NCBI GenBank assembly: GCA_945870575.1
Contig: CAMBSK010000016.1
Coordinates: 1 to 61,557, forward strand
Direction: 5' to 3'
Source of the DNA: Bordetella parapertussis
GTDB taxonomy: Bacteria; Pseudomonadota; Gammaproteobacteria; Burkholderiales; Burkholderiaceae_C
Length of the DNA: 61,557 nt
The notes beneath the pieces are model-generated. The model saw nothing but the letters and a program-made list of their open reading frames with translations, searched no databases and was not told where the DNA came from. The position numbers and the translations under genes were made by a program. Positions within the stretch are counted from its first letter, which is position 1, and each line of letters opens with the position of its first letter. Positions 1 to 61,557 of the stretch are shown here, one piece after another.

Positions 1-206
1 CGGTGCGGCAGCGGATGAAATCCGTATTTGGCTAACGGCCCCTCGGCAAGCGGCGCAGGTTCATTGGCTTGCAAGGGATGGGCCGGCATATGAAAAGCCC
101 GGCGCGCCTGTTCGCTCACCACTTTGCCTATGGTTTTTTTCTCGCGCCTGGCGATTTCTTTGGCGGCAAACAGCACGTCGTCGTCTATGTCTAAGGTGGT
201 GCGCAT
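1..206 (-). CDS. Antitoxin, VapB/CopG-like, C-terminus cut by window edge
   Basis: The first 68 codons of a small protein are visible; its 3' end lies outside the window. It opens MRTTLDIDDDVLFAAKEIA, the typical beginning of short ribbon-helix-helix antitoxins of the VapB/DUF2191 kind, which have one beta strand for DNA contact followed by helices. A basic KEIARREKK stretch follows, then a Pro/Ala-rich tail around residues 45-65 that would normally bind the toxin. The ATG at 206-204 was chosen because it begins this strand motif exactly. A perfect inverted repeat 15 bp upstream fits autoregulation. The partner toxin, probably a PIN-domain RNase, would lie to the left and is not seen, so the toxin-antitoxin role is inferred. 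Confidence 0.6.
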   Translation of the reverse strand, partial: MRTTLDIDDDVLFAAKEIARREKKTIGKVVSEQARRAFHMPAHPLQANEPAPLAEGPLAKYGFHPLPH

Positions 207-220
207 GGTCGAATCCTAAA

Positions 221-248
221 GATGTTTGATGATTCTGCATCAAACATC
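221..248. promoter_or_regulatory. Perfect 11-bp inverted repeat, likely antitoxin operator
   Basis: The arms GATGTTTGATG (221-231) and CATCAAACATC (238-248) are exact reverse complements separated by ATTCTG. The element lies between the divergent antitoxin (start 206, minus) and the aldo/keto reductase (start 277, plus). Ribbon-helix-helix antitoxins normally repress their own promoters through such palindromes. If that holds here, the reductase promoter could be affected too. The repeat is seen directly; its function is inferred. Confidence 0.55.
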
Positions 249-276
249 AGTCTTTTTCAAGGCCTAGAATGCGGTC

Positions 277-1281
277 ATGAAAACACGTCAAGTCGGCCCT
301 TTCCGCGTCAATCCCATAGGCCTGGGATGCATGAATATTTGCCCGGTCTACGGGCCGCCGCCAGCTGAAGCCGACGCGCAACGGCTGTTGCTGACGGCGC
401 TGGACGAGGGCGTGGATTTTCTGGACACGGCGGCGCTCTACGGTTTCGGCGAAAGCGAGCGCATCATCGGCAAAACTTTGTCGTCGCAGCGCGACCGTTT
501 TGTGCTGGCCAGCAAATGCGGTTTGCATGGCGTGGACTTGAATGGCGACGGCAAGAAAGTGCGCGTCATCGATGGTCGGCCTGAAACCATACGCGCGACC
601 TGCGAAAACAGTTTGCGCAGTTTGAAAACCGAAACCATCGATTTGTATTACCTGCACCGCTGGGACAAAAAAGTGCCTATAGAAGACAGCGTAGGCGCCA
701 TGAGTGATTTGATTCAGGCCGGCAAAATACGCAGCATAGGTTTGTCCGAGGTGTCTGCCGCTACCTTGCGCAAAGCCTTTGCGGTGCATCCCATCGCAGC
801 GCTGCAAACCGAATATTCGTTGTGGACACGCAACCCTGAAATTTCAGTGCTGGACGCTTGCCGTGACCTCGGCGTGGCTTTCGTATCCTTCAGTCCCTTG
901 GCCAGAAAATATTTGTGCGGTGATTTGCTCGATATCGGCAGCCTGCTGCCCACCGACTGGCGTCACACTTCGCCGCGTTTTCATGTCGACAATTACGCCA
1001 AAAACCTGCAATTGCTGGACGGTTATTTGCAGATTGCGCGCGACATCGGTTGCTCACCGGCGCAACTGGCCATAGCCTGGGTGTTGCACCAGGCGCCGAA
1101 TATTGTCACCATACCCGGCACCTCGCGCATAGACCATTTGAAAGACAACATGGGCGCGGCGAATATCCAACTGTCGCCGGAAATTTTGGCGCGTCTGGAC
1201 GCAGCCATTAACCATGACAACGTGAGCGGCAACCGCTACAACGAAGCAGTCACCAAAGAAGTCGATACCGAGTCTTTCTAA
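277..1281 (+). CDS. Aldo/keto reductase
   Basis: A 334-residue (beta/alpha)8-barrel NADPH-dependent oxidoreductase of the AKR superfamily, cytosolic. The catalytic tetrad is visible: D50 and Y55 in FLDTAALYGFGESE, K80 in LASKCG, and H127 in YYLHRWD. The C-terminal cofactor site reads IPGTSRIDHLKDN near residues 275-290. The length is normal for the YajO/Tas/YghZ-like subgroup. It stands alone on the plus strand, divergent from an antitoxin and convergent with an AraC regulator, so its substrate cannot be deduced. The ATG at 277 is the only start consistent with the first barrel strand. Confidence 0.9.
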   Translation: MKTRQVGPFRVNPIGLGCMNICPVYGPPPAEADAQRLLLTALDEGVDFLDTAALYGFGESERIIGKTLSSQRDRFVLASKCGLHGVDLNGDGKKVRVIDGRPETIRATCENSLRSLKTETIDLYYLHRWDKKVPIEDSVGAMSDLIQAGKIRSIGLSEVSAATLRKAFAVHPIAALQTEYSLWTRNPEISVLDACRDLGVAFVSFSPLARKYLCGDLLDIGSLLPTDWRHTSPRFHVDNYAKNLQLLDGYLQIARDIGCSPAQLAIAWVLHQAPNIVTIPGTSRIDHLKDNMGAANIQLSPEILARLDAAINHDNVSGNRYNEAVTKEVDTESF

Positions 1282-1333
1282 AGCGCCCCGTTCAATGCTG
1301 ATGCCCGTGTTAAAAAACGAGCGCAGTGACGAC

Positions 1334-2335
1334 TTAAACTTGGCGCAAGGTGTCAGATGGCGAGCAGCCGAAACGCGCTTTGTAATAAGCCGCAAAACGC
1401 CCCATGTGTATGAACCCGTTTTGCAAAGCGATCTGCGTCACCGAGGCATGCTCTCCTGAGGCAGCATAAGTTTTCAGTGCCTGGTGAACCTGATCGAGCC
1501 GCATACAGCGTTCGTAGGTCAGCGGCGACATACCGAAGCGGTTGTGAAAAATACTCTCCAGCGTACGTGGACTGACCCGGGCCGCTTCGGCGACTTCGTG
1601 CAAATGCAGGCTGCGTTGTCCGTGGGCGTGAATGAAATCCAGCGATCTTTGCAAGGCAATATTTGTCTTGGATGTGCCGGGTACTTTCTTGTCCCCCTCC
1701 GGGGAATGCAACATAGAAACACCGCTGAGTAAAAACGCTTCCATCGCCGCCTGTGCCGCTGGCAATTTCAGCCATTGCTCGCCGTGTTGGTCTAGGTTGC
1801 GCGTCATGTCGACCAACGCCGCCCACCAGGCGGACACAGCCGGGTTGTCCAAAGATTGCGTCAGACTGAACGGCAAACAAGCCTGACCGGGCGCGGCTGG
1901 CAGGCGTTGGTGCAGCAGTTTGCTTGGCACATGCACCATCAACATGGCGCAATCGCTGCTCCAGTTCATGGTGGTTTTGGCGTGCGGCAACAGCACGCCC
2001 ATGGTGCGCGTGTCCACTTGCGCTTGTTGCCCATTGGAGTTGAGCAAGGCCGTGCCGCGCAACGGCAGTTGGAACAAATAAAAATCGCCGCGCACGCCGG
2101 GGTCTATGGTGACGTCGGCGCCGTAGCTCAGCACATTCAGCGACACCTGGTTCAGACGCACCTGGTTATGGCGGGCCTCAAACCGCGCAGCGTGGCCGGT
2201 GATTTCCAACCGGTGCGGCGACAACGCCAAGCCTATCAATTCCCTGGCCTCTTCGACTTTGCGGCTGCGGATCAAAGGGTAGTTGTCCAGCAGGTGGACG
2301 TTTGCCTGAAACCGGGGAAACATCTGGAAGGTCAT
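1334..2335 (-). CDS. AraC-family transcriptional regulator
   Basis: About 333 residues from the chosen start. Residues 1-200 resemble the AraC_binding_2 sensor domain (a beta-rich region with FYLFQLPLRG and MGVLLPHAKTTMNW). The last 100 residues carry the double helix-turn-helix of AraC proteins: LHLHEVAEAARVSPRTLE, then the second HTH around SVTQIALQNGFIHMGRFAAY and the closing FGCSPSDTLRQ. A longer reading from 2380 is possible, but the added 15 residues are hydrophobic and unlike the family, so the ATG at 2335 is preferred. It diverges from the cyclase/ABC/IorAB operon at 2521, which it plausibly controls in response to the operon's substrate; that link is inference from position. Confidence 0.88.
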   Translation of the reverse strand: MTFQMFPRFQANVHLLDNYPLIRSRKVEEARELIGLALSPHRLEITGHAARFEARHNQVRLNQVSLNVLSYGADVTIDPGVRGDFYLFQLPLRGTALLNSNGQQAQVDTRTMGVLLPHAKTTMNWSSDCAMLMVHVPSKLLHQRLPAAPGQACLPFSLTQSLDNPAVSAWWAALVDMTRNLDQHGEQWLKLPAAQAAMEAFLLSGVSMLHSPEGDKKVPGTSKTNIALQRSLDFIHAHGQRSLHLHEVAEAARVSPRTLESIFHNRFGMSPLTYERCMRLDQVHQALKTYAASGEHASVTQIALQNGFIHMGRFAAYYKARFGCSPSDTLRQV

Positions 2336-2520
2336 GGTGAGCCCAACCGTTAAAGATAAAACAGTATATGCAAGCTCCATAACGAAACATTTGGGGGGCC
2401 TGGTCAGGGAAGGTGCTAGGTTCTTATTGCGTTTTTCGGATAAGAGTCAACGAAAATCGGATTGCCAAAGCCACTACCCCTGCACATAATAATATTTGCC
2501 TTTGCTTTCAGGAGTTTTTA

Positions 2521-3303
2521 ATGAGCAATTCTCTGGCTTCCTTTGCTGCCGATATCGCCAGCGGCAAGATTCGCATCATCGATTTGACACATCCCTTGTC
2601 TTCCGACTTTCCTCCTTTGCAACTGCCGCCGCAATTCGGTCAGGTGGCGGCTTTCAAAATGGAGCAGATTTCCAAATACGACGACGCAGGCCCGGGCTGG
2701 TACTGGAACAACTTCAGCTGCGGCGAACACACCGGCACCCACTTTGACGCACCGGCGCACTGGGTCACCGGCAAAGACCACCCGAATAACACCGTCGACA
2801 CCATCACGCCGGACAACTTCATCGCGCCCGTGGTGGTGGTTGACGCCAGCGCCGAGGTCAAGGCCAACCCGGACTGGCTGCTGACGGTCGAGTTTTTGCA
2901 AGCCTGGGAAGCCAAGCACGGCAAGATTCCTGCGGGTGCCTGGCTGGCGTTTCGCACCGACTGGTCTAAGCGCATCTCCGACCCGGTGGCGTATGTGAAT
3001 ATGCGCGAAGACGGTGCCCATACCCCCGGCCCGACACAGGCCACGGTGGAATGGCTGATCAAGGAACGCCATGTGCACGGTTTTGCGGTGGAAACCATCA
3101 ACACCGACGCCGGCCAGTCCTATGCCTGGCCCATGCCTTACCCCTGTCACACTTTGATGCACGGCGCCAACCGCTTCGGTTTGCAATGCCTGACCAATCT
3201 AGACCAGTTGCCCGCTACCGGCGCTTTGATTATTTCGGCCCCGCTGAAAATCAAAGGCGGCTCAGGTAGCCCTTTGCGCGTACTGGCTTTGTTGCCCGCC
3301 TGA
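2521..3303 (+). CDS. Cyclase family protein (kynurenine-formamidase-like metal hydrolase)
   Basis: A 260-residue member of the cyclase/KynB family of Zn- or Mn-dependent hydrolases. The metal-binding motif HTGTHFDAPAHW lies at residues 70-81 (H70, H74, D76), and the fold's opening strand reads IIDLTHPLSSDFP. The ATG at 2521 is preceded by CAGGAG seven bases upstream; an in-frame upstream extension to 2413 has no such site. The family includes arylformamidases (tryptophan/kynurenine pathway) and hydrolases of cyclic or isatin-like compounds. It is the first gene of the operon that encodes a peptide-type importer and an indolepyruvate oxidoreductase, so a tryptophan- or indole-like substrate is tempting but unproven. 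Confidence 0.85.
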   Translation: MSNSLASFAADIASGKIRIIDLTHPLSSDFPPLQLPPQFGQVAAFKMEQISKYDDAGPGWYWNNFSCGEHTGTHFDAPAHWVTGKDHPNNTVDTITPDNFIAPVVVVDASAEVKANPDWLLTVEFLQAWEAKHGKIPAGAWLAFRTDWSKRISDPVAYVNMREDGAHTPGPTQATVEWLIKERHVHGFAVETINTDAGQSYAWPMPYPCHTLMHGANRFGLQCLTNLDQLPATGALIISAPLKIKGGSGSPLRVLALLPA

Positions 3304-3351
3304 TTTTTTTGCCTTCGATTTATTTTTTCCCTTCACTTCAAGGATATGACC

Positions 3352-4905
3352 ATGAATTTCACCGACACCCCTGAATTTGCCGAACAGCGCCGCGCGTTTT
3401 TGCGTCACACAGGTTTGAGCCTGGCCGCCCTGGGCGCCAGCGGCCCCTTGCAGGTGCTGGCCCAAAACAGCAACACTTTGACGATTGCCTATAACGTCAG
3501 CCTGCCCTCCTGGGATCCGACCGTCGGTCCCTCGGCCGTCAACCCGACCATACAAGCGCTGTACAAAGCTGTGCTGTCGCAGTACATCGACCAGAATGCC
3601 GACTTGAGCCTCAAACCTGATTTGCTGACCAAGTGGGGCTGGAACGCCGATCGCAGCAAAATCAGCATGACCGTGCGCAAAAACGCCAAGTGGCACGACG
3701 GCAGCAAAGTCACCGCTGAAGACGTGGCTTGGTCGCTGATTCGCGCCGGTGACCCGAAAACCGGCAACCCTATTCAATTCGTCTGGGGCAAGGTCACCAA
3801 CGTGAAGGCTGAAGGCGACACCGTCACCGCCGACGTCAAAGAATTCGAACCCGCCTTCTTCAAATGGATGGCATTCCTCACCGGCTACGTGTTGCCCAAG
3901 GCCTATTACGAGAAAGTTGGCAAAGAAGGTTTCGAGAAAAAACCTCTTGGCAGCGGCCCTTACATGGTCGAAGAGTTTGTCGCCGGTTCGCATATGAAAC
4001 TCAAGGCCTTCGCCGACTACTTCGGCGGCAAGCCGGCGTTTGAGACTGTCATCGTCAAATTCGTCACTGACCCGTCAGCGCGGATTGCAGAAATCGAATC
4101 TGGCCGCTCGGACATGACCATGGAAATCCCTTTCGAGGAATACGACCGACTCAAAGCCAAGGGCTTTAGCGGCACCAACGCGCCGGTCACCGACATTGGC
4201 ATGATTTTCCTCACCAGCCTGGGACCCATGCTAGACGTCAGAGTGCGCAAAGCGCTGGCCATGTCTATCAATAAAAAAGCGCTCACCGAAAAACTGCTCA
4301 AAGGTGCGGCTCAACCTATTGATACGCTGCAAGCACCGTCTTATGCTGCTTACGATCCAAGCACCAAAGTGGCTTACGACGTGGCCAAGGCCACCGATTT
4401 GATGAAGCAAGCTGGATTCACCAAAGAAAACCCCTTGCGCTTCAAAGTGCAGACTACACGCGGCTTCAAGCCCAAGGATTTCGAAGTCATGCAAGCCGTG
4501 GTCGGCATGTGGAAAAACATAGGTGTTGAAGCTGAACTCGAGGTCTACGAGATCGCCAAGCATTACGAACTGCGCGCCCAGCACAAGCTGGCACCTGCGG
4601 CCTTTTACAACTGGGGCAATGCCATCGGCGACCCATCAACTTCCACCGGTTTTGCCATGTTCACGCATTCACCGCACTCGGCCTGGAAAACCAAAGAAGT
4701 GGACGACCTGATCGGCCCGCTGTGGGGTGAGAAGGATGAAGCCAAGCGCATCGCCGGTTACAAAAAGGTAGACAAGTACATCGCTGAAAACGCTTGTGTG
4801 ATTCCCTTGTTCCAGTACAACCAGACCGTAGTGTTCCGCAAAGGCTTAAACGCCGCACCGCACGGCGCTGGTTTTGTATTGCCGCAAACCGTCAAGAAGG
4901 CTTAA
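3352..4905 (+). CDS. ABC transporter substrate-binding protein, family 5 (Dpp/Opp-like)
   Basis: A periplasmic binding protein of 517 residues, the usual size for SBP_bac_5 (DppA/OppA/NikA). The N-terminus carries a twin-arginine signal, EQRRAFLRHTGLSLAALG, followed by a hydrophobic stretch and a cleavage-like VLAQN site, so export by Tat is likely. Family hallmarks include the region around WHDGSKVTAEDVAWSL and, near residue 300, VRVRKALAMSINKKAL. AAGGA at 3340-3344 is only one base from the ATG at 3346 but seven from the ATG at 3352, so the latter is chosen. It delivers ligand to the permeases and ATPases encoded directly downstream. Confidence 0.92.
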   Translation: MNFTDTPEFAEQRRAFLRHTGLSLAALGASGPLQVLAQNSNTLTIAYNVSLPSWDPTVGPSAVNPTIQALYKAVLSQYIDQNADLSLKPDLLTKWGWNADRSKISMTVRKNAKWHDGSKVTAEDVAWSLIRAGDPKTGNPIQFVWGKVTNVKAEGDTVTADVKEFEPAFFKWMAFLTGYVLPKAYYEKVGKEGFEKKPLGSGPYMVEEFVAGSHMKLKAFADYFGGKPAFETVIVKFVTDPSARIAEIESGRSDMTMEIPFEEYDRLKAKGFSGTNAPVTDIGMIFLTSLGPMLDVRVRKALAMSINKKALTEKLLKGAAQPIDTLQAPSYAAYDPSTKVAYDVAKATDLMKQAGFTKENPLRFKVQTTRGFKPKDFEVMQAVVGMWKNIGVEAELEVYEIAKHYELRAQHKLAPAAFYNWGNAIGDPSTSTGFAMFTHSPHSAWKTKEVDDLIGPLWGEKDEAKRIAGYKKVDKYIAENACVIPLFQYNQTVVFRKGLNAAPHGAGFVLPQTVKKA

Positions 4906-4919
4906 TGCCTGATTGCCCG

Positions 4920-4959
4920 CCGGTTCAGCCGCAGACAACTGCGGTCGGACCGGTTTTTT
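4920..4959 (+). terminator. Intercistronic hairpin with T-run (partial terminator)
   Basis: CCGGT pairs with ACCGG and CCGCAG pairs with CTGCGG around a short loop, and six Ts follow (4954-4959). It sits between the binding-protein gene and the permease genes. Such hairpins commonly lower expression of membrane subunits relative to the abundant binding protein; partial termination here is inferred. Confidence 0.65.
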
Positions 4960-4975
4960 GTTGGTTCGCAGGATC

Positions 4976-5992
4976 ATGAATCCGCTGGTTTATCTCAAAC
5001 GCGTGTTGATCGCCATTCCTACGCTGCTAGGCGTGGGCGTGGTGGTGTTCGTGCTCATGCGCGTGGTGCCCGGCGACCCTATCGCCATGATGATTGCGCC
5101 CGGTGCCAGCCCGCAGGACATACAAAACATGCGGGCCTTGTACGGCTTGGACAAGTCGATTGCGCAACAGTTTGTCATCTGGCTGGGCGAAGTGCTGCAA
5201 GGCCGCTTCGGTACTTCCATTACTTTTCGCCAGGACGTGTTGACGCTGATCGGTGAACGCTTGCCGGCCACGCTGGAGCTTGGTGGTGTCGCCATGCTGC
5301 TGGCCGTCTTGTTGGGAGGTGCTGCCGGTTTGTGGTCGGCTGCGCGCGACGGCGGCTGGGTCAGCAACCTGATAGACGCGCTGGTGGCTGTCATTCAATC
5401 CATTCCCGATTTTTTATGGGGACTGATGCTCATGCTGTTGTTCGGCGTGCTGTTGCCCTGGTTGCCGATTTCAGGGCGGCTGGACCCGGGTTTGAGCCAG
5501 CAGGCAGGCACCGGTTTTTTGTTGATTGATAGCTTGATTCACGCGCGCACAGAGCTGGTCAAGTCCTTGTTGCTGTACATGCTGGCCCCGGCGCTGTCGC
5601 TGGCTTTACCGGTGGCGGCCATGCTGGCGCGACTGCTTAAAGCTTCCATGCAAGAAGCAATGTCGAGCGACTATGTGATGCTGGCGCGCTTGAAAGGCAT
5701 GTCTACCAGGCATGTGTTGCTGGTCGAGGCTTTGCCTAATGCGGTCACGCCTACGCTGTCCTTGTCGGCCGTGCAATTCGCTTTCATTTTGGGCGGCACG
5801 GTGCTGATCGAACGTTTGTTCAGCTACCCCGGCATAGGCAGTCTGGCGATTGACGCTGTCATCGGGCGTGACCTGCCATTGATACAAGCCATCGTGTTGA
5901 CCTTTGCGCTGTTGTTCATCGCCATCAATATCGCGGTCGACGTGCTGGTGGTGTTTCTCAATCCGCGTTTGCGCGCTTCTCAAACTGCGTGA
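4976..5992 (+). CDS. ABC transporter permease, DppB-like
   Basis: A 338-residue inner-membrane permease with the standard layout of the DppB/OppB family: a first membrane helix (IAIPTLLGVGVVVFVLMRVVPGDP), a periplasmic segment, then five further helices. The C-terminal coupling region contains a GMS...EALPNAVTP pattern (EAA loop) and the family ending ERLFSYPGIGSLAIDAVIGRD. The start at 4976 is preceded by AGGA and begins immediately before helix 1, as in homologues; an upstream in-frame ATG would add residues translated from the terminator hairpin. It forms the channel with the DppC-like protein encoded 42 bases downstream. Confidence 0.92.
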   Translation: MNPLVYLKRVLIAIPTLLGVGVVVFVLMRVVPGDPIAMMIAPGASPQDIQNMRALYGLDKSIAQQFVIWLGEVLQGRFGTSITFRQDVLTLIGERLPATLELGGVAMLLAVLLGGAAGLWSAARDGGWVSNLIDALVAVIQSIPDFLWGLMLMLLFGVLLPWLPISGRLDPGLSQQAGTGFLLIDSLIHARTELVKSLLLYMLAPALSLALPVAAMLARLLKASMQEAMSSDYVMLARLKGMSTRHVLLVEALPNAVTPTLSLSAVQFAFILGGTVLIERLFSYPGIGSLAIDAVIGRDLPLIQAIVLTFALLFIAINIAVDVLVVFLNPRLRASQTA

Positions 5993-6034
5993 TGCTCGTG
6001 CGCCTCGTTTTGATACCGCACACGAAAGCCCGCC

Positions 6035-6913
6035 ATGGCTGACGCGAAACCCGTGTCTGTGTGGTTGCGTCTCAGACGCAACCCGCGTGTGCTGTTCGGC
6101 GGCGCTGTTTGTTTGCTATTGGTGCTAACCGCCTTGCTGGCTCCCTGGCTGGCGCCGCAAGACCCGGGGCAGCAGGAGTTGATGGCCTCGTTTGAAAAGC
6201 CTTTGCTGTTCGGTTACGCCGCATCGGACCCCAGCTTGCCAAACTATTGGCTGGGCAGCGACAACCTGGGCCGCGATGTGTTGTCTCGTTTGATCTACGG
6301 CGCACGCATTGCCATGTTGGTCGCAGTTATTTCAGCCACCCTGGCGGCGCTGCTGGGCTCCTTGCTGGGTGCGCTGGCGGGTTTTTACGGTGGGCGTATC
6401 GACAGTTTGATTTCCCGCATGGTCGATGTGTGGATGTCGTTTCCACCGGTGCTGTTGTCCATCGTGCTGGTGTCGGTGCTGGGTACGGGTTTGTGGTCGG
6501 TGATCGCTGCCATCGTCATCGTCGACTGGACCCGATTTTGCCGCGTGGTGCGGGCCGAAACACAGGCGCAGGCCGCGCTGGACTATGTGGTGTCGGCACG
6601 CATGTTAGGCATGCGTTCCTGGCAAATTGTGTGGCACGAGATACGCCCGAATGTGATGCCGCTCTTAATCACCTTGTTCACCCTGGAGATGGGTGTGGCA
6701 ATTGTGGTCGAGGCTATTTTGAGTTTTGTCGGCTTGTCCTTGTCTTCAGGCGCGGCCACCTGGGGCGGCATGGTCGGCGAAGGACGTTTGTATGTGAACC
6801 AAGCGCCTTGGTTGATGGTCTTTCCTATGCTCTTGATGATGCTGGCTGTGCTTGGCTTGAATGCCTTGGGCGACGGTTTGCGGCGTGAGTTTGACCCGGT
6901 GATGACGCGATGA
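6035..6913 (+). CDS. ABC transporter permease, DppC-like
   Basis: The second permease subunit, 292 residues. The N-terminus has a first membrane helix (FGGAVCLLLVLTALLAPWLAP), then LGSDNLGRDVLSRLIYGAR, a signature of the DppC/OppC family, and four to five more helices. The EAA coupling loop lies near residue 200 (RMLGMRSWQIVWHEIRPN) and the family motif VEAILSFVGLSL near 230-241. It overlaps the downstream ATPase gene by 4 bases (ATGA), which implies translational coupling. Together with the neighbouring genes it gives a complete importer for a peptide-like or related organic ligand. Confidence 0.92.
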   Translation: MADAKPVSVWLRLRRNPRVLFGGAVCLLLVLTALLAPWLAPQDPGQQELMASFEKPLLFGYAASDPSLPNYWLGSDNLGRDVLSRLIYGARIAMLVAVISATLAALLGSLLGALAGFYGGRIDSLISRMVDVWMSFPPVLLSIVLVSVLGTGLWSVIAAIVIVDWTRFCRVVRAETQAQAALDYVVSARMLGMRSWQIVWHEIRPNVMPLLITLFTLEMGVAIVVEAILSFVGLSLSSGAATWGGMVGEGRLYVNQAPWLMVFPMLLMMLAVLGLNALGDGLRREFDPVMTR

Positions 6914-7800
6914 ATAACAGCAATGCCACACCCGCTTTGCAGATCCGCGATTTGCACGTCGAAATTCGCCGCGCCGACACTTGGCTGCCCATATTGCGCG
7001 GCGTCAACTTCAGCGTTGCACCGGGCTGCATACACGCGCTGGTCGGCGAGTCCGGCGGCGGTAAATCCATGGTTGCCAAAGCAGTCACCGGTTTGCTCCC
7101 GCAGGCCGCACGCATCAGCGGCGGCAGCATTTGTATTGATGGTCAAGATGTCACGCATTGGTCTGAAAACCAATGGCGCACGCTGCGCGGCGGTGCGGTC
7201 AGCATGGTGTTGCAAGACCCGATGACGGCGCTCAATCCGGTGCGCCGCATCGGCGCGCAAATGGCCGATGTGCTGCGCGCGCACACTGCCGGCGCAGACA
7301 TTGAAGCCACGCTGGTAGGCCTACTCGAGCAAGTGCAACTGCGTGAACCGCAAGCGGTGCTCAAAGCCTACCCGCACCAACTTTCGGGCGGCATGCGCCA
7401 ACGTGTGGTGATAGCCATGGCCTGGGCTTGCCGGCCGCGTTTGATCATTTGTGACGAACCGACCACGGCGCTGGATGTGACGGTGCAAAAGCAAGTGCTG
7501 CGTTTGATTCATCGTCTGGCGGGCGAAGGCCAGGGCGTGTTGTTGGTCACGCACGACTTGGGCGTGGTTGCCAAGCTGTGCCGCAGCCTGTCGGTCATAC
7601 ACGCCGGGCGCATTCTGGAGGAAGGAAGCGTCGAAGCCGTGTTTGCGCAGCCCCAGCATGCATACACGCAAGCCCTGCTGGCAGCCACGCCGCGTTTTGA
7701 CCGGCCTGAGCACACACTGGTGCCGGTGGACGACGGCTTGATCGACAGCTTGAACGCGCAAGCTCGTGCGTACGACAGTGAACGCGGGGTGAGCGCATGA
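6910..7800 (+). CDS. ABC transporter ATP-binding protein, DppD-like
   Basis: A cytoplasmic ATPase of 296 residues. Walker A is [12 protein letters not shown], the Q-loop QDPMTALNP, the signature LSGGMRQRV, Walker [14 protein letters not shown], and the switch histidine lies in LLVTHDLG. The C-terminal part, [14 protein letters not shown], is the oligopeptide-ABC region. The gene overlaps the permease gene before it and the second ATPase gene after it by 4 bases each. It is slightly shorter than typical DppD (about 320-330 residues) and lacks the Cys-rich C-terminal extension seen in many members. Confidence 0.92.
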
Positions 7801-8639
7801 GCCCGCCCTTGTTGCAAGTCAAAGGTCTGGGCTTGAGCCTACCGGACATGGCGCACAAAAGCTTGTTTGCAGCAGCGCCTATGAAGCGCATTTTCAGCAA
7901 CATCAGTTTTGAGTTGCAGGCAGGTTCTTCCTTGGGCGTGATTGGCGAATCTGGCAGCGGTAAGTCGACGCTGGCGCGCGCGCTCACGCTGATCATGCCG
8001 CCGCAAGAAGGTGAATTGCTGTTTCGCGGCGAGTCTGTGTTGGCTTTCAATGACCAACAGCGCATCAACTACCGCAGCCAGTTGCAAATGATTTTTCAGG
8101 ACCCGATGTCCTCGCTGAATCCGCGACGGCGCATCAGCGACATCATTGCCCAGCCTTTGCAAGTGCTGGGGCGCGACCTGAATACTTCGGACCGCCAAGA
8201 CAAAGTCATGCAGTTATTACGCCGCGTCGGTCTCGACAGTTCTTTGGCTTCGCGCTATCCGCACCAGTTGTCCGGCGGTCAACGCCAGCGGGTCGGCATT
8301 GCGCGCGCACTCGCGCTGCAACCGGTGGCTTTGATTGCAGATGAAGTCACCTCGGGCCTGGACGTGTCGGCGCAGGCGCGTATTGTGGCGCTGCTGCAAG
8401 CCTTGCGCCGCGAAGAGGGCTTGGCGCTGATTTTCATCAGCCACGATTTGTCGCTGGTGCGCAGCCTGTGCGATGACGTGTTGATACTGCGCCAGGGTGA
8501 AGTCATGGAGCAGGGCGCAGCAGCACAGATTTTTTCGCAACCCCGGCATGCATACACCCGGGATTTGATGGACGCGATCGCCTTGCCCGAGCCCGATGCG
8601 GGCTGGCTGGAACGCGGCCAGACCACGGCAGGCGCTTAG
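7797..8639 (+). CDS. ABC transporter ATP-binding protein, DppF-like
   Basis: The second ATPase of the importer, 280 residues. Walker A is GESGSGKSTLARAL, the Q-loop QDPMSSLNPR, the signature LSGGQRQRVGIARAL. Walker B reads LIADEVTSGLDVSAQ, where the usual DEPTSALD has Val and Gly substitutions; the catalytic Glu is kept. The switch histidine is in FISHDLSL. The N-terminal 40 residues carry an insertion (about residues 15-30) between strand 1 and Walker A. It ends 21 bases before the indolepyruvate oxidoreductase gene, which ties transport to that enzyme. Confidence 0.9.
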   Translation: MSPPLLQVKGLGLSLPDMAHKSLFAAAPMKRIFSNISFELQAGSSLGVIGESGSGKSTLARALTLIMPPQEGELLFRGESVLAFNDQQRINYRSQLQMIFQDPMSSLNPRRRISDIIAQPLQVLGRDLNTSDRQDKVMQLLRRVGLDSSLASRYPHQLSGGQRQRVGIARALALQPVALIADEVTSGLDVSAQARIVALLQALRREEGLALIFISHDLSLVRSLCDDVLILRQGEVMEQGAAAQIFSQPRHAYTRDLMDAIALPEPDAGWLERGQTTAGA

Positions 8640-8660
8640 GCGCGACAGACTGGAGCGAAC

Positions 8661-10922
8661 ATGGCAGAACGTTCATTCACCAAAGAAGTACAACAACTGC
8701 TGGCCGAGCCCGGCACGGTGTTTCATGGCGAAGGCATATTGGCGGTGACCAAGGCGCTGCTTGAATGCGGTGTCGGTTACGTGGCCGGTTACCAGGGCTC
8801 GCCGATTTCGCATTTGATGGATGTGCTGGCCGATGCCCAACCCATATTGCAACAACTCGGCGTGCATTTCGAGTCCAGCGCCAGCGAGGCCACCGCAGCG
8901 GCCACTTTGTCGGCGTCGGTGATGTACCCGATCCGCGGCGCGGTCACCTGGAAGTCCACGGTAGGCACCAATGTTGCGTCTGACGCTCTGGCCAATCTGG
9001 CCTCGGGCGGCGTCACCGGCGGCGCGCTCATCATCATCGGCGAAGACTACGGCGAGGGCTCGTCCATCATGCAAGAGCGCAGCCATGCGTTCGCCATGAA
9101 ATCGCAAATCTGGTTGCTTGACCCGCGCCCGAATCTGCCGGCCATCGTCAAAGCCGTACACGACGGATTTGAATTGTCTGAGGCCAGTCATACACCGGTG
9201 ATGCTGGAGTTACGCGTGCGTTCCTGCCATTTGCACGGCAGCTTTGTTACACAAGCCAACCGCGCGCCCGCATTCACTTTGAAGCAGGCGCTTGAAACAC
9301 CAGTGCGCGACACCAGCCGCATCGTGTTGCCGCCTGCCAGTTATTTGCACGAGCATGAAAAAATTTTGGACCGCTGGCCGGCGGCTGTTCGTTTCATTAA
9401 AGAGCGCGGTTTGAACGAGTTTTTTGATGGCGATTTGAAGGACATAGGCATCGTCATGCTGGGCGGCATGTACAACAACGTGATGCGCGCCATGATGGCT
9501 TACGACATGGCCGACATTTACGGCAAATCGCGTATTCCGCTTTATGTGATGAATGTCGCCTACCCGGTGATAGACGAAGAAATACAACGGTTTTGTGAAG
9601 GCAAAAAAGCCATTTTGATGATTGAAGAAGGCCAGCCCGAGTACCACGAACAGGCCATACATACGGTGCTGGGTCGCGCGCAAATCCGCACCATGGTGCA
9701 CGGCAAAGACATGCTGCCGCAGGCCGGTGAATACACGGTGCAAACCTTGAAGCGCGGGCTTCAAGCCTTTCTCTCCAAGTACCACCCGGCGGCGCTGGCT
9801 AAACCGGTGTCAATCGGTATGCCGGTCAAACCATCGCAAGCGGTGCAGCAGGCTGGTGCCGTCATCGATCAGGTGAAAACGCAAGTCAGTGGCGCGGCGC
9901 AAGCGCAGGCTGCGGTGGCTGCCATGACGCGCTTGGCAGCGCCCGAACTGGCCACGGTGGTACCGGCGCGCCCTCCCGGGTTTTGTGTCGGTTGTCCGGA
10001 GCGGCCAATTTTTTCTGCCATGACCTTGGTGCAGCAAGACTTGGGCATGCACCATATTTCGGCCGACATAGGTTGCCATTTGTTCGCCGCCATGCCGCCG
10101 TTTCATTTGGGCGCGACCACCATGGGCTATGGTCTGGGCGCATCAAGCGCAGCCGCTATGAATGTCGAGGCGGGCAAACGCTCCATTTCGGTGATGGGTG
10201 ACGGCGGTTTCTGGCACAACGGTCTGGCCAGCGGCATAGGCAATGCAGTATTTAATAAGGCCGACGGCGTGATCGTCATTGTGGACAACAACTACTCGGC
10301 TGCCACGGGCGGTCAGGACTTGCTGTCATCCCGCTCGCAAAAAGACAACCGCAGCATGCAACACCCCATCGAAGCCGCTGTGCGCGGTGTCGGCGTGGAA
10401 TGGGTGAAGACCGTGGACTACACCTACGACGTCAAGTACATGCGCGATGTGTTGAACGACGCATTGACCACCGATTACCAGGGCCCTAAGGTAGTGATCG
10501 CGCAAAGCGAATGCATGCTGAACAAGCAACGCCGCGTCAAACCGCAAATCGCCGCAGCGGTGAACAGCGGCGACCGCGTAGTGAAAGAAAAATTTGGCGT
10601 AGACGCCTCGGTGTGCAGCGGCGACCACGCGTGCATGCGACTCTCGGGTTGCCCGTCTCTCACTTTGAAAAACAGCGGCGACCCGCTCAAGCCGGACCCG
10701 GTGGCGCATGTGGACGACGGCTGTGTGGCCTGCGGGCATTGCGGCGAAGTGGCCGACGCGGCAGTGTTGTGCCCGTCGTTTTATCGTATCGAGTGGGTGC
10801 GCAACGCCGGTGCATTTGAAAAATGGTTTCACGGTTTGCAGCAAACAGTGGTGGGTTGGATGCAGCTTCGACAGCAGCGCAGCTTGAACGCACGCGCTTT
10901 GTACCAGGACGTTGACGCATGA
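8661..10922 (+). CDS. iorA: Indolepyruvate:acceptor oxidoreductase, alpha (TPP) subunit
   Basis: A 753-residue thiamine-diphosphate 2-oxoacid oxidoreductase subunit, which in this family decarboxylates arylpyruvates (indolepyruvate, phenylpyruvate) to acyl-CoA. The N-terminal pyrimidine-binding domain includes AGYQGSPISHLMDVL, and the C-terminal TPP domain has GDGGFWHNG followed by VDNNYSAATGGQ. The last 110 residues hold cysteine clusters, CSGDHACMRLSGCP and CVACGHCG with a later LCP, consistent with iron-sulfur centres. The stop overlaps the beta-subunit start (ATGA). It is longer than archaeal IorA (about 620-650) but matches the aerobic proteobacterial type. The real substrate is not shown by sequence alone. 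Confidence 0.88.
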   Translation: MAERSFTKEVQQLLAEPGTVFHGEGILAVTKALLECGVGYVAGYQGSPISHLMDVLADAQPILQQLGVHFESSASEATAAATLSASVMYPIRGAVTWKSTVGTNVASDALANLASGGVTGGALIIIGEDYGEGSSIMQERSHAFAMKSQIWLLDPRPNLPAIVKAVHDGFELSEASHTPVMLELRVRSCHLHGSFVTQANRAPAFTLKQALETPVRDTSRIVLPPASYLHEHEKILDRWPAAVRFIKERGLNEFFDGDLKDIGIVMLGGMYNNVMRAMMAYDMADIYGKSRIPLYVMNVAYPVIDEEIQRFCEGKKAILMIEEGQPEYHEQAIHTVLGRAQIRTMVHGKDMLPQAGEYTVQTLKRGLQAFLSKYHPAALAKPVSIGMPVKPSQAVQQAGAVIDQVKTQVSGAAQAQAAVAAMTRLAAPELATVVPARPPGFCVGCPERPIFSAMTLVQQDLGMHHISADIGCHLFAAMPPFHLGATTMGYGLGASSAAAMNVEAGKRSISVMGDGGFWHNGLASGIGNAVFNKADGVIVIVDNNYSAATGGQDLLSSRSQKDNRSMQHPIEAAVRGVGVEWVKTVDYTYDVKYMRDVLNDALTTDYQGPKVVIAQSECMLNKQRRVKPQIAAAVNSGDRVVKEKFGVDASVCSGDHACMRLSGCPSLTLKNSGDPLKPDPVAHVDDGCVACGHCGEVADAAVLCPSFYRIEWVRNAGAFEKWFHGLQQTVVGWMQLRQQRSLNARALYQDVDA

Positions 10923-12475
10923 GCGCGCCGCGCACACTGGGCGCCGACCCGTCTTCTCCTATCACCATCGCCATTCTCGCCATGGGCGGGCAGGGTGGCG
11001 GTGTATTGGTCGACTGGATCGTCGATCTGGCTACGCACAATCACTATTTGGCGCAGGCCACCTCGGTGGCAGGTGTGGCGCAACGCACTGGCGCCACGAT
11101 TTATTACATTGAGTTGTATGCGCAGGCGCACATTGCCGCTAGCGGCAAGACACCGGTGCTGGCGCAAATGCCGGTGCCCGGCGAGGTCGATATCGTCATC
11201 GCCTCCGAGTTGATGGAAGCCGGTCGCGCCATGCAACGCGGCTTGGTCACTTCAGACAGAACCACACTCATCACTTCTTCACACCGGGATTACGCGACGC
11301 TGGAGAAAGTCAATCCAGGCAACGGTATTGCCGATGCCTCTGCGGTACTCACCGCTGGTGTCACGCATGCCAAACGGTTTTTGCACGACGACATGCAAGC
11401 AATTGCCGCGCAACAGCGCAGCGTCTTGTCGGCGGCTTTGTTCGGTGCGCTGGCCGGTGCCTCTGAGTTGCCGTTTCAAGATGCTGCTTACGAAGACACG
11501 ATCCAGCGTGCTGGTATAGGCGTGGAGGCCAGTCTGCGTTGTTTTCAAGCAGGTTTGCAATCAACCCGTCAACCGGTGAAGCAAGAGCTTGTGCAAGACC
11601 CCATGGCTACCGCGCCGCGTCCTTTGCCCGCTCGTGCAGCCGCTGCTCAGGTCGAGCCCTTGCGTGCCCGCATTGAAAAAGAATTCCCACGCGAATGCCA
11701 CGCCATGTTGGGTGCAGGCTTGCAACGCGTGCTCGAGTTTCAAGACATCGCCTATGGCTGTGAATACCTGGAGCGCATGTCAACTTTGCATCAACACGGA
11801 CTGGCGCACGGCGGTGCAGCGCACGCGCACCTGGCTACGCTGGAAGCGGCGCGCTGGGTGGCGGTGGCCATGTCTTACGACGATGTGATTCGCGTGGCCG
11901 AACTCAAAACACGTTGGCAACGTACGCAGCGCTTGCGCGAGGAGGTCGGTGCCGGTAGGGATGAAGTCGTTGGCAGCGTGGAGTTTTTTCACCCGCGTAT
12001 CGAAGAGGTATACGGTCTGATGCCTGCGTCCTGGTGCCGTTGGATAGAAGGTAGCTCTGTCTTGAAAAAACTGTTGCTGGCTTTGATCGGCGACGGAAAG
12101 CGCTTGCGCTCGCATACCGTGTTTGGTCATAGCGTTTTGCATGCCTTGGCGAGTTTGCGCCGGTTTCGCCGCCACAGCCAGCGGCATGCGGTGGAAACCG
12201 CTCATCTGACGCAGTGGTTGGACACAGCCAAAGCGCTGATACCCGCAGATTATTTGCTGGCCGTTGAAGTCATTCGTTGTCGCCGTTTGGTCAAAGGCTA
12301 TAGCGACACGCATGCACGCGGCAGCAGCAAATTTGATCGCTTGTTGCAAGCTGCACCTGCAATGGTCGGGCAAGACAACGCTGCCGCACAATTGGCGGCA
12401 TTGCGCAAGAAAGTGGAAAACGAAGCTTCGCAGGCGAAAGTGCCCCGACGAAGCGAGCGCTTGCAGGCAATGTGA
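10919..12475 (+). CDS. iorB: Indolepyruvate oxidoreductase, beta (gamma-domain) subunit with C-terminal extension
   Basis: A 518-residue protein. Residues 15-200 form the 2-oxoacid:acceptor oxidoreductase gamma-type domain, which opens AILAMGGQGGGVLVDWIVD. Archaeal IorB stops there at about 190-200 residues. Here a further 300 residues follow, helical and rich in Arg, with PRECHAMLGAGLQRVLEFQD; I take this to be the DUF6537 region that ends the fused aerobic IorAB enzymes. The present pair therefore looks like the fused enzyme with its cut in a different place. It is the last gene of the 4-base-overlap chain and probably supplies the CoA or acceptor half-reaction. The extension has no assigned function. 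Confidence 0.82.
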   Translation: MSAPRTLGADPSSPITIAILAMGGQGGGVLVDWIVDLATHNHYLAQATSVAGVAQRTGATIYYIELYAQAHIAASGKTPVLAQMPVPGEVDIVIASELMEAGRAMQRGLVTSDRTTLITSSHRDYATLEKVNPGNGIADASAVLTAGVTHAKRFLHDDMQAIAAQQRSVLSAALFGALAGASELPFQDAAYEDTIQRAGIGVEASLRCFQAGLQSTRQPVKQELVQDPMATAPRPLPARAAAAQVEPLRARIEKEFPRECHAMLGAGLQRVLEFQDIAYGCEYLERMSTLHQHGLAHGGAAHAHLATLEAARWVAVAMSYDDVIRVAELKTRWQRTQRLREEVGAGRDEVVGSVEFFHPRIEEVYGLMPASWCRWIEGSSVLKKLLLALIGDGKRLRSHTVFGHSVLHALASLRRFRRHSQRHAVETAHLTQWLDTAKALIPADYLLAVEVIRCRRLVKGYSDTHARGSSKFDRLLQAAPAMVGQDNAAAQLAALRKKVENEASQAKVPRRSERLQAM

Positions 12476-12515
12476 TTAAATCTAAGTCAATGTTAATTTT
12501 TGAGGAGACCAGTAA

Positions 12516-13748
12516 ATGACGACACGCATGATGGACATTCAAGCCGGGGACAAAAGCGGTACGTTTCAAGGCTATTTGTCGCTGCCTGCCAGCGGCAGCG
12601 GACCGGGTCTGGTGATTGCACAGGAAATTTTCGGCGTCAACATTTCCATGCGCGAAGTGGCCGACTATTACGCGCAAGAAGGTTATGTGGTGCTAGTCCC
12701 CGATTTGTTCTGGCGTCAGGAGCCCGGCGTGCAACTTGGTTACACGCCTGAAGACTGGCAACGCGCCTTCGGTTTTTACCAGGGCTTCGACGAAGCCAAG
12801 GGCGTTGAAGACATACAGGCCAGCTTGAACGCCTTGCGTACCATGGCCGAGGTGCAAGGTCAGCCCGGTGTGCTGGGTTTTTGCCTGGGCGGCAAACTCG
12901 CTTACCTTGCTGCTTGTCGCACCGACGCTTCGGTTAGCGTGTCTTACTACGGTGTCGGCATAGACAAAGCTTTGAACGAAGCTTCCAATATCAAAAACAA
13001 GCTGGTGCTGCATATTGCAGAAAAAGACCAGTTCTGTCCGCCTGAAGCGCAAGCTGCCATCACCAGTGCACTGGCAGCTCATCCGCAGGTGGAGACTTAT
13101 GTGTATCCCGGTGTTGACCATGCGTTTGCCCGCAACGGCGGCGACCATTTCGACAAACCGGCGGCTTTGATGGCGCACCAGCGCAGCATGGCTGCATTCA
13201 AAGCCGCCATCGGCCCGAACTTCAACCTGTCAGCGCTGTGGGATAAACATTGCGAATACGAATTCGCCACCCGCGATGTGGCGGCCACCATGTCGACCAT
13301 GGTGGATGAGCCTTACGTCAACCACATCCCGACCATGACCGGTGGTGTCGGCCACAAACTGTTGGCGCATTTCTACCAAAACCATTTCGTCAACAGCAAC
13401 CCGCCCGACACCAGCTTGATTCCGATTTCACGCACCGTGGGTGCCACACAAATTGTCGATGAAATGCTGTTTTGCTTCACCCACACCTGTGAAGTGCCGT
13501 GGATGCTGCCCGGGGTTGCACCGACCGGCAAGCGCGTGGAAATTCCTTTGATCGCGATCGTGAAATTCCGTGGCGACAAGCTCTATCACGAGCATATTTA
13601 CTGGGATCAGGCCAGCGTGCTGGTGCAAATCGGCAAGCTCGACCCCAAAGGCTTGCCGGTGGCAGGTGTGGAGACCGCGCACAAATTGCTGGACGAAACC
13701 TTGCCTTCAAACTCTTTGATGGGCGCGTCTTGGAAACCGCCGCACTGA
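12516..13748 (+). CDS. Dienelactone hydrolase fused to SnoaL/NTF2-like domain
   Basis: A 410-residue protein. Residues 1-240 are a dienelactone hydrolase (carboxymethylenebutenolidase): E37 in QEIFG, nucleophile C123 in GFCLGG, D171 in AEKDQFCPP and H202 in GVDHAFAR make the Cys-Asp-His triad. Residues 245-410 look like a cone-shaped NTF2/SnoaL-type domain (HCEYEFATRD, VNHIPTMTGG, VEIPLIAIVKFRGDKLYHEHI). Typical DLH proteins have about 235 residues, so this is a true two-domain fusion. A GAGGAG ribosome site precedes the ATG. It follows iorB by 40 bases on the same strand and may hydrolyse a lactone from the same degradation route. Confidence 0.87.
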   Translation: MTTRMMDIQAGDKSGTFQGYLSLPASGSGPGLVIAQEIFGVNISMREVADYYAQEGYVVLVPDLFWRQEPGVQLGYTPEDWQRAFGFYQGFDEAKGVEDIQASLNALRTMAEVQGQPGVLGFCLGGKLAYLAACRTDASVSVSYYGVGIDKALNEASNIKNKLVLHIAEKDQFCPPEAQAAITSALAAHPQVETYVYPGVDHAFARNGGDHFDKPAALMAHQRSMAAFKAAIGPNFNLSALWDKHCEYEFATRDVAATMSTMVDEPYVNHIPTMTGGVGHKLLAHFYQNHFVNSNPPDTSLIPISRTVGATQIVDEMLFCFTHTCEVPWMLPGVAPTGKRVEIPLIAIVKFRGDKLYHEHIYWDQASVLVQIGKLDPKGLPVAGVETAHKLLDETLPSNSLMGASWKPPH

Positions 13749-13793
13749 GCGACACGCAACACTGCCTTAGGGCTGAGTCTGCACTATGACCCG

Positions 13794-13834
13794 AACCCGT
13801 TCCTTTGCTGCTACACACAGAGGGCGGGTTTTTT
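13794..13834 (+). terminator. Probable terminator after the DLH gene
   Basis: AACCCG (13794-13799) pairs with CGGGTT (13825-13830) and a T-rich run follows. The loop is long (25 bases), so this is a weak candidate, but its place between the DLH stop and the promoter of the next operon fits. Confidence 0.4.
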
Positions 13835-13840
13835 ATTTGT

Positions 13841-13884
13841 TTGGCAAAACCGGCTTGAATTATCTATAATAAGATTAATAATCT
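13841..13884 (+). promoter_or_regulatory. Sigma-70 promoter and operator of the Xre/RES pair
   Basis: TTGGCA (13841-13846) and a consensus TATAAT (13865-13870) are 18 bases apart. Immediately downstream, AGATTAATAATCT (13872-13884) is a near-perfect palindrome overlapping the expected transcription start, a natural place for antitoxin autorepression. The antitoxin ATG follows at 13901. Confidence 0.6.
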
Positions 13885-13900
13885 CCTGAAATGGATAGCC

Positions 13901-14404
13901 ATGACTGACATAACTTCCACTTACACGGGTGGGCGGGCAACAGGCTCCGGGGCATTCGCTGTCACTGCTTCAGTTAACGCTGCGCAGGCCGCAATCGTTG
14001 ATGACGTATCCGTTTTCGACCTGATCAATCTGGATCTGTGGCAACAAACCCTGCAAGTCCGCGAGGGTTTGCCGGCGGCCTACGTCGCTGAAATGAGCGA
14101 GGCTTTGTCTATCTCTCGCGTTTTGTACCTGGAGGGGCTGGATTTACCGCGTAGCACCATAGAGGCGCGTATCAAAAACAAAACACCGCTGACCAGAGCC
14201 GAAGGCGCTGCGGTACTGCGATCTGCCAAAGCCTTGCGCAAGGCGCAAGAGGTTTTGGAGGACAACCTGGCCGCAGCGCAATGGTTTAAGCGCAGTAACC
14301 GGAGTTTAGGCGGCGTCACGCCGGTCTCATTGATGGACACTGACAGCGGTTATGAGTTGGTGATCAAGACCTTGGGTCGGATTGAGTACGGCGTGGTCGC
14401 CTGA
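13901..14404 (+). CDS. Xre/MbcA/ParS-type antitoxin (DUF2384)
   Basis: A 167-residue antitoxin of the RES-Xre toxin-antitoxin type. Residues 40-110 are a helical Xre-like part with a possible DNA-binding element, around SISRVLYLEGLDLPRSTIEARI. The C-terminal 60 residues match the MbcA/ParS/Xre toxin-binding domain: EVLEDNLAAAQWFKRSNRSLGG, then LMDTDSGYELVIKTLGRIEYG, with the ending typical of antitoxins that cap RES toxins. The stop codon overlaps the toxin start by one base (TGATG). A near-consensus promoter and palindrome lie just upstream. Confidence 0.85.
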   Translation: MTDITSTYTGGRATGSGAFAVTASVNAAQAAIVDDVSVFDLINLDLWQQTLQVREGLPAAYVAEMSEALSISRVLYLEGLDLPRSTIEARIKNKTPLTRAEGAAVLRSAKALRKAQEVLEDNLAAAQWFKRSNRSLGGVTPVSLMDTDSGYELVIKTLGRIEYGVVA

Positions 14405-14898
14405 TGGCCTCAGCTGAGTCCGCCCCGGTCACCGTCTGGCGAATTGCCAAACACACCCGGGAATTTGCGGCAGATGAGCTCAGCGGGGGCGGCGCAGCCG
14501 CGGTCGGCGGGCGTTGGAACAGCGAAGGTAAGCATGTGGTTTACGCGGCCACTTCTGTTTCGCTTTGCGTGTTGGAAACCCTGGCGCACCTAGGGGATGA
14601 CATACATTGCCGCAACCGTTTTCTGGTTGCCATAGACATACCAGTCAGGCTGTGGACCGAACGTCAAACGCTGAGCGCGCAAGAGTTACCTCAAACTTGG
14701 CTGGTCGAAACTGCCGGTATGGACACCGTGAGACTTGGTGACCGTTGGCTGACCCATGCCAATGAACTGTTGTTGCTGGTGCCGTCTGTCATCGTGCCCG
14801 AAGAATTCAATCTGTTGATCAATCCCGGTCACAAGCATGCCCGACACATCAAAGCCAGAGTCGTCAGACCATTTATATACGACCCGCGTCTGGCTTAG
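14404..14898 (+). CDS. RES-domain toxin
   Basis: A 164-residue RES-family toxin. Members studied elsewhere deplete cellular NAD+ by phosphorolysis or ADP-ribosyl transfer. The family's conserved Arg, Glu and Ser residues are present: R13 in VWRIA, R37 in GGRWNSEGK, Y47 and S51 in VYAATSVS, and E58 in LETLAH. The length is standard (about 150-170). It is translationally coupled to the antitoxin and converges with the DMT transporter gene, overlapping its 3' end by four bases. All recognisable catalytic positions are intact, so the toxin is probably active. Confidence 0.87.
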   Translation: MASAESAPVTVWRIAKHTREFAADELSGGGAAAVGGRWNSEGKHVVYAATSVSLCVLETLAHLGDDIHCRNRFLVAIDIPVRLWTERQTLSAQELPQTWLVETAGMDTVRLGDRWLTHANELLLLVPSVIVPEEFNLLINPGHKHARHIKARVVRPFIYDPRLA

Positions 14899-15779
14899 TA
14901 CGGCTCCGGTAACTGCCGGTTCAGGCGCAGCATCAACAGACCGGCACCGACCAAAAGTAGCATGCCGCACCAAGCCATGCCATTTGGGACATCGCCCCAA
15001 ATGACAAAGCCCGCCACTACAGCAGTCAGCAAACCCATATAGCGAAACGGCGCGATCACACTCATGTCAGCCATGCGCGTGGCCAGGATCAGGCAGAAAT
15101 AACCGCTGCTCAAAAACACGGACGCTGCGGCCATCATCAGCCAATGCAAGGGCGACACTGCCACCCAATCAATCCACAGGCTCCAGATACCGGCCATGAC
15201 GGTGGCGGTCAGCGCTGTTCCCGTAGCGATCGCATTAGAGGGCACTTGATGCGGAATAAAGCGCACACACATATCGCGCATGGCATGCAGACAGGTGCCG
15301 CACAGCGCAACCCAGGCCCAGGCGTTAAAGCCTTCAGCTTGCGGTTGCACCACCAGCAACACACCTGCAAAACCCAGTCCGATGATCAGCCAGTTGCGCA
15401 GACTCACGTGCACACCGAGCAGCAGTCCGGATAACAAAGCGATCAGCAGCGGCGTAGACATATTGATGGCGGTGGCGTTACCCAGTGGCATATTGAACAG
15501 GGCGCTCAAATAAACCAGACTGGCCGCGCCGTCCAACAAGGACCGCGCCAGCACCCAGCGTTGCGTCATATGCAATCGCCACTCCCGCGTGAGTGCTTGC
15601 GGGTCTGTCATGCGTGCCAGCAACAACAGTACAACGACAGATAACAGGCCGCGTAAAAAAATAAGCTGAGCAGCGGGCAAGGTATGGCTGACGAATTTGA
15701 CCAGTATGTCGTTCATGACAAAAGACACCATTCCGGCCGACATGGCGATCACGCCACGCCGGTTGTAGTCCAGGGTCAC
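14895..15779 (-). CDS. EamA/DMT-family transporter
   Basis: A 294-residue inner-membrane protein with ten predicted helices arranged as two EamA repeats (about residues 8-145 and 155-290). The N-terminus reads [20 protein letters not shown], and repeat features include [13 protein letters not shown] and the closing [16 protein letters not shown]. Such proteins export or import small metabolites, often amino acids or nucleosides; the substrate is not evident. The ATG overlaps the rpoD stop by four bases, so it is probably translated from the rpoD message. Its 3' end overlaps the RES toxin gene tail to tail. Confidence 0.88.
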
Positions 15780-18208
15780 AGTGTGTCGATGAAACTGCGC
15801 AGTTTGTCCGAGCGGCTGGGGTGCTTGAGTTTGCGCAAAGCCTTGGCTTCGATTTGACGAATGCGCTCGCGCGTCACATCAAACTGTTTGCCCACCTCTT
15901 CCAGCGTGTGGTCGTTGTCCATCTCGATACCGAAACGCATGCGCAGCACTTTGGCTTCGCGCGGAGTCAGGCCGTCGAGGATTTCCTTGACCACATCACG
16001 CAAACCGGCTTGCATGGCGGCTTCGATAGGCGCGGTGTTGGCACCGTCTTCGATGAAATCGCCCAAGTGTGAATCGTCGTCGTCGCCGATCGGCGTTTCC
16101 ATGGAAATCGGCTCTTTGGCGATCTTCATGATCTTGCGGATTTTGTCTTCGGGCATTTCCATTTTTTCCGCCAGCACAGACGCATCAGGCTCGAAGCCGA
16201 ATTCTTGCAAGTGTTGACGGCTGATGCGATTCATCTTGTTGATGGTCTCGATCATGTGAACCGGAATACGGATGGTGCGCGCCTGGTCGGCGATAGAGCG
16301 GGTGATGGCCTGACGAATCCACCAAGTGGCGTAGGTGGAGAACTTGTAGCCGCGACGGTATTCGAACTTATCGACGGCCTTCATCAAGCCGATATTGCCT
16401 TCTTGGATCAAGTCCAGGAATTGCAAACCACGGTTGGTGTATTTTTTGGCGATAGAGATGACCAAACGCAAGTTGGCCTCGATCATTTCTTTTTTGGCGT
16501 TGCGCGAGGCGCGTTCGCCTTCGTTCATGCGCTTGTTGATGTCCTTGAGTTCGGCCAAGGGTACGACCACGCGGTTTTGTATGTCAGTCAGTTTGGTTTG
16601 CAATTCCTGGATAGCAGGAATGTTGCGGGTCATGGTGACCGACCAGTTTTTACCTGCGGCTGATTGCTTTTCCACCCATTTCAGGTTCAACAGATTGGTG
16701 GGGAATTCTTTGATGAACATTTCTTGCGGCATACCGCAACGGTCGACGATGATGCGGCGCAGTTCGCGTTCTTTTTTGCGCACATCATCAACCTGCGAGC
16801 GCACCAGATCACACAGCTTTTCGATGGTGCGCGCGGTGAAGCGCACGGTCATCATTTCTTCGCTGATGGATTTTTGAATCTTCATGTAGGCCGGAGTGCC
16901 GTAGCCTTCTTTGTCGAAGCTTTTGCGTAGTTTGTCGAACAAGCCTTGAATACGGTCGAGGCGTGTCAACGCTTCGCTCTTGAGTTCTTCGAGTTTTTTG
17001 GTCAGGGCTTTAGAGCCGCCTTTGCCGTCGTCGTCGTCAGAGTCATCGAACTCGTCGAAGTCTTCTTCGGCCACATAGTCGTCGGCTTCGTTGGCGTTGG
17101 TGAAACCGTCAACGATGGTAGAGATGACCACTTTGTCTTCGCGGATATCGTTCGCCATGCGCAAAATTTCTGCGACGGTGGCGGGGGATGCGCTGATGGC
17201 TTCCATCATGGCCATCAAGCCGCCTTCGATGCGTTTAGCGATTTCAATTTCGCCTTCGCGGGTCAGCAGTTCAACCGTGCCCATTTCACGCATGTACATG
17301 CGCACCGGATCGGTGGTGCGGCCGAATTCGCTGTCTACGGTGGACAAGGCGGCTTCGGCTTCTTCTTCGGCTTCTTCTTCACTGGCCACAGTCGGGCCGG
17401 TGTTGTTGATGATCAGCATCTCGGCGTCGGGTGTTTGCTCGAACACCGCCACACCCATGTCGTTCAACATCGTGATCACAACTTCCAGCGTTTCTGCGTC
17501 AACCAGTTTGTCCGGCAGGTGGTCGGAGATTTCGCCGTGCGTCAGGTAGCCGCGCGTCTTGCCCAGCTTGATCAGGGTTTTCAGGCGCGAGCGGCGCTTG
17601 GCCAGGTCTTCTTCGGACAACACAGTTTCGTCAAGACCGAACTCTTTCATCAAGGCGCGTTCTTTGGCCTTGCTGATTTTCATGCGCAAAGGCTTGACTT
17701 TTTCGCCGCTGGCGGCTGGCGTCTCTTCAGCGAACTCGGCTTCAAGGTCAACGATATCGTCTACTTCCGTGATGACTTTTTTGCTGGCTTTCCCTTTGGC
17801 CGCTGGCTTAGCGGCGGCTTTGGACGGCTTGGCGCGTTCGGCAGAGGGCGCAGCTGGTTTGCTTGTACTTTTTGCAGCTGGTTTGGCTGCTGTTTTTGCA
17901 ACCGGCTTGGCTGCGGTTTTGGCCACAGGTTTTGTTGCCGGTTTGGTGGTAGTTTTAGCTACGGGTTTGGCTGCGGGCTTAGCGGCAGTTGTCACGGCGG
18001 GTTTGGCAGAAGAGGCTTTGGTCACGGGTTGGGTCACAGGTTTAGCAGGGGTTTTGGAAACGGGTTTGGCAGCGGGTTTGGCCGCCGTTTTGACTGAGGC
18101 TTTCACAACGGGTTTGGCCGCAGGTTTGGCGGCGGTCTTGGGCGCAGGCTTGGTGATAGCTTTGCTTACAGATTTGGCGACGGGCTTGGCGGTTTTTTTG
18201 GCAGTCAT
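15776..18208 (-). CDS. rpoD: RNA polymerase primary sigma factor (sigma-70)
   Basis: The housekeeping sigma factor, 810 residues against 613 in E. coli. Residues 1-144 are a Lys/Ala/Pro-rich low-complexity tail. Region 1.1 follows from about 175 ([18 protein letters not shown]), then region 1.2 ([16 protein letters not shown]), an acidic non-conserved segment ([18 protein letters not shown]), regions 2.1-2.4 ending in [15 protein letters not shown], region 3, and region 4.2 with [17 protein letters not shown]. All core-binding and -10/-35 recognition parts look intact. The ATG at 18208 has GAGG nine bases upstream. It follows dnaG as in the classical macromolecular synthesis operon. Confidence 0.97.
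17777..18208 (-). repeat. Imperfect coding repeats (KPA/AKPV units) in rpoD
   Basis: The first 144 codons of rpoD are built from degenerate repeats such as AAKPAAKPV and KTAAKPVAK. At the DNA level this gives short tandem stretches of GCCAAACC-like units, a likely site of length variation by slippage. The encoded tail is strongly basic and disordered, like the C-terminal tails of histone-like AlgP proteins. Confidence 0.7.
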
Positions 18209-18396
18209 GTCAATCCTCAGGCAATAAAAAAGGTTACACGCGAGCGCAGAGCGCGTGAAGGCTGATCATCGAGGGCAAACAAGCTGGTGGGGCGAACATT
18301 TGGAATGCAGTCCTAGCGGTGAATGGCGGGTCGTGAGCTGTGTGTCACTGTTGGCCGGGCCCGGAGGTGTTGCTGTCGCGCTTGTCAGTGGGAATT

Positions 18397-18405
18397 ATTA
18401 TACCA
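18397..18405 (-). promoter_or_regulatory. Extended -10 promoter for rpoD overlapping the dnaG stop
   Basis: On the minus strand TGGTATAAT gives a perfect TATAAT with an extended -10 TGn element, and three of its bases are the dnaG TAA stop codon. No good -35 is visible, which fits an extended -10 promoter. It would give rpoD a separate message with a leader of about 180 bases. Function is inferred from sequence alone. Confidence 0.5.
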
Positions 18406-20230
18406 GAGGGGATTTTTTTAAACTCGCCAGACGACTATTCAACATTTTGATCTGAGCGTAAGCCGCCGGATCGCTGGCCATGCGCCGGGTCAGTTCGTCG
18501 ATTTGCGTGGACACATGCGCTTTCTCCAACTCCAACATGATGCTTTGCAATTCACTGACATCGTTGTCCATATCGACCGGGGCGCTGGCAAGCAATTGCA
18601 TCAACATGTCTTCGTCTTCATGGCCGCGCAAACCTTCACGCAAGGCCGCCAGCGGTTGCACGCCATGCTCCTGCGATTGACTGTCTAGCCAGCTGAACAA
18701 AGGTCCGTGCGGCGCCGGCAAGTCCATCAGCATGTGTTGCTGTGGCAAAGCCAGCGCTGACCACTGTGCCATGTCGGTGAACAGGATTTGCAAAGCCCGG
18801 TCCTGGCGTACCGGCGCTTTGCGACGCATGCTGACGGGACTTGATGATCTGCGCGGCGCGCTTGTCTCGCGCGGTTTGCCGCCGCTTTGTCCGGGTGTAG
18901 CCGTGCGCTGCGTTTTGGCGCTGCTGTCACCCAGCCACAGTCTTTGCAATTCACGCGTGCCTATGCCGACCAGGTCGGCGAGCTCATTCAGCAACTGCGT
19001 TTTCAACACGCCGTCGGGCAACGCCAGCCACAGCGGCCTGGCCTGCGAGGCCAGCAGGGCGCGGCCTTCGGCACTGTCTATGTCGCAGCCGTCGCGCGCC
19101 ACATCCACCAGAAAACGGCTCAAAGGGGTGGCGTCTGATACCAGTCGTGCAAACGCCTCGCTGCCGTGCTCGCGTATGTAGCTGTCGGGGTCGTGTTCAG
19201 CCGGCAAAAACAAAAACTTGACGTTGCGCACATCGCTGGCATAGGGCAGGGCGCAGTCTAACGCTTTGCGCGCAGCGCGTCGGCCGGCGGCGTCGCCGTC
19301 AAAGCTAAACACCACCGCGTCGGTGAAGCGAAACAGTTTTTGCACATGGTCGGTGGTGCAAGCCGTACCCAGCGTTGCCACCGCATTGGCAAAGCCCGAT
19401 TGCGCCAGCGCCACCACGTCCATATAGCCTTCGGTGACCAGCACATAACCCGCTTCGCGCAAGGCGGTGCGCGCTTCAAACAAACCGTAGAGTTCGCGGC
19501 CTTTGCTGAACACCGGGGTTTCGGGCGAGTTCAGGTATTTGGGCGTGCCGTCACCCATGACACGCCCGCCAAAGCCTATGCATTCGCCTTTGACATTGCG
19601 GATGGGGAACATGATGCGGTCGCGGAAACGGTCGTAGCGCTTTTCTTCGGCGCCGTCTTCGGTGTTGCTGATCAACAAGCCGGACTCGACCAGCAGCGGG
19701 TCTTGGTAATCGGCAAACACACTGGCCAGGCTGCGCCAGCCTTCGGGCGCGTAGCCCAGACCGAAAGCCTTGGCGATGTCGCCGGACAGGCCGCGCCCCT
19801 TCAGGTAATCGATGGCGCGGGGACTGGTTTTCAGTTGTTTGCGGTAAGCCTCACCGGCTTTTTCCAGCACGTCGTTGAGCGTGACCTGGCGCTGGCGTTG
19901 CTGGGCGGCGCGTTGGCGTTCCTGCGGATCGGCTTCGTCTTCGGGCACTTGCATGCCGTAGGACTGGGCCAGATCTTTCACCGCTTCGATGAAATTCATG
20001 CCGCTGTGCTCCATCAGAAAACCGATGGCATTACCGTTTTTGCCGCAGCCGAAGCAATGGAAAAACTGCTTGCTCGGGCTGACAGAAAACGACGGCGATT
20101 TCTCGCCGTGAAACGGGCACAAACCCATGTAATTCGCCCCACCTTTTTTCAGTTGTACATAGCGGCCGACCACTTCAACCACATCGGTGCGCGCTATCAA
20201 CTCCTGAATGAAAGACTGGGGAATCGCCAT
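18398..20230 (-). CDS. dnaG: DNA primase
   Basis: A 610-residue primase that makes RNA primers at the replication fork. The N-terminal zinc-binding domain has C38, H41, C59 and C62 (LCPFHGEKSP...FFHCFGCG). The core includes the TOPRIM domain, with EGYMDVVALAQ (catalytic Glu) and SFDGDAAGRRAA (metal-binding Asp residues). The C-terminal 150 residues form the helical DnaB-interaction domain, which is divergent as usual. It starts five bases after the ggt stop and is followed after 189 bases by rpoD. The rpsU and YqeY genes that often precede dnaG are absent here. Confidence 0.96.
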   Translation of the reverse strand: MAIPQSFIQELIARTDVVEVVGRYVQLKKGGANYMGLCPFHGEKSPSFSVSPSKQFFHCFGCGKNGNAIGFLMEHSGMNFIEAVKDLAQSYGMQVPEDEADPQERQRAAQQRQRQVTLNDVLEKAGEAYRKQLKTSPRAIDYLKGRGLSGDIAKAFGLGYAPEGWRSLASVFADYQDPLLVESGLLISNTEDGAEEKRYDRFRDRIMFPIRNVKGECIGFGGRVMGDGTPKYLNSPETPVFSKGRELYGLFEARTALREAGYVLVTEGYMDVVALAQSGFANAVATLGTACTTDHVQKLFRFTDAVVFSFDGDAAGRRAARKALDCALPYASDVRNVKFLFLPAEHDPDSYIREHGSEAFARLVSDATPLSRFLVDVARDGCDIDSAEGRALLASQARPLWLALPDGVLKTQLLNELADLVGIGTRELQRLWLGDSSAKTQRTATPGQSGGKPRETSAPRRSSSPVSMRRKAPVRQDRALQILFTDMAQWSALALPQQHMLMDLPAPHGPLFSWLDSQSQEHGVQPLAALREGLRGHEDEDMLMQLLASAPVDMDNDVSELQSIMLELEKAHVSTQIDELTRRMASDPAAYAQIKMLNSRLASLKKSPLV

Positions 20231-20235
20231 GGCTG

Positions 20236-22053
20236 TCAGTCGCCGCTGACCGAACCCTCGCGACGCGGATCGGCGGCGCCCAGCCAGCCTTCACCTTTGC
20301 GTTGAATCGCTTGCAAACCGCTATGCATCCGAGTTTGCTGCACTTCGTGTCCGCGGGCTTTGAGGCCATCGACTGTGGCTGCGGGGAAGCGGCCGCTTTC
20401 CAGCAACAGCGGGCCGTTGGCGGCGGCAACACCTGAGTGCGGCTGTTTGATGGCGGCTTGCGCGTCCAGGCCGTTGTTCAACATGGCCCACAGGGTCTGG
20501 CTGGTGTAGTGAATGATCATTGGGCCGCCGGGGCTGCCCAGGTTGGCCATCAGCGGGCCGCGTTGTCCGCCGGCGTCGCTGGCATAGACCAGGATGGGGT
20601 TCATGGAAGAACGCGGGCGTTTGCCGGCTTGCAAGCGGTTGGCTACCGGCACGCCGTTGGCGTCGCGCGGCACAAAGCTGAAATCGGTCAACTGGTTGTT
20701 CAGCAAAAAGCCGCCGCGCAGGCCGGGACTGACCATAAGGCGCGCGCCGAAGCCGCTTTCGATGGAGGTGGTCATGGACACCGCCCGGCCCTGGGCGTCG
20801 ACCACGCTGATGTGGCTGGTGCCATATTCAGGCTGGTCAGCCATGGGGGCATAACTCGTGGTCGTGTTGCCCGGGTTGCCCGCCGGTGCATCGACCATGC
20901 GACGTGGAGAAATCAACTCGGCACGCTGTTGCAAATAAGCCGGTTGCAGCATGCTGCTCCAGTCTTTGCCGGGCGCGGTCACAAAGGCCGGGTCTGCGAC
21001 AAACTGCGCGCGGTCGGCAAAGGCCAGGCGGGCGGCTTCGTTGTAGTTATGCAGCCAGTCAACGCTTTGCATATCGTTGACGGGGCGGGCCTGGGCAGAC
21101 AGCATGCCGAAGATCTGGCCCATGGCGATCAGGCCGGATGAAGGCGCACCGGCACCGCAGATATGCATGGTTTTGCCGTCAGATTGCGTGCCGCTGTTCG
21201 AGAAGCACATAGCTTCGCGCACTTCGGGACGGTATTTGCTCATGTCTGCCATGGTTAGCAGGCCGGGGTTGTTGGCGTACTGCTGCACACGGTTGACGAT
21301 GGTTTGTGCCAGCGCTCCGGTGTAGAAAGCATCTGCACCATCCTTGGCGATCAGTTTGTAGACCTTGGCCAGACCAGGGTTGGTCAGGCGATGGCCGACC
21401 GGCAGCGGTGTGCCGTTGGGTTTGAAAAAGTAAGCGACCGATTGCGGGTCTTTCAGCAACGTGGGTTCGGCTTTGAGCAATGCGTGCAGTCGCGCGCTGA
21501 TGGGGAAGCCGGTTTCGGCGATTTTTATCGCCGGTTTAAAGAGCGCGGCCCAAGGCAATTTGCCGTGTTGTTTGTGTGCCAGCGCCATCATGCGCAACAG
21601 ACCGGGCACGCCCACAGCACGACCGCCTGCCACCACGTCGTTAAAGCTTAGCGCTTTGCCGTTCAACATGAAGATGTCGGAGGGCGCCAGCAAGGGCGCG
21701 GTTTCGCGGCCGTCGAACACTTGGAGTTGCTTGCCGTCGTCGTGCACCAGAAAAGCGCCGCCGCCGATGCCACTGGACTGCGGTTCGACGAGGGTCAACA
21801 CGAGTTGCACAGCAATCGCTGCGTCAACCGCTGAACCGCCTGCTTTGAGGATTTGCAAACCGGCAGCGCTGGCCAACGGGTTGGCCGATGCCACGCCACG
21901 GTGTTGAAACGGCATACCGGCTTTTTCGGTGTCGGCTTTGGCGGGCGCTTGCGGTGCTTTGTTTTTAGCAAAAGCGACAGAACTGCCGAGCAGCAACAAG
22001 CAAGCGGTATGCACGCTCAAGCGGGCGGCGAAAGGAAGAAGTTGGTTTGTCAT
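20236..22053 (-). CDS. ggt: Gamma-glutamyltransferase
   Basis: A 605-residue periplasmic precursor that cleaves glutathione and transfers the gamma-glutamyl group. Residues 1-29 form a signal peptide (TACLLLLGSSVAFAK). The proenzyme cleaves itself before T412 in YGTSHISVVD, which becomes the N-terminal nucleophile of the small subunit; the usual Thr-Thr-His is Thr-Ser-His here. Other conserved parts are SGIGGGAFLV near 94-103, FDGRETAP near 113-120, and NLGSPGGPMIIHY in the small subunit. It starts 20 bases after the upstream SDR stop and ends 5 bases before dnaG, so dnaG may be cotranscribed with it. Confidence 0.93.
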   Translation of the reverse strand: MTNQLLPFAARLSVHTACLLLLGSSVAFAKNKAPQAPAKADTEKAGMPFQHRGVASANPLASAAGLQILKAGGSAVDAAIAVQLVLTLVEPQSSGIGGGAFLVHDDGKQLQVFDGRETAPLLAPSDIFMLNGKALSFNDVVAGGRAVGVPGLLRMMALAHKQHGKLPWAALFKPAIKIAETGFPISARLHALLKAEPTLLKDPQSVAYFFKPNGTPLPVGHRLTNPGLAKVYKLIAKDGADAFYTGALAQTIVNRVQQYANNPGLLTMADMSKYRPEVREAMCFSNSGTQSDGKTMHICGAGAPSSGLIAMGQIFGMLSAQARPVNDMQSVDWLHNYNEAARLAFADRAQFVADPAFVTAPGKDWSSMLQPAYLQQRAELISPRRMVDAPAGNPGNTTTSYAPMADQPEYGTSHISVVDAQGRAVSMTTSIESGFGARLMVSPGLRGGFLLNNQLTDFSFVPRDANGVPVANRLQAGKRPRSSMNPILVYASDAGGQRGPLMANLGSPGGPMIIHYTSQTLWAMLNNGLDAQAAIKQPHSGVAAANGPLLLESGRFPAATVDGLKARGHEVQQTRMHSGLQAIQRKGEGWLGAADPRREGSVSGD

Positions 22054-22073
22054 GATGTGTGTTTTCTTAAGAG

Positions 22074-22832
22074 TTATTTCGGGGGCAGGCGGATGGCACC
22101 GTCAAGGCGGATGACTTCGCCGTTGAGCATGTCGTTGTCAAGAATGTGCATGACCAGTTTGGCGTAGTCCTGCGGCGTGCCCAGACGCGACGGGAAGGGC
22201 ACACCGGCTGCCAATGCTTCCTGTACTTCCTTGGGCATGGAGAACATCATTGGCGTGCCAAAGATGCCGGGGGCAATCGTCATATTGCGAATGCCGAGTT
22301 TGGACAAATCGCGGGCAATCGGCAGGGTCATGCCGACGATGCCGCCCTTGGACGCGGCGTAAGCTGCCTGGCCGATTTGGCCGTCATAGGCAGCAACAGA
22401 GGCTGTCGAAATCAGCACGCCGCGCTCGCCGGTGTCTTCCGGTGTGTTGGTGCTCATGGCCTGGGCGGCCAGGCGGATCATATTGAAGCTGCCGATAAGG
22501 TTGATATTGATGGTGCGCTGAAAGCCTGCCAGCACGTGAGGGCCGGATTTACCAACGGTGCGCTCGGCGGTGGCAATGCCGGCGCAGTTGATCAGACCGG
22601 ACAGCTTGCCTAGAGTCTGCGCCTTGGCAACGACAGCGGCCGCTTGTTCCTCGTTGGAGACGTCGCAGTGCATAAACACACCGCCGAGTTCAGTTGCAAT
22701 GGCCAGGCCTTTTTCATCCTGCATATCGGCAATCACCACCTTGGCGCCGTGTTGCGCCAACAGGCGCGCCGTGCCTTCGCCCAGACCGGACGCGCCGCCG
22801 GTGACAATGAAAACGTTGTTTTTAATTTGCAT
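22074..22832 (-). CDS. SDR, 3-hydroxyacyl-CoA dehydrogenase type-2-like
   Basis: A 252-residue classical short-chain dehydrogenase. The NAD-binding motif is TGGASGLGEGTARLL near residues 11-25, D37 in VIADMQDE suggests NAD rather than NADP, and the catalytic part is STASVAAYDG...AYAASKGG (Ser, Tyr, Lys). The C-terminus LNGEVIRLDGAIRLPPK is characteristic of the HSD17B10-type 3-hydroxyacyl-CoA dehydrogenases used in fatty acid or branched-chain degradation. It is the first gene of the minus-strand block that runs into ggt and dnaG, and it diverges from the patatin gene. Confidence 0.88.
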   Translation of the reverse strand: MQIKNNVFIVTGGASGLGEGTARLLAQHGAKVVIADMQDEKGLAIATELGGVFMHCDVSNEEQAAAVVAKAQTLGKLSGLINCAGIATAERTVGKSGPHVLAGFQRTININLIGSFNMIRLAAQAMSTNTPEDTGERGVLISTASVAAYDGQIGQAAYAASKGGIVGMTLPIARDLSKLGIRNMTIAPGIFGTPMMFSMPKEVQEALAAGVPFPSRLGTPQDYAKLVMHILDNDMLNGEVIRLDGAIRLPPK

Positions 22833-22943
22833 AAGAGCCTTTCAATAAACATCCGGCTGCACCTGCAGCCGCTAACTCAAAGATTATGGCAGTGACGGCC
22901 TGCCACAATCCGGCTATTACTTACTAAGTTGATCTAGATCTAT

Positions 22944-23861
22944 ATGAATCTCTTACAGCGCGTTCACCTGGCCTGTGTGCTGCTCTTGCTGGCCGCTTGC
23001 GCCACCGTGCCGCCGCCTGCCAAACCTGTGCTGCCTGTTACCGATAACTCACCGCCGGTGGCTCCCACAACACCGCCACCGCCTAAAAAAATCCCCAAAT
23101 TGGGTTTGGCTCTGGGCGGCGGGGCGGCGCGCGGTTTTGCCCACATAGGCGTGTTGCAGGTGTTGGAAGAAGAAGGCATCAAGCCTTCGCTGGTGGTCGG
23201 TACCTCGGCCGGCAGCGTGGTTGCATCTTTTTATGCCAGCGGCAAAACCGGTCAGCAGTTGCAATGGCTGGCCGACACCATGGACGAAACCCAGTTCACC
23301 GACTGGGCCAACCCGTTCAGCGGTCGCGGCATATTGCGCGGCGAAGCGCTGGGCAAATACATCAACAGCCAGTTGAACGGCATGAAGATAGAAGACATGA
23401 AGTTGCCGCTGGGCATAGTCGCCACCGATTTGCGCACAGGCGACGGTATTTTGTTCAGGCGCGGCGATGTGGCCACGGCAGTGCGCGCTTCCAGCGCTGT
23501 GCCCTCGGTGTTTGAGCCGGTACAAATTGCGGGTAAAGATTTTGTCGACGGCGGTTTGGTGTCACCGGTGCCGGTGCGTTATGCGCGGCAAATGGGCGCG
23601 GACCTGGTGCTGGCGGTGGATATTTCCAGCCGCCCCGAGGACGCTAAAACCACGGACATGCTCAAAGTGCTTTTACAAACCTTCAGCATCATGAGCAAGA
23701 GCATCAGCCAGCTGGAATTGACCCAGGCCGATGTGGTGGTGCGACCGGCCTTGCCCGACATAGGCAGCACCGAATTTTCGGCGCGCAAGAAAAGCATAGA
23801 AGCCGGACGCGCGGCCATGAAGCAGGCGATGCCGCAGTTGCGGGCTTTGCTGGCGCAATAA
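22944..23861 (+). CDS. Patatin-like phospholipase lipoprotein
   Basis: A 305-residue lipid acyl hydrolase anchored as a lipoprotein: the lipobox LAAC ends at C19 and is followed by a Pro-rich linker (residues 22-50). The patatin domain shows the oxyanion loop GGGAARGFAHIG (58-69), nucleophile S88 in GTSAG and D202 in VDGG, the Ser-Asp dyad. The size fits the RssA/YchK-type single-domain proteins. A perfect GATCTAGATC palindrome lies just before the start. It is monocistronic, divergent from the SDR and convergent with the phasin. Confidence 0.92.
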   Translation: MNLLQRVHLACVLLLLAACATVPPPAKPVLPVTDNSPPVAPTTPPPPKKIPKLGLALGGGAARGFAHIGVLQVLEEEGIKPSLVVGTSAGSVVASFYASGKTGQQLQWLADTMDETQFTDWANPFSGRGILRGEALGKYINSQLNGMKIEDMKLPLGIVATDLRTGDGILFRRGDVATAVRASSAVPSVFEPVQIAGKDFVDGGLVSPVPVRYARQMGADLVLAVDISSRPEDAKTTDMLKVLLQTFSIMSKSISQLELTQADVVVRPALPDIGSTEFSARKKSIEAGRAAMKQAMPQLRALLAQ

Positions 23862-23893
23862 AAAAAGCCCTCAGTCTCAAAACAAGGCGAGCC

Positions 23894-23925
23894 ATAAAAA
23901 AAGGCCCGCCTTGTGAGCGGGCCTT
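23894..23925 (-). terminator. Rho-independent terminator of the phasin gene
   Basis: On the minus strand AAGGCCCGC pairs perfectly with GCGGGCCTT over a seven-base loop, followed by a T7 run. The orientation fits the phasin gene, whose stop is 61 bases upstream on that strand. The same stem could also stall transcripts from the patatin gene, though without a T-run on that side. Confidence 0.85.
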
Positions 23926-23985
23926 GTAAACGAATCCCTGAACCAGTGTTCCTGAGGATCCGAGGAGACAATCTTTACATGCTGA

Positions 23986-24534
23986 TTAACGCTTGCGTGA
24001 AGCAGGCTTGGCAGTCGCTGTGGCAACGGTTGATGTGGCCAGGGCTTGCATATTCGCTTCAGCAGCTTCGGTAGCTTGCTTGACCGCTTTTTGCACGCTC
24101 TCGATAGCGGTTTGGCTGGCAGACATGGCTGACTTCATCATGGCAACGGCGCTTTCAGAACCGGCGGGGGCGTTTTTGGAGACAGAGTCAACCAGACCGA
24201 AAACAGATTTTTGTGCTTCAGCAGCTTTGCCTTCGACAGCTTCGCCGAATTCCTTGCTGGTGGTGGAAGCGATTTCGTACACGTGGCGGCTGAAAGCAAC
24301 GGCTTTTTCGCTCAGGGGTTGCAGGTAACCAGCTTGCAAAGCCATCAGTTCCTGCACGTCTTTGACGTTCATGGCTGCATGGGCTTGTGACTGGGTGTCA
24401 GCAATGGCGGCTTTGACGGCAGCCATATTGAGTTCAACCATTTTTTCAACGCCTGCAAAGGCTTTTTCGGTCAGGCCGAACAGGGTTTCCATATTGGCTT
24501 TTTGGGCGGCGATCATTTGTTCTGCGGTCATCAT
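23986..24534 (-). CDS. Phasin family protein
   Basis: A 182-residue polyhydroxyalkanoate granule-associated protein. The phasin_2 pattern is clear: [20 protein letters not shown], long amphipathic helices rich in Ala, Glu and Lys without Cys, and a basic Ala/Thr-rich tail ending KPASRKR. The ATG at 24534 follows AAGGAA eight bases upstream; a longer in-frame reading to 24567 lacks a comparable site. A good promoter and a PhbF-like operator precede it, so expression is probably tied to polymer accumulation. Phasins coat granules and limit their size. No PHA synthase gene is in this window. Confidence 0.9.
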
Positions 24535-24609
24535 GGCAATTTCCTTCAAGGTGGTTAAGAGATTCACTCGGGACTGCGTGCTTTCATGTTGCGCCGCAGC
24601 ATGACTATA

Positions 24610-24660
24610 AGTATAGGGTTTACACTAGCGCATGCAAGTCTTTTTTGTTGCGTTGCAACA
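24610..24660 (-). promoter_or_regulatory. Phasin promoter with PhbF/PhaR-like operator
   Basis: On the minus strand TTGCAT (24637-24632) and TATACT (24615-24610) are 16 bases apart. Just upstream, TGTTGCGTTGCAACA (24646-24660) has 6-base arms around GTT and matches the TG[N]TGC[N]3GCAA pattern that I recall for the PHA regulator PhbF of Herbaspirillum. PhbF/PhaR proteins repress phasin genes until they are titrated by polymer. The site is seen; the regulator is not in the window. Confidence 0.6.
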
Positions 24661-24780
24661 TATTAGAGTTGGATACCTAACTGAAAAAGCTTTAAGTTAA
24701 ATAAATTGTATTAATTATTGAATAAAACCATCGCGTCAAAAGATTCAGCAGCAAAACTCGGTGTGCAAAACTGAATAGCC

Positions 24781-27700
24781 TCAGCGAAAGCCTTTGCTCA
24801 ACTCCAGCCAGGCATTGGCATGTAAATAACTGCTGCCGCTCAGTTGTGAGGGTTCATTGCCAATTGGCTGGCTGACACTGAAACTGGCGCGCCAATACCG
24901 GGGACCCTCCCAGGACAGACCAACGCCGGCACCGGCCAGGCGGGCCTGGTTGCTGCCTGAGGCATACGGGTTTTGATAGAGCGTGAGCCAACCGGCGTCG
25001 ACAAACACGCTGGCATACAAGTCGCCGCTGATCGTCACAGCTTTGCCGGTCGGCGTCAGCCGGTGTTTGATTTCAGCCGTCAGCAGGTGACCGGCGTCGC
25101 CCGACAACACCCCGGGCGCATAGGCGCGCACATTGTGAGCGCCGCCGAATGACATTTTTTGGGTGGTATCCAGGTTTTGATTTGCCCATTGCGCCTGCCA
25201 GTTGAGCATCAACTGTGTGTTGTCGCCCAGAGGTTGCAAGCGACCGGCGGACAGCGTCAGACGGTTGGAATGGCCTTGTGTCTCGGCGGCGGATGCATCT
25301 GTCGTTTGCGCGGTGGTGTCATTGAAACGCAGATAGCTCCACAGCAAATCCAGGTTCAGCCAGGTGCGGCCACCGCCCACGCTGTCAGCGCGTGCACCAC
25401 TGGTGCCTAAATGCCAGACTTGCAACAAGCGGTCATTGTTGGTGCTGCTTGCCTCTTCAACATCTTGCAGCGCAATCCGGTCGTACTGAGTACGCCAGTT
25501 CCACTGGGTTTGCCGGTTGTTAAACAACAATTGATCGGCCCAGACACTGTTTTGCCTGGCATTGCCGTAAGCATCCAGCGACGCCGCACTGCCGCCTAAT
25601 TTGTATTTCAAGTAGGCACTGGTAGCGCCGACTCGCCATCCGTCTTGCCTCATTGGCATTTCATAAGACCAACGGCCATATTGCATATTTCCCGAGCTGG
25701 CGAGCAGGTTCAAGTCCAGGCTGTCACCGTTGCTCAGCAACTGTGTATGTTGCTGGCGCAGGCTGGTTTGCGTTTCTCCGGTGTAGCTGCTGCCATGGTT
25801 ATTGACGCTGAATTCAGCGTTCCAGGCGTGGTTCAGACCGGCGGGCAATTCCGCATTTTTTTCGACAGTGCGGCCGCCGGGTAGCTTATCGCTGATAGAG
25901 GGTAGCGTCAGCTGCGATTGTTTTTGTGCTGTCACCTGGTCAGCGTTCGCCGAGGCATAGCCGAGATAGAACTGAGTGCTGGCGGTGTTGCCTGATGTGT
26001 TGACGTTTGTTGAGTCGCAGGTATTGCTGTGCCCGGATATCTGGGTGTCACTTGCATGGGTTTGTTCCTCTTGCGAATCTGTATTGATCGCTGTGTAAGT
26101 GGTAACCGACTGGTTGTTGCTGTCATCGCACTTATCTGAAGCCGCAGAACTGATCTCGGTATTGGTGTTGCTGACGGTTTCATTGGCAGGGGCGCTGGTT
26201 GTATCGGATTCGATAACTGGAGTCAGTAAGGTGACGGTGGCAGTTGTTGAGTTGCCTACCGCAGTTGCAGTAACGGTAGTTGAAGTGGTCGTGGATGCAC
26301 TACCGGAAACAGTTGATGCCGTGGAAGTTGGTGCGGCAGAAGTTGCGCTCGATGAATTGGCGCTTGCTGGTGCTATGCCACTGGAAGTTGAGGCTGTTGA
26401 AGTTGTTGCTGTGGAAGTGGGAGTTGTGGAAGTTGAAGCGGTGGAGGAGATGTCGGTGTTGGTGATACTGGGTACAGCGGTGGTTGAAGAGCTGGCGCTG
26501 CTGGTCACCGTCACGCTGTTGGTGCTGAATGAATAGCTGATCTGGTAACCCAGTTGATCTGAGTAGAAACCGCTTGCTACTACCGAATGTGCACCGACAT
26601 CTGCGCCGTCCAGCGCAAAACTGATGCTGCCTGAAAAAGTTTTGCTTAAGCTGCCCGGGTCGGTGTAGCTGGCTGCGGTTGTGGTGGTGGTGCCGTCATA
26701 CACCTTGGTGCCGTAGGCGTAGGCGCTGATGGTCAGCGGCGTCATGAAGGCGCGCAGCAGCGGTTCGGTGTAGCTGCTGTAAATGATCCAAGGCGTAGTG
26801 AAATCCCAGTTACTGAAATTACTGACAAGCTTCATTTCCGCAGGGATCAGGCCTGTGAAATCGTCGTTACCACTGGTCGCTGAGTTGATGCCAGCACCGC
26901 TGCTTTGCCCGCTAGTTTGGGTGTTCCATACGCTGTCGGTGACGCTGCCAATCGCCATCAAATTGCCAATCAACCCGCCGGTATAGCCCGAGGTGCCGGA
27001 GACCGACCCTGAGGCATAGCTGTTGACCACGCTGCCGTAATTGCGCCCGATCAGGCCACCGGCCGGGATATCTGTGGTTGCGGTCACTGTGGCCGTGGAA
27101 TAGCTGTTGGTGATGGTGCCGGTGTCTCCGTTATCGCCTGCCAGGCCGCCGACAAAACCCGCCTGGCTGGTGATGCTGCCTGTGGTGAAACTGTTTTTGA
27201 TGCTGCCGTAATTGCGCCCGACCAGACCGCCGCTGCTGTTGGTGGTGATGGCCATGTTCACCATGCCGGTGTCTCTGAGCACCGCGTCGCTGCTGAGTAC
27301 GGCAAACAATCCGCTCACCCCTACAAGCGGGCGGTACAGGTATAGGTCTGATATCACATGGCCCAGACCGGCAAATGTGCCGCTGTAGTAGTCGGCAGAA
27401 GTGGTGTTGTTACCGATTTTAGTGAAGCCTTTGACATAGGTGCTGGTCGACCAGGAGGAGGTGCCGCTGGCATCAATGTCTGCGCCGAGTGCATAGTTGG
27501 CCGTTAAATCTCCGTTCATACCTTGCAGATCGCTGGCGGTGGTGCTGCCTGAGCTGCCCAGGCCGGTGATCACTTGGTAGCTTTTCAGGTTGGTCGTGTC
27601 GCTGCCCAATTGTGTGTATAGATTGGTTCCAGCCGCCAATGTGACCGGGGCGTTGACGTAATAGTCCGAGACGACTCCGCTGATACTGCCGCTGGTACTG

Positions 27701-28752
27701 CCTTGTCCGTACATCAGTTTCAGTTTGCCGCTGCTGTTGCTGGATGTGATGGGCGCGTTGATGTAAATATCTTTGTAAGCGCTTAAAGTCAGTAGAGTGG
27801 CCGCGCTCCAACTGACATCTGAGTTCACATAAATATTGCCCGAATCGCTGCCGCTGGTGTCATCGGTGGCAATGATTACATTGGTACTGTCTAGACTGGT
27901 GCTTAACGTGGTCGCCCCAATTCCGCTGCTGGTGGACGCACTGGAGCCGCTGCTGATGGTGAAGTCGGTCGGGTCTATCAGCCACTCGCCGCTGCTGCCG
28001 TCAGCAGCCCGGGCGTAAACCCTGGCTGTATCTGCAATGCGCACGACAGCCGCACTGGTTTCAATGAAACCGGGGGTGTTGCTGACCGCGCTTGACGTGT
28101 CCAGCCTGCCGCTGAGCGACACGCTGCCGTTTTGCTTGTCGCCCAATAACAAAATGCGTCCGCCTGGTGATGTGATGTTGCCCGGGTTGCTGACATTGCC
28201 GGCCATCAAAGCGGCATAACCGCCTTCAGCGGTTTGTATGCGGCCCTCATTGACGACGGATGCCTTGTCATTGCCCGCCGACACCGCGCCTTGAAGCTGG
28301 GCTGGTTTGGTGTTGTCCGCCAGGTTCAGGGTGGACGCGACCAAGCCGCCCACATTGACTTGCGCGCCCGGGCCGAAATACACACCGGCCGGGTTGATCA
28401 GCCACACCTGGCCGTTGGCGCTAAGTTTTCCCAGGATGCGCGAACCGTTAGGGTCACTGATTCGGTTGATGGCCACAGAGGAGGCGCCGGGTTGAACAAA
28501 TTTGACAATCTCAGTCGGGCCAACATTGAACTGTTGCCAATTCAGCGTGGCTTTGTTGCTGGTTTGTGTGACGGTGGTGACGCTTTGCCCGCCTTGGCTT
28601 GACTGTATGACAACGGCCTGACCGCTGACCACTTGAGCACCTTGAGGCCCAGCGTGAGCCAGAACAGGGCAGAGCAACAGCGACACCCAGCAACTCTGGC
28701 TCACTTTCTTCGTTTTATAGTGTGATAAAGCATTCATTTTCGGATTCATCAA
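24781..28752 (-). CDS. TpsA-like haemagglutinin fused to a TpsB (ShlB/FhaC)-type outer-membrane barrel
   Basis: A 1323-residue exported protein. Residues 17-34 form the signal peptide (VSLLLCPVLAHA). About 35-250 is the TPS/haemagglutination N-terminal domain, with NWQQFNVGPTEIVKFVQP, NRISDPNGSRILGKL and WLINPAGVYFGPGAQVNVGG. GLUG-type repeats lie near 505-600 (GGLVGRNYGSIKNSF, GGLIGRNYGSVVNSY). A YDG/MBG-like module follows at 675-750 (KVYDGTTTTTAASYTDPG), then a Ser/Thr linker (750-945). Residues 970-1323 match the 16-strand barrel of ShlB/FhaC transporters: NMQYGRWSYEMPM, RVGATSAYLKYKLGG, and SFGGAHNVRAYAPGVLSGD, which carries the VRxY tip motif. No POTRA domain is visible. TpsA and TpsB are normally separate proteins, so this may secrete its own passenger. 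AT-rich DNA lies upstream. Confidence 0.85.
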   Translation of the reverse strand: MMNPKMNALSHYKTKKVSQSCWVSLLLCPVLAHAGPQGAQVVSGQAVVIQSSQGGQSVTTVTQTSNKATLNWQQFNVGPTEIVKFVQPGASSVAINRISDPNGSRILGKLSANGQVWLINPAGVYFGPGAQVNVGGLVASTLNLADNTKPAQLQGAVSAGNDKASVVNEGRIQTAEGGYAALMAGNVSNPGNITSPGGRILLLGDKQNGSVSLSGRLDTSSAVSNTPGFIETSAAVVRIADTARVYARAADGSSGEWLIDPTDFTISSGSSASTSSGIGATTLSTSLDSTNVIIATDDTSGSDSGNIYVNSDVSWSAATLLTLSAYKDIYINAPITSSNSSGKLKLMYGQGSTSGSISGVVSDYYVNAPVTLAAGTNLYTQLGSDTTNLKSYQVITGLGSSGSTTASDLQGMNGDLTANYALGADIDASGTSSWSTSTYVKGFTKIGNNTTSADYYSGTFAGLGHVISDLYLYRPLVGVSGLFAVLSSDAVLRDTGMVNMAITTNSSGGLVGRNYGSIKNSFTTGSITSQAGFVGGLAGDNGDTGTITNSYSTATVTATTDIPAGGLIGRNYGSVVNSYASGSVSGTSGYTGGLIGNLMAIGSVTDSVWNTQTSGQSSGAGINSATSGNDDFTGLIPAEMKLVSNFSNWDFTTPWIIYSSYTEPLLRAFMTPLTISAYAYGTKVYDGTTTTTAASYTDPGSLSKTFSGSISFALDGADVGAHSVVASGFYSDQLGYQISYSFSTNSVTVTSSASSSTTAVPSITNTDISSTASTSTTPTSTATTSTASTSSGIAPASANSSSATSAAPTSTASTVSGSASTTTSTTVTATAVGNSTTATVTLLTPVIESDTTSAPANETVSNTNTEISSAASDKCDDSNNQSVTTYTAINTDSQEEQTHASDTQISGHSNTCDSTNVNTSGNTASTQFYLGYASANADQVTAQKQSQLTLPSISDKLPGGRTVEKNAELPAGLNHAWNAEFSVNNHGSSYTGETQTSLRQQHTQLLSNGDSLDLNLLASSGNMQYGRWSYEMPMRQDGWRVGATSAYLKYKLGGSAASLDAYGNARQNSVWADQLLFNNRQTQWNWRTQYDRIALQDVEEASSTNNDRLLQVWHLGTSGARADSVGGGRTWLNLDLLWSYLRFNDTTAQTTDASAAETQGHSNRLTLSAGRLQPLGDNTQLMLNWQAQWANQNLDTTQKMSFGGAHNVRAYAPGVLSGDAGHLLTAEIKHRLTPTGKAVTISGDLYASVFVDAGWLTLYQNPYASGSNQARLAGAGVGLSWEGPRYWRASFSVSQPIGNEPSQLSGSSYLHANAWLELSKGFR

Positions 28753-28966
28753 AATCTATAATTAATAAATTTCAATAAATAAATGTTAATAACAATTAAA
28801 TCAATAAATTCAATAATTAATTATTAAATACAATTATGTTGTTGTTTAACATCAAAAATACACCTTTAATAGCACACATTTTTTCCGATAATTGAAAAAA
28901 GTTGGTATTTCAAGCCATTCACAGCAGTTTTTTTCGGCTGGTCGTGGTCGTCACCAATAATCCGGG
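28753..28966. promoter_or_regulatory. AT-rich divergent intergenic region
   Basis: This 214-base stretch is far richer in A and T than its surroundings, with repeated AATTAATAAAT-like words from 28755 to 28845. It separates the TpsA/TpsB-like gene (minus) from the HDAC-like gene (plus). Such DNA is typical of xenogeneic-silencer binding upstream of acquired surface-protein genes. I could not choose a single promoter because many TATAAT-like words occur. Confidence 0.4.
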
Positions 28967-29896
28967 ATGCACATTTACTTTGCCGCTACACATATTCAAA
29001 CGCTGCCCGCCGGGCACCGTTTCCCTATGGGCAAATACGAGTTGCTGAGAAAGCGGCTGGTGGCTGAGTTGCCGCAATTGCAATTGGCACTGGCTGATGC
29101 GGCCAGCGACGGCGAACTGGCACTCGTGCACACGCCTGACTACATAGAAGCAGTCATGCAGGGCGGCTTGAGCGAGGCAGCCCAGCGCGAAATCGGCTTT
29201 CCCTGGTCAGAGGGCATGGTCGAGCGGGCGCGACGGTCTGTGGGCGCCACACTCAGCGCGGCGCGTACCGCCATGAAAGTAGGCGTGGCCGCCAACCTGG
29301 CAGGCGGCACCCATCATGCTTACGCCGACAAGGGCAGCGGTTTTTGTGTGTTCAATGACGTGGCCGTGGCAGCGCGTTTGCTACAAGCCGAAACCGGGCG
29401 GGTGCGGCGCAGGCAATTGCAAGTGGCGGTGATCGACTTGGATGTGCACCAGGGCAATGGCACGGCGCATATTTTTCGGGATGACCCGACGGTGTTCACG
29501 TTTTCCATGCACGGTGCCAAAAATTTCCCGTTCCGCAAGGAAAACAGCGATTTAGACATTGAATTGCCCGACGGCTGCGGCGACGATGACTACCTGGCGC
29601 AGTTGCAATCCGGTTTGCAGCAACTGCAAGCGCTTTGTCAGCCTGAGTTGATTTTTTACCTGGCGGGAGCCGATCCGCACGAAGGCGACCGGCTAGGTCG
29701 CTTGCAACTGAGCTTTGCGGGGCTGCAAATGCGCGACCGCATGGTGCTGCAATGGGCCGGTAAAAGGCGCATTCCTTTGGCGATGGTCATGGCCGGCGGC
29801 TACGGCAAAGACGTGGCAGACACGGTGCAGGTGCAAATAAATACATTCACGCTGGCTTATGAGGTCTGGCAACACTGGCAAAATCAGCAGCCATGA
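28967..29896 (+). CDS. Histone-deacetylase-family amidohydrolase
   Basis: A 309-residue Zn-dependent deacetylase of the HDAC/AcuC/APAH superfamily, bacterial class IV-like. Motifs: LPAGHRFPMGKYELL (17-31), GGTHHAYADKGSGFCVFND with the tandem histidines, VIDLDVHQGNGTAHIF with the metal-binding Asp and His, and YLAGADPHEGDRLG with a further metal Asp. All catalytic residues are kept. Bacterial members deacetylate polyamines, acetoin-related enzymes or acetyl-lysine; the substrate here is unknown. The ATG at 28967 matches the family's usual N-terminus. It opens an eight-gene operon and overlaps the thioesterase gene by four bases. Confidence 0.9.
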   Translation: MHIYFAATHIQTLPAGHRFPMGKYELLRKRLVAELPQLQLALADAASDGELALVHTPDYIEAVMQGGLSEAAQREIGFPWSEGMVERARRSVGATLSAARTAMKVGVAANLAGGTHHAYADKGSGFCVFNDVAVAARLLQAETGRVRRRQLQVAVIDLDVHQGNGTAHIFRDDPTVFTFSMHGAKNFPFRKENSDLDIELPDGCGDDDYLAQLQSGLQQLQALCQPELIFYLAGADPHEGDRLGRLQLSFAGLQMRDRMVLQWAGKRRIPLAMVMAGGYGKDVADTVQVQINTFTLAYEVWQHWQNQQP

Positions 29897-30339
29897 CATC
29901 TACCTCCTCCCGCCCGCAAGCGCTAGAGCGCTCAGCCTTTAAAAGCTTTAGAAACATTTCCACCCGCTGGATGGACAACGACGCTTACGGGCATGTGAAC
30001 AACGTGGTGTATTACCAGTGGTTTGACACGGTGGTGAACGCACACTTGATTGAAAACGGCGCGCTGGATATTCACAGCGGCGAGACCATAGGCCTGGTGG
30101 TTGAGACGCATTGCAATTTTTTTTCCTCGCTGGCTTTTCCGCAAACCGTGCAAGCCGGTATCAAAGTGGGGCGCATCGGTGCTTCCAGCGTGCGCTACGA
30201 GGTCGGCATCTTTGCCGAAGACGCGCCGCTGTGCGCTGCACACGGTCATTTCATTCATGTCTATGTAGACAAACTCACGCGCAGGCCAGTGTCACAACTG
30301 CCTGCTGCTCTTTTAAACGTTTTAGAAAAATTGACATGA
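29893..30339 (+). CDS. Acyl-CoA thioesterase, 4HBT/YbgC hotdog fold
   Basis: A 148-residue hotdog-fold thioesterase. The active-site signature is RWMDNDAYGHVNNVVYYQWFD at about residues 25-45, with D28 and D30 in the place of the catalytic Asp, followed by the beta sheet and a closing helix. Such enzymes hydrolyse short-chain or aromatic acyl-CoAs. It overlaps the HDAC-like gene by 4 bases before it and the nitroreductase gene by 4 bases after it (ATGA), so all three are probably translated in a coupled manner. No substrate can be read from the sequence. Confidence 0.9.
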   Translation: MTSTSSRPQALERSAFKSFRNISTRWMDNDAYGHVNNVVYYQWFDTVVNAHLIENGALDIHSGETIGLVVETHCNFFSSLAFPQTVQAGIKVGRIGASSVRYEVGIFAEDAPLCAAHGHFIHVYVDKLTRRPVSQLPAALLNVLEKLT

Positions 30340-31034
30340 GCATTTCCGCCAACGTTCAACAAGCCATAGACACGCGCATGTCAGCGCGTGCCTTCACTCA
30401 GCAACCGGTTGCGCGTGAACTTCTCACTGAATTGCTGGCGCAGGCTGCGCGCGCGCCCTCGGGCACCAACACCCAGCCGTGGAAAGTCTATGTGTTGCAA
30501 GGCCACAGCCGCGACACACTGGTGGACAAAGTGTGTACCGCGCACGACGAGGTGAGAGCTCATCCTGAGAAAGCTGCCGAGTACCGCGAGCCCTACGACT
30601 ATTACCCGGAAAAATGGGTCAGCCCCTTCATAGACAGACGGCGCGAAAACGGCTGGAGCTTGTACGGTTTGCTCGGTATTACCAAGGGCGACAAAGACAA
30701 AATGCACGCGCAGCACCAGCGCAATTACCGTTTTTTTGATGCGCCGGTTGGTCTGATGTTCACGCTGGACAAAGTCATGGGCCGTGGCTCGCTGGTGGAT
30801 TACGGTATGTTTTTGCAAACATTGATGCTGGCCGCCAGAGGCATGGGTTTGCATACCTGCCCGCAGGCGGCGTGGAACGGCTTTGCCAGCATTGTTCTGC
30901 CGCACGTAGGCGCGGGTGAGGATGAAATGCTGGTTTGCGGCATGGCCCTAGGCTATGCGGACGACAGCGAGATTGTGAACACCTTTCGCACGCCGCGCGA
31001 ACCCGTGACGGCTTTCACTCGTTGGCTCGATTAA
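30336..31034 (+). CDS. Nitroreductase family flavoprotein
   Basis: A 232-residue FMN-dependent NAD(P)H oxidoreductase. The FMN-binding N-terminus reads [12 protein letters not shown] and the next element is [20 protein letters not shown] (family motif PSGxNxQPW). The C-terminal FMN and dimer part includes [20 protein letters not shown] and MALGYADD. The ATG at 30336 overlaps the thioesterase stop and begins the family sequence; a longer in-frame reading would run through the thioesterase gene in another frame. Substrates in the family include nitroaromatics, quinones and enones. pncB follows after 13 bases, a frequent link between flavin or NAD chemistry and nicotinate salvage. Confidence 0.9.
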
Positions 31035-31047
31035 AGCGGACCTCGCC

Positions 31048-32259
31048 ATGATCATTACCAGTCTGCTGGACACGGATTTGTACAAATTCACCATGATGCA
31101 AGCGGTGCTGCATCAGTTTCCCGGCGCGCAGGTGTCTTACAAATTTAAATGCCGCACACCCGGCGTGCAGCTCGCGCCTCATGTGGACGAGATACGCAGC
31201 GAAATTAAATCGCTGTGCCAGTTGAAGTTTTCAGAACAAGAGTTGGCATGGATGCGCGCATTGCGTTTCATCAAAAGCGACTTTGTCGACTTTTTAGGTT
31301 TGTTTCGGCTGAATGAAAAATACATCACCGTCAACGCCTTGCCCGATGGTTCCATTGACATTCAAATCAAAGGCCCGTGGTTGCACACCATCTTGTTTGA
31401 AATTCCGGTGCTGGCCATTGTCAACGAGGTGTATTTCCGCCGCACCCAACCGGTGCCGGATTACGTGGAAGGGCGCAAGCGCTTGGACACCAAGGTTGCG
31501 CAGTTGCAGGCCGTCGATCTGGGGGACTTGAAAATTGCCGACTACGGCACGCGCAGGCGCTTTTCTAAGTCCTGGCACGAAGAAGTGTTGCGTGTGCTGA
31601 CTGCACGTTTGGGGGCGGGACCGACCGGGCGTTTTGCTGGTTCTAGCAATTGTTTGTTTGCCAAAAGCTTGGGCTTGACGCCTTTGGGCACCATGGCGCA
31701 CGAATACCTGCAAGCGTGCCAAGCACTAGGCCCACGTTTGCGCGATAGCCAAGTGTTCGGTTTTGAAACATGGGCGCGTGAATACCGGGGGGACTTAGGC
31801 ATTGCGCTCAGCGACGTCTATGGTATCGAACCGTTTTTGCGCGATTTCGACATGTACTTTTGCAAATTGTTTGACGGTGCTCGCCACGACAGCGGCGACC
31901 CGTTCAGCTGGGGTGAGCGCATGATCGATCATTACAAACTCAACCGGGTCGATCCCTTGACCAAGACCTTGATCTTCAGCGACGGTTTGACTGTGCCGCG
32001 CACCATAGAGCTTTACCAACGCTTTCGCGGTCGTTGCCAACTGGCATTCGGCATAGGCACCAACTTGACCAACGACCTTGGCTATGAGCCATTGCAAATC
32101 GTTATCAAGATGGTGGAATGCAATGGACAGCCGGTGGCCAAGCTGTCAGATACACCCTCTAAAAACATGTGCGAAGACGCTAACTACATGGCGTATTTGC
32201 GGCAGGTGTTTGACATTGCGCAACCTGCAAATTCCACCTCTTCATCTTCATCGCCCTAA
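31048..32259 (+). CDS. pncB: Nicotinate phosphoribosyltransferase
   Basis: A 403-residue enzyme of the Preiss-Handler NAD salvage pathway: nicotinate plus PRPP gives nicotinate mononucleotide, with ATP hydrolysis. Typical elements are [19 protein letters not shown] at the N-terminus, [13 protein letters not shown], and [20 protein letters not shown], whose His is the autophosphorylated residue in the family. [17 protein letters not shown] and [16 protein letters not shown] form the phosphoribosyl site. The length matches E. coli PncB (400). The next gene's ATG directly abuts the TAA stop. Confidence 0.96.
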
Positions 32260-33591
32260 ATGAATTATTTGAAACTCTTAGCTTTGTTTGTGTTCGCCTG
32301 GCTGGTCAATCTTGCTGCACCTGAGTTGCTGCTGAAAATGGAAGGTATGGCAATCGCCGAGTCTGTTCTGGCGACATCACTCTGGTGCATTTCGCTGATG
32401 TTGGGTTTTGGCTGGGCTTGTAGCAAGCTGTCCACTGGCACTGTGTTTCCCAGCTTCACGCTGCAATTGCTGATCGGCATTGTCTTGCATGACGCCTTGC
32501 AACCGCTGTCTGTGCAATTGGTGTTGGCTGTTGTGGTGTGCACCGCACTGGCAGCTTTGATACTCAAATCCGGCGGCGATGAAATCGACCGCAAAGAGTT
32601 TCTGTCCATCGCCTGGCCAACGCTGATGATTGCCGTGGTCGGCTATGGCATCACTTTCTTTGTCATGTTCCCTTTCCTGGTCTGGCTGGGATTGAGAGCT
32701 GAGCAAGCTGCCTTGCTGTCGGCCATCATTGGTTCGACCGACCCGGCGGCATTGATACCGACATTGAAGCACTTGATGTTTAAACACGTGTACCAGCGCG
32801 TGGTGAATGTGTCGGTGGCCGAGAGCGCGCTGAATGACGCTGTTGGCGCCATTTTCACTGCTGCCGTGGCCAACATGGTGCTAGATAAATCTCCCATGGA
32901 CAGCGTTGAAGCGCTGTCGCAAACCTTGTTCAGCTCCCACAATCTGATCAACTTGGGGCAGCAGTTTTTGTTTGGTTGCCTCGCCGGTATCGCCGGTTGG
33001 CTGTTGACGCAGGCTTATGGAAAGTTCAGAGAGCGTGAGCACCAACGCGGTCTGGCGCATCCGGCGTTTGATTTTGCGCTGCTGTTGTTCATTCCGCTGG
33101 CGACTTTTCTGCTGGCACAAATGCTGCACGGCAATGGTTTTCTGGCGGCGTTTGTGGCGGGGTTGTTGGCCAATTTCAACCACAAGCAAAGCTATTTTCA
33201 AAGTGGCTTGCATCACATGGAAACACACATAGAGAGCCTGGCTAAACCGGTGATCTTCATGATGGTAGGGCCATTCGTCTCGCCGCAAATGTTGGCCGAT
33301 ACGGCAGTGTCCGGATTTCTGGTGGCCTTGGTGTTTATGTTGGTGGCCAGGCCGGTGGCGGTGTTTGCCTCGTTGCTGGTGACAAACATCAGACTGGAGG
33401 AAAAATTGTTTTTGTGCGTGGTGCGTGAAACCGGTGTCATACCCGTGGTGCTGGCCGTCATCACCGTGGCGCAATTTCCAACCATGACCATGTTGATGCC
33501 CTTGACCGCTTGGGTTGTCATCTGGACATTGACCTTGTTACCTGCCATCACACCTTGGTGGGCGGCTAAATTGAAAATGTTGAACGAATGA
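32260..33591 (+). CDS. Cation:proton antiporter, CPA1 family
   Basis: A 443-residue inner-membrane protein with about twelve helices. The Na+/H+ exchanger fingerprints are present: GSTDPAALIPTLK (unwound helix 4 motif) and NVSVAESALNDAVGAIF, with the ESxxND motif carrying the ion-binding Asp near residue 193. Later helices include GFLAAFVAGLLANF. No C-terminal regulatory domain is seen, so it is the compact bacterial type. The start codon abuts the pncB stop and the stop overlaps the next gene by four bases. Whether it moves Na+ or K+ cannot be told. Confidence 0.9.
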   Translation: MNYLKLLALFVFAWLVNLAAPELLLKMEGMAIAESVLATSLWCISLMLGFGWACSKLSTGTVFPSFTLQLLIGIVLHDALQPLSVQLVLAVVVCTALAALILKSGGDEIDRKEFLSIAWPTLMIAVVGYGITFFVMFPFLVWLGLRAEQAALLSAIIGSTDPAALIPTLKHLMFKHVYQRVVNVSVAESALNDAVGAIFTAAVANMVLDKSPMDSVEALSQTLFSSHNLINLGQQFLFGCLAGIAGWLLTQAYGKFREREHQRGLAHPAFDFALLLFIPLATFLLAQMLHGNGFLAAFVAGLLANFNHKQSYFQSGLHHMETHIESLAKPVIFMMVGPFVSPQMLADTAVSGFLVALVFMLVARPVAVFASLLVTNIRLEEKLFLCVVRETGVIPVVLAVITVAQFPTMTMLMPLTAWVVIWTLTLLPAITPWWAAKLKMLNE

Positions 33592-34571
33592 AACCCAAAC
33601 TTATCGTGTCCCGTCCGATCTACCCTGATGTGATCGAGAGATTAAAAGCTGATTTTGAAGTCACAGCCCACCAGACCGACCCTGAATGGAATATCGAGCG
33701 TTGGACCCAGGCGCTGAGTCAGCATGACGGCGCGCTGACCATGGGCATAGAAACGGTCAACGAAGAGGTGCTGACCGCCTGCCCGCGTTTGCGCATCTGC
33801 GCCAATTTGTCCGTGGGCTATAACAATTTTGACGTGCCGGCCATGACGCGACACAAGGTGTTAGCTACCAACGCGCCTGATGTGTTGACCGAGACCACGG
33901 CTGACTTCGGGTTTGCATTGTTGATGGCGGCAGCGCGCCGCGTCACCGAGAGCGAGCGTTACATACGCGAAGGTCATTGGCAGAAATGGGCGCTAGAGTC
34001 GTTTGCTGGCATGGCGGTACACGGCAGCACCTTGGGCATCATCGGCATGGGGCGCATCGGACAGGCTATTGCCAAGCGTGGCGCGCACGGCTTCAATATG
34101 CGTGTTATTTATCACAACCGCAGCCGTCTCAGCGCGTCGGATGAGGCCGCATGCAAGGCCACGTATGTGAGCAAACAAGAATTGTTGCAACAAGCCGACC
34201 ACGTGGTGTTGGTGTTGCCTTACAGCAAAGAGTCGCACCACACCATAGGCGCGGCAGAGCTCGCGTTGATGAAACCGACCGCCACACTGGTGAACATCGC
34301 GCGCGGCGGCATCATTGACGATGCGGCTTTGGCCAAGGCTTTGGCCACCGGTCAAATTGCCGCAGCAGGTTTGGACGTGTTTGAAGGCGAACCCAAATTA
34401 CACCCGGATTTATTGAAAGTACCGAATGCTGTGCTGACACCGCACATCGGCAGTTCCACGCGCGCGACGCGGTTGGCCATGGCCAATCTGGCCGCAGACA
34501 ACCTGATTGCTTTTTTCAGCAATGGCACGGTGCTCACGCCACTTAACCCCGAGGTATTGACCCGCCCATGA
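33588..34571 (+). CDS. D-2-hydroxyacid dehydrogenase (glyoxylate/hydroxypyruvate reductase type)
   Basis: A 327-residue NAD(P)-dependent dehydrogenase, GhrB/gluconate 2-dehydrogenase-like. The Rossmann motif GIIGMGRIGQAIAKR lies at about residues 148-162. Catalytic residues are Arg in NIARGGIIDD, Glu in LDVFEGEP, and His in LTPHIGSST. The N-terminal substrate part includes ANLSVGYNNFDVP. YHNRSRL after the Rossmann strand suggests a preference for NADPH. Overlaps of four bases on both sides place it firmly in the operon with the antiporter and rmuC. Confidence 0.93.
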   Translation: MKPKLIVSRPIYPDVIERLKADFEVTAHQTDPEWNIERWTQALSQHDGALTMGIETVNEEVLTACPRLRICANLSVGYNNFDVPAMTRHKVLATNAPDVLTETTADFGFALLMAAARRVTESERYIREGHWQKWALESFAGMAVHGSTLGIIGMGRIGQAIAKRGAHGFNMRVIYHNRSRLSASDEAACKATYVSKQELLQQADHVVLVLPYSKESHHTIGAAELALMKPTATLVNIARGGIIDDAALAKALATGQIAAAGLDVFEGEPKLHPDLLKVPNAVLTPHIGSSTRATRLAMANLAADNLIAFFSNGTVLTPLNPEVLTRP

Positions 34572-35869
34572 ATACCGATTGGACCTACGTCATCGTGCTG
34601 GCCGGCGTTATTGGCGCGGCCTTTTATGCCATGCGCCGCTTCTCCAATGTCCCAGCGCAAAGCAACCAAGCCATGGAGCAGCTAGAGGAAAAGTTAGAAA
34701 GAATTTCGCGTGACATGCGTTTTGAAGTCAGCGAAAACTTACGCGCTAACCGTCAGGAAATGTCGCAAAGCATGGCTCAGTTTCAGCAAACCTTGACCGA
34801 GCAACTCTCCTTGATGCAGGCCACGCTCAATGCCCAGTTGCAAACCTTGGGCGAGGGCAATACGCGCCGCATGGCCGAGGTGCGCGAAACCTTGGACAGG
34901 CAATTGCAAAACTTGCAAGAAACCAATATTGCCAAGCTCGAAGAGATGCGCAAAACGGTGGATGAAAAACTGCAAACCACGTTGGAAAAGCGTTTGAGTG
35001 AAAGCTTCAAACAAGTGGCCGAGCGCCTAGAGCAAGTACACCAAGGTTTGGGGCAAATGCAAACCTTGGCACAAGGCGTGGGCGATTTGCAAAAAGTGCT
35101 GAGCAATGTGAAAACCCGAGGCATCTTTGGTGAAGTGCAATTGCAGGCGCTGCTAGACCAAGTGTTGACCATCGAGCAATATGGCAAGCAAGTGGAAACC
35201 AAACCGCGCAGCAACCAGCGTGTGGATTTCGCCATCAAATTGCCCGGCCGCAGCGATGACGGCACCGCTGTGTGGCTGCCCATAGACGCCAAGTTCCCGC
35301 GCGAAGACTATGAGCGTTTGCTCGAAGCGCAAAACCGTTCTGACGCGCCGGGTGCAGAAAGCGCGGCCAAAGCCATGGAAGCGCGTATTCGCTTGGAAGC
35401 CAAAACCATTGCAGAAAGTTATTTGGCGCCGCCGCACACCACCGACTTTGCGATTTTGTTTTTACCTGTCGAAGGTTTGTACGCCGAGGTGTTGCGACGC
35501 CCAGGTTTGATGGACGCTTTGCAGCGAGATTTTCGGGTCACGCTGGCCGGGCCGACCACGCTGCTTGCCATATTGAACAGCTTGCACATGGGCTTTCGCA
35601 CGCTCGCTTTGGAGAAACAAGCCTCTGAAGTGTGGAAGGTGTTGGGCGCGGTCAAAACCGAGTTTGAACGTTATGGCGAATGGGTGGCCAAGGTGCGCGA
35701 GCAAGTGCAAAAGGCGGCAGACACCTTGGACAAGGCCGACACGCGCAGCAAGCAAATGCGTCGCGCGCTCAAAGTGGTTGAAGCCTTGCCGGAGAGCGAA
35801 GCGCTGGCGCGATTGCCATTACAAATGGACGATATGTCAGACGTCATAGACCCTAACGACCCTGATTAA
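34568..35869 (+). CDS. rmuC: DNA recombination protein RmuC
   Basis: A 433-residue protein of the RmuC family, associated with limiting inversions at short inverted repeats. Residues 5-22 form one membrane-like helix (YVIVLAGVIGAAFYAM), residues 35-170 a long coiled coil (NLRANRQEMSQSMAQFQQTL and similar heptads), and residues 175-400 the RmuC nuclease-like domain (KTRGIFGEVQLQALLDQVL, LPIDAKFPREDYERLL, FAILFLPVEGLYAEVL). The acidic tail ends DPNDPD. It overlaps the dehydrogenase gene by four bases. Confidence 0.94.
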   Translation: MNTDWTYVIVLAGVIGAAFYAMRRFSNVPAQSNQAMEQLEEKLERISRDMRFEVSENLRANRQEMSQSMAQFQQTLTEQLSLMQATLNAQLQTLGEGNTRRMAEVRETLDRQLQNLQETNIAKLEEMRKTVDEKLQTTLEKRLSESFKQVAERLEQVHQGLGQMQTLAQGVGDLQKVLSNVKTRGIFGEVQLQALLDQVLTIEQYGKQVETKPRSNQRVDFAIKLPGRSDDGTAVWLPIDAKFPREDYERLLEAQNRSDAPGAESAAKAMEARIRLEAKTIAESYLAPPHTTDFAILFLPVEGLYAEVLRRPGLMDALQRDFRVTLAGPTTLLAILNSLHMGFRTLALEKQASEVWKVLGAVKTEFERYGEWVAKVREQVQKAADTLDKADTRSKQMRRALKVVEALPESEALARLPLQMDDMSDVIDPNDPD

Positions 35870-35890
35870 GCTGCGCCTGTACACCTTGTT

Positions 35891-37036
35891 TTGAAAAAAA
35901 ATCTGATCAAACTGATTGCAGGCCAGGCTTGCTTGCACGCCTGCATGACAGGCATGCGCATGGCGGCGACCTTGCTGGCTTTGCGCCAAGGCTATAGCGC
36001 AGTGCTTGTCGGCGTATTGATAGCGCTGTTTGCGCTGACCCAGGTGTTTCTGGCTTTGCCCTCGGGCAGGTACGCAGACAAACACGGTTTGAAGCGGCCG
36101 GTCATGCTGAGTGTGTTGGCATCCAGTATGGGTGCGGTGCTGGCCGCCATTTGGCCGGTGTTTCCGGTCTTGTGTTTAAGCGCGTTGCTCAGCGGAGGCG
36201 CAACCGGTGTGGCCATCATCGCTTTGCAAAGACATGTGGGAAGGCTTTCGCGTGATGTAAACGAGATGCGTTTGTCCTACAGCTGGCTGGCCATAGGACC
36301 GGCGGTTTCCAATTTTGTCGGCCCGCTGGTTGCAGGTTTGTTGATTGATGCCTCTGGCTTTCCGGCTGCGTTCGCCTTGCTGGCGGTGTTACCTTGGTTT
36401 GCATGGTTTGCTGTGCGCTACGAATCGCCCTTGCCGGCCAAGGAGCAAGCGCTCAAGGACCCGGACAAACGCGCCTGGGATTTGCTGGCCGAGCCCGGCT
36501 TCAGACGCTTGTTGATAGTGAATTGGTTTTTATCCGCCAGCTGGGATTTGCACACCTTTGTGGTGCCGCTGCTTGGGCACGAGCGCGGCATCAGCGCGTC
36601 GGCCATTGGCGCCATATTGGGCAGCTTTGCCTTGTGCGCAGCGCTGATACGCGTGGTACTTCCGTGGCTTGCTAAGCGTTGGCAGGAATGGCAAGTGATT
36701 GTGGTGGCCATGCTGTTTACTTGTGTGTTGCTGGCGCTTTACCCGTTGGCGCACTCGGCCTGGGCCATGGGCATGATGTCTGCATTGCTGGGGCTGGCCT
36801 TGGGCAGTGTGCAACCCATGGTGATGAGCAGTTTGCACCAACTGTTACCGCCGGATCGCCAGGGCGAAGGCCTAGGCTTGCGGCTGATGCTGATCAACGC
36901 GTCCAGCGTTGCCATGCCTTTGCTGTTCGGCAGCCTGGGCGCGTGGCTGGGTGTGGCGGCGGTGTTCTGGTGCGGTTCGGTGACTGTGGGGGCAGGCAGC
37001 AGACTGGCCTGGCAGATGAAGGTTAAGAGCCACTGA
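35891..37036 (+). CDS. Major facilitator superfamily transporter
   Basis: A 381-residue MFS protein with 12 predicted helices. A TTG start at 35891 is proposed because the ATG at 35945 would cut through helix 1 (IKLIAGQACLHACMTGMRM). The loop motif between helices 2 and 3 is LPSGRYADKHGLKRP, a variant of the MFS GxxxDRxGRR pattern. The C-terminal half contains ISASAIGAILGSFALCAALIR. It is the last gene of the operon, followed by a terminator, and is most likely an exporter of unknown substrate. Confidence 0.85.
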   Translation: MKKNLIKLIAGQACLHACMTGMRMAATLLALRQGYSAVLVGVLIALFALTQVFLALPSGRYADKHGLKRPVMLSVLASSMGAVLAAIWPVFPVLCLSALLSGGATGVAIIALQRHVGRLSRDVNEMRLSYSWLAIGPAVSNFVGPLVAGLLIDASGFPAAFALLAVLPWFAWFAVRYESPLPAKEQALKDPDKRAWDLLAEPGFRRLLIVNWFLSASWDLHTFVVPLLGHERGISASAIGAILGSFALCAALIRVVLPWLAKRWQEWQVIVVAMLFTCVLLALYPLAHSAWAMGMMSALLGLALGSVQPMVMSSLHQLLPPDRQGEGLGLRLMLINASSVAMPLLFGSLGAWLGVAAVFWCGSVTVGAGSRLAWQMKVKSH

Positions 37037-37058
37037 GAAAGATACATTGATCAACAGT

Positions 37059-37085
37059 TGACAGTTTGATCTGTCATATTTTTTT
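37059..37085 (+). terminator. Terminator after the MFS gene
   Basis: TGACAG (37059-37064) pairs with CTGTCA (37071-37076) over a six-base loop, followed by ATA and a run of seven Ts. It closes the eight-gene operon that begins at 28967. The stem is short, so termination may be partial. Confidence 0.6.
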
Positions 37086-37115
37086 CATTAAAGTATGCAA
37101 TAGTCTTTCCTCAAA

Positions 37116-37409
37116 ATGAAACAGTCACAATCCTCACTTGAACGCTTTAAGCAATCGCTGGACAGCCAGGGATTCATTTCTCCTATGCTCAGTGCATTAC
37201 CGCCTCGCGAAGTCTTGCGTAGGCCCCCAGGCGAGCAGGAAATTTTCGGTTTGGTGCTCGATGGAGACCTCGAGTTGAAAACGCAAAACACACAATCTGT
37301 CTACGCCAAACACGAGGTATTTTTCATAGACGGCACTGAGAACTTCGAAATCCACTCGGGTAACAGCGGTGTCGAGTATGTATTTGCTTTCAAAAATAAC
37401 AGGACTTGA
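37116..37409 (+). CDS. Small protein of unknown function, cupin-like
   Basis: A 97-residue protein that I do not recognise. Residues 30-95 have alternating hydrophobic strands (EIFGLVLDGDLELKTQ, HEVFFIDGTENFEIHSG, GVEYVFAFK) in the pattern of half a cupin barrel, where a threshold Gly-Asp-Gly turn is common. No metal-binding His-x-His is present, so enzymatic activity is doubtful. It starts after an AT-rich leader and lies directly upstream of the CorA remnant, in a region of decay, so it could be a relic or a recent arrival. Confidence 0.5.
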   Translation: MKQSQSSLERFKQSLDSQGFISPMLSALPPREVLRRPPGEQEIFGLVLDGDLELKTQNTQSVYAKHEVFFIDGTENFEIHSGNSGVEYVFAFKNNRT

Positions 37410-37489
37410 GTGTTAGTATTTCCGGCTTGTCATTCCCCTTTTCACAGGCAAGCAGACAGACCGGAAATAACAAATGCGCAATTTCCATA

Positions 37490-38298
37490 TTCACGGCAAT
37501 TCAATTGTTTAAGCTCGAAGTGCTTGAATTGCATTTGACTGATTTACTGAATAACCAATTACCCTCGCATTACGATTACACCTCCTAATACGATGTCATC
37601 ATTTTCAGACGTTTGGCCCGGGGCCGCTCAGAGTCCGATGTGTCTCATCCCGGCCAGCTACTTCACTCGGCAAGTTCCAGCAGCGGTCCGCCAATACTGC
37701 GGCGCATAGATACCAGCCCCATAGGCTTTCTTGTCATTGACAAATTAATCATCACGGTTCATCCGGCCGATTGTTCGGTGAAAGATGCCTTTGCCGCGAA
37801 ACTATTGAATGCCGTCACTTCCTCCAATGTTTCCCATGCCGCCAACCGGTTGCCAGCCAATCCCACAGATGAGCCGCTATGCAGGATTGGATAGAAGCTT
37901 TGGATACTTGGCTGGAGAATGAGGCCTTGTCAGCCAAAGAACTCGAGTTACTCAAGGTGCGCAGCAGGGATGTGCTGGAGCATATTGAGCGTGTCGTGCA
38001 CCATGTGAACCGGTTGGAGCAAAGTGCTGAAACTGCAGTGCAAATGCATTTCAATATTCAAAGTAATCACAACAATGATGTGATGAAAACGCTGACTGCG
38101 CTGACAGCTATTTTTCTGCCCTTGAACCTGATCACCGGTTTTTTCGGCATGAACTTTGAAAATTTTCCAGCCCTCAAGCAACCGGACGCCTTGTTGATCA
38201 CTGAGCTTTTCATGGGCTTGCTGGTCATTGCCCTGGGCAGTTATTTCTGGATCAACAGATACCTCACCCTTTCTAAGGCCAGGTCCCGTGGCGATTGA
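37490..38298 (+). pseudogene. corA: CorA-type magnesium transporter, decayed
   Basis: Three pieces of one CorA-like protein lie in order. The first ends DLLNNQLPSHYDYTS and meets a TAA at 37586-37588 where the family has Gln before YDV. Reading continues in the same frame through RRLARGRSESDVSHPGQL and SGPPILRRIDTSPIGFLVID to about 37875. Then the frame changes and roughly 70 codons are missing before AMQDWIEALDTW at 37876. The remainder runs through the membrane part with the GMN motif (GFFGMNFEN) to the stop at 38298. The first 50 or so residues are also lost. An in-frame stop, a truncated start and an internal deletion with frameshift make it non-functional, though the C-terminal 139 codons remain open. 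Confidence 0.85.
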
Positions 38299-38323
38299 TG
38301 CTTCACGGCCCTGACCGCCCTGT

Positions 38324-39118
38324 TCAAACCACCATCGCAGTCGTACACCCGTCCATGGTCAGCACCACGCCGCTGATGTAGCTGGCACGCGCAGACGCCA
38401 GGTAGACAACGGCATCGGCTACTTCTTCGGCCCGGGCGATGCGTCCCATGGGAATGCGTGCATTCGCGCGTTGCATGGCTTCCTGTGCTGTGATGCCTTG
38501 CGCACGCGCATCTGTGGCCATGCCTTCTTGTAAACGGTCGGTGAGGGTGAGGCCGGGGTTGACCGCGTTCACACGCACGCCCTTGGCCGCATAAGCCGAG
38601 GCCATGCCGGCGTTGACCAGCATCAACGCTGCGTTGGCCGCGCCGCCGGGCATGTGTATGGCGCTGGCCACTTTGCCGCCTGCGCCTATGACGTTGACGA
38701 TGGCGCCTGCACCTCTTTGCCCCATGCGCTTGATGGTCGGATCGATCATGTGTATGTAGGAAAAATATTTCGCCTGCATAGCGGCCTGCCAGGCCTCGGG
38801 GTTGAGATCGTCGGGCGCGGTGCGTTTGGCAGCACCGGCTGAATTCACCAGTATGTCGACCGCACCGAAGTGTTGTTCGGCCTGGTTCAATACCTGCTCA
38901 CCGTTTGCGGCGATTTGCATATCGGCGGCGATGGTGTGTACCGAAGATGCAGGATAGTCGGCTTTTAGTATCTTGACGGCTGCGGTCAGATTGCCCGGGT
39001 CGCGCGACACCAGTGTGACTTTGGCGCCTTCGGCCAGAAAGCCCTGCGCGCAGGCCAGGCCAATGCCTTTGCTGCCGCCGGTGATCAAGACATGTTTATC
39101 GGTGAGATGCAAATCCAT
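38324..39118 (-). CDS. Short-chain dehydrogenase/reductase
   Basis: A 264-residue classical SDR. The cofactor motif is TGGSKGIGLACAQGFL near residues 14-29, and VSRDPGNLT after strand 2 suggests NADP. NSAGAAKR is the NAG-type motif. The usual catalytic Tyr-x3-Lys is not obvious: the expected region reads IHMPGGAANAALM, so the protein may lack the standard active site. The C-terminus ends YISGVVLTMDGCTTAMVV. It converges with the CorA remnant, and the tail of a second SDR lies just upstream on the same strand. It may be a divergent or inactive member; substrate unknown. Confidence 0.85.
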   Translation of the reverse strand: MDLHLTDKHVLITGGSKGIGLACAQGFLAEGAKVTLVSRDPGNLTAAVKILKADYPASSVHTIAADMQIAANGEQVLNQAEQHFGAVDILVNSAGAAKRTAPDDLNPEAWQAAMQAKYFSYIHMIDPTIKRMGQRGAGAIVNVIGAGGKVASAIHMPGGAANAALMLVNAGMASAYAAKGVRVNAVNPGLTLTDRLQEGMATDARAQGITAQEAMQRANARIPMGRIARAEEVADAVVYLASARASYISGVVLTMDGCTTAMVV

Positions 39119-39158
39119 GAGTGTCCTTAGTCTGTCGGTTCTGTGGTCAATAAGCGGT

Positions 39159-39260
39159 TCAGCACAACACCATGCCGCCGTCCATTTGTATGGATTGACC
39201 GGTCATGCCGGTCGCGTCTGCCGAGGCCAGAAACACCGCCATGCCGACGATATACCTGTT
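39159..39260 (-). pseudogene. C-terminal tail of a second SDR
   Basis: On the minus strand the reading VGMAVFLASADATGMTGQSI, then QMDGGMVLC and a TGA at 39161-39159, is the standard end of a classical SDR. Upstream (above 39260) the similarity stops and no Rossmann domain is found. This is the remnant of a deleted paralogue in front of the SDR at 38324. The intact gene may have been lost by recombination between neighbouring SDR genes. Confidence 0.75.
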
Positions 39261-39270
39261 TTGTTGCAAA

Positions 39271-39459
39271 TTACCTTTCTTCAGTGTTCATTAAGCCTTG
39301 ATGCAGTTGCAATCCAAACACCTGCCAAGCCAGAAATAAGCCCAGCTCAATGATCGCCATTGAAATAAACAATCAGGGTTAACCCGATATTTGATTATGA
39401 TTCGCTTCAATGAGTTTTTCTCATTCGATAGTTTTTATCAACCAATCAAAGGAACCCGC
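39271..39459. other. Leader region of ahpC; short hairpins, no clear gene
   Basis: Between the SDR tail and ahpC I see GGGTTAACCC (39376-39385), a perfect palindrome, and AATGAG-TTTTT-CTCATT (39409-39425), a small hairpin 35 bases before the ahpC start. No complete OxyR motif (ATAG-N7-CTAT pairs) is apparent. A 29-codon reading on the minus strand (39360-39271, starting MAIIELGLFLAWQVFG) resembles the end of a membrane protein and may be a relic. Confidence 0.35.
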
Positions 39460-40023
39460 ATGTCACTCATCAATACCAAAGTCCAGCCCTTCAAAGCCCA
39501 GGCATTCCACAACGGCAAATTCGTTCAGGTTTCTGACGAAAGCTTCAAAGGCGAATGGTCTGTGCTGATTTTCATGCCGGCCGCGTTCACCTTCAACTGC
39601 CCGACTGAAGTTGAAGACGCAGCCGATAACTACGCCGAATTCCAGAAAGCCGGTGCCGAGGTTTACATCATCACCACCGACACCCATTTCGCGCACAAGG
39701 TGTGGCACGAAACATCACCGGCTGTCAGCAAAGCCAAATTCCCTTTGATCGGCGACCCCACACACCAACTGACACGCGCTTTCGGCGTGCACATCGAAGA
39801 AGAAGGTCTGGCCTTGCGCGGTACTTTCATCATCAACCCTGAAGGCCAGATAAAGACCGCTGAAGTGCACGACAACGCCATCGCGCGCGACGTCAAAGAG
39901 ACATTGCGCAAATTGAAAGCCGCTCAGTACGTGGCCAATAACCCCGGTCAAGTGTGCCCCGCTAAATGGAATGAAGGCGCCAAGACATTGACCCCGTCAC
40001 TCGACCTGGTCGGCAAGATCTAA
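39460..40023 (+). CDS. ahpC: Alkyl hydroperoxide reductase subunit C (2-Cys peroxiredoxin)
   Basis: A 187-residue peroxiredoxin that reduces peroxides. The peroxidatic C47 lies in AAFTFNCPTEVED, where the common PADFTFVCPTE has Asp-to-Ala and Val-to-Asn changes. The resolving C166 is in GQVCPAKW, and R120 is in LRGTF. The ATG at 39460 has AAAGGAA upstream; an in-frame start at 39391 would add residues absent from the family. It is recycled by AhpF, encoded 119 bases downstream. The length equals that of E. coli AhpC (187). Confidence 0.96.
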   Translation: MSLINTKVQPFKAQAFHNGKFVQVSDESFKGEWSVLIFMPAAFTFNCPTEVEDAADNYAEFQKAGAEVYIITTDTHFAHKVWHETSPAVSKAKFPLIGDPTHQLTRAFGVHIEEEGLALRGTFIINPEGQIKTAEVHDNAIARDVKETLRKLKAAQYVANNPGQVCPAKWNEGAKTLTPSLDLVGKI

Positions 40024-40040
40024 GCACCAGGTGTTCTGCT

Positions 40041-40069
40041 CAAAGAGGTGTGCGCTGTGCGCCTCTTTG
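40041..40069 (+). promoter_or_regulatory. Intercistronic hairpin between ahpC and ahpF
   Basis: CAAAGAGG (40041-40048) and CCTCTTTG (40062-40069) form a perfect eight-base stem. No T-run follows, so it is more likely to protect the ahpC message or cause pausing than to terminate. It could explain a higher level of AhpC than AhpF. Confidence 0.5.
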
Positions 40070-40142
40070 CATGGAAGCCCTGAGCTTTTATTTCAACCCA
40101 CTGTTTGCGCTTGATGCGCTTTGAACCAAGGAATACAAGACC

Positions 40143-41732
40143 ATGCTTGACTCGAACTTGAAATCTCAATTGCAGACCTATTTGCAAAACCTCCGTCAGC
40201 CAATCCGCTTGATCGCCAGCCTGGATGACAGCGCGCACAGCGCAGAGATGCGTGAACTTCTGCAAGATATCGTTAGCCTGTCAAACAAAGTCAGTCTGGA
40301 TGAAACAGGCACAGAAAAGCGTAAGCCTTCCTTTGTGATTGCTAAGCAAGGCGAAACACGGGGGGTGTGTTTCGCGGCCATTCCCATGGGCCACGAGTTC
40401 ACTTCATTGGTGTTGGCTTTGTTGTGGACCGGCGGCCACCCGCCCAAAGTGGAGCCGCAGGTGATTGAGCAAATTCAAGCGCTGGACGCTGACATGAAAT
40501 TCGAGGTGTACATGTCTTTGTCTTGCCACAACTGTCCCGACGTGGTGCAGGCGGCGGCCTTGATGGCCATCTACAACCCGCGGATTCAGACCACGGTGAT
40601 TGACGGCGCCTTGAACCAGGCTGAAGTCGATGCACGCCAAGTCATGGCCGTGCCCATGGTTTACTTGAACGATCAGGTGTTCGGTTCAGGCCGCATGAGC
40701 TTAGAAGAAATAGTCGCCAAGCTCGATACCCGCTCGGCAGAACGCGAAGCCGCCAGGTTAAGCGAAAAAGATCCGTTTGACATGCTGATAGTCGGCGGTG
40801 GTCCCGCAGGCGCGGCGGCAGCGGTTTACGCAGCGCGCAAAGGCATACGCGTTGGCGTGGCGGCCGAACGTTTCGGCGGCCAGACCAAGGACACCATGGC
40901 CATCGAAAACTACATATCGGTTCTGGAGACTGACGGACCCAAGTTTGCTGCTGCGCTGGAAGCCCAGGTGCGTCACTACGAAGTAGACATCATGAATTTG
41001 CAGCGCGCTGACAAAATTGTTCCCGCCTTTGAAGCCGGCGGCATGCTGCAAGTGCATATGAGCAATGGCGCGGTGTTGAGCGCACGCAGCGTCATTGTGT
41101 CAACCGGTGCCAGATGGCGTAACGTGAACGTGCCCGGCGAGCAGGAATACAAAAACAAAGGCGTGGCCTATTGCCCGCATTGCGATGGTCCTTTGTTCAA
41201 AGGCAAGCGAGTGGCCGTCATCGGTGGCGGTAATTCAGGTGTAGAAGCGGCGATTGATTTAGCCGGTGTGGTGGCGCACGTCAGCTTGATTGAATTTGCC
41301 GATGCTTTGAAAGCCGATGCCATATTGGTCAGCAAACTCAAAAGCCTCTCCAATGTGGACATACACGTGAACGCACAAACCATGGAAATTACCGGCGACG
41401 GCCGCAAAGTGAACGGCTTGCGTTTCAAAGACCGCGCCTCGCAGCAGGAACACGCCTTGGCTTTGGAAGGTGTGTTTGTGCAAATCGGGCTGGTGCCTAA
41501 CACCGAGTTTTTGAAAGGCACTTTAGAGCTCAGCCGCTTTGGGGAAATAGTGATTGACGATAAATGCCGCACCAGCCTGCCCGGTGTGTTTGCCGCCGGG
41601 GACGTGACCACTGTGCCCTACAAGCAAATCGTTATCGCTGCAGGAGAGGGTGCCAAGGCAGCGCTCAGCGCTTTTGATTACCTGATTCGCACACCCGAAC
41701 CCGTGGCTGAGAAAGAGCATGCATTGGCTTGA
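40143..41732 (+). CDS. ahpF: Alkyl hydroperoxide reductase subunit F
   Basis: A 529-residue NADH:peroxiredoxin oxidoreductase that regenerates AhpC. The N-terminal tandem thioredoxin-like domain carries C128 and C131 ([10 protein letters not shown]). The FAD-binding motif [18 protein letters not shown] starts near residue 217, the redox-active pair is C344/C347 in YCPHCDGP, and the NADH site is [10 protein letters not shown]. The FAD C-terminal motif is GVFAAGDVT. All four active cysteines are kept and the length is close to E. coli AhpF (521). Confidence 0.96.
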
Positions 41733-41757
41733 GGATGCAAAGGCTGTGCGTCAGCTA

Positions 41758-41862
41758 TCAGGCATGAAATAAGAAGGGTAAGTGATCAGCAAGATCGATT
41801 CTTATCCCGGCCTGTGCAAAACATGGCAACAACATCAGTAGCAGCAGAAAAGTCGTTTTCAT
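41758..41862 (-). CDS. Possible 34-residue secreted peptide or signal-peptide relic
   Basis: On the minus strand an ATG at 41862 opens MKTTFLLLLMLLPCFAQAG, a textbook Sec signal peptide with an Ala-Gln-Ala cleavage site. The rest reads IRIDLADHLPFLFHA before TGA at 41760-41758. No clear ribosome site is visible. It lies alone between ahpF and queC, which are both on the plus strand. It may be a real micropeptide or the surviving 5' end of a lost secreted-protein gene; the second seems more likely given the nearby pseudogenes. Confidence 0.3.
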   Translation of the reverse strand: MKTTFLLLLMLLPCFAQAGIRIDLADHLPFLFHA

Positions 41863-42017
41863 TGAGTCACAGTAATTAAAGGGGCAGATAGTTCCATGCT
41901 AGCTGTTTGCAAGCCCGGTATGTGAGCCTGCCGCGGACTGAATAAGACTATGCGTTTCGCAAGCTTGCCCTCTGCCTCAAGCTAAACTGAATTCATGTTT
42001 GCCAACCGGTTTTCCCT

Positions 42018-42734
42018 ATGAATAACAGTCTTGCCAAGCGGCCGAATGCGGTGGTGTTGCTAAGCGGCGGCTTGGATTCGACTACGGTGCTGGCCATGGC
42101 CACAGAGCAAGGCTTTGCCCCTTATGCCTTGAGCTTTCAATACGGCCAGCGCCACGCACACGAATTACTGGCCGCTGAGATCGTCGCCCGCAAGCTGCAT
42201 GCCGTCAAGCATGTGGTTGCCAACATAGACCTGCGCGAATTCGGCGGCTCTGCGCTGACCGCCGATATAGATGTGCCCAAAGGCCGCTCGGCGCAACACA
42301 TGGCACAAGGCATACCGGTGACCTATGTGCCGGCCAGAAACACGGTGTTTCTCAGCTTTGCGCTGGCCTGGGCTGAAACTCTGGGCGCGTCCGATATCTT
42401 CATAGGTGTCAACGCCATGGACTACTCGGGCTACCCGGATTGCCGGCCCGAATACATCGCAGCTTTTGAGGTCATGGCCAATCTGGCGACCAAGGCCGGT
42501 GTCGAAGGCGCGCAAAAGTTGAAAATCCATTCCCCGCTGATTAGCTTGTCCAAGGCGCAAATCATTCTGGAAGGCCTGCGCTTAGGCGTGGACTATGCCC
42601 AAACCAGCAGCTGCTACGACCCGGGGCCTGACGGCAAGCCATGCCAAGCCTGCGACTCGTGCATTCTGCGCGCCAAGGGCTTTGCAGAGGCGGGCGTGGC
42701 TGATCCGCTATACCTGAGGCACTGCATAGTCTGA
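42018..42734 (+). CDS. queC: 7-cyano-7-deazaguanine synthase
   Basis: A 238-residue enzyme that converts 7-carboxy-7-deazaguanine to preQ0 using ATP and ammonia, on the path to queuosine in tRNA. The PP-loop motif is [15 protein letters not shown] near residues 14-28. The C-terminal zinc site is provided by the cysteines of [35 protein letters not shown] is typical of QueC. No other queuosine genes (queD, queE, queF) are next to it. The 285-base gap before it holds only the micropeptide reading on the other strand, and I see no preQ1 riboswitch. Confidence 0.95.
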
Positions 42735-42822
42735 GGCCATGCCTGACTTGCCTGCGATGTCTCAGGACTTAACATAGCTTCGCAAGCAGCCAGTTTGCTT
42801 ATACAACAAGAAGGAGACATAC

Positions 42823-43596
42823 ATGCAAGACTCACTCAAAGGCCGGGTGGCCTGGATCACCGGCGGCAGCAGCGGTATCGGTCTGGCCGGTGCCGTCGAA
42901 CTGGTCAAAGCCGGGGTGCACGTGGTCATCAGTGGACGCAACGCCGCCACCAACGCAGCTGCGCTGGCGCAGTTGCAGGCACTGGGCAGCGTCGAATCAG
43001 TGTTGATGGATGTGGCCGACAAGCATGCGGTGAAAGCCGTGGCGCAGCAAATTCTGGCCGCGTACGGTCGCATAGACATATTGGTCAACAGCGCAGGCAT
43101 TAACGCTACCAAGCGCAACTTTGACGTGCTGAGCACCGATTCCTGGGACGATGTGGTCAACATCAACCTGAACGGCTTGTTTTATTGCGTGCATGCTGTG
43201 TTGCCCGCCATGCGCGCGCAAGCCGACGGCTTGATTGTCAACGTGTCTTCATGGGCCGGTTTGTACGCTTCCAAACTGACCGGTCCGGCCTACAACGCTA
43301 CCAAACGCGCTGTACTGGCGCTGAGTGAATCCATCAACATGGAAGAGTGCAGCCACGGCATACGTGCCACCTCTTTGCTGCCCGGCGAGGTCGCCACACC
43401 CATCATGGAGAAACGCCCGGTGCCTCCCACCAAAGAAACCCGCGAGCGCATGGTGCAACCCGAGGACATGGGCCGCGCAATTTTGTTTTTGGCCACCATG
43501 CCCGCGCGTGCTTGCATCAACGAACTGGTGATTTCACCGACGCACAACCGTTTCTACCTCGGTGGGCTGGAAACACCGCCGCCCGCCAAACCCTAG
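42823..43596 (+). CDS. Short-chain dehydrogenase/reductase
   Basis: A 257-residue classical SDR with all hallmarks: ITGGSSGIGLAGAVELV (cofactor motif, residues 10-26), SGRNAATN after strand 2 (NADP-type Arg), NSAGINATKR, and the catalytic SSWAG...AYNATKRAV with Ser, Tyr and Lys. The C-terminal 50 residues (VVISPTHNRFYLGG-like end) do not show the usual DGG ending, as in SDRs related to YdfG or serine 3-dehydrogenase. A strong AAGGAG precedes the ATG. The amidase gene starts 34 bases downstream. Confidence 0.9.
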   Translation: MQDSLKGRVAWITGGSSGIGLAGAVELVKAGVHVVISGRNAATNAAALAQLQALGSVESVLMDVADKHAVKAVAQQILAAYGRIDILVNSAGINATKRNFDVLSTDSWDDVVNINLNGLFYCVHAVLPAMRAQADGLIVNVSSWAGLYASKLTGPAYNATKRAVLALSESINMEECSHGIRATSLLPGEVATPIMEKRPVPPTKETRERMVQPEDMGRAILFLATMPARACINELVISPTHNRFYLGGLETPPPAKP

Positions 43597-43630
43597 TCAA
43601 CGGTCAAGCAGTTCACCTTAAGGCAAACCC

Positions 43631-45085
43631 ATGAGCTTCAATCCATTCGCACCGGCGCATAAACTGGCCGCTGCCATCCGTCAGCAAAAAATCGGCAGCT
43701 TGGAGTTGCTCAACGCCTACCTGCAACGTGTTGATCGCTTCAACCCGGCGCTCAATGCCATCGTCGTGCTCGACATCGAGCGCGCCAAAAAGCAAGCGCG
43801 TGCCGCCGATCGCATGACGCTGCGCGGCGAAAGCAGCGGCCCTTTGCACGGGCTGCCCATGACCATCAAAGAGTCGTTTGACATGCGCGGCTTGCCCAGC
43901 ACCTGGGGCAGGGTGGACATGAAGCAGCATGTGCCGGCCACCGACGCGGACGCGGTCAAGCGCTACCGCGCTGCCGGTGCGGTCATCTTTGGCAAGACCA
44001 ATGTGCCCACCATGCTGGCCGACTGGCAGACCTTCAACCCGGTTTACGGGACCACCAACAACCCCTGGGACGTGTCGCGGGTGCCAGGTGGTTCATCCGG
44101 TGGTTCAGCAGCGGCGCTAGCCGCCGGAATGACCGCGCTTGAGACCGGTAGCGACATAGGCGCGTCCATCCGCGACCCGGCGCATTACTGCGGTGTCTAC
44201 GGCCACAAACCTACCTACGGTTTGTGTTCCATCGAAGGCCATGCCTTGCCCGCGTTTTTGTCGGTCGACGATATTTGCGTTGCCGGTCCGCTGGCGCGCA
44301 GCGCGCGCGATTTGGAAATTGCGCTGGGTATCATGGCCGGTGGCGACGATGTGCATTCGCGCGGCTGGCGTGTGCAGTTGAAAAAACCGGTGAAGAAGCA
44401 CTGGAAAGAATTCAAAGTGGCGGTGCTGAAAACCGCAGCCACTGCCCCGGTCGATACGGCGGTGCAGCAGCGTATCCAAGCCGTGGCCGATTTTCTGGGT
44501 AAGGCCGGCGCCAAGGTCAGCGACAGCGCCAGGCCGGATATTGATTTGCATGAGGCGCACAAGACTTTCATTTTGCTGTTGCGCGCCGCGACTGCGCGCA
44601 ATTTGTCGCCAAAGCAGTTTCGCGGCGTACAAGAACGTGCAGCCGCACTGGACCCTAAGCGCGAAGACTACGAGGCCTGGATGCTGCGCGGGTGTGCCTT
44701 ATCGCACTACGAATGGCTGCTGTTGCACGAACAGCGCAACCGCATGCAATTGCAGTGGGAAGCCTTCTTCAAAGACTACGACTTCTTGATCTGCCCGACC
44801 GCCACGACCACAGCGTTTGCGCACAACCAACAAGGTGAACGCTGGGAACGTATGTTGGATGTGAACGGCCAACCGCAACCGACCACCACACAATTGTTCT
44901 GGGCCGGTTATTCGGGCATGGCGTATTTGCCGTCGACCGTGGCCCCGGCGGGTTTGACCGAAGCAGGCTTGCCCAGTGGTGTGCAAATCATCGGCCCGCA
45001 ATATGGCGACCTGTTGTGCATAGACATGGCTAAACGATTGGAAAAAGAATTTGCCGCGTTTCAAGCGCCACCGGGCTACGCGTGA
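43631..45085 (+). CDS. Amidase (amidase-signature family)
   Basis: A 484-residue amidase-signature hydrolase. The Ser-cisSer-Lys triad is visible: K80 in GLPMTIKESF, cis-S155 in VPGGSSGGSAA, and nucleophile S179 in SDIGASIRDPA. The C-terminal region ends with PSGVQIIGPQYGDLLCIDMA, normal for the family. Members hydrolyse amides from glutamyl-tRNA to aryl amides and carbamates; nothing here resembles the GatA partner genes, so a catabolic role with the SDR upstream is likelier. It converges with the HisD-like gene, with 27 bases between the stops. Confidence 0.92.
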   Translation: MSFNPFAPAHKLAAAIRQQKIGSLELLNAYLQRVDRFNPALNAIVVLDIERAKKQARAADRMTLRGESSGPLHGLPMTIKESFDMRGLPSTWGRVDMKQHVPATDADAVKRYRAAGAVIFGKTNVPTMLADWQTFNPVYGTTNNPWDVSRVPGGSSGGSAAALAAGMTALETGSDIGASIRDPAHYCGVYGHKPTYGLCSIEGHALPAFLSVDDICVAGPLARSARDLEIALGIMAGGDDVHSRGWRVQLKKPVKKHWKEFKVAVLKTAATAPVDTAVQQRIQAVADFLGKAGAKVSDSARPDIDLHEAHKTFILLLRAATARNLSPKQFRGVQERAAALDPKREDYEAWMLRGCALSHYEWLLLHEQRNRMQLQWEAFFKDYDFLICPTATTTAFAHNQQGERWERMLDVNGQPQPTTTQLFWAGYSGMAYLPSTVAPAGLTEAGLPSGVQIIGPQYGDLLCIDMAKRLEKEFAAFQAPPGYA

Positions 45086-45112
45086 TGAGCTTTCACTAAT
45101 GCCTACTGGCGC

Positions 45113-46438
45113 TTATGCGTCGCTGGCAGCAGGTACCGGTTGGTACCAAGGCACCTCGTCGCGCGTGCCGTAGCGCCTGACACGGATATTGGCCTGCTCG
45201 CCGTGACCGGCGAAGTTCTCCATGTGGCACAAGCGCGAGCAGTACTCGCCTATCAGTGCACTGGCCTCGTCGCTCAATACACGCTGGTAGGTACAGGTTT
45301 TTAAAAACTTGCCCACCCACAGCCCGCCGGTGTAACGCGCTGCTTTGTTGGTCGGCAGCGTGTGGTTGGTGCCTATGACTTTGTCGCCGAAAGACACATT
45401 GGTGCGCGGGCCGACAAACAAAGCGCCGTAGTTTTGCATATGCGTTTCAAACCAGGCGTCTTTGGCGGTCATGATTTGCACATGCTCGGAGGCGATGTCG
45501 TTGGCCTTGTCCAGCATTTCCTCGTAGGTGTCGCAGACGATGATTTCGCCGAACTCGGCCCAGCTTTGCGCCGCGATGGCTGCGGTAGGCAAAAGCGTGA
45601 GCTGGCGTGCGATTTCAGCCATGGTGTCTTTGGCCAGCTTCTCGCTGTTGGTCAGCAGCACCGAAGGCGAGGTCGGGCCGTGTTCGGCCTGGCCCAGCAA
45701 ATCCACCGCACAGATTTCGCCGTCCACTGTTTCATCGGCAATCACCAGGGTTTCGGTAGGACCGGCAAACAAGTCGATGCCGACACGACCGTACAACTGA
45801 CGCTTGGCTTCGGCCACGTACATATTGCCCGGACCGACCAGCATATCTACCTGACCGATGGTGGCGGTGCCAATCGCCATGGCGGCAACCGCTTGCACGC
45901 CGCCGAGCGTGAGTATTTCGTCAGCACCGGCGAAATGCATGGCTGTGACGATGGCCGGGTGCGGCGCGCCCTGAAACGCCGGTGCGGTAGACACAATGCG
46001 CTTGACGCCTGCCACTTTGGCGGTCAGCACGCTCATGTGCGCGGATGCAATCATGGGGTATTTGCCGCCGGGCACGTAGCAGCCTACCGAGCTGACCGGG
46101 ATATGCCGGTGACCGAGCACCACGCCGGGCAGGGTTTCGACTTCCACGTCCTTCATGCTGTCGCGCTGAATCTGTGCGAAACGACGGATCTGGGTTTGGG
46201 CAAAGCGTATGTCTTCAATTTCGCGCGCCGACAGCGATTTGACGGCGGCCTCAATCTGCTGCTGTGACAAACGGAAGTCGGCCGGGTCCCAGTTGTCGAA
46301 TTGGCGGCTGAATTCGCGCACTGCTTCGTCACCGCGTGACTCTATGGCATGAATAATGGATTCCACCGTGGCGCGCACCTTGGCGTCTGCGTCGGATTTG
46401 GTTTGAGCATCTTTGCCGCGCTTGAGATAGCGAATCAT
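45113..46438 (-). CDS. Histidinol-dehydrogenase-like alcohol dehydrogenase
   Basis: A 441-residue member of the HisD family, which oxidises alcohols to carboxylic acids in two NAD-linked steps with zinc. Typical parts are [48 protein letters not shown] and [14 protein letters not shown] (zinc Gln/His). Near the C-terminus it reads [20 protein letters not shown], whereas biosynthetic HisD has a NHVLPTGGAARFSS-like sequence. That divergent loop and the lack of any his operon argue for a catabolic paralogue, for example HpsN-like sulfopropanediol dehydrogenase. The ATG at 46438 follows AGGAACC. The reading frame is open in front of it back to a TGA at 46489-46487. Confidence 0.85.
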
Positions 46439-46486
46439 CTGAGGTTCCTGTGTTCTGTGAAAAGCAGGTACACATGATAGGTGCAC

Positions 46487-46639
46487 TCAAGGCTTGCAGT
46501 TGTCACATACTTGCGGATCAGGCTCCAGTGTTTGCGCTAGCGTTTTGTGACTGCTGTAGTTGCAATGCGTACATTGCCAAAGTTCGCACACGGCTTCGAT
46601 GAATGCGGATTTCAAAGTGTCTTCATCTTTAATCCCCAT
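46487..46639 (-). CDS. Putative 50-residue CxxC (zinc-ribbon-like) protein
   Basis: On the minus strand an ATG at 46639 opens a 50-residue reading. It begins MGIKDEDTLKSAF and carries two Cys pairs, CTHC at residues 23-26 and CDNC at 45-48, spaced like a small zinc ribbon; a fifth Cys is at 18. It ends with TGA at 46489-46487. It is in the same frame as the HisD-like gene, whose proposed start is 48 bases further on, so it is either a separate small gene of that transcript or a former N-terminal extension. No strong ribosome site is seen. I do not recognise a family. Confidence 0.45.
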   Translation of the reverse strand: MGIKDEDTLKSAFIEAVCELWQCTHCNYSSHKTLAQTLEPDPQVCDNCKP

Positions 46640-46759
46640 AGCGACTCTGGGAACGCTGGCGTTCTGCTGTCAAAGCTGCCGAATTGATCGGTATCTCAGC
46701 CTTGAACCTGTTCGACCTGACTCGAGGGGAAGGTGATGCCCAGCGACATACCGAAGTAG

Positions 46760-46951
46760 AGCGAGGGTTTGGCTTTAGGAAGAAAGCATGCTTTGCACGG
46801 ACTGACCAAGGAACACGGCGTAGCCATCATCGACGTCAAAGGTTTTCCGGTGATGACGCATTGGCACATCGTGCATCCCGCGAAAAAGCAATTGGCGCCG
46901 ATCTCTCAAGCTTTCAAAGCGCATCTGCTGAGTCATGTTGTTGCGTCATGA
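46760..46951 (+). pseudogene. C-terminal fragment of a LysR-family regulator
   Basis: After an in-frame TAG at 46757-46759 the reading SEGLALGRKHALHGLTKEHG, then VAIIDVKGFPVMTHWHIVHP and QLAPISQAFKAHLL, ends at 46951. This is the last 60 residues of a LysR effector-binding domain (the HALHGL...W.IVHP pattern of CbbR-like members). The DNA-binding domain and most of the sensor domain are missing. It probably regulated a neighbouring catabolic set before being deleted. Confidence 0.75.
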
Positions 46952-47005
46952 GAATCAGGGCAGGTTGAGCTTTGAAAAAAACCCTGCTTTAGTGACAGTG
47001 TATTT

Positions 47006-47284
47006 TTAATCAAAAATATCTTCAAGCCAAGATTTCCTGCGACCGCGCTGGTAACGCAAATCGTCTTTGTAGTACGCATCTACATGCGCTGGTTGATGGA
47101 CGTGTACTGCCGCTGCCCGGGATTGAGGAGCGCTTTCGTTTTGTATGAAGGCTGATTTTTCAAGCAGCTTATCCAGCTCGCCTCTGTCCAGCCAAACACC
47201 ACGGCAGGCCGGGCAATAATCAATTTCCACGCCTTGTCTGTCGGACATGACCAGGGTGGTGTCAACACAATGAGGACATTTCAT
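47006..47284 (-). CDS. Small zf-TFIIB-domain protein
   Basis: A 92-residue protein with a zinc-binding TFIIB-like domain at the N-terminus: MKCPHC and YCPACRGVWLDRGELDKLL, with four cysteines for one zinc and the typical GVWLDRGEL signature. The second half is a linker with His-rich HVHQPAHVD and a basic RYQRGRRKSWLEDIFD tail. Function in bacteria is unknown. It is the third gene of the Bax-inhibitor operon, 46 bases after the small membrane-protein gene. Confidence 0.85.
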   Translation of the reverse strand: MKCPHCVDTTLVMSDRQGVEIDYCPACRGVWLDRGELDKLLEKSAFIQNESAPQSRAAAVHVHQPAHVDAYYKDDLRYQRGRRKSWLEDIFD

Positions 47285-47330
47285 TTGTACTTCTCGCTTA
47301 ATGGATAAATCATGATTCTTAAAATCCTGG

Positions 47331-47501
47331 TCACATGTATATGACCGCAGCGCTACCAGCTATGCTGATAGCACTCGTCAATGCAAGCAAGCGTGCGTCC
47401 CGACGGTTTTTTGCTTTGAACTCTTGCCAGGCACTATAAAGAACGGTAACTACAGCCAGCATGCCACCCCAAGCTGCATGCGGCATTTGAATATCATTCA
47501 T
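47331..47501 (-). CDS. Small two-helix membrane protein
   Basis: A 56-residue protein starting MNDIQMPHAAWGGMLAVVTV. It has one hydrophobic helix at residues 10-24, a basic loop (QEFKAKNRRDARLLA), and a second helix at 40-56. The ATG overlaps the end of the Bax-inhibitor gene by eight bases and the frame is open to TGA at 47333-47331. Overlap with the upstream gene and the helix-loop-helix layout support a real, translationally coupled gene. I know no family for it. Confidence 0.6.
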   Translation of the reverse strand: MNDIQMPHAAWGGMLAVVTVLYSAWQEFKAKNRRDARLLALTSAISIAGSAAVIYM

Positions 47502-48201
47502 TGGTGCCACCGATACCGAACAAGCTCAGCAAACTGGTGAACAGGTTGAACACCGATACAAACAGACCTACTGTCGCCAGTACGTAATTGCTTTCACCGC
47601 CGTTCACAATGCGGCTGGTTTCAAACAAAATCAGACCGGCAGATAACAAAGCAACCATGGCCGATACAGCTAATCCCAGGGCAGCGATGTCAAATACCGC
47701 GGCTGCTATGCCTGCAAGCAGTGCAATCACCATGCCGCAAAAAAGAAAGCCGCCCATGAAGCTGAAGTCGCGCCGTGTCAGCAACACATAAGCCGACAGG
47801 CTCAGGAAAGTTACACCTGTTGCGGCGAGTGCCAGGGAGACGGTTTGCACGCCGCCGGGTAATGCCAGTGAATGGGTTAACAGCGGGCCTAGTGTGTAGC
47901 CCATGAACCCGGTCAAGGCAAAAACGGCAGGCAGGGCGAGAGCACTGTTTTGCCACTTATGGATAGCAAATAAAAGACCGAAATAGCCTACTAGCGTCAG
48001 AATAATGCCGGGGGCGGGCCATTGAAAAGCTACAGCAGCGCTAGCAACAGCGGCGCTGAACAACAAAGTCATGGACAGCAATGCGTAAGTATTTCTCAAT
48101 ACACGTTTTACGTCGACCGCATGCACAAACTCAGGCTGAGCCACCGTCACTGGAAAACCAGTTGGGTTGTCCGATGAAAGAGATGTGGTGTTGAGTCTCA
48201 T
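47494..48201 (-). CDS. Bax inhibitor-1/YccA family membrane protein
   Basis: A 235-residue inner-membrane protein with seven predicted helices. After a soluble N-terminus (about 40 residues) it reads RNTYALLSMTLLFSAAVASA, the family's helix 1, and later GFMGYTLGPLL and SLSAYVLLTRRDFSFMGG, a strong YccA/BI-1 signature. The last helix is NYVLATVGLFVSVFNLF, followed by the typical LLSLFGI ending. E. coli YccA modulates FtsH proteolysis and others act as pH-gated calcium leaks. The next gene overlaps its 3' end. Confidence 0.93.
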   Translation of the reverse strand: MRLNTTSLSSDNPTGFPVTVAQPEFVHAVDVKRVLRNTYALLSMTLLFSAAVASAAVAFQWPAPGIILTLVGYFGLLFAIHKWQNSALALPAVFALTGFMGYTLGPLLTHSLALPGGVQTVSLALAATGVTFLSLSAYVLLTRRDFSFMGGFLFCGMVIALLAGIAAAVFDIAALGLAVSAMVALLSAGLILFETSRIVNGGESNYVLATVGLFVSVFNLFTSLLSLFGIGGTNE

Positions 48202-48371
48202 GGCGTTCCTTTCTAAGATAAAAATTCATTTGAACCATTTGTTTGCAGATGAAGGTTTGAAAAACTTTCTTTGAAAGAATTCCTTTCTCCACGAACGGTT
48301 TTCACGATAGGCGTTGTCGCAATCAAATAAAAGCAGATAATTTCTCATCAATATTCCTGAAAATACTGAAT

Positions 48372-49256
48372 ATGAGCGCATCCTTTAATTTCAAGCATCT
48401 GTATTACTTCTGGGTGGTGGCCAAGGAAGGCGGCATGTCCCGCGCTGCCGATAAGTTAGACATGGCAGTTCAGACTGTCAGTGCGCAGGTGCGCGAACTT
48501 GAAAGGTCACTTGGCTGTGAATTGCTCAAACCGGCCGGACGTGGTCTGGTACTGACAGATGCCGGCGTTGCCGCTATGCAGCAGGCTGATCTGATTTTTC
48601 AACTCGGTGAGGATTTGCCAACCCGGGTACGGGATGCCGTTAGCAAGCCCTCGGTTCGACTCTGGCTAGGTATCAGCGATGGTTTGCCTAAACTTGTGGT
48701 TCATCGCCTGCTGCAGCCGGTGATAGCCGAGCCTGACTTGCGTTTGTTGTGTCACGAGGGGCAGTTCAATGATTTGTTAGGCGATCTGGCTTTACATAAG
48801 CTTGATCTGGTTATCTCAGACAAGCCTGCACCATCGAACCCCAATATCAAGCTCTACAGCCATGCGCTGGGTTTTTCAACCCTTGCCTGGTATGGAACAC
48901 CGGCGCTGTTGAAGACTTCAAAAAAGCCTTTCCCCGCCTGTCTGTCTGAATTACCGGTTCTTTTGCCGACCTCGCACACAGCAAGCCGGGATCGGCTTGA
49001 TAAGTGGTTTGAGCAGCAAGGTATCAAGCCGCGCATCGTGGGTGAGTTTGAAGACAGTGCCTTGCTGAAAACTTTCGGCTCCAGCGGTATGGGGGTGTTT
49101 CCAGGCGCAGAATGGGTACATGAAGATTTGTTATTGCATTTCGCGGTAAAGCGCCTGGGACCTTGTGAAGGCGTGATTGAACATTTCTTTGCGATAGGCA
49201 CAGAAAAAAAAGTGCAACACCCGCTGGTACAGCGAATGCTGCAGGCTTCTGTTTAA
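48372..49256 (+). CDS. nhaR: LysR-family transcriptional activator, NhaR-like
   Basis: A 294-residue LysR regulator. The N-terminal winged HTH is NFKHLYYFWVVAKEGGMSRA and AADKLDMAVQTVSAQVRELE, and the FWVVAKEGG sequence is characteristic of NhaR, the sodium-responsive activator of the Na+/H+ antiporter gene. The sensor domain follows at 90-294 (LWLGISDGLPKLVVHRLL, PNIKLYSHALGFSTLAWY). It diverges from the Bax-inhibitor operon across 170 bases and may regulate it. The window contains one cation antiporter, but 15 kb away. Confidence 0.85.
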   Translation: MSASFNFKHLYYFWVVAKEGGMSRAADKLDMAVQTVSAQVRELERSLGCELLKPAGRGLVLTDAGVAAMQQADLIFQLGEDLPTRVRDAVSKPSVRLWLGISDGLPKLVVHRLLQPVIAEPDLRLLCHEGQFNDLLGDLALHKLDLVISDKPAPSNPNIKLYSHALGFSTLAWYGTPALLKTSKKPFPACLSELPVLLPTSHTASRDRLDKWFEQQGIKPRIVGEFEDSALLKTFGSSGMGVFPGAEWVHEDLLLHFAVKRLGPCEGVIEHFFAIGTEKKVQHPLVQRMLQASV

Positions 49257-49262
49257 AGCCAC

Positions 49263-49640
49263 TTAAGTACGGGCATGCGACTTTGCTGTCTTCATGCTCA
49301 AGAACATGGTTAAACCAAGAATGCCTAAGACCACTGCCAGTGAAACGCTCACAGGTATTTTGTAGACATCAATCAGGCACATCTTGATACCCGTCAATAC
49401 CAGCAAAGCACCGAAAATATAAAGAATCCAGTGGAATTCAGCCAGCAACCAACTGCCCACCAGAAAAGGCCATTAAATAAAAAGCTCATCAGAATCCATA
49501 CGATGGACCAGTTCAACGCTTCCTTCACACCGATATCGTCCGCCCCTTGTTTTTTTGAGTACAACAAAGTCTATGAACAGAGACACCAACACGATGACGC
49601 CAAAAGTGGCCCACAGCCACAGCGGAGCAACAGTATGCAT
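49263..49640 (-). pseudogene. terC: TerC-family membrane protein, two internal deletions and a frameshift
   Basis: On the minus strand the ATG at 49640 begins MHTVAPLWLWATFGVIVLV, the N-terminus of TerC/Alx proteins. At LKK a run of seven As carries one extra base relative to the expected frame; the reading then goes on as GADDIGVKEALNWSIVWILM to FNGLFWWAV. About 50-90 codons are missing before GSWLLAEFHWILYIFGALLV. That runs to LTGIKM and jumps straight to CLIDVYKIPVSVSLAVVLG, the C-terminal end of the family, so another block of about 120 codons is gone. About 126 codons remain of roughly 320. TerC proteins act in metal (Mn2+) or tellurite homeostasis. Confidence 0.82.
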
Positions 49641-49985
49641 TGAAACCTTAGAAGTTAAATATTGACGAAGTAATCAGCAAGAAATTACTGACACTTAACC
49701 CGCGCGCTGTTCTCATACAGATTTGCGAAACAAATAATCTAATCATTCATTTACTGACGAAAAAATAAAAATACTTCGTAAAAAACTGATTGATAGTGCG
49801 CATTAACATGCTATCAATCGTTTGCTTCTGATGACAAAATTGTTTTTTGAATCGCCAAAAGGCTTTGCTATGTCTTGCTTGAATGTGTTTTTTCGATTTA
49901 TACGATCAGTGTTTTGCTTCTCTCATGCCTATGCGACTTTCAACATCAATCACTCGCATACGGATAAACGACTGTTTGTAAAGCA
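49641..49985. other. AT-rich intergenic region with a 9-bp inverted repeat
   Basis: Between the TerC remnant and the DUF2062 gene there are 345 bases without a supported gene. GATTGATAG (49788-49796) and CTATCAATC (49811-49819) are perfect complements. Read on the minus strand, the stem is followed after two bases by six Ts, like a terminator or a leader attenuator in front of the dead terC gene. I find no yybP-ykoY (manganese riboswitch) core. The rest is AT-rich and likely holds the promoter of the plus-strand gene. Confidence 0.4.
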
Positions 49986-50510
49986 ATGACTCAAAACAAG
50001 TCCTTTATCCTTGACGCTGTCGGCAAATGGTTGCCCGGAAAGGAATTTCTGGCCAAGCACCCCAGGCTCAAACCGATCGCAGGCAATCTGCTGGATCCTC
50101 AGCTTTGGAGAATTCAGCATGAAGCGGTAGCACGCGGTGTTGCTGTGGGTTTGTTCTGGGCTTTTGCTATTCCGGCTGCACAAGTACTGGTGGCCGCGGC
50201 CCATTGTGTCTGGTGGCGGGCCAACATACCCGTTGCTGCATTGATGACCATGGTGACGAATCCCTTGACTATTGGTTTCTGGCTTTGGCTGGCCTACCGG
50301 CTCGGCTCTGTGTTGTTGGGGGAGCCGGTAGAAGCCAGCGTTTCTTATTCGGCGCTGCCGACCCAGTGGTTGACCAGCTTTGCTTGGCCTACGCTGGTGG
50401 GCATGGGTGTATTTGCATTTGGTTCATCTCTAACGGGTTACCTCGGTGTCAAACTGTTCTGGCGTTTGAATGTGAATCTCAAGCGGTGGCGTCGCAGACT
50501 GTCACATTAA
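49986..50510 (+). CDS. DUF2062 membrane protein
   Basis: A 174-residue protein. After a soluble 45-residue start (WLPGKEFLAKHPRLKPI), helices run over about 50-65, 72-95 and 125-155. The DUF2062 pattern is clear in RIQHEAVARGVAVGLFWAF, AALMTMVTNPLTIGFWLWLA and GSSLTGYLGVKLFWRL. The domain is common in proteobacteria, often next to lipopolysaccharide or cell-envelope genes, but its function is unknown. The stop overlaps the cupin gene tail to tail by nine bases. Confidence 0.88.
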   Translation: MTQNKSFILDAVGKWLPGKEFLAKHPRLKPIAGNLLDPQLWRIQHEAVARGVAVGLFWAFAIPAAQVLVAAAHCVWWRANIPVAALMTMVTNPLTIGFWLWLAYRLGSVLLGEPVEASVSYSALPTQWLTSFAWPTLVGMGVFAFGSSLTGYLGVKLFWRLNVNLKRWRRRLSH

Positions 50511-51155
50511 ATGCCCGGTCTTGACCAAGATGGTGCAGCCTTCCACGCTGAAAGGTTTGTGCGCACTCATGTGTGGACTGCGTAGCCAATTGCCCTGCGG
50601 GTAGCGCCCGTGTTCATCCTCGAACACGCCTTCAATCACAAAGATTTCTTCACCGCCAAAATGTCTGTGCGGATTGAAATATGTCTCTGGCGCCCAGCGT
50701 ACCAGCGCGGTATGGCTGGCGCCGGATTCAGACAAGGGCAACACCAACAAACCGGGAACCATACCCGGGTGCCATTGCGCTGAGCGGGTATCGATCACAT
50801 TGTGTTCTTGGTCGTCTTCGGCCATGTAGCGCAGTTTGACAAACAGCGTACAACCGTGTTGCGTGAAAGGCGTGTGCGAAGTTCCCGGCGGGTTTTTCAC
50901 ATAAGTACCCGCCGGGTACTGACCGTTTTCATCCTCGAAGATGCCGTCGAGCACCAGAAATTCTTCGCCCAGGTCGTGGCGGTGGCTGCTGAAACTCGAG
51001 CCCGGTGCATACCGCACGATGCTGGTGGCTTTGGCGACTTCCTCGCCGTCGCGTTCAAGCATTTTTCGCTCCACACCGGGCATGGGCGAGACAATCCATG
51101 GCAGTTCAGCGGTGTTGATCGTCACCCGGACTGTGGTGTCTGCATTGATTTTCAT
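50502..51155 (-). CDS. Double-cupin protein (ChrR-like cupin fold)
   Basis: A 217-residue protein made of two similar cupin domains. Each has the metal signature: FSSHRHDLGEEFLVLDGIFED in the first (about 55-75) and FNPHRHFGGEEIFVIEGVFED in the second (about 160-180), both with His-x-His and Glu. Each is followed by YPAGTY/YPQGNW and a PPGTSHTPF or SPHMSAHKPF strand. This is the ChrR cupin_7 pattern without an anti-sigma domain. The ATG at 51155 is chosen because the 31 residues before it are basic and unlike the family. It ends the GST/CmcJ/CmcJ operon. Confidence 0.85.
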   Translation of the reverse strand: MKINADTTVRVTINTAELPWIVSPMPGVERKMLERDGEEVAKATSIVRYAPGSSFSSHRHDLGEEFLVLDGIFEDENGQYPAGTYVKNPPGTSHTPFTQHGCTLFVKLRYMAEDDQEHNVIDTRSAQWHPGMVPGLLVLPLSESGASHTALVRWAPETYFNPHRHFGGEEIFVIEGVFEDEHGRYPQGNWLRSPHMSAHKPFSVEGCTILVKTGHLM

Positions 51156-51228
51156 GGTCTGCTTTCTGTGACTGCGTTGCATCAGCATGCAAACCGGTAT
51201 CTTACGTTTGCGCCGCGCGGCCCTGCTT

Positions 51229-52068
51229 CTAAAAAAGGGCGAGCACACGCAACTCTATGCTTTGGCGTGGCGGGGGATTCTCACAAGCCTGCGGATTTTC
51301 TATGGCGCTGTGCGGCACCGAGGTGTTGACATTGTGAAGTACATCGCTACCGGAAAAATGCCTGAACACAATGACTTCATCGCGCGTCTGGCGCGGATAG
51401 TAAAACCAGCGGTGCGACGCGTCCCGCGTGATCGCATAGGTTTCGCCGGTACGGTCCGGGTAAATCAGTTTGTTAGGTACCAGGTCTTTGCTGTTCACTG
51501 TGCGGCAATCAGCCAGCGCCAGCGGCGCATCTTCAAGCGGTGCGTCGTTGATGCAGCGCCACATGCCGTAAATCACATAGCGCTGCAATTCCATCGGTTC
51601 ATCCGGCGGTAGGCCCAAAACCTGGCGTATGCGCACCGGGCCGCTACGCGGTGTGAAGTCCAAGTGCACTCGGCCTACCGGTTCACGCACAGTGCTGAAC
51701 GAGCCGCCCATGCCGTCAAGCTGTGGTCTGTGTGCAGCTCTGCGTCTGAGCGTATGGTCAAACACCAGCACTTGCCGCGCGCCGGTCAACGCCATCAACA
51801 AGCGGGCTGACTCGGCGTAGTAGGTGTCGCGAACTTGTATTTCGTTCCAGAAATCTGTCACCGCGCTTGGCGCATGCGCCATGGTGAAGCCGTGCGAGTC
51901 CAGCGTAGCTGACGGTTTGAGGCTGCGTGCATCGCTGACCGGCATACGGTAGTCTTGCAGTTGGCCGTTGAAACGCGGGTTGCCGTCGGGCGGGTCGTAG
52001 CTGTAGGTATGCAGGGGCTGCGCAGTCGGCTCCAGGTAATTCAGCAGCGCTTGCGCAGCGGTATTCAC
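51229..52068 (-). CDS. CmcJ/NvfI-family putative Fe/2-oxoglutarate oxygenase (copy 2)
   Basis: A 279-residue protein of the CmcJ/NvfI (AsaB-like) family, whose members include the fungal endoperoxidase NvfI and the cephamycin protein CmcJ. A possible 2-His-1-carboxylate triad is visible: VHLDFT near residue 144 (HxD) and a later VPHSAIENP near 260. Other family marks are VFDHTLRRR, NVWRP-like MWRCINDAPLEDAPLALAD and GETYAITRDASHRWFYYP. It lies 8 bases after copy 1, so the two are cotranscribed. Substrate unknown. Confidence 0.85.
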   Translation of the reverse strand: MNTAAQALLNYLEPTAQPLHTYSYDPPDGNPRFNGQLQDYRMPVSDARSLKPSATLDSHGFTMAHAPSAVTDFWNEIQVRDTYYAESARLLMALTGARQVLVFDHTLRRRAAHRPQLDGMGGSFSTVREPVGRVHLDFTPRSGPVRIRQVLGLPPDEPMELQRYVIYGMWRCINDAPLEDAPLALADCRTVNSKDLVPNKLIYPDRTGETYAITRDASHRWFYYPRQTRDEVIVFRHFSGSDVLHNVNTSVPHSAIENPQACENPPPRQSIELRVLALF

Positions 52069-52076
52069 ACCAAGGC

Positions 52077-52892
52077 CTAGAAAAACGCCATGGTTCTGAC
52101 TTCTATGCTCTCTCTCTTTTGCGCGTCTGTAGCTGTGTCCGGGTGTTCGAACGCCGAATGCCCCATGAAGCGGCAGCGTCCGTCAACTTCAGAGTCATAG
52201 GTTTTCAGGATCAAGGCGTGGTTGGGTTCCATGAACGGGAAATACATCCAGCGGTGTTTGGGCGAGTAGCGCATGACATAGATTTCGCCGGTGCGTTCGC
52301 GGTATTTCAAGTCCATGCGCAACATGTCATCGGGTTCATGGGTGCTGGCGTCGCACATGGCCAAAGGCAATTCCTCAACCCGGCGGTAAAGCGGTTTCCA
52401 GACGTTGAAAAAAGCCACGCGCCGCTGAAGCAAGTCGTCGGCATCCTCGGGCACGATATCGCGCACGCGCTGCGGGCCGCTGATGACGGTGTAGTCGCTG
52501 TGCACCAGCAGCACGGCCGGGCGCTGCACCTCGGTTTGCGCTTTCAAATCTGAAGGCAGGCGTTTGCGGATGGTGTGGTCAAACACCACGACGCGCTTCG
52601 CCCCTGTATGCAACTTCACAAAATTAACCACTTGTTGGTAAAACACCTGTTTGATCAGGTCGTCGTGATCGAAATCTTTGAAGGAGGGATCGAATTCATG
52701 CAACTCGAACCCTTGTTTGTCAGCGCTGAACGAATTCAGTTGAGGCCAGCCGTCGTGAATATCCACTTCATGTGAATCGGTGCCGGGCGGATTGAGTTTT
52801 ACCTCAGGACCGGGATCGTAGAAGTAGTAATCCGGCGGTATGCCGTTGTCAACAGAGTATTTCAGCGTGGCGCGTACAGTGGTCGAAGACAT
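52077..52892 (-). CDS. CmcJ/NvfI-family putative Fe/2-oxoglutarate oxygenase (copy 1)
   Basis: A 271-residue paralogue of the next gene. It has the same layout: VFDHTIRKRLPS, VHSDYTVISGPQRVRDI (HxD motif), FNVWKPLYRRVEELPLAMCD, GEIYVMRYSPKHRWMYFPFM, and MGHSAFEHPD with the putative distal His. Clear similarity between the two suggests an ancient tandem duplication followed by divergence, possibly giving two consecutive oxidation steps or a heterodimer. It starts 17 bases after the GST stop. It may be iron-dependent, but this is inferred from the motif and the family. Confidence 0.85.
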   Translation of the reverse strand: MSSTTVRATLKYSVDNGIPPDYYFYDPGPEVKLNPPGTDSHEVDIHDGWPQLNSFSADKQGFELHEFDPSFKDFDHDDLIKQVFYQQVVNFVKLHTGAKRVVVFDHTIRKRLPSDLKAQTEVQRPAVLLVHSDYTVISGPQRVRDIVPEDADDLLQRRVAFFNVWKPLYRRVEELPLAMCDASTHEPDDMLRMDLKYRERTGEIYVMRYSPKHRWMYFPFMEPNHALILKTYDSEVDGRCRFMGHSAFEHPDTATDAQKRESIEVRTMAFF

Positions 52893-52909
52893 CGTCGTGG
52901 GTTCCGGTC

Positions 52910-53554
52910 TCAGTTAGGTTTCTGGGTGGTGAAGCCCTGGTAAATCATGGTTTTCTGCCAGCAGGGCAGGCCTTCAATGGCGGTGGTCAGCCAGCGCTTC
53001 AAGTGCCGGTGATTGTCCAGCGGCAGTTGTTGCCAGCCGTGCAAATGCATGGGAGCGGCAAGTGCGATATCTGCAATCGTCACATGGTCGCCGGCCACCC
53101 AGGTATGTTGCGACAAACGCTGATCAAGTATGGACGCGAGTTTGTGGAACTGTGCATCTTGCGCGGCAATGACCGCGGGGTCGGCTTCGCCGCCGAGCAA
53201 AGGTTTGACACAGTTTTCCACCAAGTAGACGTAGCAGCTGGGAAACCAGCTGGACGATTCCCAGAGCAACCAGCGGTTGATGTCGGCGCGGGTTTTCAAA
53301 TCCTTGGGGTAAGCCGCGTCGTTACCGGTTTTGTCGGCAGCATATTGAAGAATCGCATTTGATTCCCACAACACAAAATCGCCGTCGACCATGGTCGGCA
53401 AAGAGGAATTCGGATTGAGGGCCAGGTAAGCCGCTTCCTTTTGTTCCGCCTTGAAATAGTCCACGTGAACCAGCTCATATTTGGCACCGATTAAATCAAG
53501 ACCGGCTAATACTTTTTTACAGTTGACCGTGATCGGGTCTGCGAGAATTTTCAT
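52910..53554 (-). CDS. Glutathione S-transferase family protein
   Basis: A 214-residue cytosolic GST. The thioredoxin-like N-terminal domain holds the glutathione site (NPNSSLPTMVDGDFVLWESNAIL, with the cis-Pro in LPTM and the ES of the gamma-glutamyl pocket). The helical C-terminal domain contains VAGDHVTIADIALAAPM, the N-capping box. The residue at the usual catalytic position is in DPITVNCKKV, where Thr/Asn rather than Tyr or Cys occurs. AAGGAG precedes the ATG. It heads the operon with the two CmcJ-type genes, which suggests conjugation or isomerisation of the same compound. Confidence 0.9.
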   Translation of the reverse strand: MKILADPITVNCKKVLAGLDLIGAKYELVHVDYFKAEQKEAAYLALNPNSSLPTMVDGDFVLWESNAILQYAADKTGNDAAYPKDLKTRADINRWLLWESSSWFPSCYVYLVENCVKPLLGGEADPAVIAAQDAQFHKLASILDQRLSQHTWVAGDHVTIADIALAAPMHLHGWQQLPLDNHRHLKRWLTTAIEGLPCWQKTMIYQGFTTQKPN

Positions 53555-53660
53555 AGTGTCTCCTTGGTTGTTTTGGGGATGAGCGCAAAGTCAGTATATG
53601 GATTGACCCATGTTCTGATAACTGTTGTAATGCGAACAGATTGTCTTCAAATTGGAAACG

Positions 53661-54614
53661 ATGATCCCCTCCGAACGCCAGCAAAGACCTATTTCCACCG
53701 ACATGCTGACCGCTTTTGTGCACGTGGCGCAATCGCGAAGCGTGAGCAATGCCGCTGCCGCGCTGGGCGTGGGCAAGGGCTTGATCAGCAAACGCATCGC
53801 TCAGTTGGAAGAAAAGCTGGGCATTATTTTGTTCAGCCGCAGCAGCCGCAAAATTGTCCTAACCCCGGCAGGTGAGGCCTATCTGGCTTACGCGCAGCGG
53901 GCTTTGAATGAAATCGCCGGGGGGCTGGAGCGGGTGCGGGCACTCAAATCCGAACTTACCGGTAGCTTGCGGTTGACAGCCCCGGTGTCGTGGGGGCAGA
54001 GGGTGCTGGCGCGGCATTTGCCGTCGTTTCTCAAATTGCACCCGGCGGTGGAAATCGAATTGATACTGTCTGACAGGATCATGGACCTGGCTGCCGAGCG
54101 CATGGACATTGCCTTCAGATGGTCGGCCACGGCAACCGGTGAATTGAAAAACACGCCCATTATTTCCGTGCCTTGGTTGTTGACCGCGTCTCCTGAATAC
54201 CTGGCTGCGCACGACATGCCGCAGACACCGCCCGAGTTGTCCAGACACAGCTGTTTGTATTACCGGCGCGACAGCAGCGACGACAACTGGGTGCTCAGTT
54301 GTCACCGCGTGCAGCCTGAGCGGGTGCAGGAAAAAATTCCGGTCAGGGTCAGCACCCGTTATGCGGTGGACAACGCAGAGGCCGTGCTCCACGCGGCGGT
54401 CGCCGGGCTGGGGATTGCACTGTTGCCGGATTATTTGTGTGAAACATCGCTGAGAGATGGCAGCCTGATCAGGGTATTGCCCGAATGGACGCCACTGACC
54501 AAATTCGGCTCGCAGATCGTGGCGCTGATCACGCCCGAGCGCATGAATTTTTTGCGCAACAAAGCTTTGCTGGATTTTTTACTGGCCGCCGTGGAGAAAG
54601 AAGCGGCGACATAA
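53661..54614 (+). CDS. LysR-family transcriptional regulator
   Basis: A 317-residue LysR regulator of the group with short LysR_substrate sensor domains (TM_LTTR/DmlR-like). The winged HTH is TAFVHVAQSRSVSNAAAALG and VGKGLISKRIAQLEEKLG, and the sensor domain starts at about 95 (LTGSLRLTAPVSWGQRVLA). The ATG at 53661 has a GGAA five bases upstream; a TTG at 53652 would add three residues. It diverges from the GST operon over 106 bases. In that gap TGTTC (53611-53615) and GAACA (53634-53638) form an interrupted dyad that could be its binding site. It is probably the regulator of the GST/CmcJ operon. Confidence 0.9.
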   Translation: MIPSERQQRPISTDMLTAFVHVAQSRSVSNAAAALGVGKGLISKRIAQLEEKLGIILFSRSSRKIVLTPAGEAYLAYAQRALNEIAGGLERVRALKSELTGSLRLTAPVSWGQRVLARHLPSFLKLHPAVEIELILSDRIMDLAAERMDIAFRWSATATGELKNTPIISVPWLLTASPEYLAAHDMPQTPPELSRHSCLYYRRDSSDDNWVLSCHRVQPERVQEKIPVRVSTRYAVDNAEAVLHAAVAGLGIALLPDYLCETSLRDGSLIRVLPEWTPLTKFGSQIVALITPERMNFLRNKALLDFLLAAVEKEAAT

Positions 54615-54655
54615 GCCTATTGCTTGAAGGGAAATTTTCTAAATTAACAAAGATT

Positions 54656-54697
54656 GACTAAACTCGTCATTATTCAATCAAACAATGGAGTTTAGTC
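54656..54697 (+). promoter_or_regulatory. 10-bp inverted repeat covering the ribosome site of the betaine-type SBP gene
   Basis: GACTAAACTC (54656-54665) and GAGTTTAGTC (54688-54697) are perfect complements 22 bases apart, and the right arm ends exactly at the ATG. The GGAG ribosome site at 54687-54690 lies partly in that arm. If transcribed, the hairpin would hide the site; if DNA is bound, it could be an operator over a TTGACT -35-like word. Only the repeat itself is certain. Confidence 0.5.
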
Positions 54698-55552
54698 ATG
54701 AAAATTATGCGTTCTCTGGTTTTTTTCTCGATCTTGCTCCCCTTATTGGTAACAGCTGAATCCATCAAGCTGGGACAGGTGTCCTTGTCCTTTTACGCAG
54801 TCACTGGAGGCATAGTCCAGCACGTGTTGGAAAAAGAGGGATACACCGTCGAAGTGATTGAAGGTTCGCATGCCGATATTTATCCTAAGGTTGGTTCAGG
54901 TGAGGTGGACATACTTGCTGCGTCATGGCTTCCCAACGCGCATGCGGTTTTATACAAAAAAGTGGAAGCCAGCACATTCAAATTAGCCAAGCTCTATGAC
55001 GATGCTCGTCTGTACTGGACGGTTCCAGCCTACGTTCCGGCTCAAGAGGTTTCCTCAATTGAAGATCTGCTGAAACCTTCAGTCAAGTCCCGCATGCCGT
55101 CGACTATCGTCTCACTGCCTGAATCCACTGGTTTGACGATTTTGGGTCTTGAGGTGCTCAAGAGTTACGGTCTTGATGCCGCAGGCTATCAATTGCAAGC
55201 CGCTCCCCCGGGTACTTGGATCGGTACATTTAAAACCGCCTATGAAGCAGGGAACTGGGTGGTGTTTCCATTGTGGCAACCTCAATGGATAAATTCCGTC
55301 TATGAATTGCGTGTGCTGGAAGATCCCAAGCGTATTTTTGGTACAGACAGCGCATATCTGATAGCCAATCAGCAACTAAAGTCGAAATTGTCACCTCGTA
55401 CGCTTGCCTATCTGAGTAATATCCGCTTGTCGATTGCGGCGATCACAGAAATGGATAAATCTATGAATGTGGAAAAAATATCAGCGCGTCAAGCCGCAGA
55501 ACGCTGGATCGCCGCTAACCCGCAGCAGGTTGACAGCTGGCGACCGAATTGA
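54698..55552 (+). CDS. Glycine betaine/choline-type substrate-binding protein (OpuAC)
   Basis: A 284-residue periplasmic binding protein with an N-terminal signal peptide (MRSLVFFSILLPLLVTAES, cleaved near residue 20). The OpuAC/ProX fold appears as IKLGQVSLSFYAVTGGIVQH, EVIEGSHADIYPKVGSGEVD, AASWLPNAHAV and, later, VVFPLWQPQWINSVYELRVL, whose Trp residues are of the kind that form the quaternary-ammonium cage in this family. No permease or ATPase gene is nearby, so it is an orphan binding protein. It may serve a transporter encoded elsewhere or a sensor. Confidence 0.88.
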   Translation: MKIMRSLVFFSILLPLLVTAESIKLGQVSLSFYAVTGGIVQHVLEKEGYTVEVIEGSHADIYPKVGSGEVDILAASWLPNAHAVLYKKVEASTFKLAKLYDDARLYWTVPAYVPAQEVSSIEDLLKPSVKSRMPSTIVSLPESTGLTILGLEVLKSYGLDAAGYQLQAAPPGTWIGTFKTAYEAGNWVVFPLWQPQWINSVYELRVLEDPKRIFGTDSAYLIANQQLKSKLSPRTLAYLSNIRLSIAAITEMDKSMNVEKISARQAAERWIAANPQQVDSWRPN

Positions 55553-55622
55553 TACCTTGGTAAGTTATCCCTCGCCTGCCACTGCAAGCAACCAGCTATT
55601 TAATTAAATTTAGTTAACCGCC

Positions 55623-56606
55623 TCAATCCAGCGAAATCCCTTGCCGCTTGATCAGCTTGTGCCAGATGGCTGTTTCAGCGCGTATCAGATCGGCATATTG
55701 CTGCGGCGTATTCGCCACCGGCTCGATACCGAAGTCGATCAGTTTTTGCCGTATGGCGGGTTGGTTGATGGCTTCGGCGATTTGCTTTTGCAAAGCGTTG
55801 ATCACCCCGGGCGGTGTGCCCGCAGGAGCGACGATGCCAACTTGTGCCGATGCTTCTACATTTTTAATGCCCAGTTCGGCAAACGTAGGTACATCGGGCA
55901 GTTGCGGGAGGCGCACCGAGTTGGCCACGGCCAGCGCGCGAATCTTGCCGCTTTTGATGAAGCCGTTGCCTGCGGCCAGGTCGACCATCATGGCGGGAAT
56001 CTGGCCACTGGCCAGATCGGACAAGGCGGGTGCCGCGCCTTTATAAGGAATGTGCACCATGAACAAACCGGCTTGTACTTTGAGCAATTCCATGGCCAGG
56101 TGGTGCGGGCTGCCGGCCCCGGCCGAGCCGAAATTCACGCTGCCGGGTTTGGCTTTGGCCTTGGCGATGAAGTCTTTGGCGTCCTTAGCGTCAGACGCCG
56201 GGCCGACCACCAGCACCATGGGAAATCTGCCCATCAGCGTGACCGGCGCTAAGTCTTTGTCGGGGTTGTAGGACAGCTTGGCGTACAAAGCGGTGTTGAA
56301 CACCAGCGTGCCGTTGTCGGCCGACATGATGGTGTAGCCGTCAGGGGCGGAGCGCGCCAATTCAGAGGCCGCGATGGCAGTATTGCCGCCGGGCTTGTTG
56401 TCGACCAGGATGGATTGTTTGATTTGCGTGGACAGTTGCTGGCTCAGGGTGCGGGCCAGAAAATCTGAGCCGCCGCCGGCCGGGTAGGGCACCAGCCAGC
56501 GTATGGTTTTAGACGGGTAGGCGGTGTTTTGCGCCAGGGCGTGAGGGGCCATGACAGCCAGCGTTGCCAGGGAAAAAAGACCGAGGGCTTGACGGCGTTC
56601 AAACAT
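55623..56606 (-). CDS. Bug-family tripartite tricarboxylate transporter binding protein
   Basis: A 327-residue periplasmic receptor. The signal peptide is RRQALGLFSLATLAVMAPHA followed by LAQN. The Bug pattern is visible in YPSKTIRWLVPYPAGGGSDFLARTL (start of the mature protein), VDNKPGGNTAIAASELARS, and the second lobe FGSAGAGSPHHLAMELL. Bug proteins are greatly expanded in Burkholderiales and most are orphans, as here, since no TctA/TctB genes are adjacent. Ligands include carboxylates, so its substrate cannot be set. Confidence 0.92.
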   Translation of the reverse strand: MFERRQALGLFSLATLAVMAPHALAQNTAYPSKTIRWLVPYPAGGGSDFLARTLSQQLSTQIKQSILVDNKPGGNTAIAASELARSAPDGYTIMSADNGTLVFNTALYAKLSYNPDKDLAPVTLMGRFPMVLVVGPASDAKDAKDFIAKAKAKPGSVNFGSAGAGSPHHLAMELLKVQAGLFMVHIPYKGAAPALSDLASGQIPAMMVDLAAGNGFIKSGKIRALAVANSVRLPQLPDVPTFAELGIKNVEASAQVGIVAPAGTPPGVINALQKQIAEAINQPAIRQKLIDFGIEPVANTPQQYADLIRAETAIWHKLIKRQGISLD

Positions 56607-56709
56607 GTGTGTTCCTTATGGTGCGGGGGAAATCTGCTGATGTCTGAGCCCGGTGCTAAACCATTTTAGGGCGTAATAAACTCGCAGCATCCCAATGAAA
56701 GGCGAGTTC

Positions 56710-59043
56710 ATGGCTGCTGAATCAAGCGCTTGTCCGGTTGACCACCGGGCCTTATCCGGCGCCGTGGCAGCTGAGGGTTGCCCTGTGAGCGCCCGGGCCG
56801 CCGACTTTAATCCGTTTGAACAAGCTTATTTGCAAGACCCGCCCGAGTATGTGCGCTGGGCGCGCGAACAAGAACCGGTGTTCTTCAGCCCGCAACTCGG
56901 GTACTGGGTGGTCACGCGTTACGACGACATCAAAGCCATTTTCCGTGACCACGCCAATTTCAGTCCGGCCAATGCGCTGGAAAAAATCACGCCGCCCGGC
57001 CAAGCCGTCCTTGAAGTGCTGGCTTCCTACAACTACGCCATGGGCAGGACCCTGGTCAACGAGGACGAACCGGCGCACATGGCCAGACGCCGTTTGCTGC
57101 TCGAGCCCTTCACGCCTGAAGCCCTGAAGCTGCACGAGCCTATGGTCAGGCAACTCGCCCGCGAGTATGTGGATCGTTTCATCAATGACGGCAAAGCCGA
57201 TCTGGTCGAGCACATGCTGTGGGAGGTGACGCTGACCATTGCCTTGCATTTTCTGGGTGTGGACGAAGAAGACATGCCCATGTTGCGCCAGTATTCGATC
57301 GCCCACACGGTCAATACCTGGGGCCGCCCGGACGAACACGAGCAATTGAAAGTGGCGCACGCGGTCGGTAATTTCTGGCAACTGGCCGGTCGCATTCTGG
57401 AGAAGATGCGGCGCGACCCCAGCGGCCCGGGTTGGATGAAGTTCGGCATACGCATGCAAGCCGATCACCCGGAGGTGGTCACCGATTCGTATTTGCATTC
57501 CATGATGATGGCAGGCATTGTGGCTGCGCACGAGACCACTGCCAATGCCACAGCGAACGCCTTGAAATTGCTGTTGCAACACCCCAGTGCGTGGCAGGAC
57601 ATAGCCGCTGACCCTTCGCTGATTCCCAACGCCGTCGAGGAGTGTTTGCGTTTTTCCGGCTCCATCATTTCTTGGCGGCGCATTGCTTTGCAACCGGTGA
57701 AAGTCGGCGGTCTTGATTTACCTGCGGGCACGAAATTTTTGATGCTGATGACTTCGGCCAATCATGATGAACAGCATTTTCCGAATGCAGACTTGCTGGA
57801 TATTCACCGTGACAACGCCGCAGACCATTTGTCATTCGGTTACGGCGCACACCAGTGCATGGGCAAAAACCTGGCGCGCATGGAGTTGCAAGTGTTTTTG
57901 CAAGAGTTGTCGCAACGCCTGCCGCATCTGAAATTGCAACAGCAAACCTTTAGCTATTTGTCCAATATGTCGTTTCGCGGGCCGGAACACCTGCTGGTCG
58001 AATGGGACCCTGCCGCCAATCCCGAACGGCGTGACCCAGGTGTGCTGCAACAAAGGCATGCGGTTCGCATCGGCGAATCCACGCGCCAAAGCCTGAGCCG
58101 CGCCGTGCGTGTAGAGCACATTCAAACGCTGGCGCGCGATATTGTTGGCCTGACATTGAGCGCCGCAGACGGGAAGGCGTTTGCGCCTTGGACACCGGGT
58201 TCGCACATCGATGTCGATTGCGGTGACACGGGCTTGTCTCGCCAGTATTCGCTGTGCGGCGATCCGGCAGACCGCATGCGTTTGCAGATTGCGGTGTTGA
58301 AAGACCCGCAGAGTCGCGGCGGCTCAGTCTGGTTACACGACAAGCTCGCGGCGGGAGACCTGCTGCATATGCGCGGCCCGCGCAACCATTTCCGTTTCGA
58401 TGACACCGCCAAGCGCGCGGTGTTCGTGGCTGGCGGTATAGGCGTGACGCCGGTGCTGGCCATGGCGCGCCAGGCTTTGCAACTCGGCATGGATTACGTG
58501 TTCCATTACAGCGCACGCTCTCGAGGACACATGGCATTTGTGGATGAATTGCAAGCTTTGCACGGCCATCGTTTGCAGTTGCACCTCAGCAGTGAGGGCA
58601 CGCGCGCCGACTATGTGGCTTTGCTAACTGCATCTGAATCAGGCACGCAGGTGTATGCCTGCGGTCCTCAAGCCTTGTTGCAAGCGATTGAATCCGCGTG
58701 CGATGGTGTGCAAGGCGTGACGCTCAAGCTCGAATACTTTCAGGCCCAAGCCGCCGTACTCGATCCCGCCAAAGAGCAGGCTTTTGAGATCGAACTCAAA
58801 GACTCCGGACTGCTGCTCACGGTAGCGGCTGACCGCACGGTGATGGAGACTTTGCGCGCCGCCAACATCGACGTGCAAAGCGATTGCGGCGAGGGCTTGT
58901 GCGGCTCTTGCGAGGTGCGGGTGCTGGCCGGCAAGGTAGACCACCGCGATCTGGTGTTGACGGCGGCCGAGCGCGCGCTGCATTCAAAAATGATGGTTTG
59001 CTGCTCGCGTGCGATAGGCGGGCGATTGGTGCTGGAGCTATAA
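56710..59043 (+). CDS. Self-sufficient cytochrome P450 with PFOR-type reductase (CYP116B-like)
   Basis: A 777-residue fusion in the order P450, FMN reductase, [2Fe-2S] ferredoxin, as in CYP116B enzymes. The P450 domain (about 20-460) has the I-helix GIVAAHETTANATANAL, the ExxR-type segment NAVEECLRFSG, and the heme loop LSFGYGAHQCMGKNLARM with ligand C383. The reductase shows SRQYSLCGDPADR for flavin and FVAGGIGVTPVLAMARQAL for NAD(P)H. The ferredoxin end has CGEGLCGSC and a later VCCS for the cluster. The ATG at 56710 has AAGGCGAG upstream, whereas the ATG at 56695 lacks one. Electrons pass from NAD(P)H to heme within one chain; relatives hydroxylate aromatics, alkanes or thiocarbamates. Confidence 0.93.
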   Translation: MAAESSACPVDHRALSGAVAAEGCPVSARAADFNPFEQAYLQDPPEYVRWAREQEPVFFSPQLGYWVVTRYDDIKAIFRDHANFSPANALEKITPPGQAVLEVLASYNYAMGRTLVNEDEPAHMARRRLLLEPFTPEALKLHEPMVRQLAREYVDRFINDGKADLVEHMLWEVTLTIALHFLGVDEEDMPMLRQYSIAHTVNTWGRPDEHEQLKVAHAVGNFWQLAGRILEKMRRDPSGPGWMKFGIRMQADHPEVVTDSYLHSMMMAGIVAAHETTANATANALKLLLQHPSAWQDIAADPSLIPNAVEECLRFSGSIISWRRIALQPVKVGGLDLPAGTKFLMLMTSANHDEQHFPNADLLDIHRDNAADHLSFGYGAHQCMGKNLARMELQVFLQELSQRLPHLKLQQQTFSYLSNMSFRGPEHLLVEWDPAANPERRDPGVLQQRHAVRIGESTRQSLSRAVRVEHIQTLARDIVGLTLSAADGKAFAPWTPGSHIDVDCGDTGLSRQYSLCGDPADRMRLQIAVLKDPQSRGGSVWLHDKLAAGDLLHMRGPRNHFRFDDTAKRAVFVAGGIGVTPVLAMARQALQLGMDYVFHYSARSRGHMAFVDELQALHGHRLQLHLSSEGTRADYVALLTASESGTQVYACGPQALLQAIESACDGVQGVTLKLEYFQAQAAVLDPAKEQAFEIELKDSGLLLTVAADRTVMETLRAANIDVQSDCGEGLCGSCEVRVLAGKVDHRDLVLTAAERALHSKMMVCCSRAIGGRLVLEL

Positions 59044-59268
59044 CTTTTTTTTCTGAGTTCTAAATGTCACATCCAACTATGAATGAATTACCCTGATTAA
59101 ACCCCTTTGTGCGTACACACCCGGCATTTGTTTGCTTTTACGGCAGCTTTGCCCAAAGCTTCATTTATGCGAAGTACCTGGCTATGCAGATCAGTCGAAG
59201 CTTTAACGCTGCGGTTTGATCAAACGGCTTCAACGTCTTGCAGTTACAGTTTACGGCGCATTCAAGTG

Positions 59269-60324
59269 TTAAATCGGCAGGATTTTGGCTTGCCGGTATT
59301 GATCCCATAGCTTGAAAAACATTTGCCCGGTGTCGGCAAATTCATAAAAACCGAACTGTCTGCATTTGCCAGTGTCGGAGATGATGTCGAATTCAGGCGT
59401 GAACACAAAATCACCGTAGGGCCAGGAGACCACATCTTCATAACGGTTCGCTACCAGCCCGTGACGCTGAACAATGCGGTCCCAGACCGGTGCTTTGTCG
59501 GCCATTATCCGGGTCAGGTTGATTTGACGGCGCGTCCCGGTCTGCATGCCCCAATAAGCTGCGATCTGCGGCCACAGGTTTTCCCAGCGGATCAAGTCGC
59601 CGTTGGTGATGTTGAACGCCTGGTTGGCGCAGCGCGCATCGGTGGCCATCCAGACCATGGCCTTGGCCAGCAGCGTGGCATCGGTGGCCTGGTACAGCGC
59701 GTGCCAGTTGCCGGGCGTGCCCGGGTGTTGCAGCGGCAAACCGAGTTCACGCGAAATCACCGCATACATGGCAATCACCAGCGGCAGGTTCATGGGGTTG
59801 CCTATGCCGAAACCGCTGATGGCGTGTGGCCGAACTGAAGAACAAGTCCAATGCGCAGCGGTAGATTTTTCAAGCAACCAATCCCATTGGTTGTAATAAA
59901 AATTCGGCGGCATGTGCCTGGGGTCGTCTTCTTTGGCTGGTGTTTTGAACGCGCCGAGGTGATTGCCGTACCACTTGGTGCCGTGCACCACATGCACGTG
60001 TTGCAGGTCTTCGGCCTCAGGCTCTAGCGCCTGAATCAGGTTGACCAGCATGGCAGTGTTGTCGTTCACCCAGGCGTTGCTGTCGGCGCGCTCCACATAG
60101 GCGGCGTGAAACACATGAGTCACTGCGCTGAGCAAATGCGCCTTGCTGCGGCAGTCCTGCGGGTCTAGCAAATCGATGGCGATATGCGTGTAGCGGCCGG
60201 GCGCATCCGGCGGTCTGCGCGACACTGCAATCACATTCCAGTCTGTATTCATTCCGAGGTGCGACAGCAGATTGCGCCCGACCACGCCGGTAGCGCCTGC
60301 TACCAGCGCTGTTTTTTGACTCAT
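59269..60324 (-). CDS. PRISE-like SDR (progesterone 5-beta-reductase/iridoid synthase type)
   Basis: A 351-residue atypical extended SDR. The Rossmann motif is LVAGATGVVGRNLLSHL near residues 8-24, followed by VIAVSRRPPDAP (NADP-type Arg). The family's catalytic Lys and Tyr are suggested by VHGTKWYGNHLG near 113-124 and NFYYNQWDWLLE near 141-152, which correspond to the conserved Lys and FYY motif of PRISE enzymes that reduce activated C=C bonds. Further parts are SSVRPHAISGFG and FNITNGDLIRWENLWPQIA. It overlaps the EthD-like gene by four bases and ends facing the P450 gene. Confidence 0.87.
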   Translation of the reverse strand: MSQKTALVAGATGVVGRNLLSHLGMNTDWNVIAVSRRPPDAPGRYTHIAIDLLDPQDCRSKAHLLSAVTHVFHAAYVERADSNAWVNDNTAMLVNLIQALEPEAEDLQHVHVVHGTKWYGNHLGAFKTPAKEDDPRHMPPNFYYNQWDWLLEKSTAAHWTCSSVRPHAISGFGIGNPMNLPLVIAMYAVISRELGLPLQHPGTPGNWHALYQATDATLLAKAMVWMATDARCANQAFNITNGDLIRWENLWPQIAAYWGMQTGTRRQINLTRIMADKAPVWDRIVQRHGLVANRYEDVVSWPYGDFVFTPEFDIISDTGKCRQFGFYEFADTGQMFFKLWDQYRQAKILPI

Positions 60325-60965
60325 GACTTCATCTCCTTCAATAAGCGGTAGCGTCCGCCTTGCGCCGCCAACAAAGGCAATCCATGCGCCAGCGCCTGTG
60401 CCTGCGTGTCCGGCAGTTCATCGCCGGTGTTTGTCGCCCATTCGAGCAACCAGACCGCAGTCCAAGCCTGATCGGCTGCGCCGCGCAACTGCGCTTCGGC
60501 AGTGGCGTTCACAGACACAGCTTGATCCGGTTGATGCAGCAGGCGCAGGCGTTGAAACAAGGGGTGCAATGACCAGTTGTGAATCAAAGTGTCAGCAACA
60601 GCGCCAGCTACCTGGTTTGGCATCACCAAGATATCCAGCACACCGCCGCAACCTTGACCGACATCGGCTTGCTGCTCTAAACCGCTGCGCACCATGCGTC
60701 TGAAATGCGGCATCACAGCGCGGGTCAATTCGCTGGGTTGCGCCAATCGTTCAAGGTAGGCGGGGCTGTGTAACACCGCCATATTGTCAAGCTCGTAGAG
60801 TGCCGCCCAGCCGTGAGATGCTTTGACAGCGGCATAGCGGCGCGCATTGGTAAAGCCGGGTAAGGCCAGCCGTTCCGCCAGGTGTTCGGTCTGGTACCAA
60901 TGGTCAAACTGAGTTTGAGCCTGGTCTGCGATGTCATTGCAAATGAGTAGGCAGGCGGGGTTCAT
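60321..60965 (-). CDS. EthD/Dabb-like protein of unknown function
   Basis: A 214-residue protein with a dimeric alpha-beta barrel look at the N-terminus: ICNDIADQAQTQFDHWYQTE, then HLAERLALPGFTNARRYAAV, the D-x-WY-x-EH...PGF...RRY pattern of EthD-like proteins. The second half is a divergent partial repeat (about residues 105-210), as in two-domain EthD relatives. EthD-like proteins help P450 or ring-oxidation systems, but the sequence gives no reaction. The gene overlaps the PRISE-like gene and follows the desaturase gene by 14 bases. Confidence 0.65.
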   Translation of the reverse strand: MNPACLLICNDIADQAQTQFDHWYQTEHLAERLALPGFTNARRYAAVKASHGWAALYELDNMAVLHSPAYLERLAQPSELTRAVMPHFRRMVRSGLEQQADVGQGCGGVLDILVMPNQVAGAVADTLIHNWSLHPLFQRLRLLHQPDQAVSVNATAEAQLRGAADQAWTAVWLLEWATNTGDELPDTQAQALAHGLPLLAAQGGRYRLLKEMKS

Positions 60966-60979
60966 GCTGGATTACATAT

Positions 60980-61557
60980 TTATCGCTTGCCTGTTTGCGC
61001 AGCCGCTAAAGTATTTTTTCGTATGCTGCGAATCAAACCCATGTGCACTTCAAACAAGCCCGCGCCGGTGTGTGCGACCTTGTCACCGACCGCTGCATGA
61101 AGACGCTTGAGCGCATGAAATGGCACGGAGGGCGCCAAATGGTGTTCTGCGTGGTAAGGCATTTCCCAGTAAAAATAATGCAGAATTCCGGACACTTTGG
61201 TGGTGCGGGTGTTGCGCAGCAAATCAGGGGAATCTTCGGTGCCGGTGTGTTCAGACATGCGCAGAAACCGCAACAGTATTTCGCCGGTTATCCTGGGTCC
61301 TATGATCAAAACCAGCGGCGCCCAAGGATCCAACATATAAGCAGCTGCAAACATTAAAACGTAACCTGCCATCACCACACGGAATTCTCGTATCACGGCG
61401 GGAATTTTAAGCGGCGCAATACAGCTTAAGTCGGAGGCGTCAAATTTTCCCTGGCAACCGCGCCAGTGGTAGTCCACCACCATCTTCCAGAATTTATAAC
61501 CGAACATCTCCAATACATACATCAACAGCGAGCGCGACAAAGGTACACGGTCAGGAT
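60980..61557 (-). CDS. Fatty acid desaturase/hydroxylase family protein, N-terminus cut by window edge
   Basis: The C-terminal 192 codons of a membrane di-iron enzyme; the reading frame runs to the window end without a start. One or two membrane helices are visible (VVMAGYVLMFAAAYML and WAPLVLIIGPRITGEILL). The Fe-binding His boxes include SEHTG and the third box MPYHAEHHLAPSVPFHAL (HxxHH). The first boxes would lie outside. The family desaturates or hydroxylates acyl chains, carotenoids or related lipids. With the PRISE and EthD-like genes it forms one operon. Confidence 0.85.
   Translation of the reverse strand, partial: PDRVPLSRSLLMYVLEMFGYKFWKMVVDYHWRGCQGKFDASDLSCIAPLKIPAVIREFRVVMAGYVLMFAAAYMLDPWAPLVLIIGPRITGEILLRFLRMSEHTGTEDSPDLLRNTRTTKVSGILHYFYWEMPYHAEHHLAPSVPFHALKRLHAAVGDKVAHTGAGLFEVHMGLIRSIRKNTLAAAQTGKR

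Follow-up and report, generated by a model that had tools for sequence, protein, structure and literature searches.

What becomes of a two-partner secretion system when its passenger and its transporter are one polypeptide, and which parts of the export machine can such a chain do without? In the parts of PMC5422565, PMC8151025 and PMC6555100 that define the classes, type Vb secretion involves two proteins and type Vd follows the order passenger, POTRA, barrel. In the window, meaning the whole analysed stretch of 61,557 nucleotides, an intact frame of 1,323 codons lies on the minus strand, as the first-pass annotation had claimed in describing one uninterrupted gene, and the plus-strand reading of the same stretch is full of stops. 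Possible starts are a TTG at 28752 followed by ATGs at 28749 and 28737. Custom profiles found no second barrel or TPS-core frame in the window, save for a chance-level barrel match (E 0.014). The freshwater bacterium appears to have joined an adhesin-like export cargo to its membrane channel in a single chain, losing the channel parts that normally recognise the cargo. The features are as follows.

28967..29896, plus strand: histone-deacetylase-family gene on one flank, divergent (PF00850; synteny).
24781..28749, minus strand: fused TpsA-TpsB gene, ATG to stop, 1322 aa (frame reading).
28651..28749, minus strand: signal peptide, residues 2-34, ending ...LLLCPVLAHA/GPQG (hydropathy is highest at residues 21-32; cleavage site judged by eye).
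28006..28656, minus strand: TPS domain, residues 33-249 (Pfam PF05860, E 6e-27).
28165..28170, minus strand: junction of residues 195 and 196, at which two-partner TpsAs hold 76-77 more residues (alignment).
26743..28005, minus strand: beta-solenoid passenger with GLUG repeats, residues 250-670 (GLUG in three stretches, Pfam E 2.5e-10).
26575..26739, minus strand: weak YDG-like module, residues 672-726 (PF18657, E 0.0077, below cut-off).
25837..26502, minus strand: Ser/Thr-rich, fast-evolving linker without POTRA, residues 751-972 (composition, TpsB alignment, near-saturated substitution).
25894..25935, minus strand: conserved pre-barrel motif, residues 940-953 (aligned fused relatives all share Q945 and P951).
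24784..25836, minus strand: ShlB/FhaC-type barrel, residues 973-1323 (Pfam ShlB 975-1280, E 4.6e-15).
25120..25131, minus strand: L6 tip motif VRAY, residues 1208-1211, with lid-lock arginine R1209 (sequence; part of PMC4490367).
24991..25005, minus strand: strand-13 motif FVDAG with the lid-lock acid (sequence; motif as defined in part of PMC4490367).
23986..24567, minus strand: phasin on the other flank (PF09361; synteny).

A signal peptide, TPS domain, GLUG repeats and Ser/Thr linker had been read in a single frame from the DNA alone, and all four are present; of the YDG/MBG-like module described with them, a YDG match exists but is too weak to pass the Pfam threshold. The fused TPS domain carries NPAG (residue 120) in place of NPNG. 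NCBIfam matches the protein only through its haemagglutinin N-terminal domain, and its relatives by sequence among solved structures are the EtpA, HMW1 and HxuA TPS domains, with the CdiB barrel as a weak match (E 0.00037). The passenger is predicted to fold as a beta-helix (mean pLDDT 85.8).

The C-terminal part is the ShlB/FhaC barrel with a VRxY tip that the first reading proposed: the Pfam ShlB match spans profile positions 13-310 of 311, and the barrel carries the TpsB signature pair (V/I)RG(Y/F) and (F/G)xDxG, the L6 arginine and strand-13 acid motif that form the lid lock described in part of PMC4490367. Modelled with moderate confidence (pLDDT 61.9), the barrel aligns best with CdiB and FhaC; the N-terminal part of the model is of low confidence, three alignments to CdiB or FhaC chains beginning at model residue 12-13. 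A 16-strand Omp85 barrel is supported by the ShlB profile and by homology across the whole barrel, the model itself showing 15 strands and a last low-confidence element drawn as a helix. When 20 fused C-termini (14 after redundancy filtering) were built into a profile and this was compared with one of 42 TpsBs, trimmed to leave up to about 240 residues ahead of the barrel, 343 columns aligned (E 2.3e-60) from residue 973, at strand 1. The same comparison found no homology in the fused chain to the TpsB signal peptide, plug helix or POTRAs; Pfam detected no POTRA family in the fused protein up to E 1, and no second signal-like stretch was seen ahead of the barrel. A POTRA hidden in the linker is contradicted both by the start of TpsB homology at strand 1 and by two fused relatives in which only 43 and 51 residues separate passenger and pre-barrel motif, and the barrel is POTRA-less as originally read. 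The accompanying idea that the linker replaces the POTRAs is not supported, since across 12 measured relatives the linker length varies from 43 to 238 residues and its sequence is near saturation; serine and threonine make up 48% of residues 752-935. No segment is homologous to plug helix H1, though the unrelated pre-barrel motif could plug the pore and, speculatively, is a candidate pore-spanning or plug segment. At the sequence level these proteins show a single lineage in which a TpsA passenger is followed by a variable linker and by a TpsB barrel from strand 1, the TpsB signal peptide and POTRAs being gone and no TpsB plug helix being recognisable.

With type Vb systems (FHA/FhaC, HMW1A/HMW1B, CdiA/CdiB) the fused protein shares a TPS domain, albeit one shorter by 77 residues, a beta-helical passenger, a TpsB-type barrel with the L6 VRxY motif and tpsA-tpsB kinship. 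Unlike them it is a single frame, repeated in relatives, and lacks the two transporter POTRA domains, a recognisable plug helix and a second signal-like stretch. The type Vd or PL-Omp85 proteins PlpD and FplA likewise place an N-terminal passenger ahead of an Omp85 barrel on one chain; PlpD, however, includes a POTRA, and its globular patatin domain is reported to be periplasmic in part of PMC11116518, whereas the fused protein has no POTRA between passenger and barrel and carries a beta-helical TPS/GLUG solenoid rather than a patatin-like lipase. Classical type Va autotransporters present the same order of beta-helical passenger, linker and C-terminal barrel, but their barrels are 12-stranded by the account given in PMC5422565, and here Pfam finds ShlB and TpsB homology extends across the whole barrel. 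An Omp85 protein has at least one POTRA according to a statement in PMC11116518, from which the fused protein, having none, departs, as do the Omp85-type barrels of the 'noNterm' subfamily (described in part of PMC4104836); those have no N-terminal extension, unlike the passenger and linker of about 970 residues ahead of a TpsB-type barrel here. Pfam-scored marine TPS loci are also marked 'Lacks POTRA' in the survey table of PMC2702493, although that survey demanded components in adjacent frames and its loci are hence not fusions. The absence of POTRA alone is therefore not new. The first-pass annotation named no characterised example; a TPS gene fusion with beta-helical passenger and transporter on one chain, Tery_3487 of Trichodesmium erythraeum, is alike by the description in part of PMC3297439, which mentions it without characterising it, and our searches of the open-access literature yielded no characterised POTRA-less TPS fusion.

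The architecture recurs. Searching about 5.8 billion proteins produced 2631 matches, and among the best 120 the GLUG and ShlB layout occurs in at least 15 protein clusters, 13 of them also with a TPS domain; the remaining 105 lack ShlB. The fusion clusters P0001 and P0002 contain 39 and 23 member sequences, and P0014 is missing its start. Barrel-only protein searches returned no further fusions. Two short patterns, run against genome contigs, located six loci, comprising intact fusions (L001, L003, L004), shortened ones (L002, L005) and a separate TpsB (L006), all from MAGs labelled Comamonadaceae or Burkholderiales and none from an isolate. The early worry that a missed stop separates two genes is unlikely to be justified, because further metagenome and MAG contigs show the same layout. 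The HDAC-family gene and the phasin flank the fusion gene in each of the five fusion loci. Four of the genomes (G001, G003, G004 and G005, those of L001, L003, L004 and L005) are assigned to one genus, in which the HDAC gene was sought in 61 genomes; 56 matched and the best 30 were taken as loci. HDAC and phasin are adjacent without the fusion gene in 25 of these 30, four are the fusion genomes again, and one (L077) stops at a contig end. The simplest reading is that the fusion gene was added to a conserved HDAC-phasin block.

Trees of the two halves, both midpoint-rooted, agree on the kinship of the fusion. In the barrel tree (57 rows, leaving out fragments, duplicates, low-coverage rows and P0013) the 16 fused rows occupy one side of a branch with support 100/100, and the nearest barrels are the TpsBs of L009 (in G004) and L012 (in G005), joined at 100/99. 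In the passenger tree (130 rows, quick method) a branch with SH-aLRT 99 again sets the 18 fused rows apart, and they fall in a set of 26 rows (SH-aLRT 95) together with P0032, P0035, P0038, P0039, P0045, P0084, P0074 and the L012 TpsA; forks within this set are poorly supported, so that no single row can be named as sister to the fused passengers. P0032 and the L009 TpsA share 99.8% identity over all 819 available residues of the latter, the next closest being P0035, P0038, P0039, P0045 and P0084 at 58-74%. By both trees the fused lineage forms a single group whose neighbours are the same two-gene tpsA-tpsB operons, and G004 holds both a fusion (L004) and a two-gene pair (L009). In both sister operons tpsA lies ahead of tpsB, and therefore a single deletion from the end of tpsA to tpsB strand 1 could yield the fusion; among more distant kin tpsA comes first in L058 and L059, the genes are convergent in L060, and tpsB comes first in L062. 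We infer a single fusion event from such a tpsA-first operon.

A second loss lies within the TPS domain. A block of 76-77 residues is absent from nine aligned fused TPS domains and present in 14 aligned two-partner TpsAs. A profile of the block has no significant match in any of the 13 fused proteins whose TPS core is intact (best E 0.3) and, at E < 0.001, matches 104 of the 105 non-fused relatives among the matches listed, or 94 of 95 without the 10 from which the profile was built. The sole listed exception, P0111, has a divergent form of the block by eye. The block is also present in 8/8 TpsAs of the genome loci scanned, three of which were used in the profile; the L009 TpsA is cut by a contig end. 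One fused relative, P0015, has a gap within its TPS domain. By our own matching of residue numbers to the EtpA study (part of PMC10284417), the block contains the extra-helical hairpin, and an extra-helical sheet is described as conserved among TpsA proteins in part of PMC5422565. The block may serve POTRA recognition. Because a block kept by relatives is gone, the shortened TPS domain is more likely a folding seed than a POTRA ligand; the initial suggestion that it acts in cis calls for revision.

Our preferred model, which we consider probable on the basis of sequence comparison, is a one-partner derivative of two-partner secretion in which tethering takes the place of recognition between TPS domain and POTRA and the passenger exits via the barrel of its own chain. 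The fused chain would cross the inner membrane via Sec and its C-terminal barrel would be assembled by BAM. With passenger and barrel tethered, a TPS-POTRA handshake would be unnecessary. PMC5422565 states that POTRA is unneeded for recruitment when the two form one chain. The unfolded passenger would then pass through the barrel or, in the manner of classical autotransporters, through a BAM-barrel intermediate, and fold outside into a beta-helix seeded by the shortened TPS domain. The linker or the conserved pre-barrel motif may stay in the pore and keep the adhesin-like solenoid anchored to the cell. We give roughly even weight to the further proposition that a TpsB barrel exporting its own covalently attached beta-helical passenger without POTRA constitutes a new type V sub-type, in which the POTRAs and the lost TPS block would have served partner recognition rather than translocation.

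The main rival, which we regard as unlikely, makes the barrel a mere outer-membrane anchor with the TPS/GLUG passenger kept in the periplasm. PlpD sets the precedent, its patatin domain being periplasmic although it was once called the archetype of type Vd secretion (part of PMC11116518), and the fused chain retains no POTRA to handle a substrate. However, PlpD has a globular passenger resting on its POTRA, whereas the fused passenger, a beta-helix in the model, is related to two-gene TpsAs and has no POTRA to pack on. Export in trans, where another TpsB in the cell, one with POTRAs, recognises the TPS domain and the fused barrel anchors the end, has a slimmer chance. Such TpsBs are indeed encoded in G001, G004 and G005, genomes with a fusion or its remnant, but the fused TPS domain is without the 77-residue block that relatives with separate TpsBs keep, and POTRA_2 was not found in G002 or G003, MAGs that may be incomplete.

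Decay, with fusion and domain loss as steps of degeneration, is very improbable. It would account for the in-frame loss of 593 residues in L002 (measured on L003), most of the passenger; for L005, where 292 barrel residues remain and the whole passenger and barrel front are gone; and for the P0015 gap. The L002 and L005 losses mean either that the system is dispensable or that those MAGs are flawed. Yet full-length open frames persist down to 39-40% barrel identity, and both halves are under purifying selection. In five pairs without L002, Nei-Gojobori dN/dS is 0.12-0.19 for TPS domain and passenger and 0.17-0.32 for the barrel, the linker being saturated in four and at 0.36 in one; two pairs with L002 give 0.17 and 0.32 for the short remaining passenger, 0.19 and 0.22 for the barrel, and 0.64 and 0.74 for the linker. 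These values are rough, synonymous distances being mostly above 1, and they point to passenger and barrel under purifying selection and a linker under little constraint. An assembly or sequencing artefact joining two genes deserves almost no weight: that the five syntenic loci are all MAGs would suit it, but the layout stands in 15 clusters, some many-membered, and in MAGs of several accession series, five at one site, and the fusion is not an assembly accident.

For TpsB transporters, recruitment of the substrate by the POTRAs and help given to it through the pore are hard to separate by mutation. The fusion lineage is a natural test of which parts of the export machine are needed, being without POTRAs, a recognisable plug helix and 77 TPS residues, with both halves under selection and a two-gene relative in a fusion-bearing genome. 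If the passenger is exported, the POTRAs would be dispensable for translocation of a tethered substrate and the lost TPS block would become a candidate recognition surface. If it is not, the lineage would represent another Omp85 barrel, after PlpD, turned to a different use.

The shortened fusion at L002 (7218-9167) has undergone a natural, in-frame loss of 593 residues spanning TPS and GLUG, a length measured on the intact fusion at L003, and its product retains the signal peptide, linker and barrel. Judged by eye, this barrel appears mosaic between two fused types, and L002 could have arisen through strain variation or as a MAG chimera. At L005 (8010-8888) the rear part of the barrel alone is left, with 292 residues flanked by HDAC and phasin genes. 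The fused relative P0015 has an additional gap within the TPS domain in its first 250 residues, despite which its barrel is 97% identical to that of protein cluster P0010.

In the two-gene relative at L012 (4413-8417), TpsA is broken into two frames and is followed by an intact TpsB. At L046 (769-3813), a TpsB frame of 1014 aa with POTRA stays open beyond its barrel, where a further segment matches Porin_1 (E 7e-7); this is possibly a TpsB-porin fusion.

Two genes from the fused gene, the window also carries:

22944-23861, separate patatin-family gene

Its neighbourhood to the fused gene is conserved and brings to mind the patatin passenger of the type Vd protein PlpD, although here the patatin gene is unfused. 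Immediately upstream of the fused gene, positions 28750-28966 have 26% G+C compared with 56% for the whole window, and may represent regulatory or transferred DNA.
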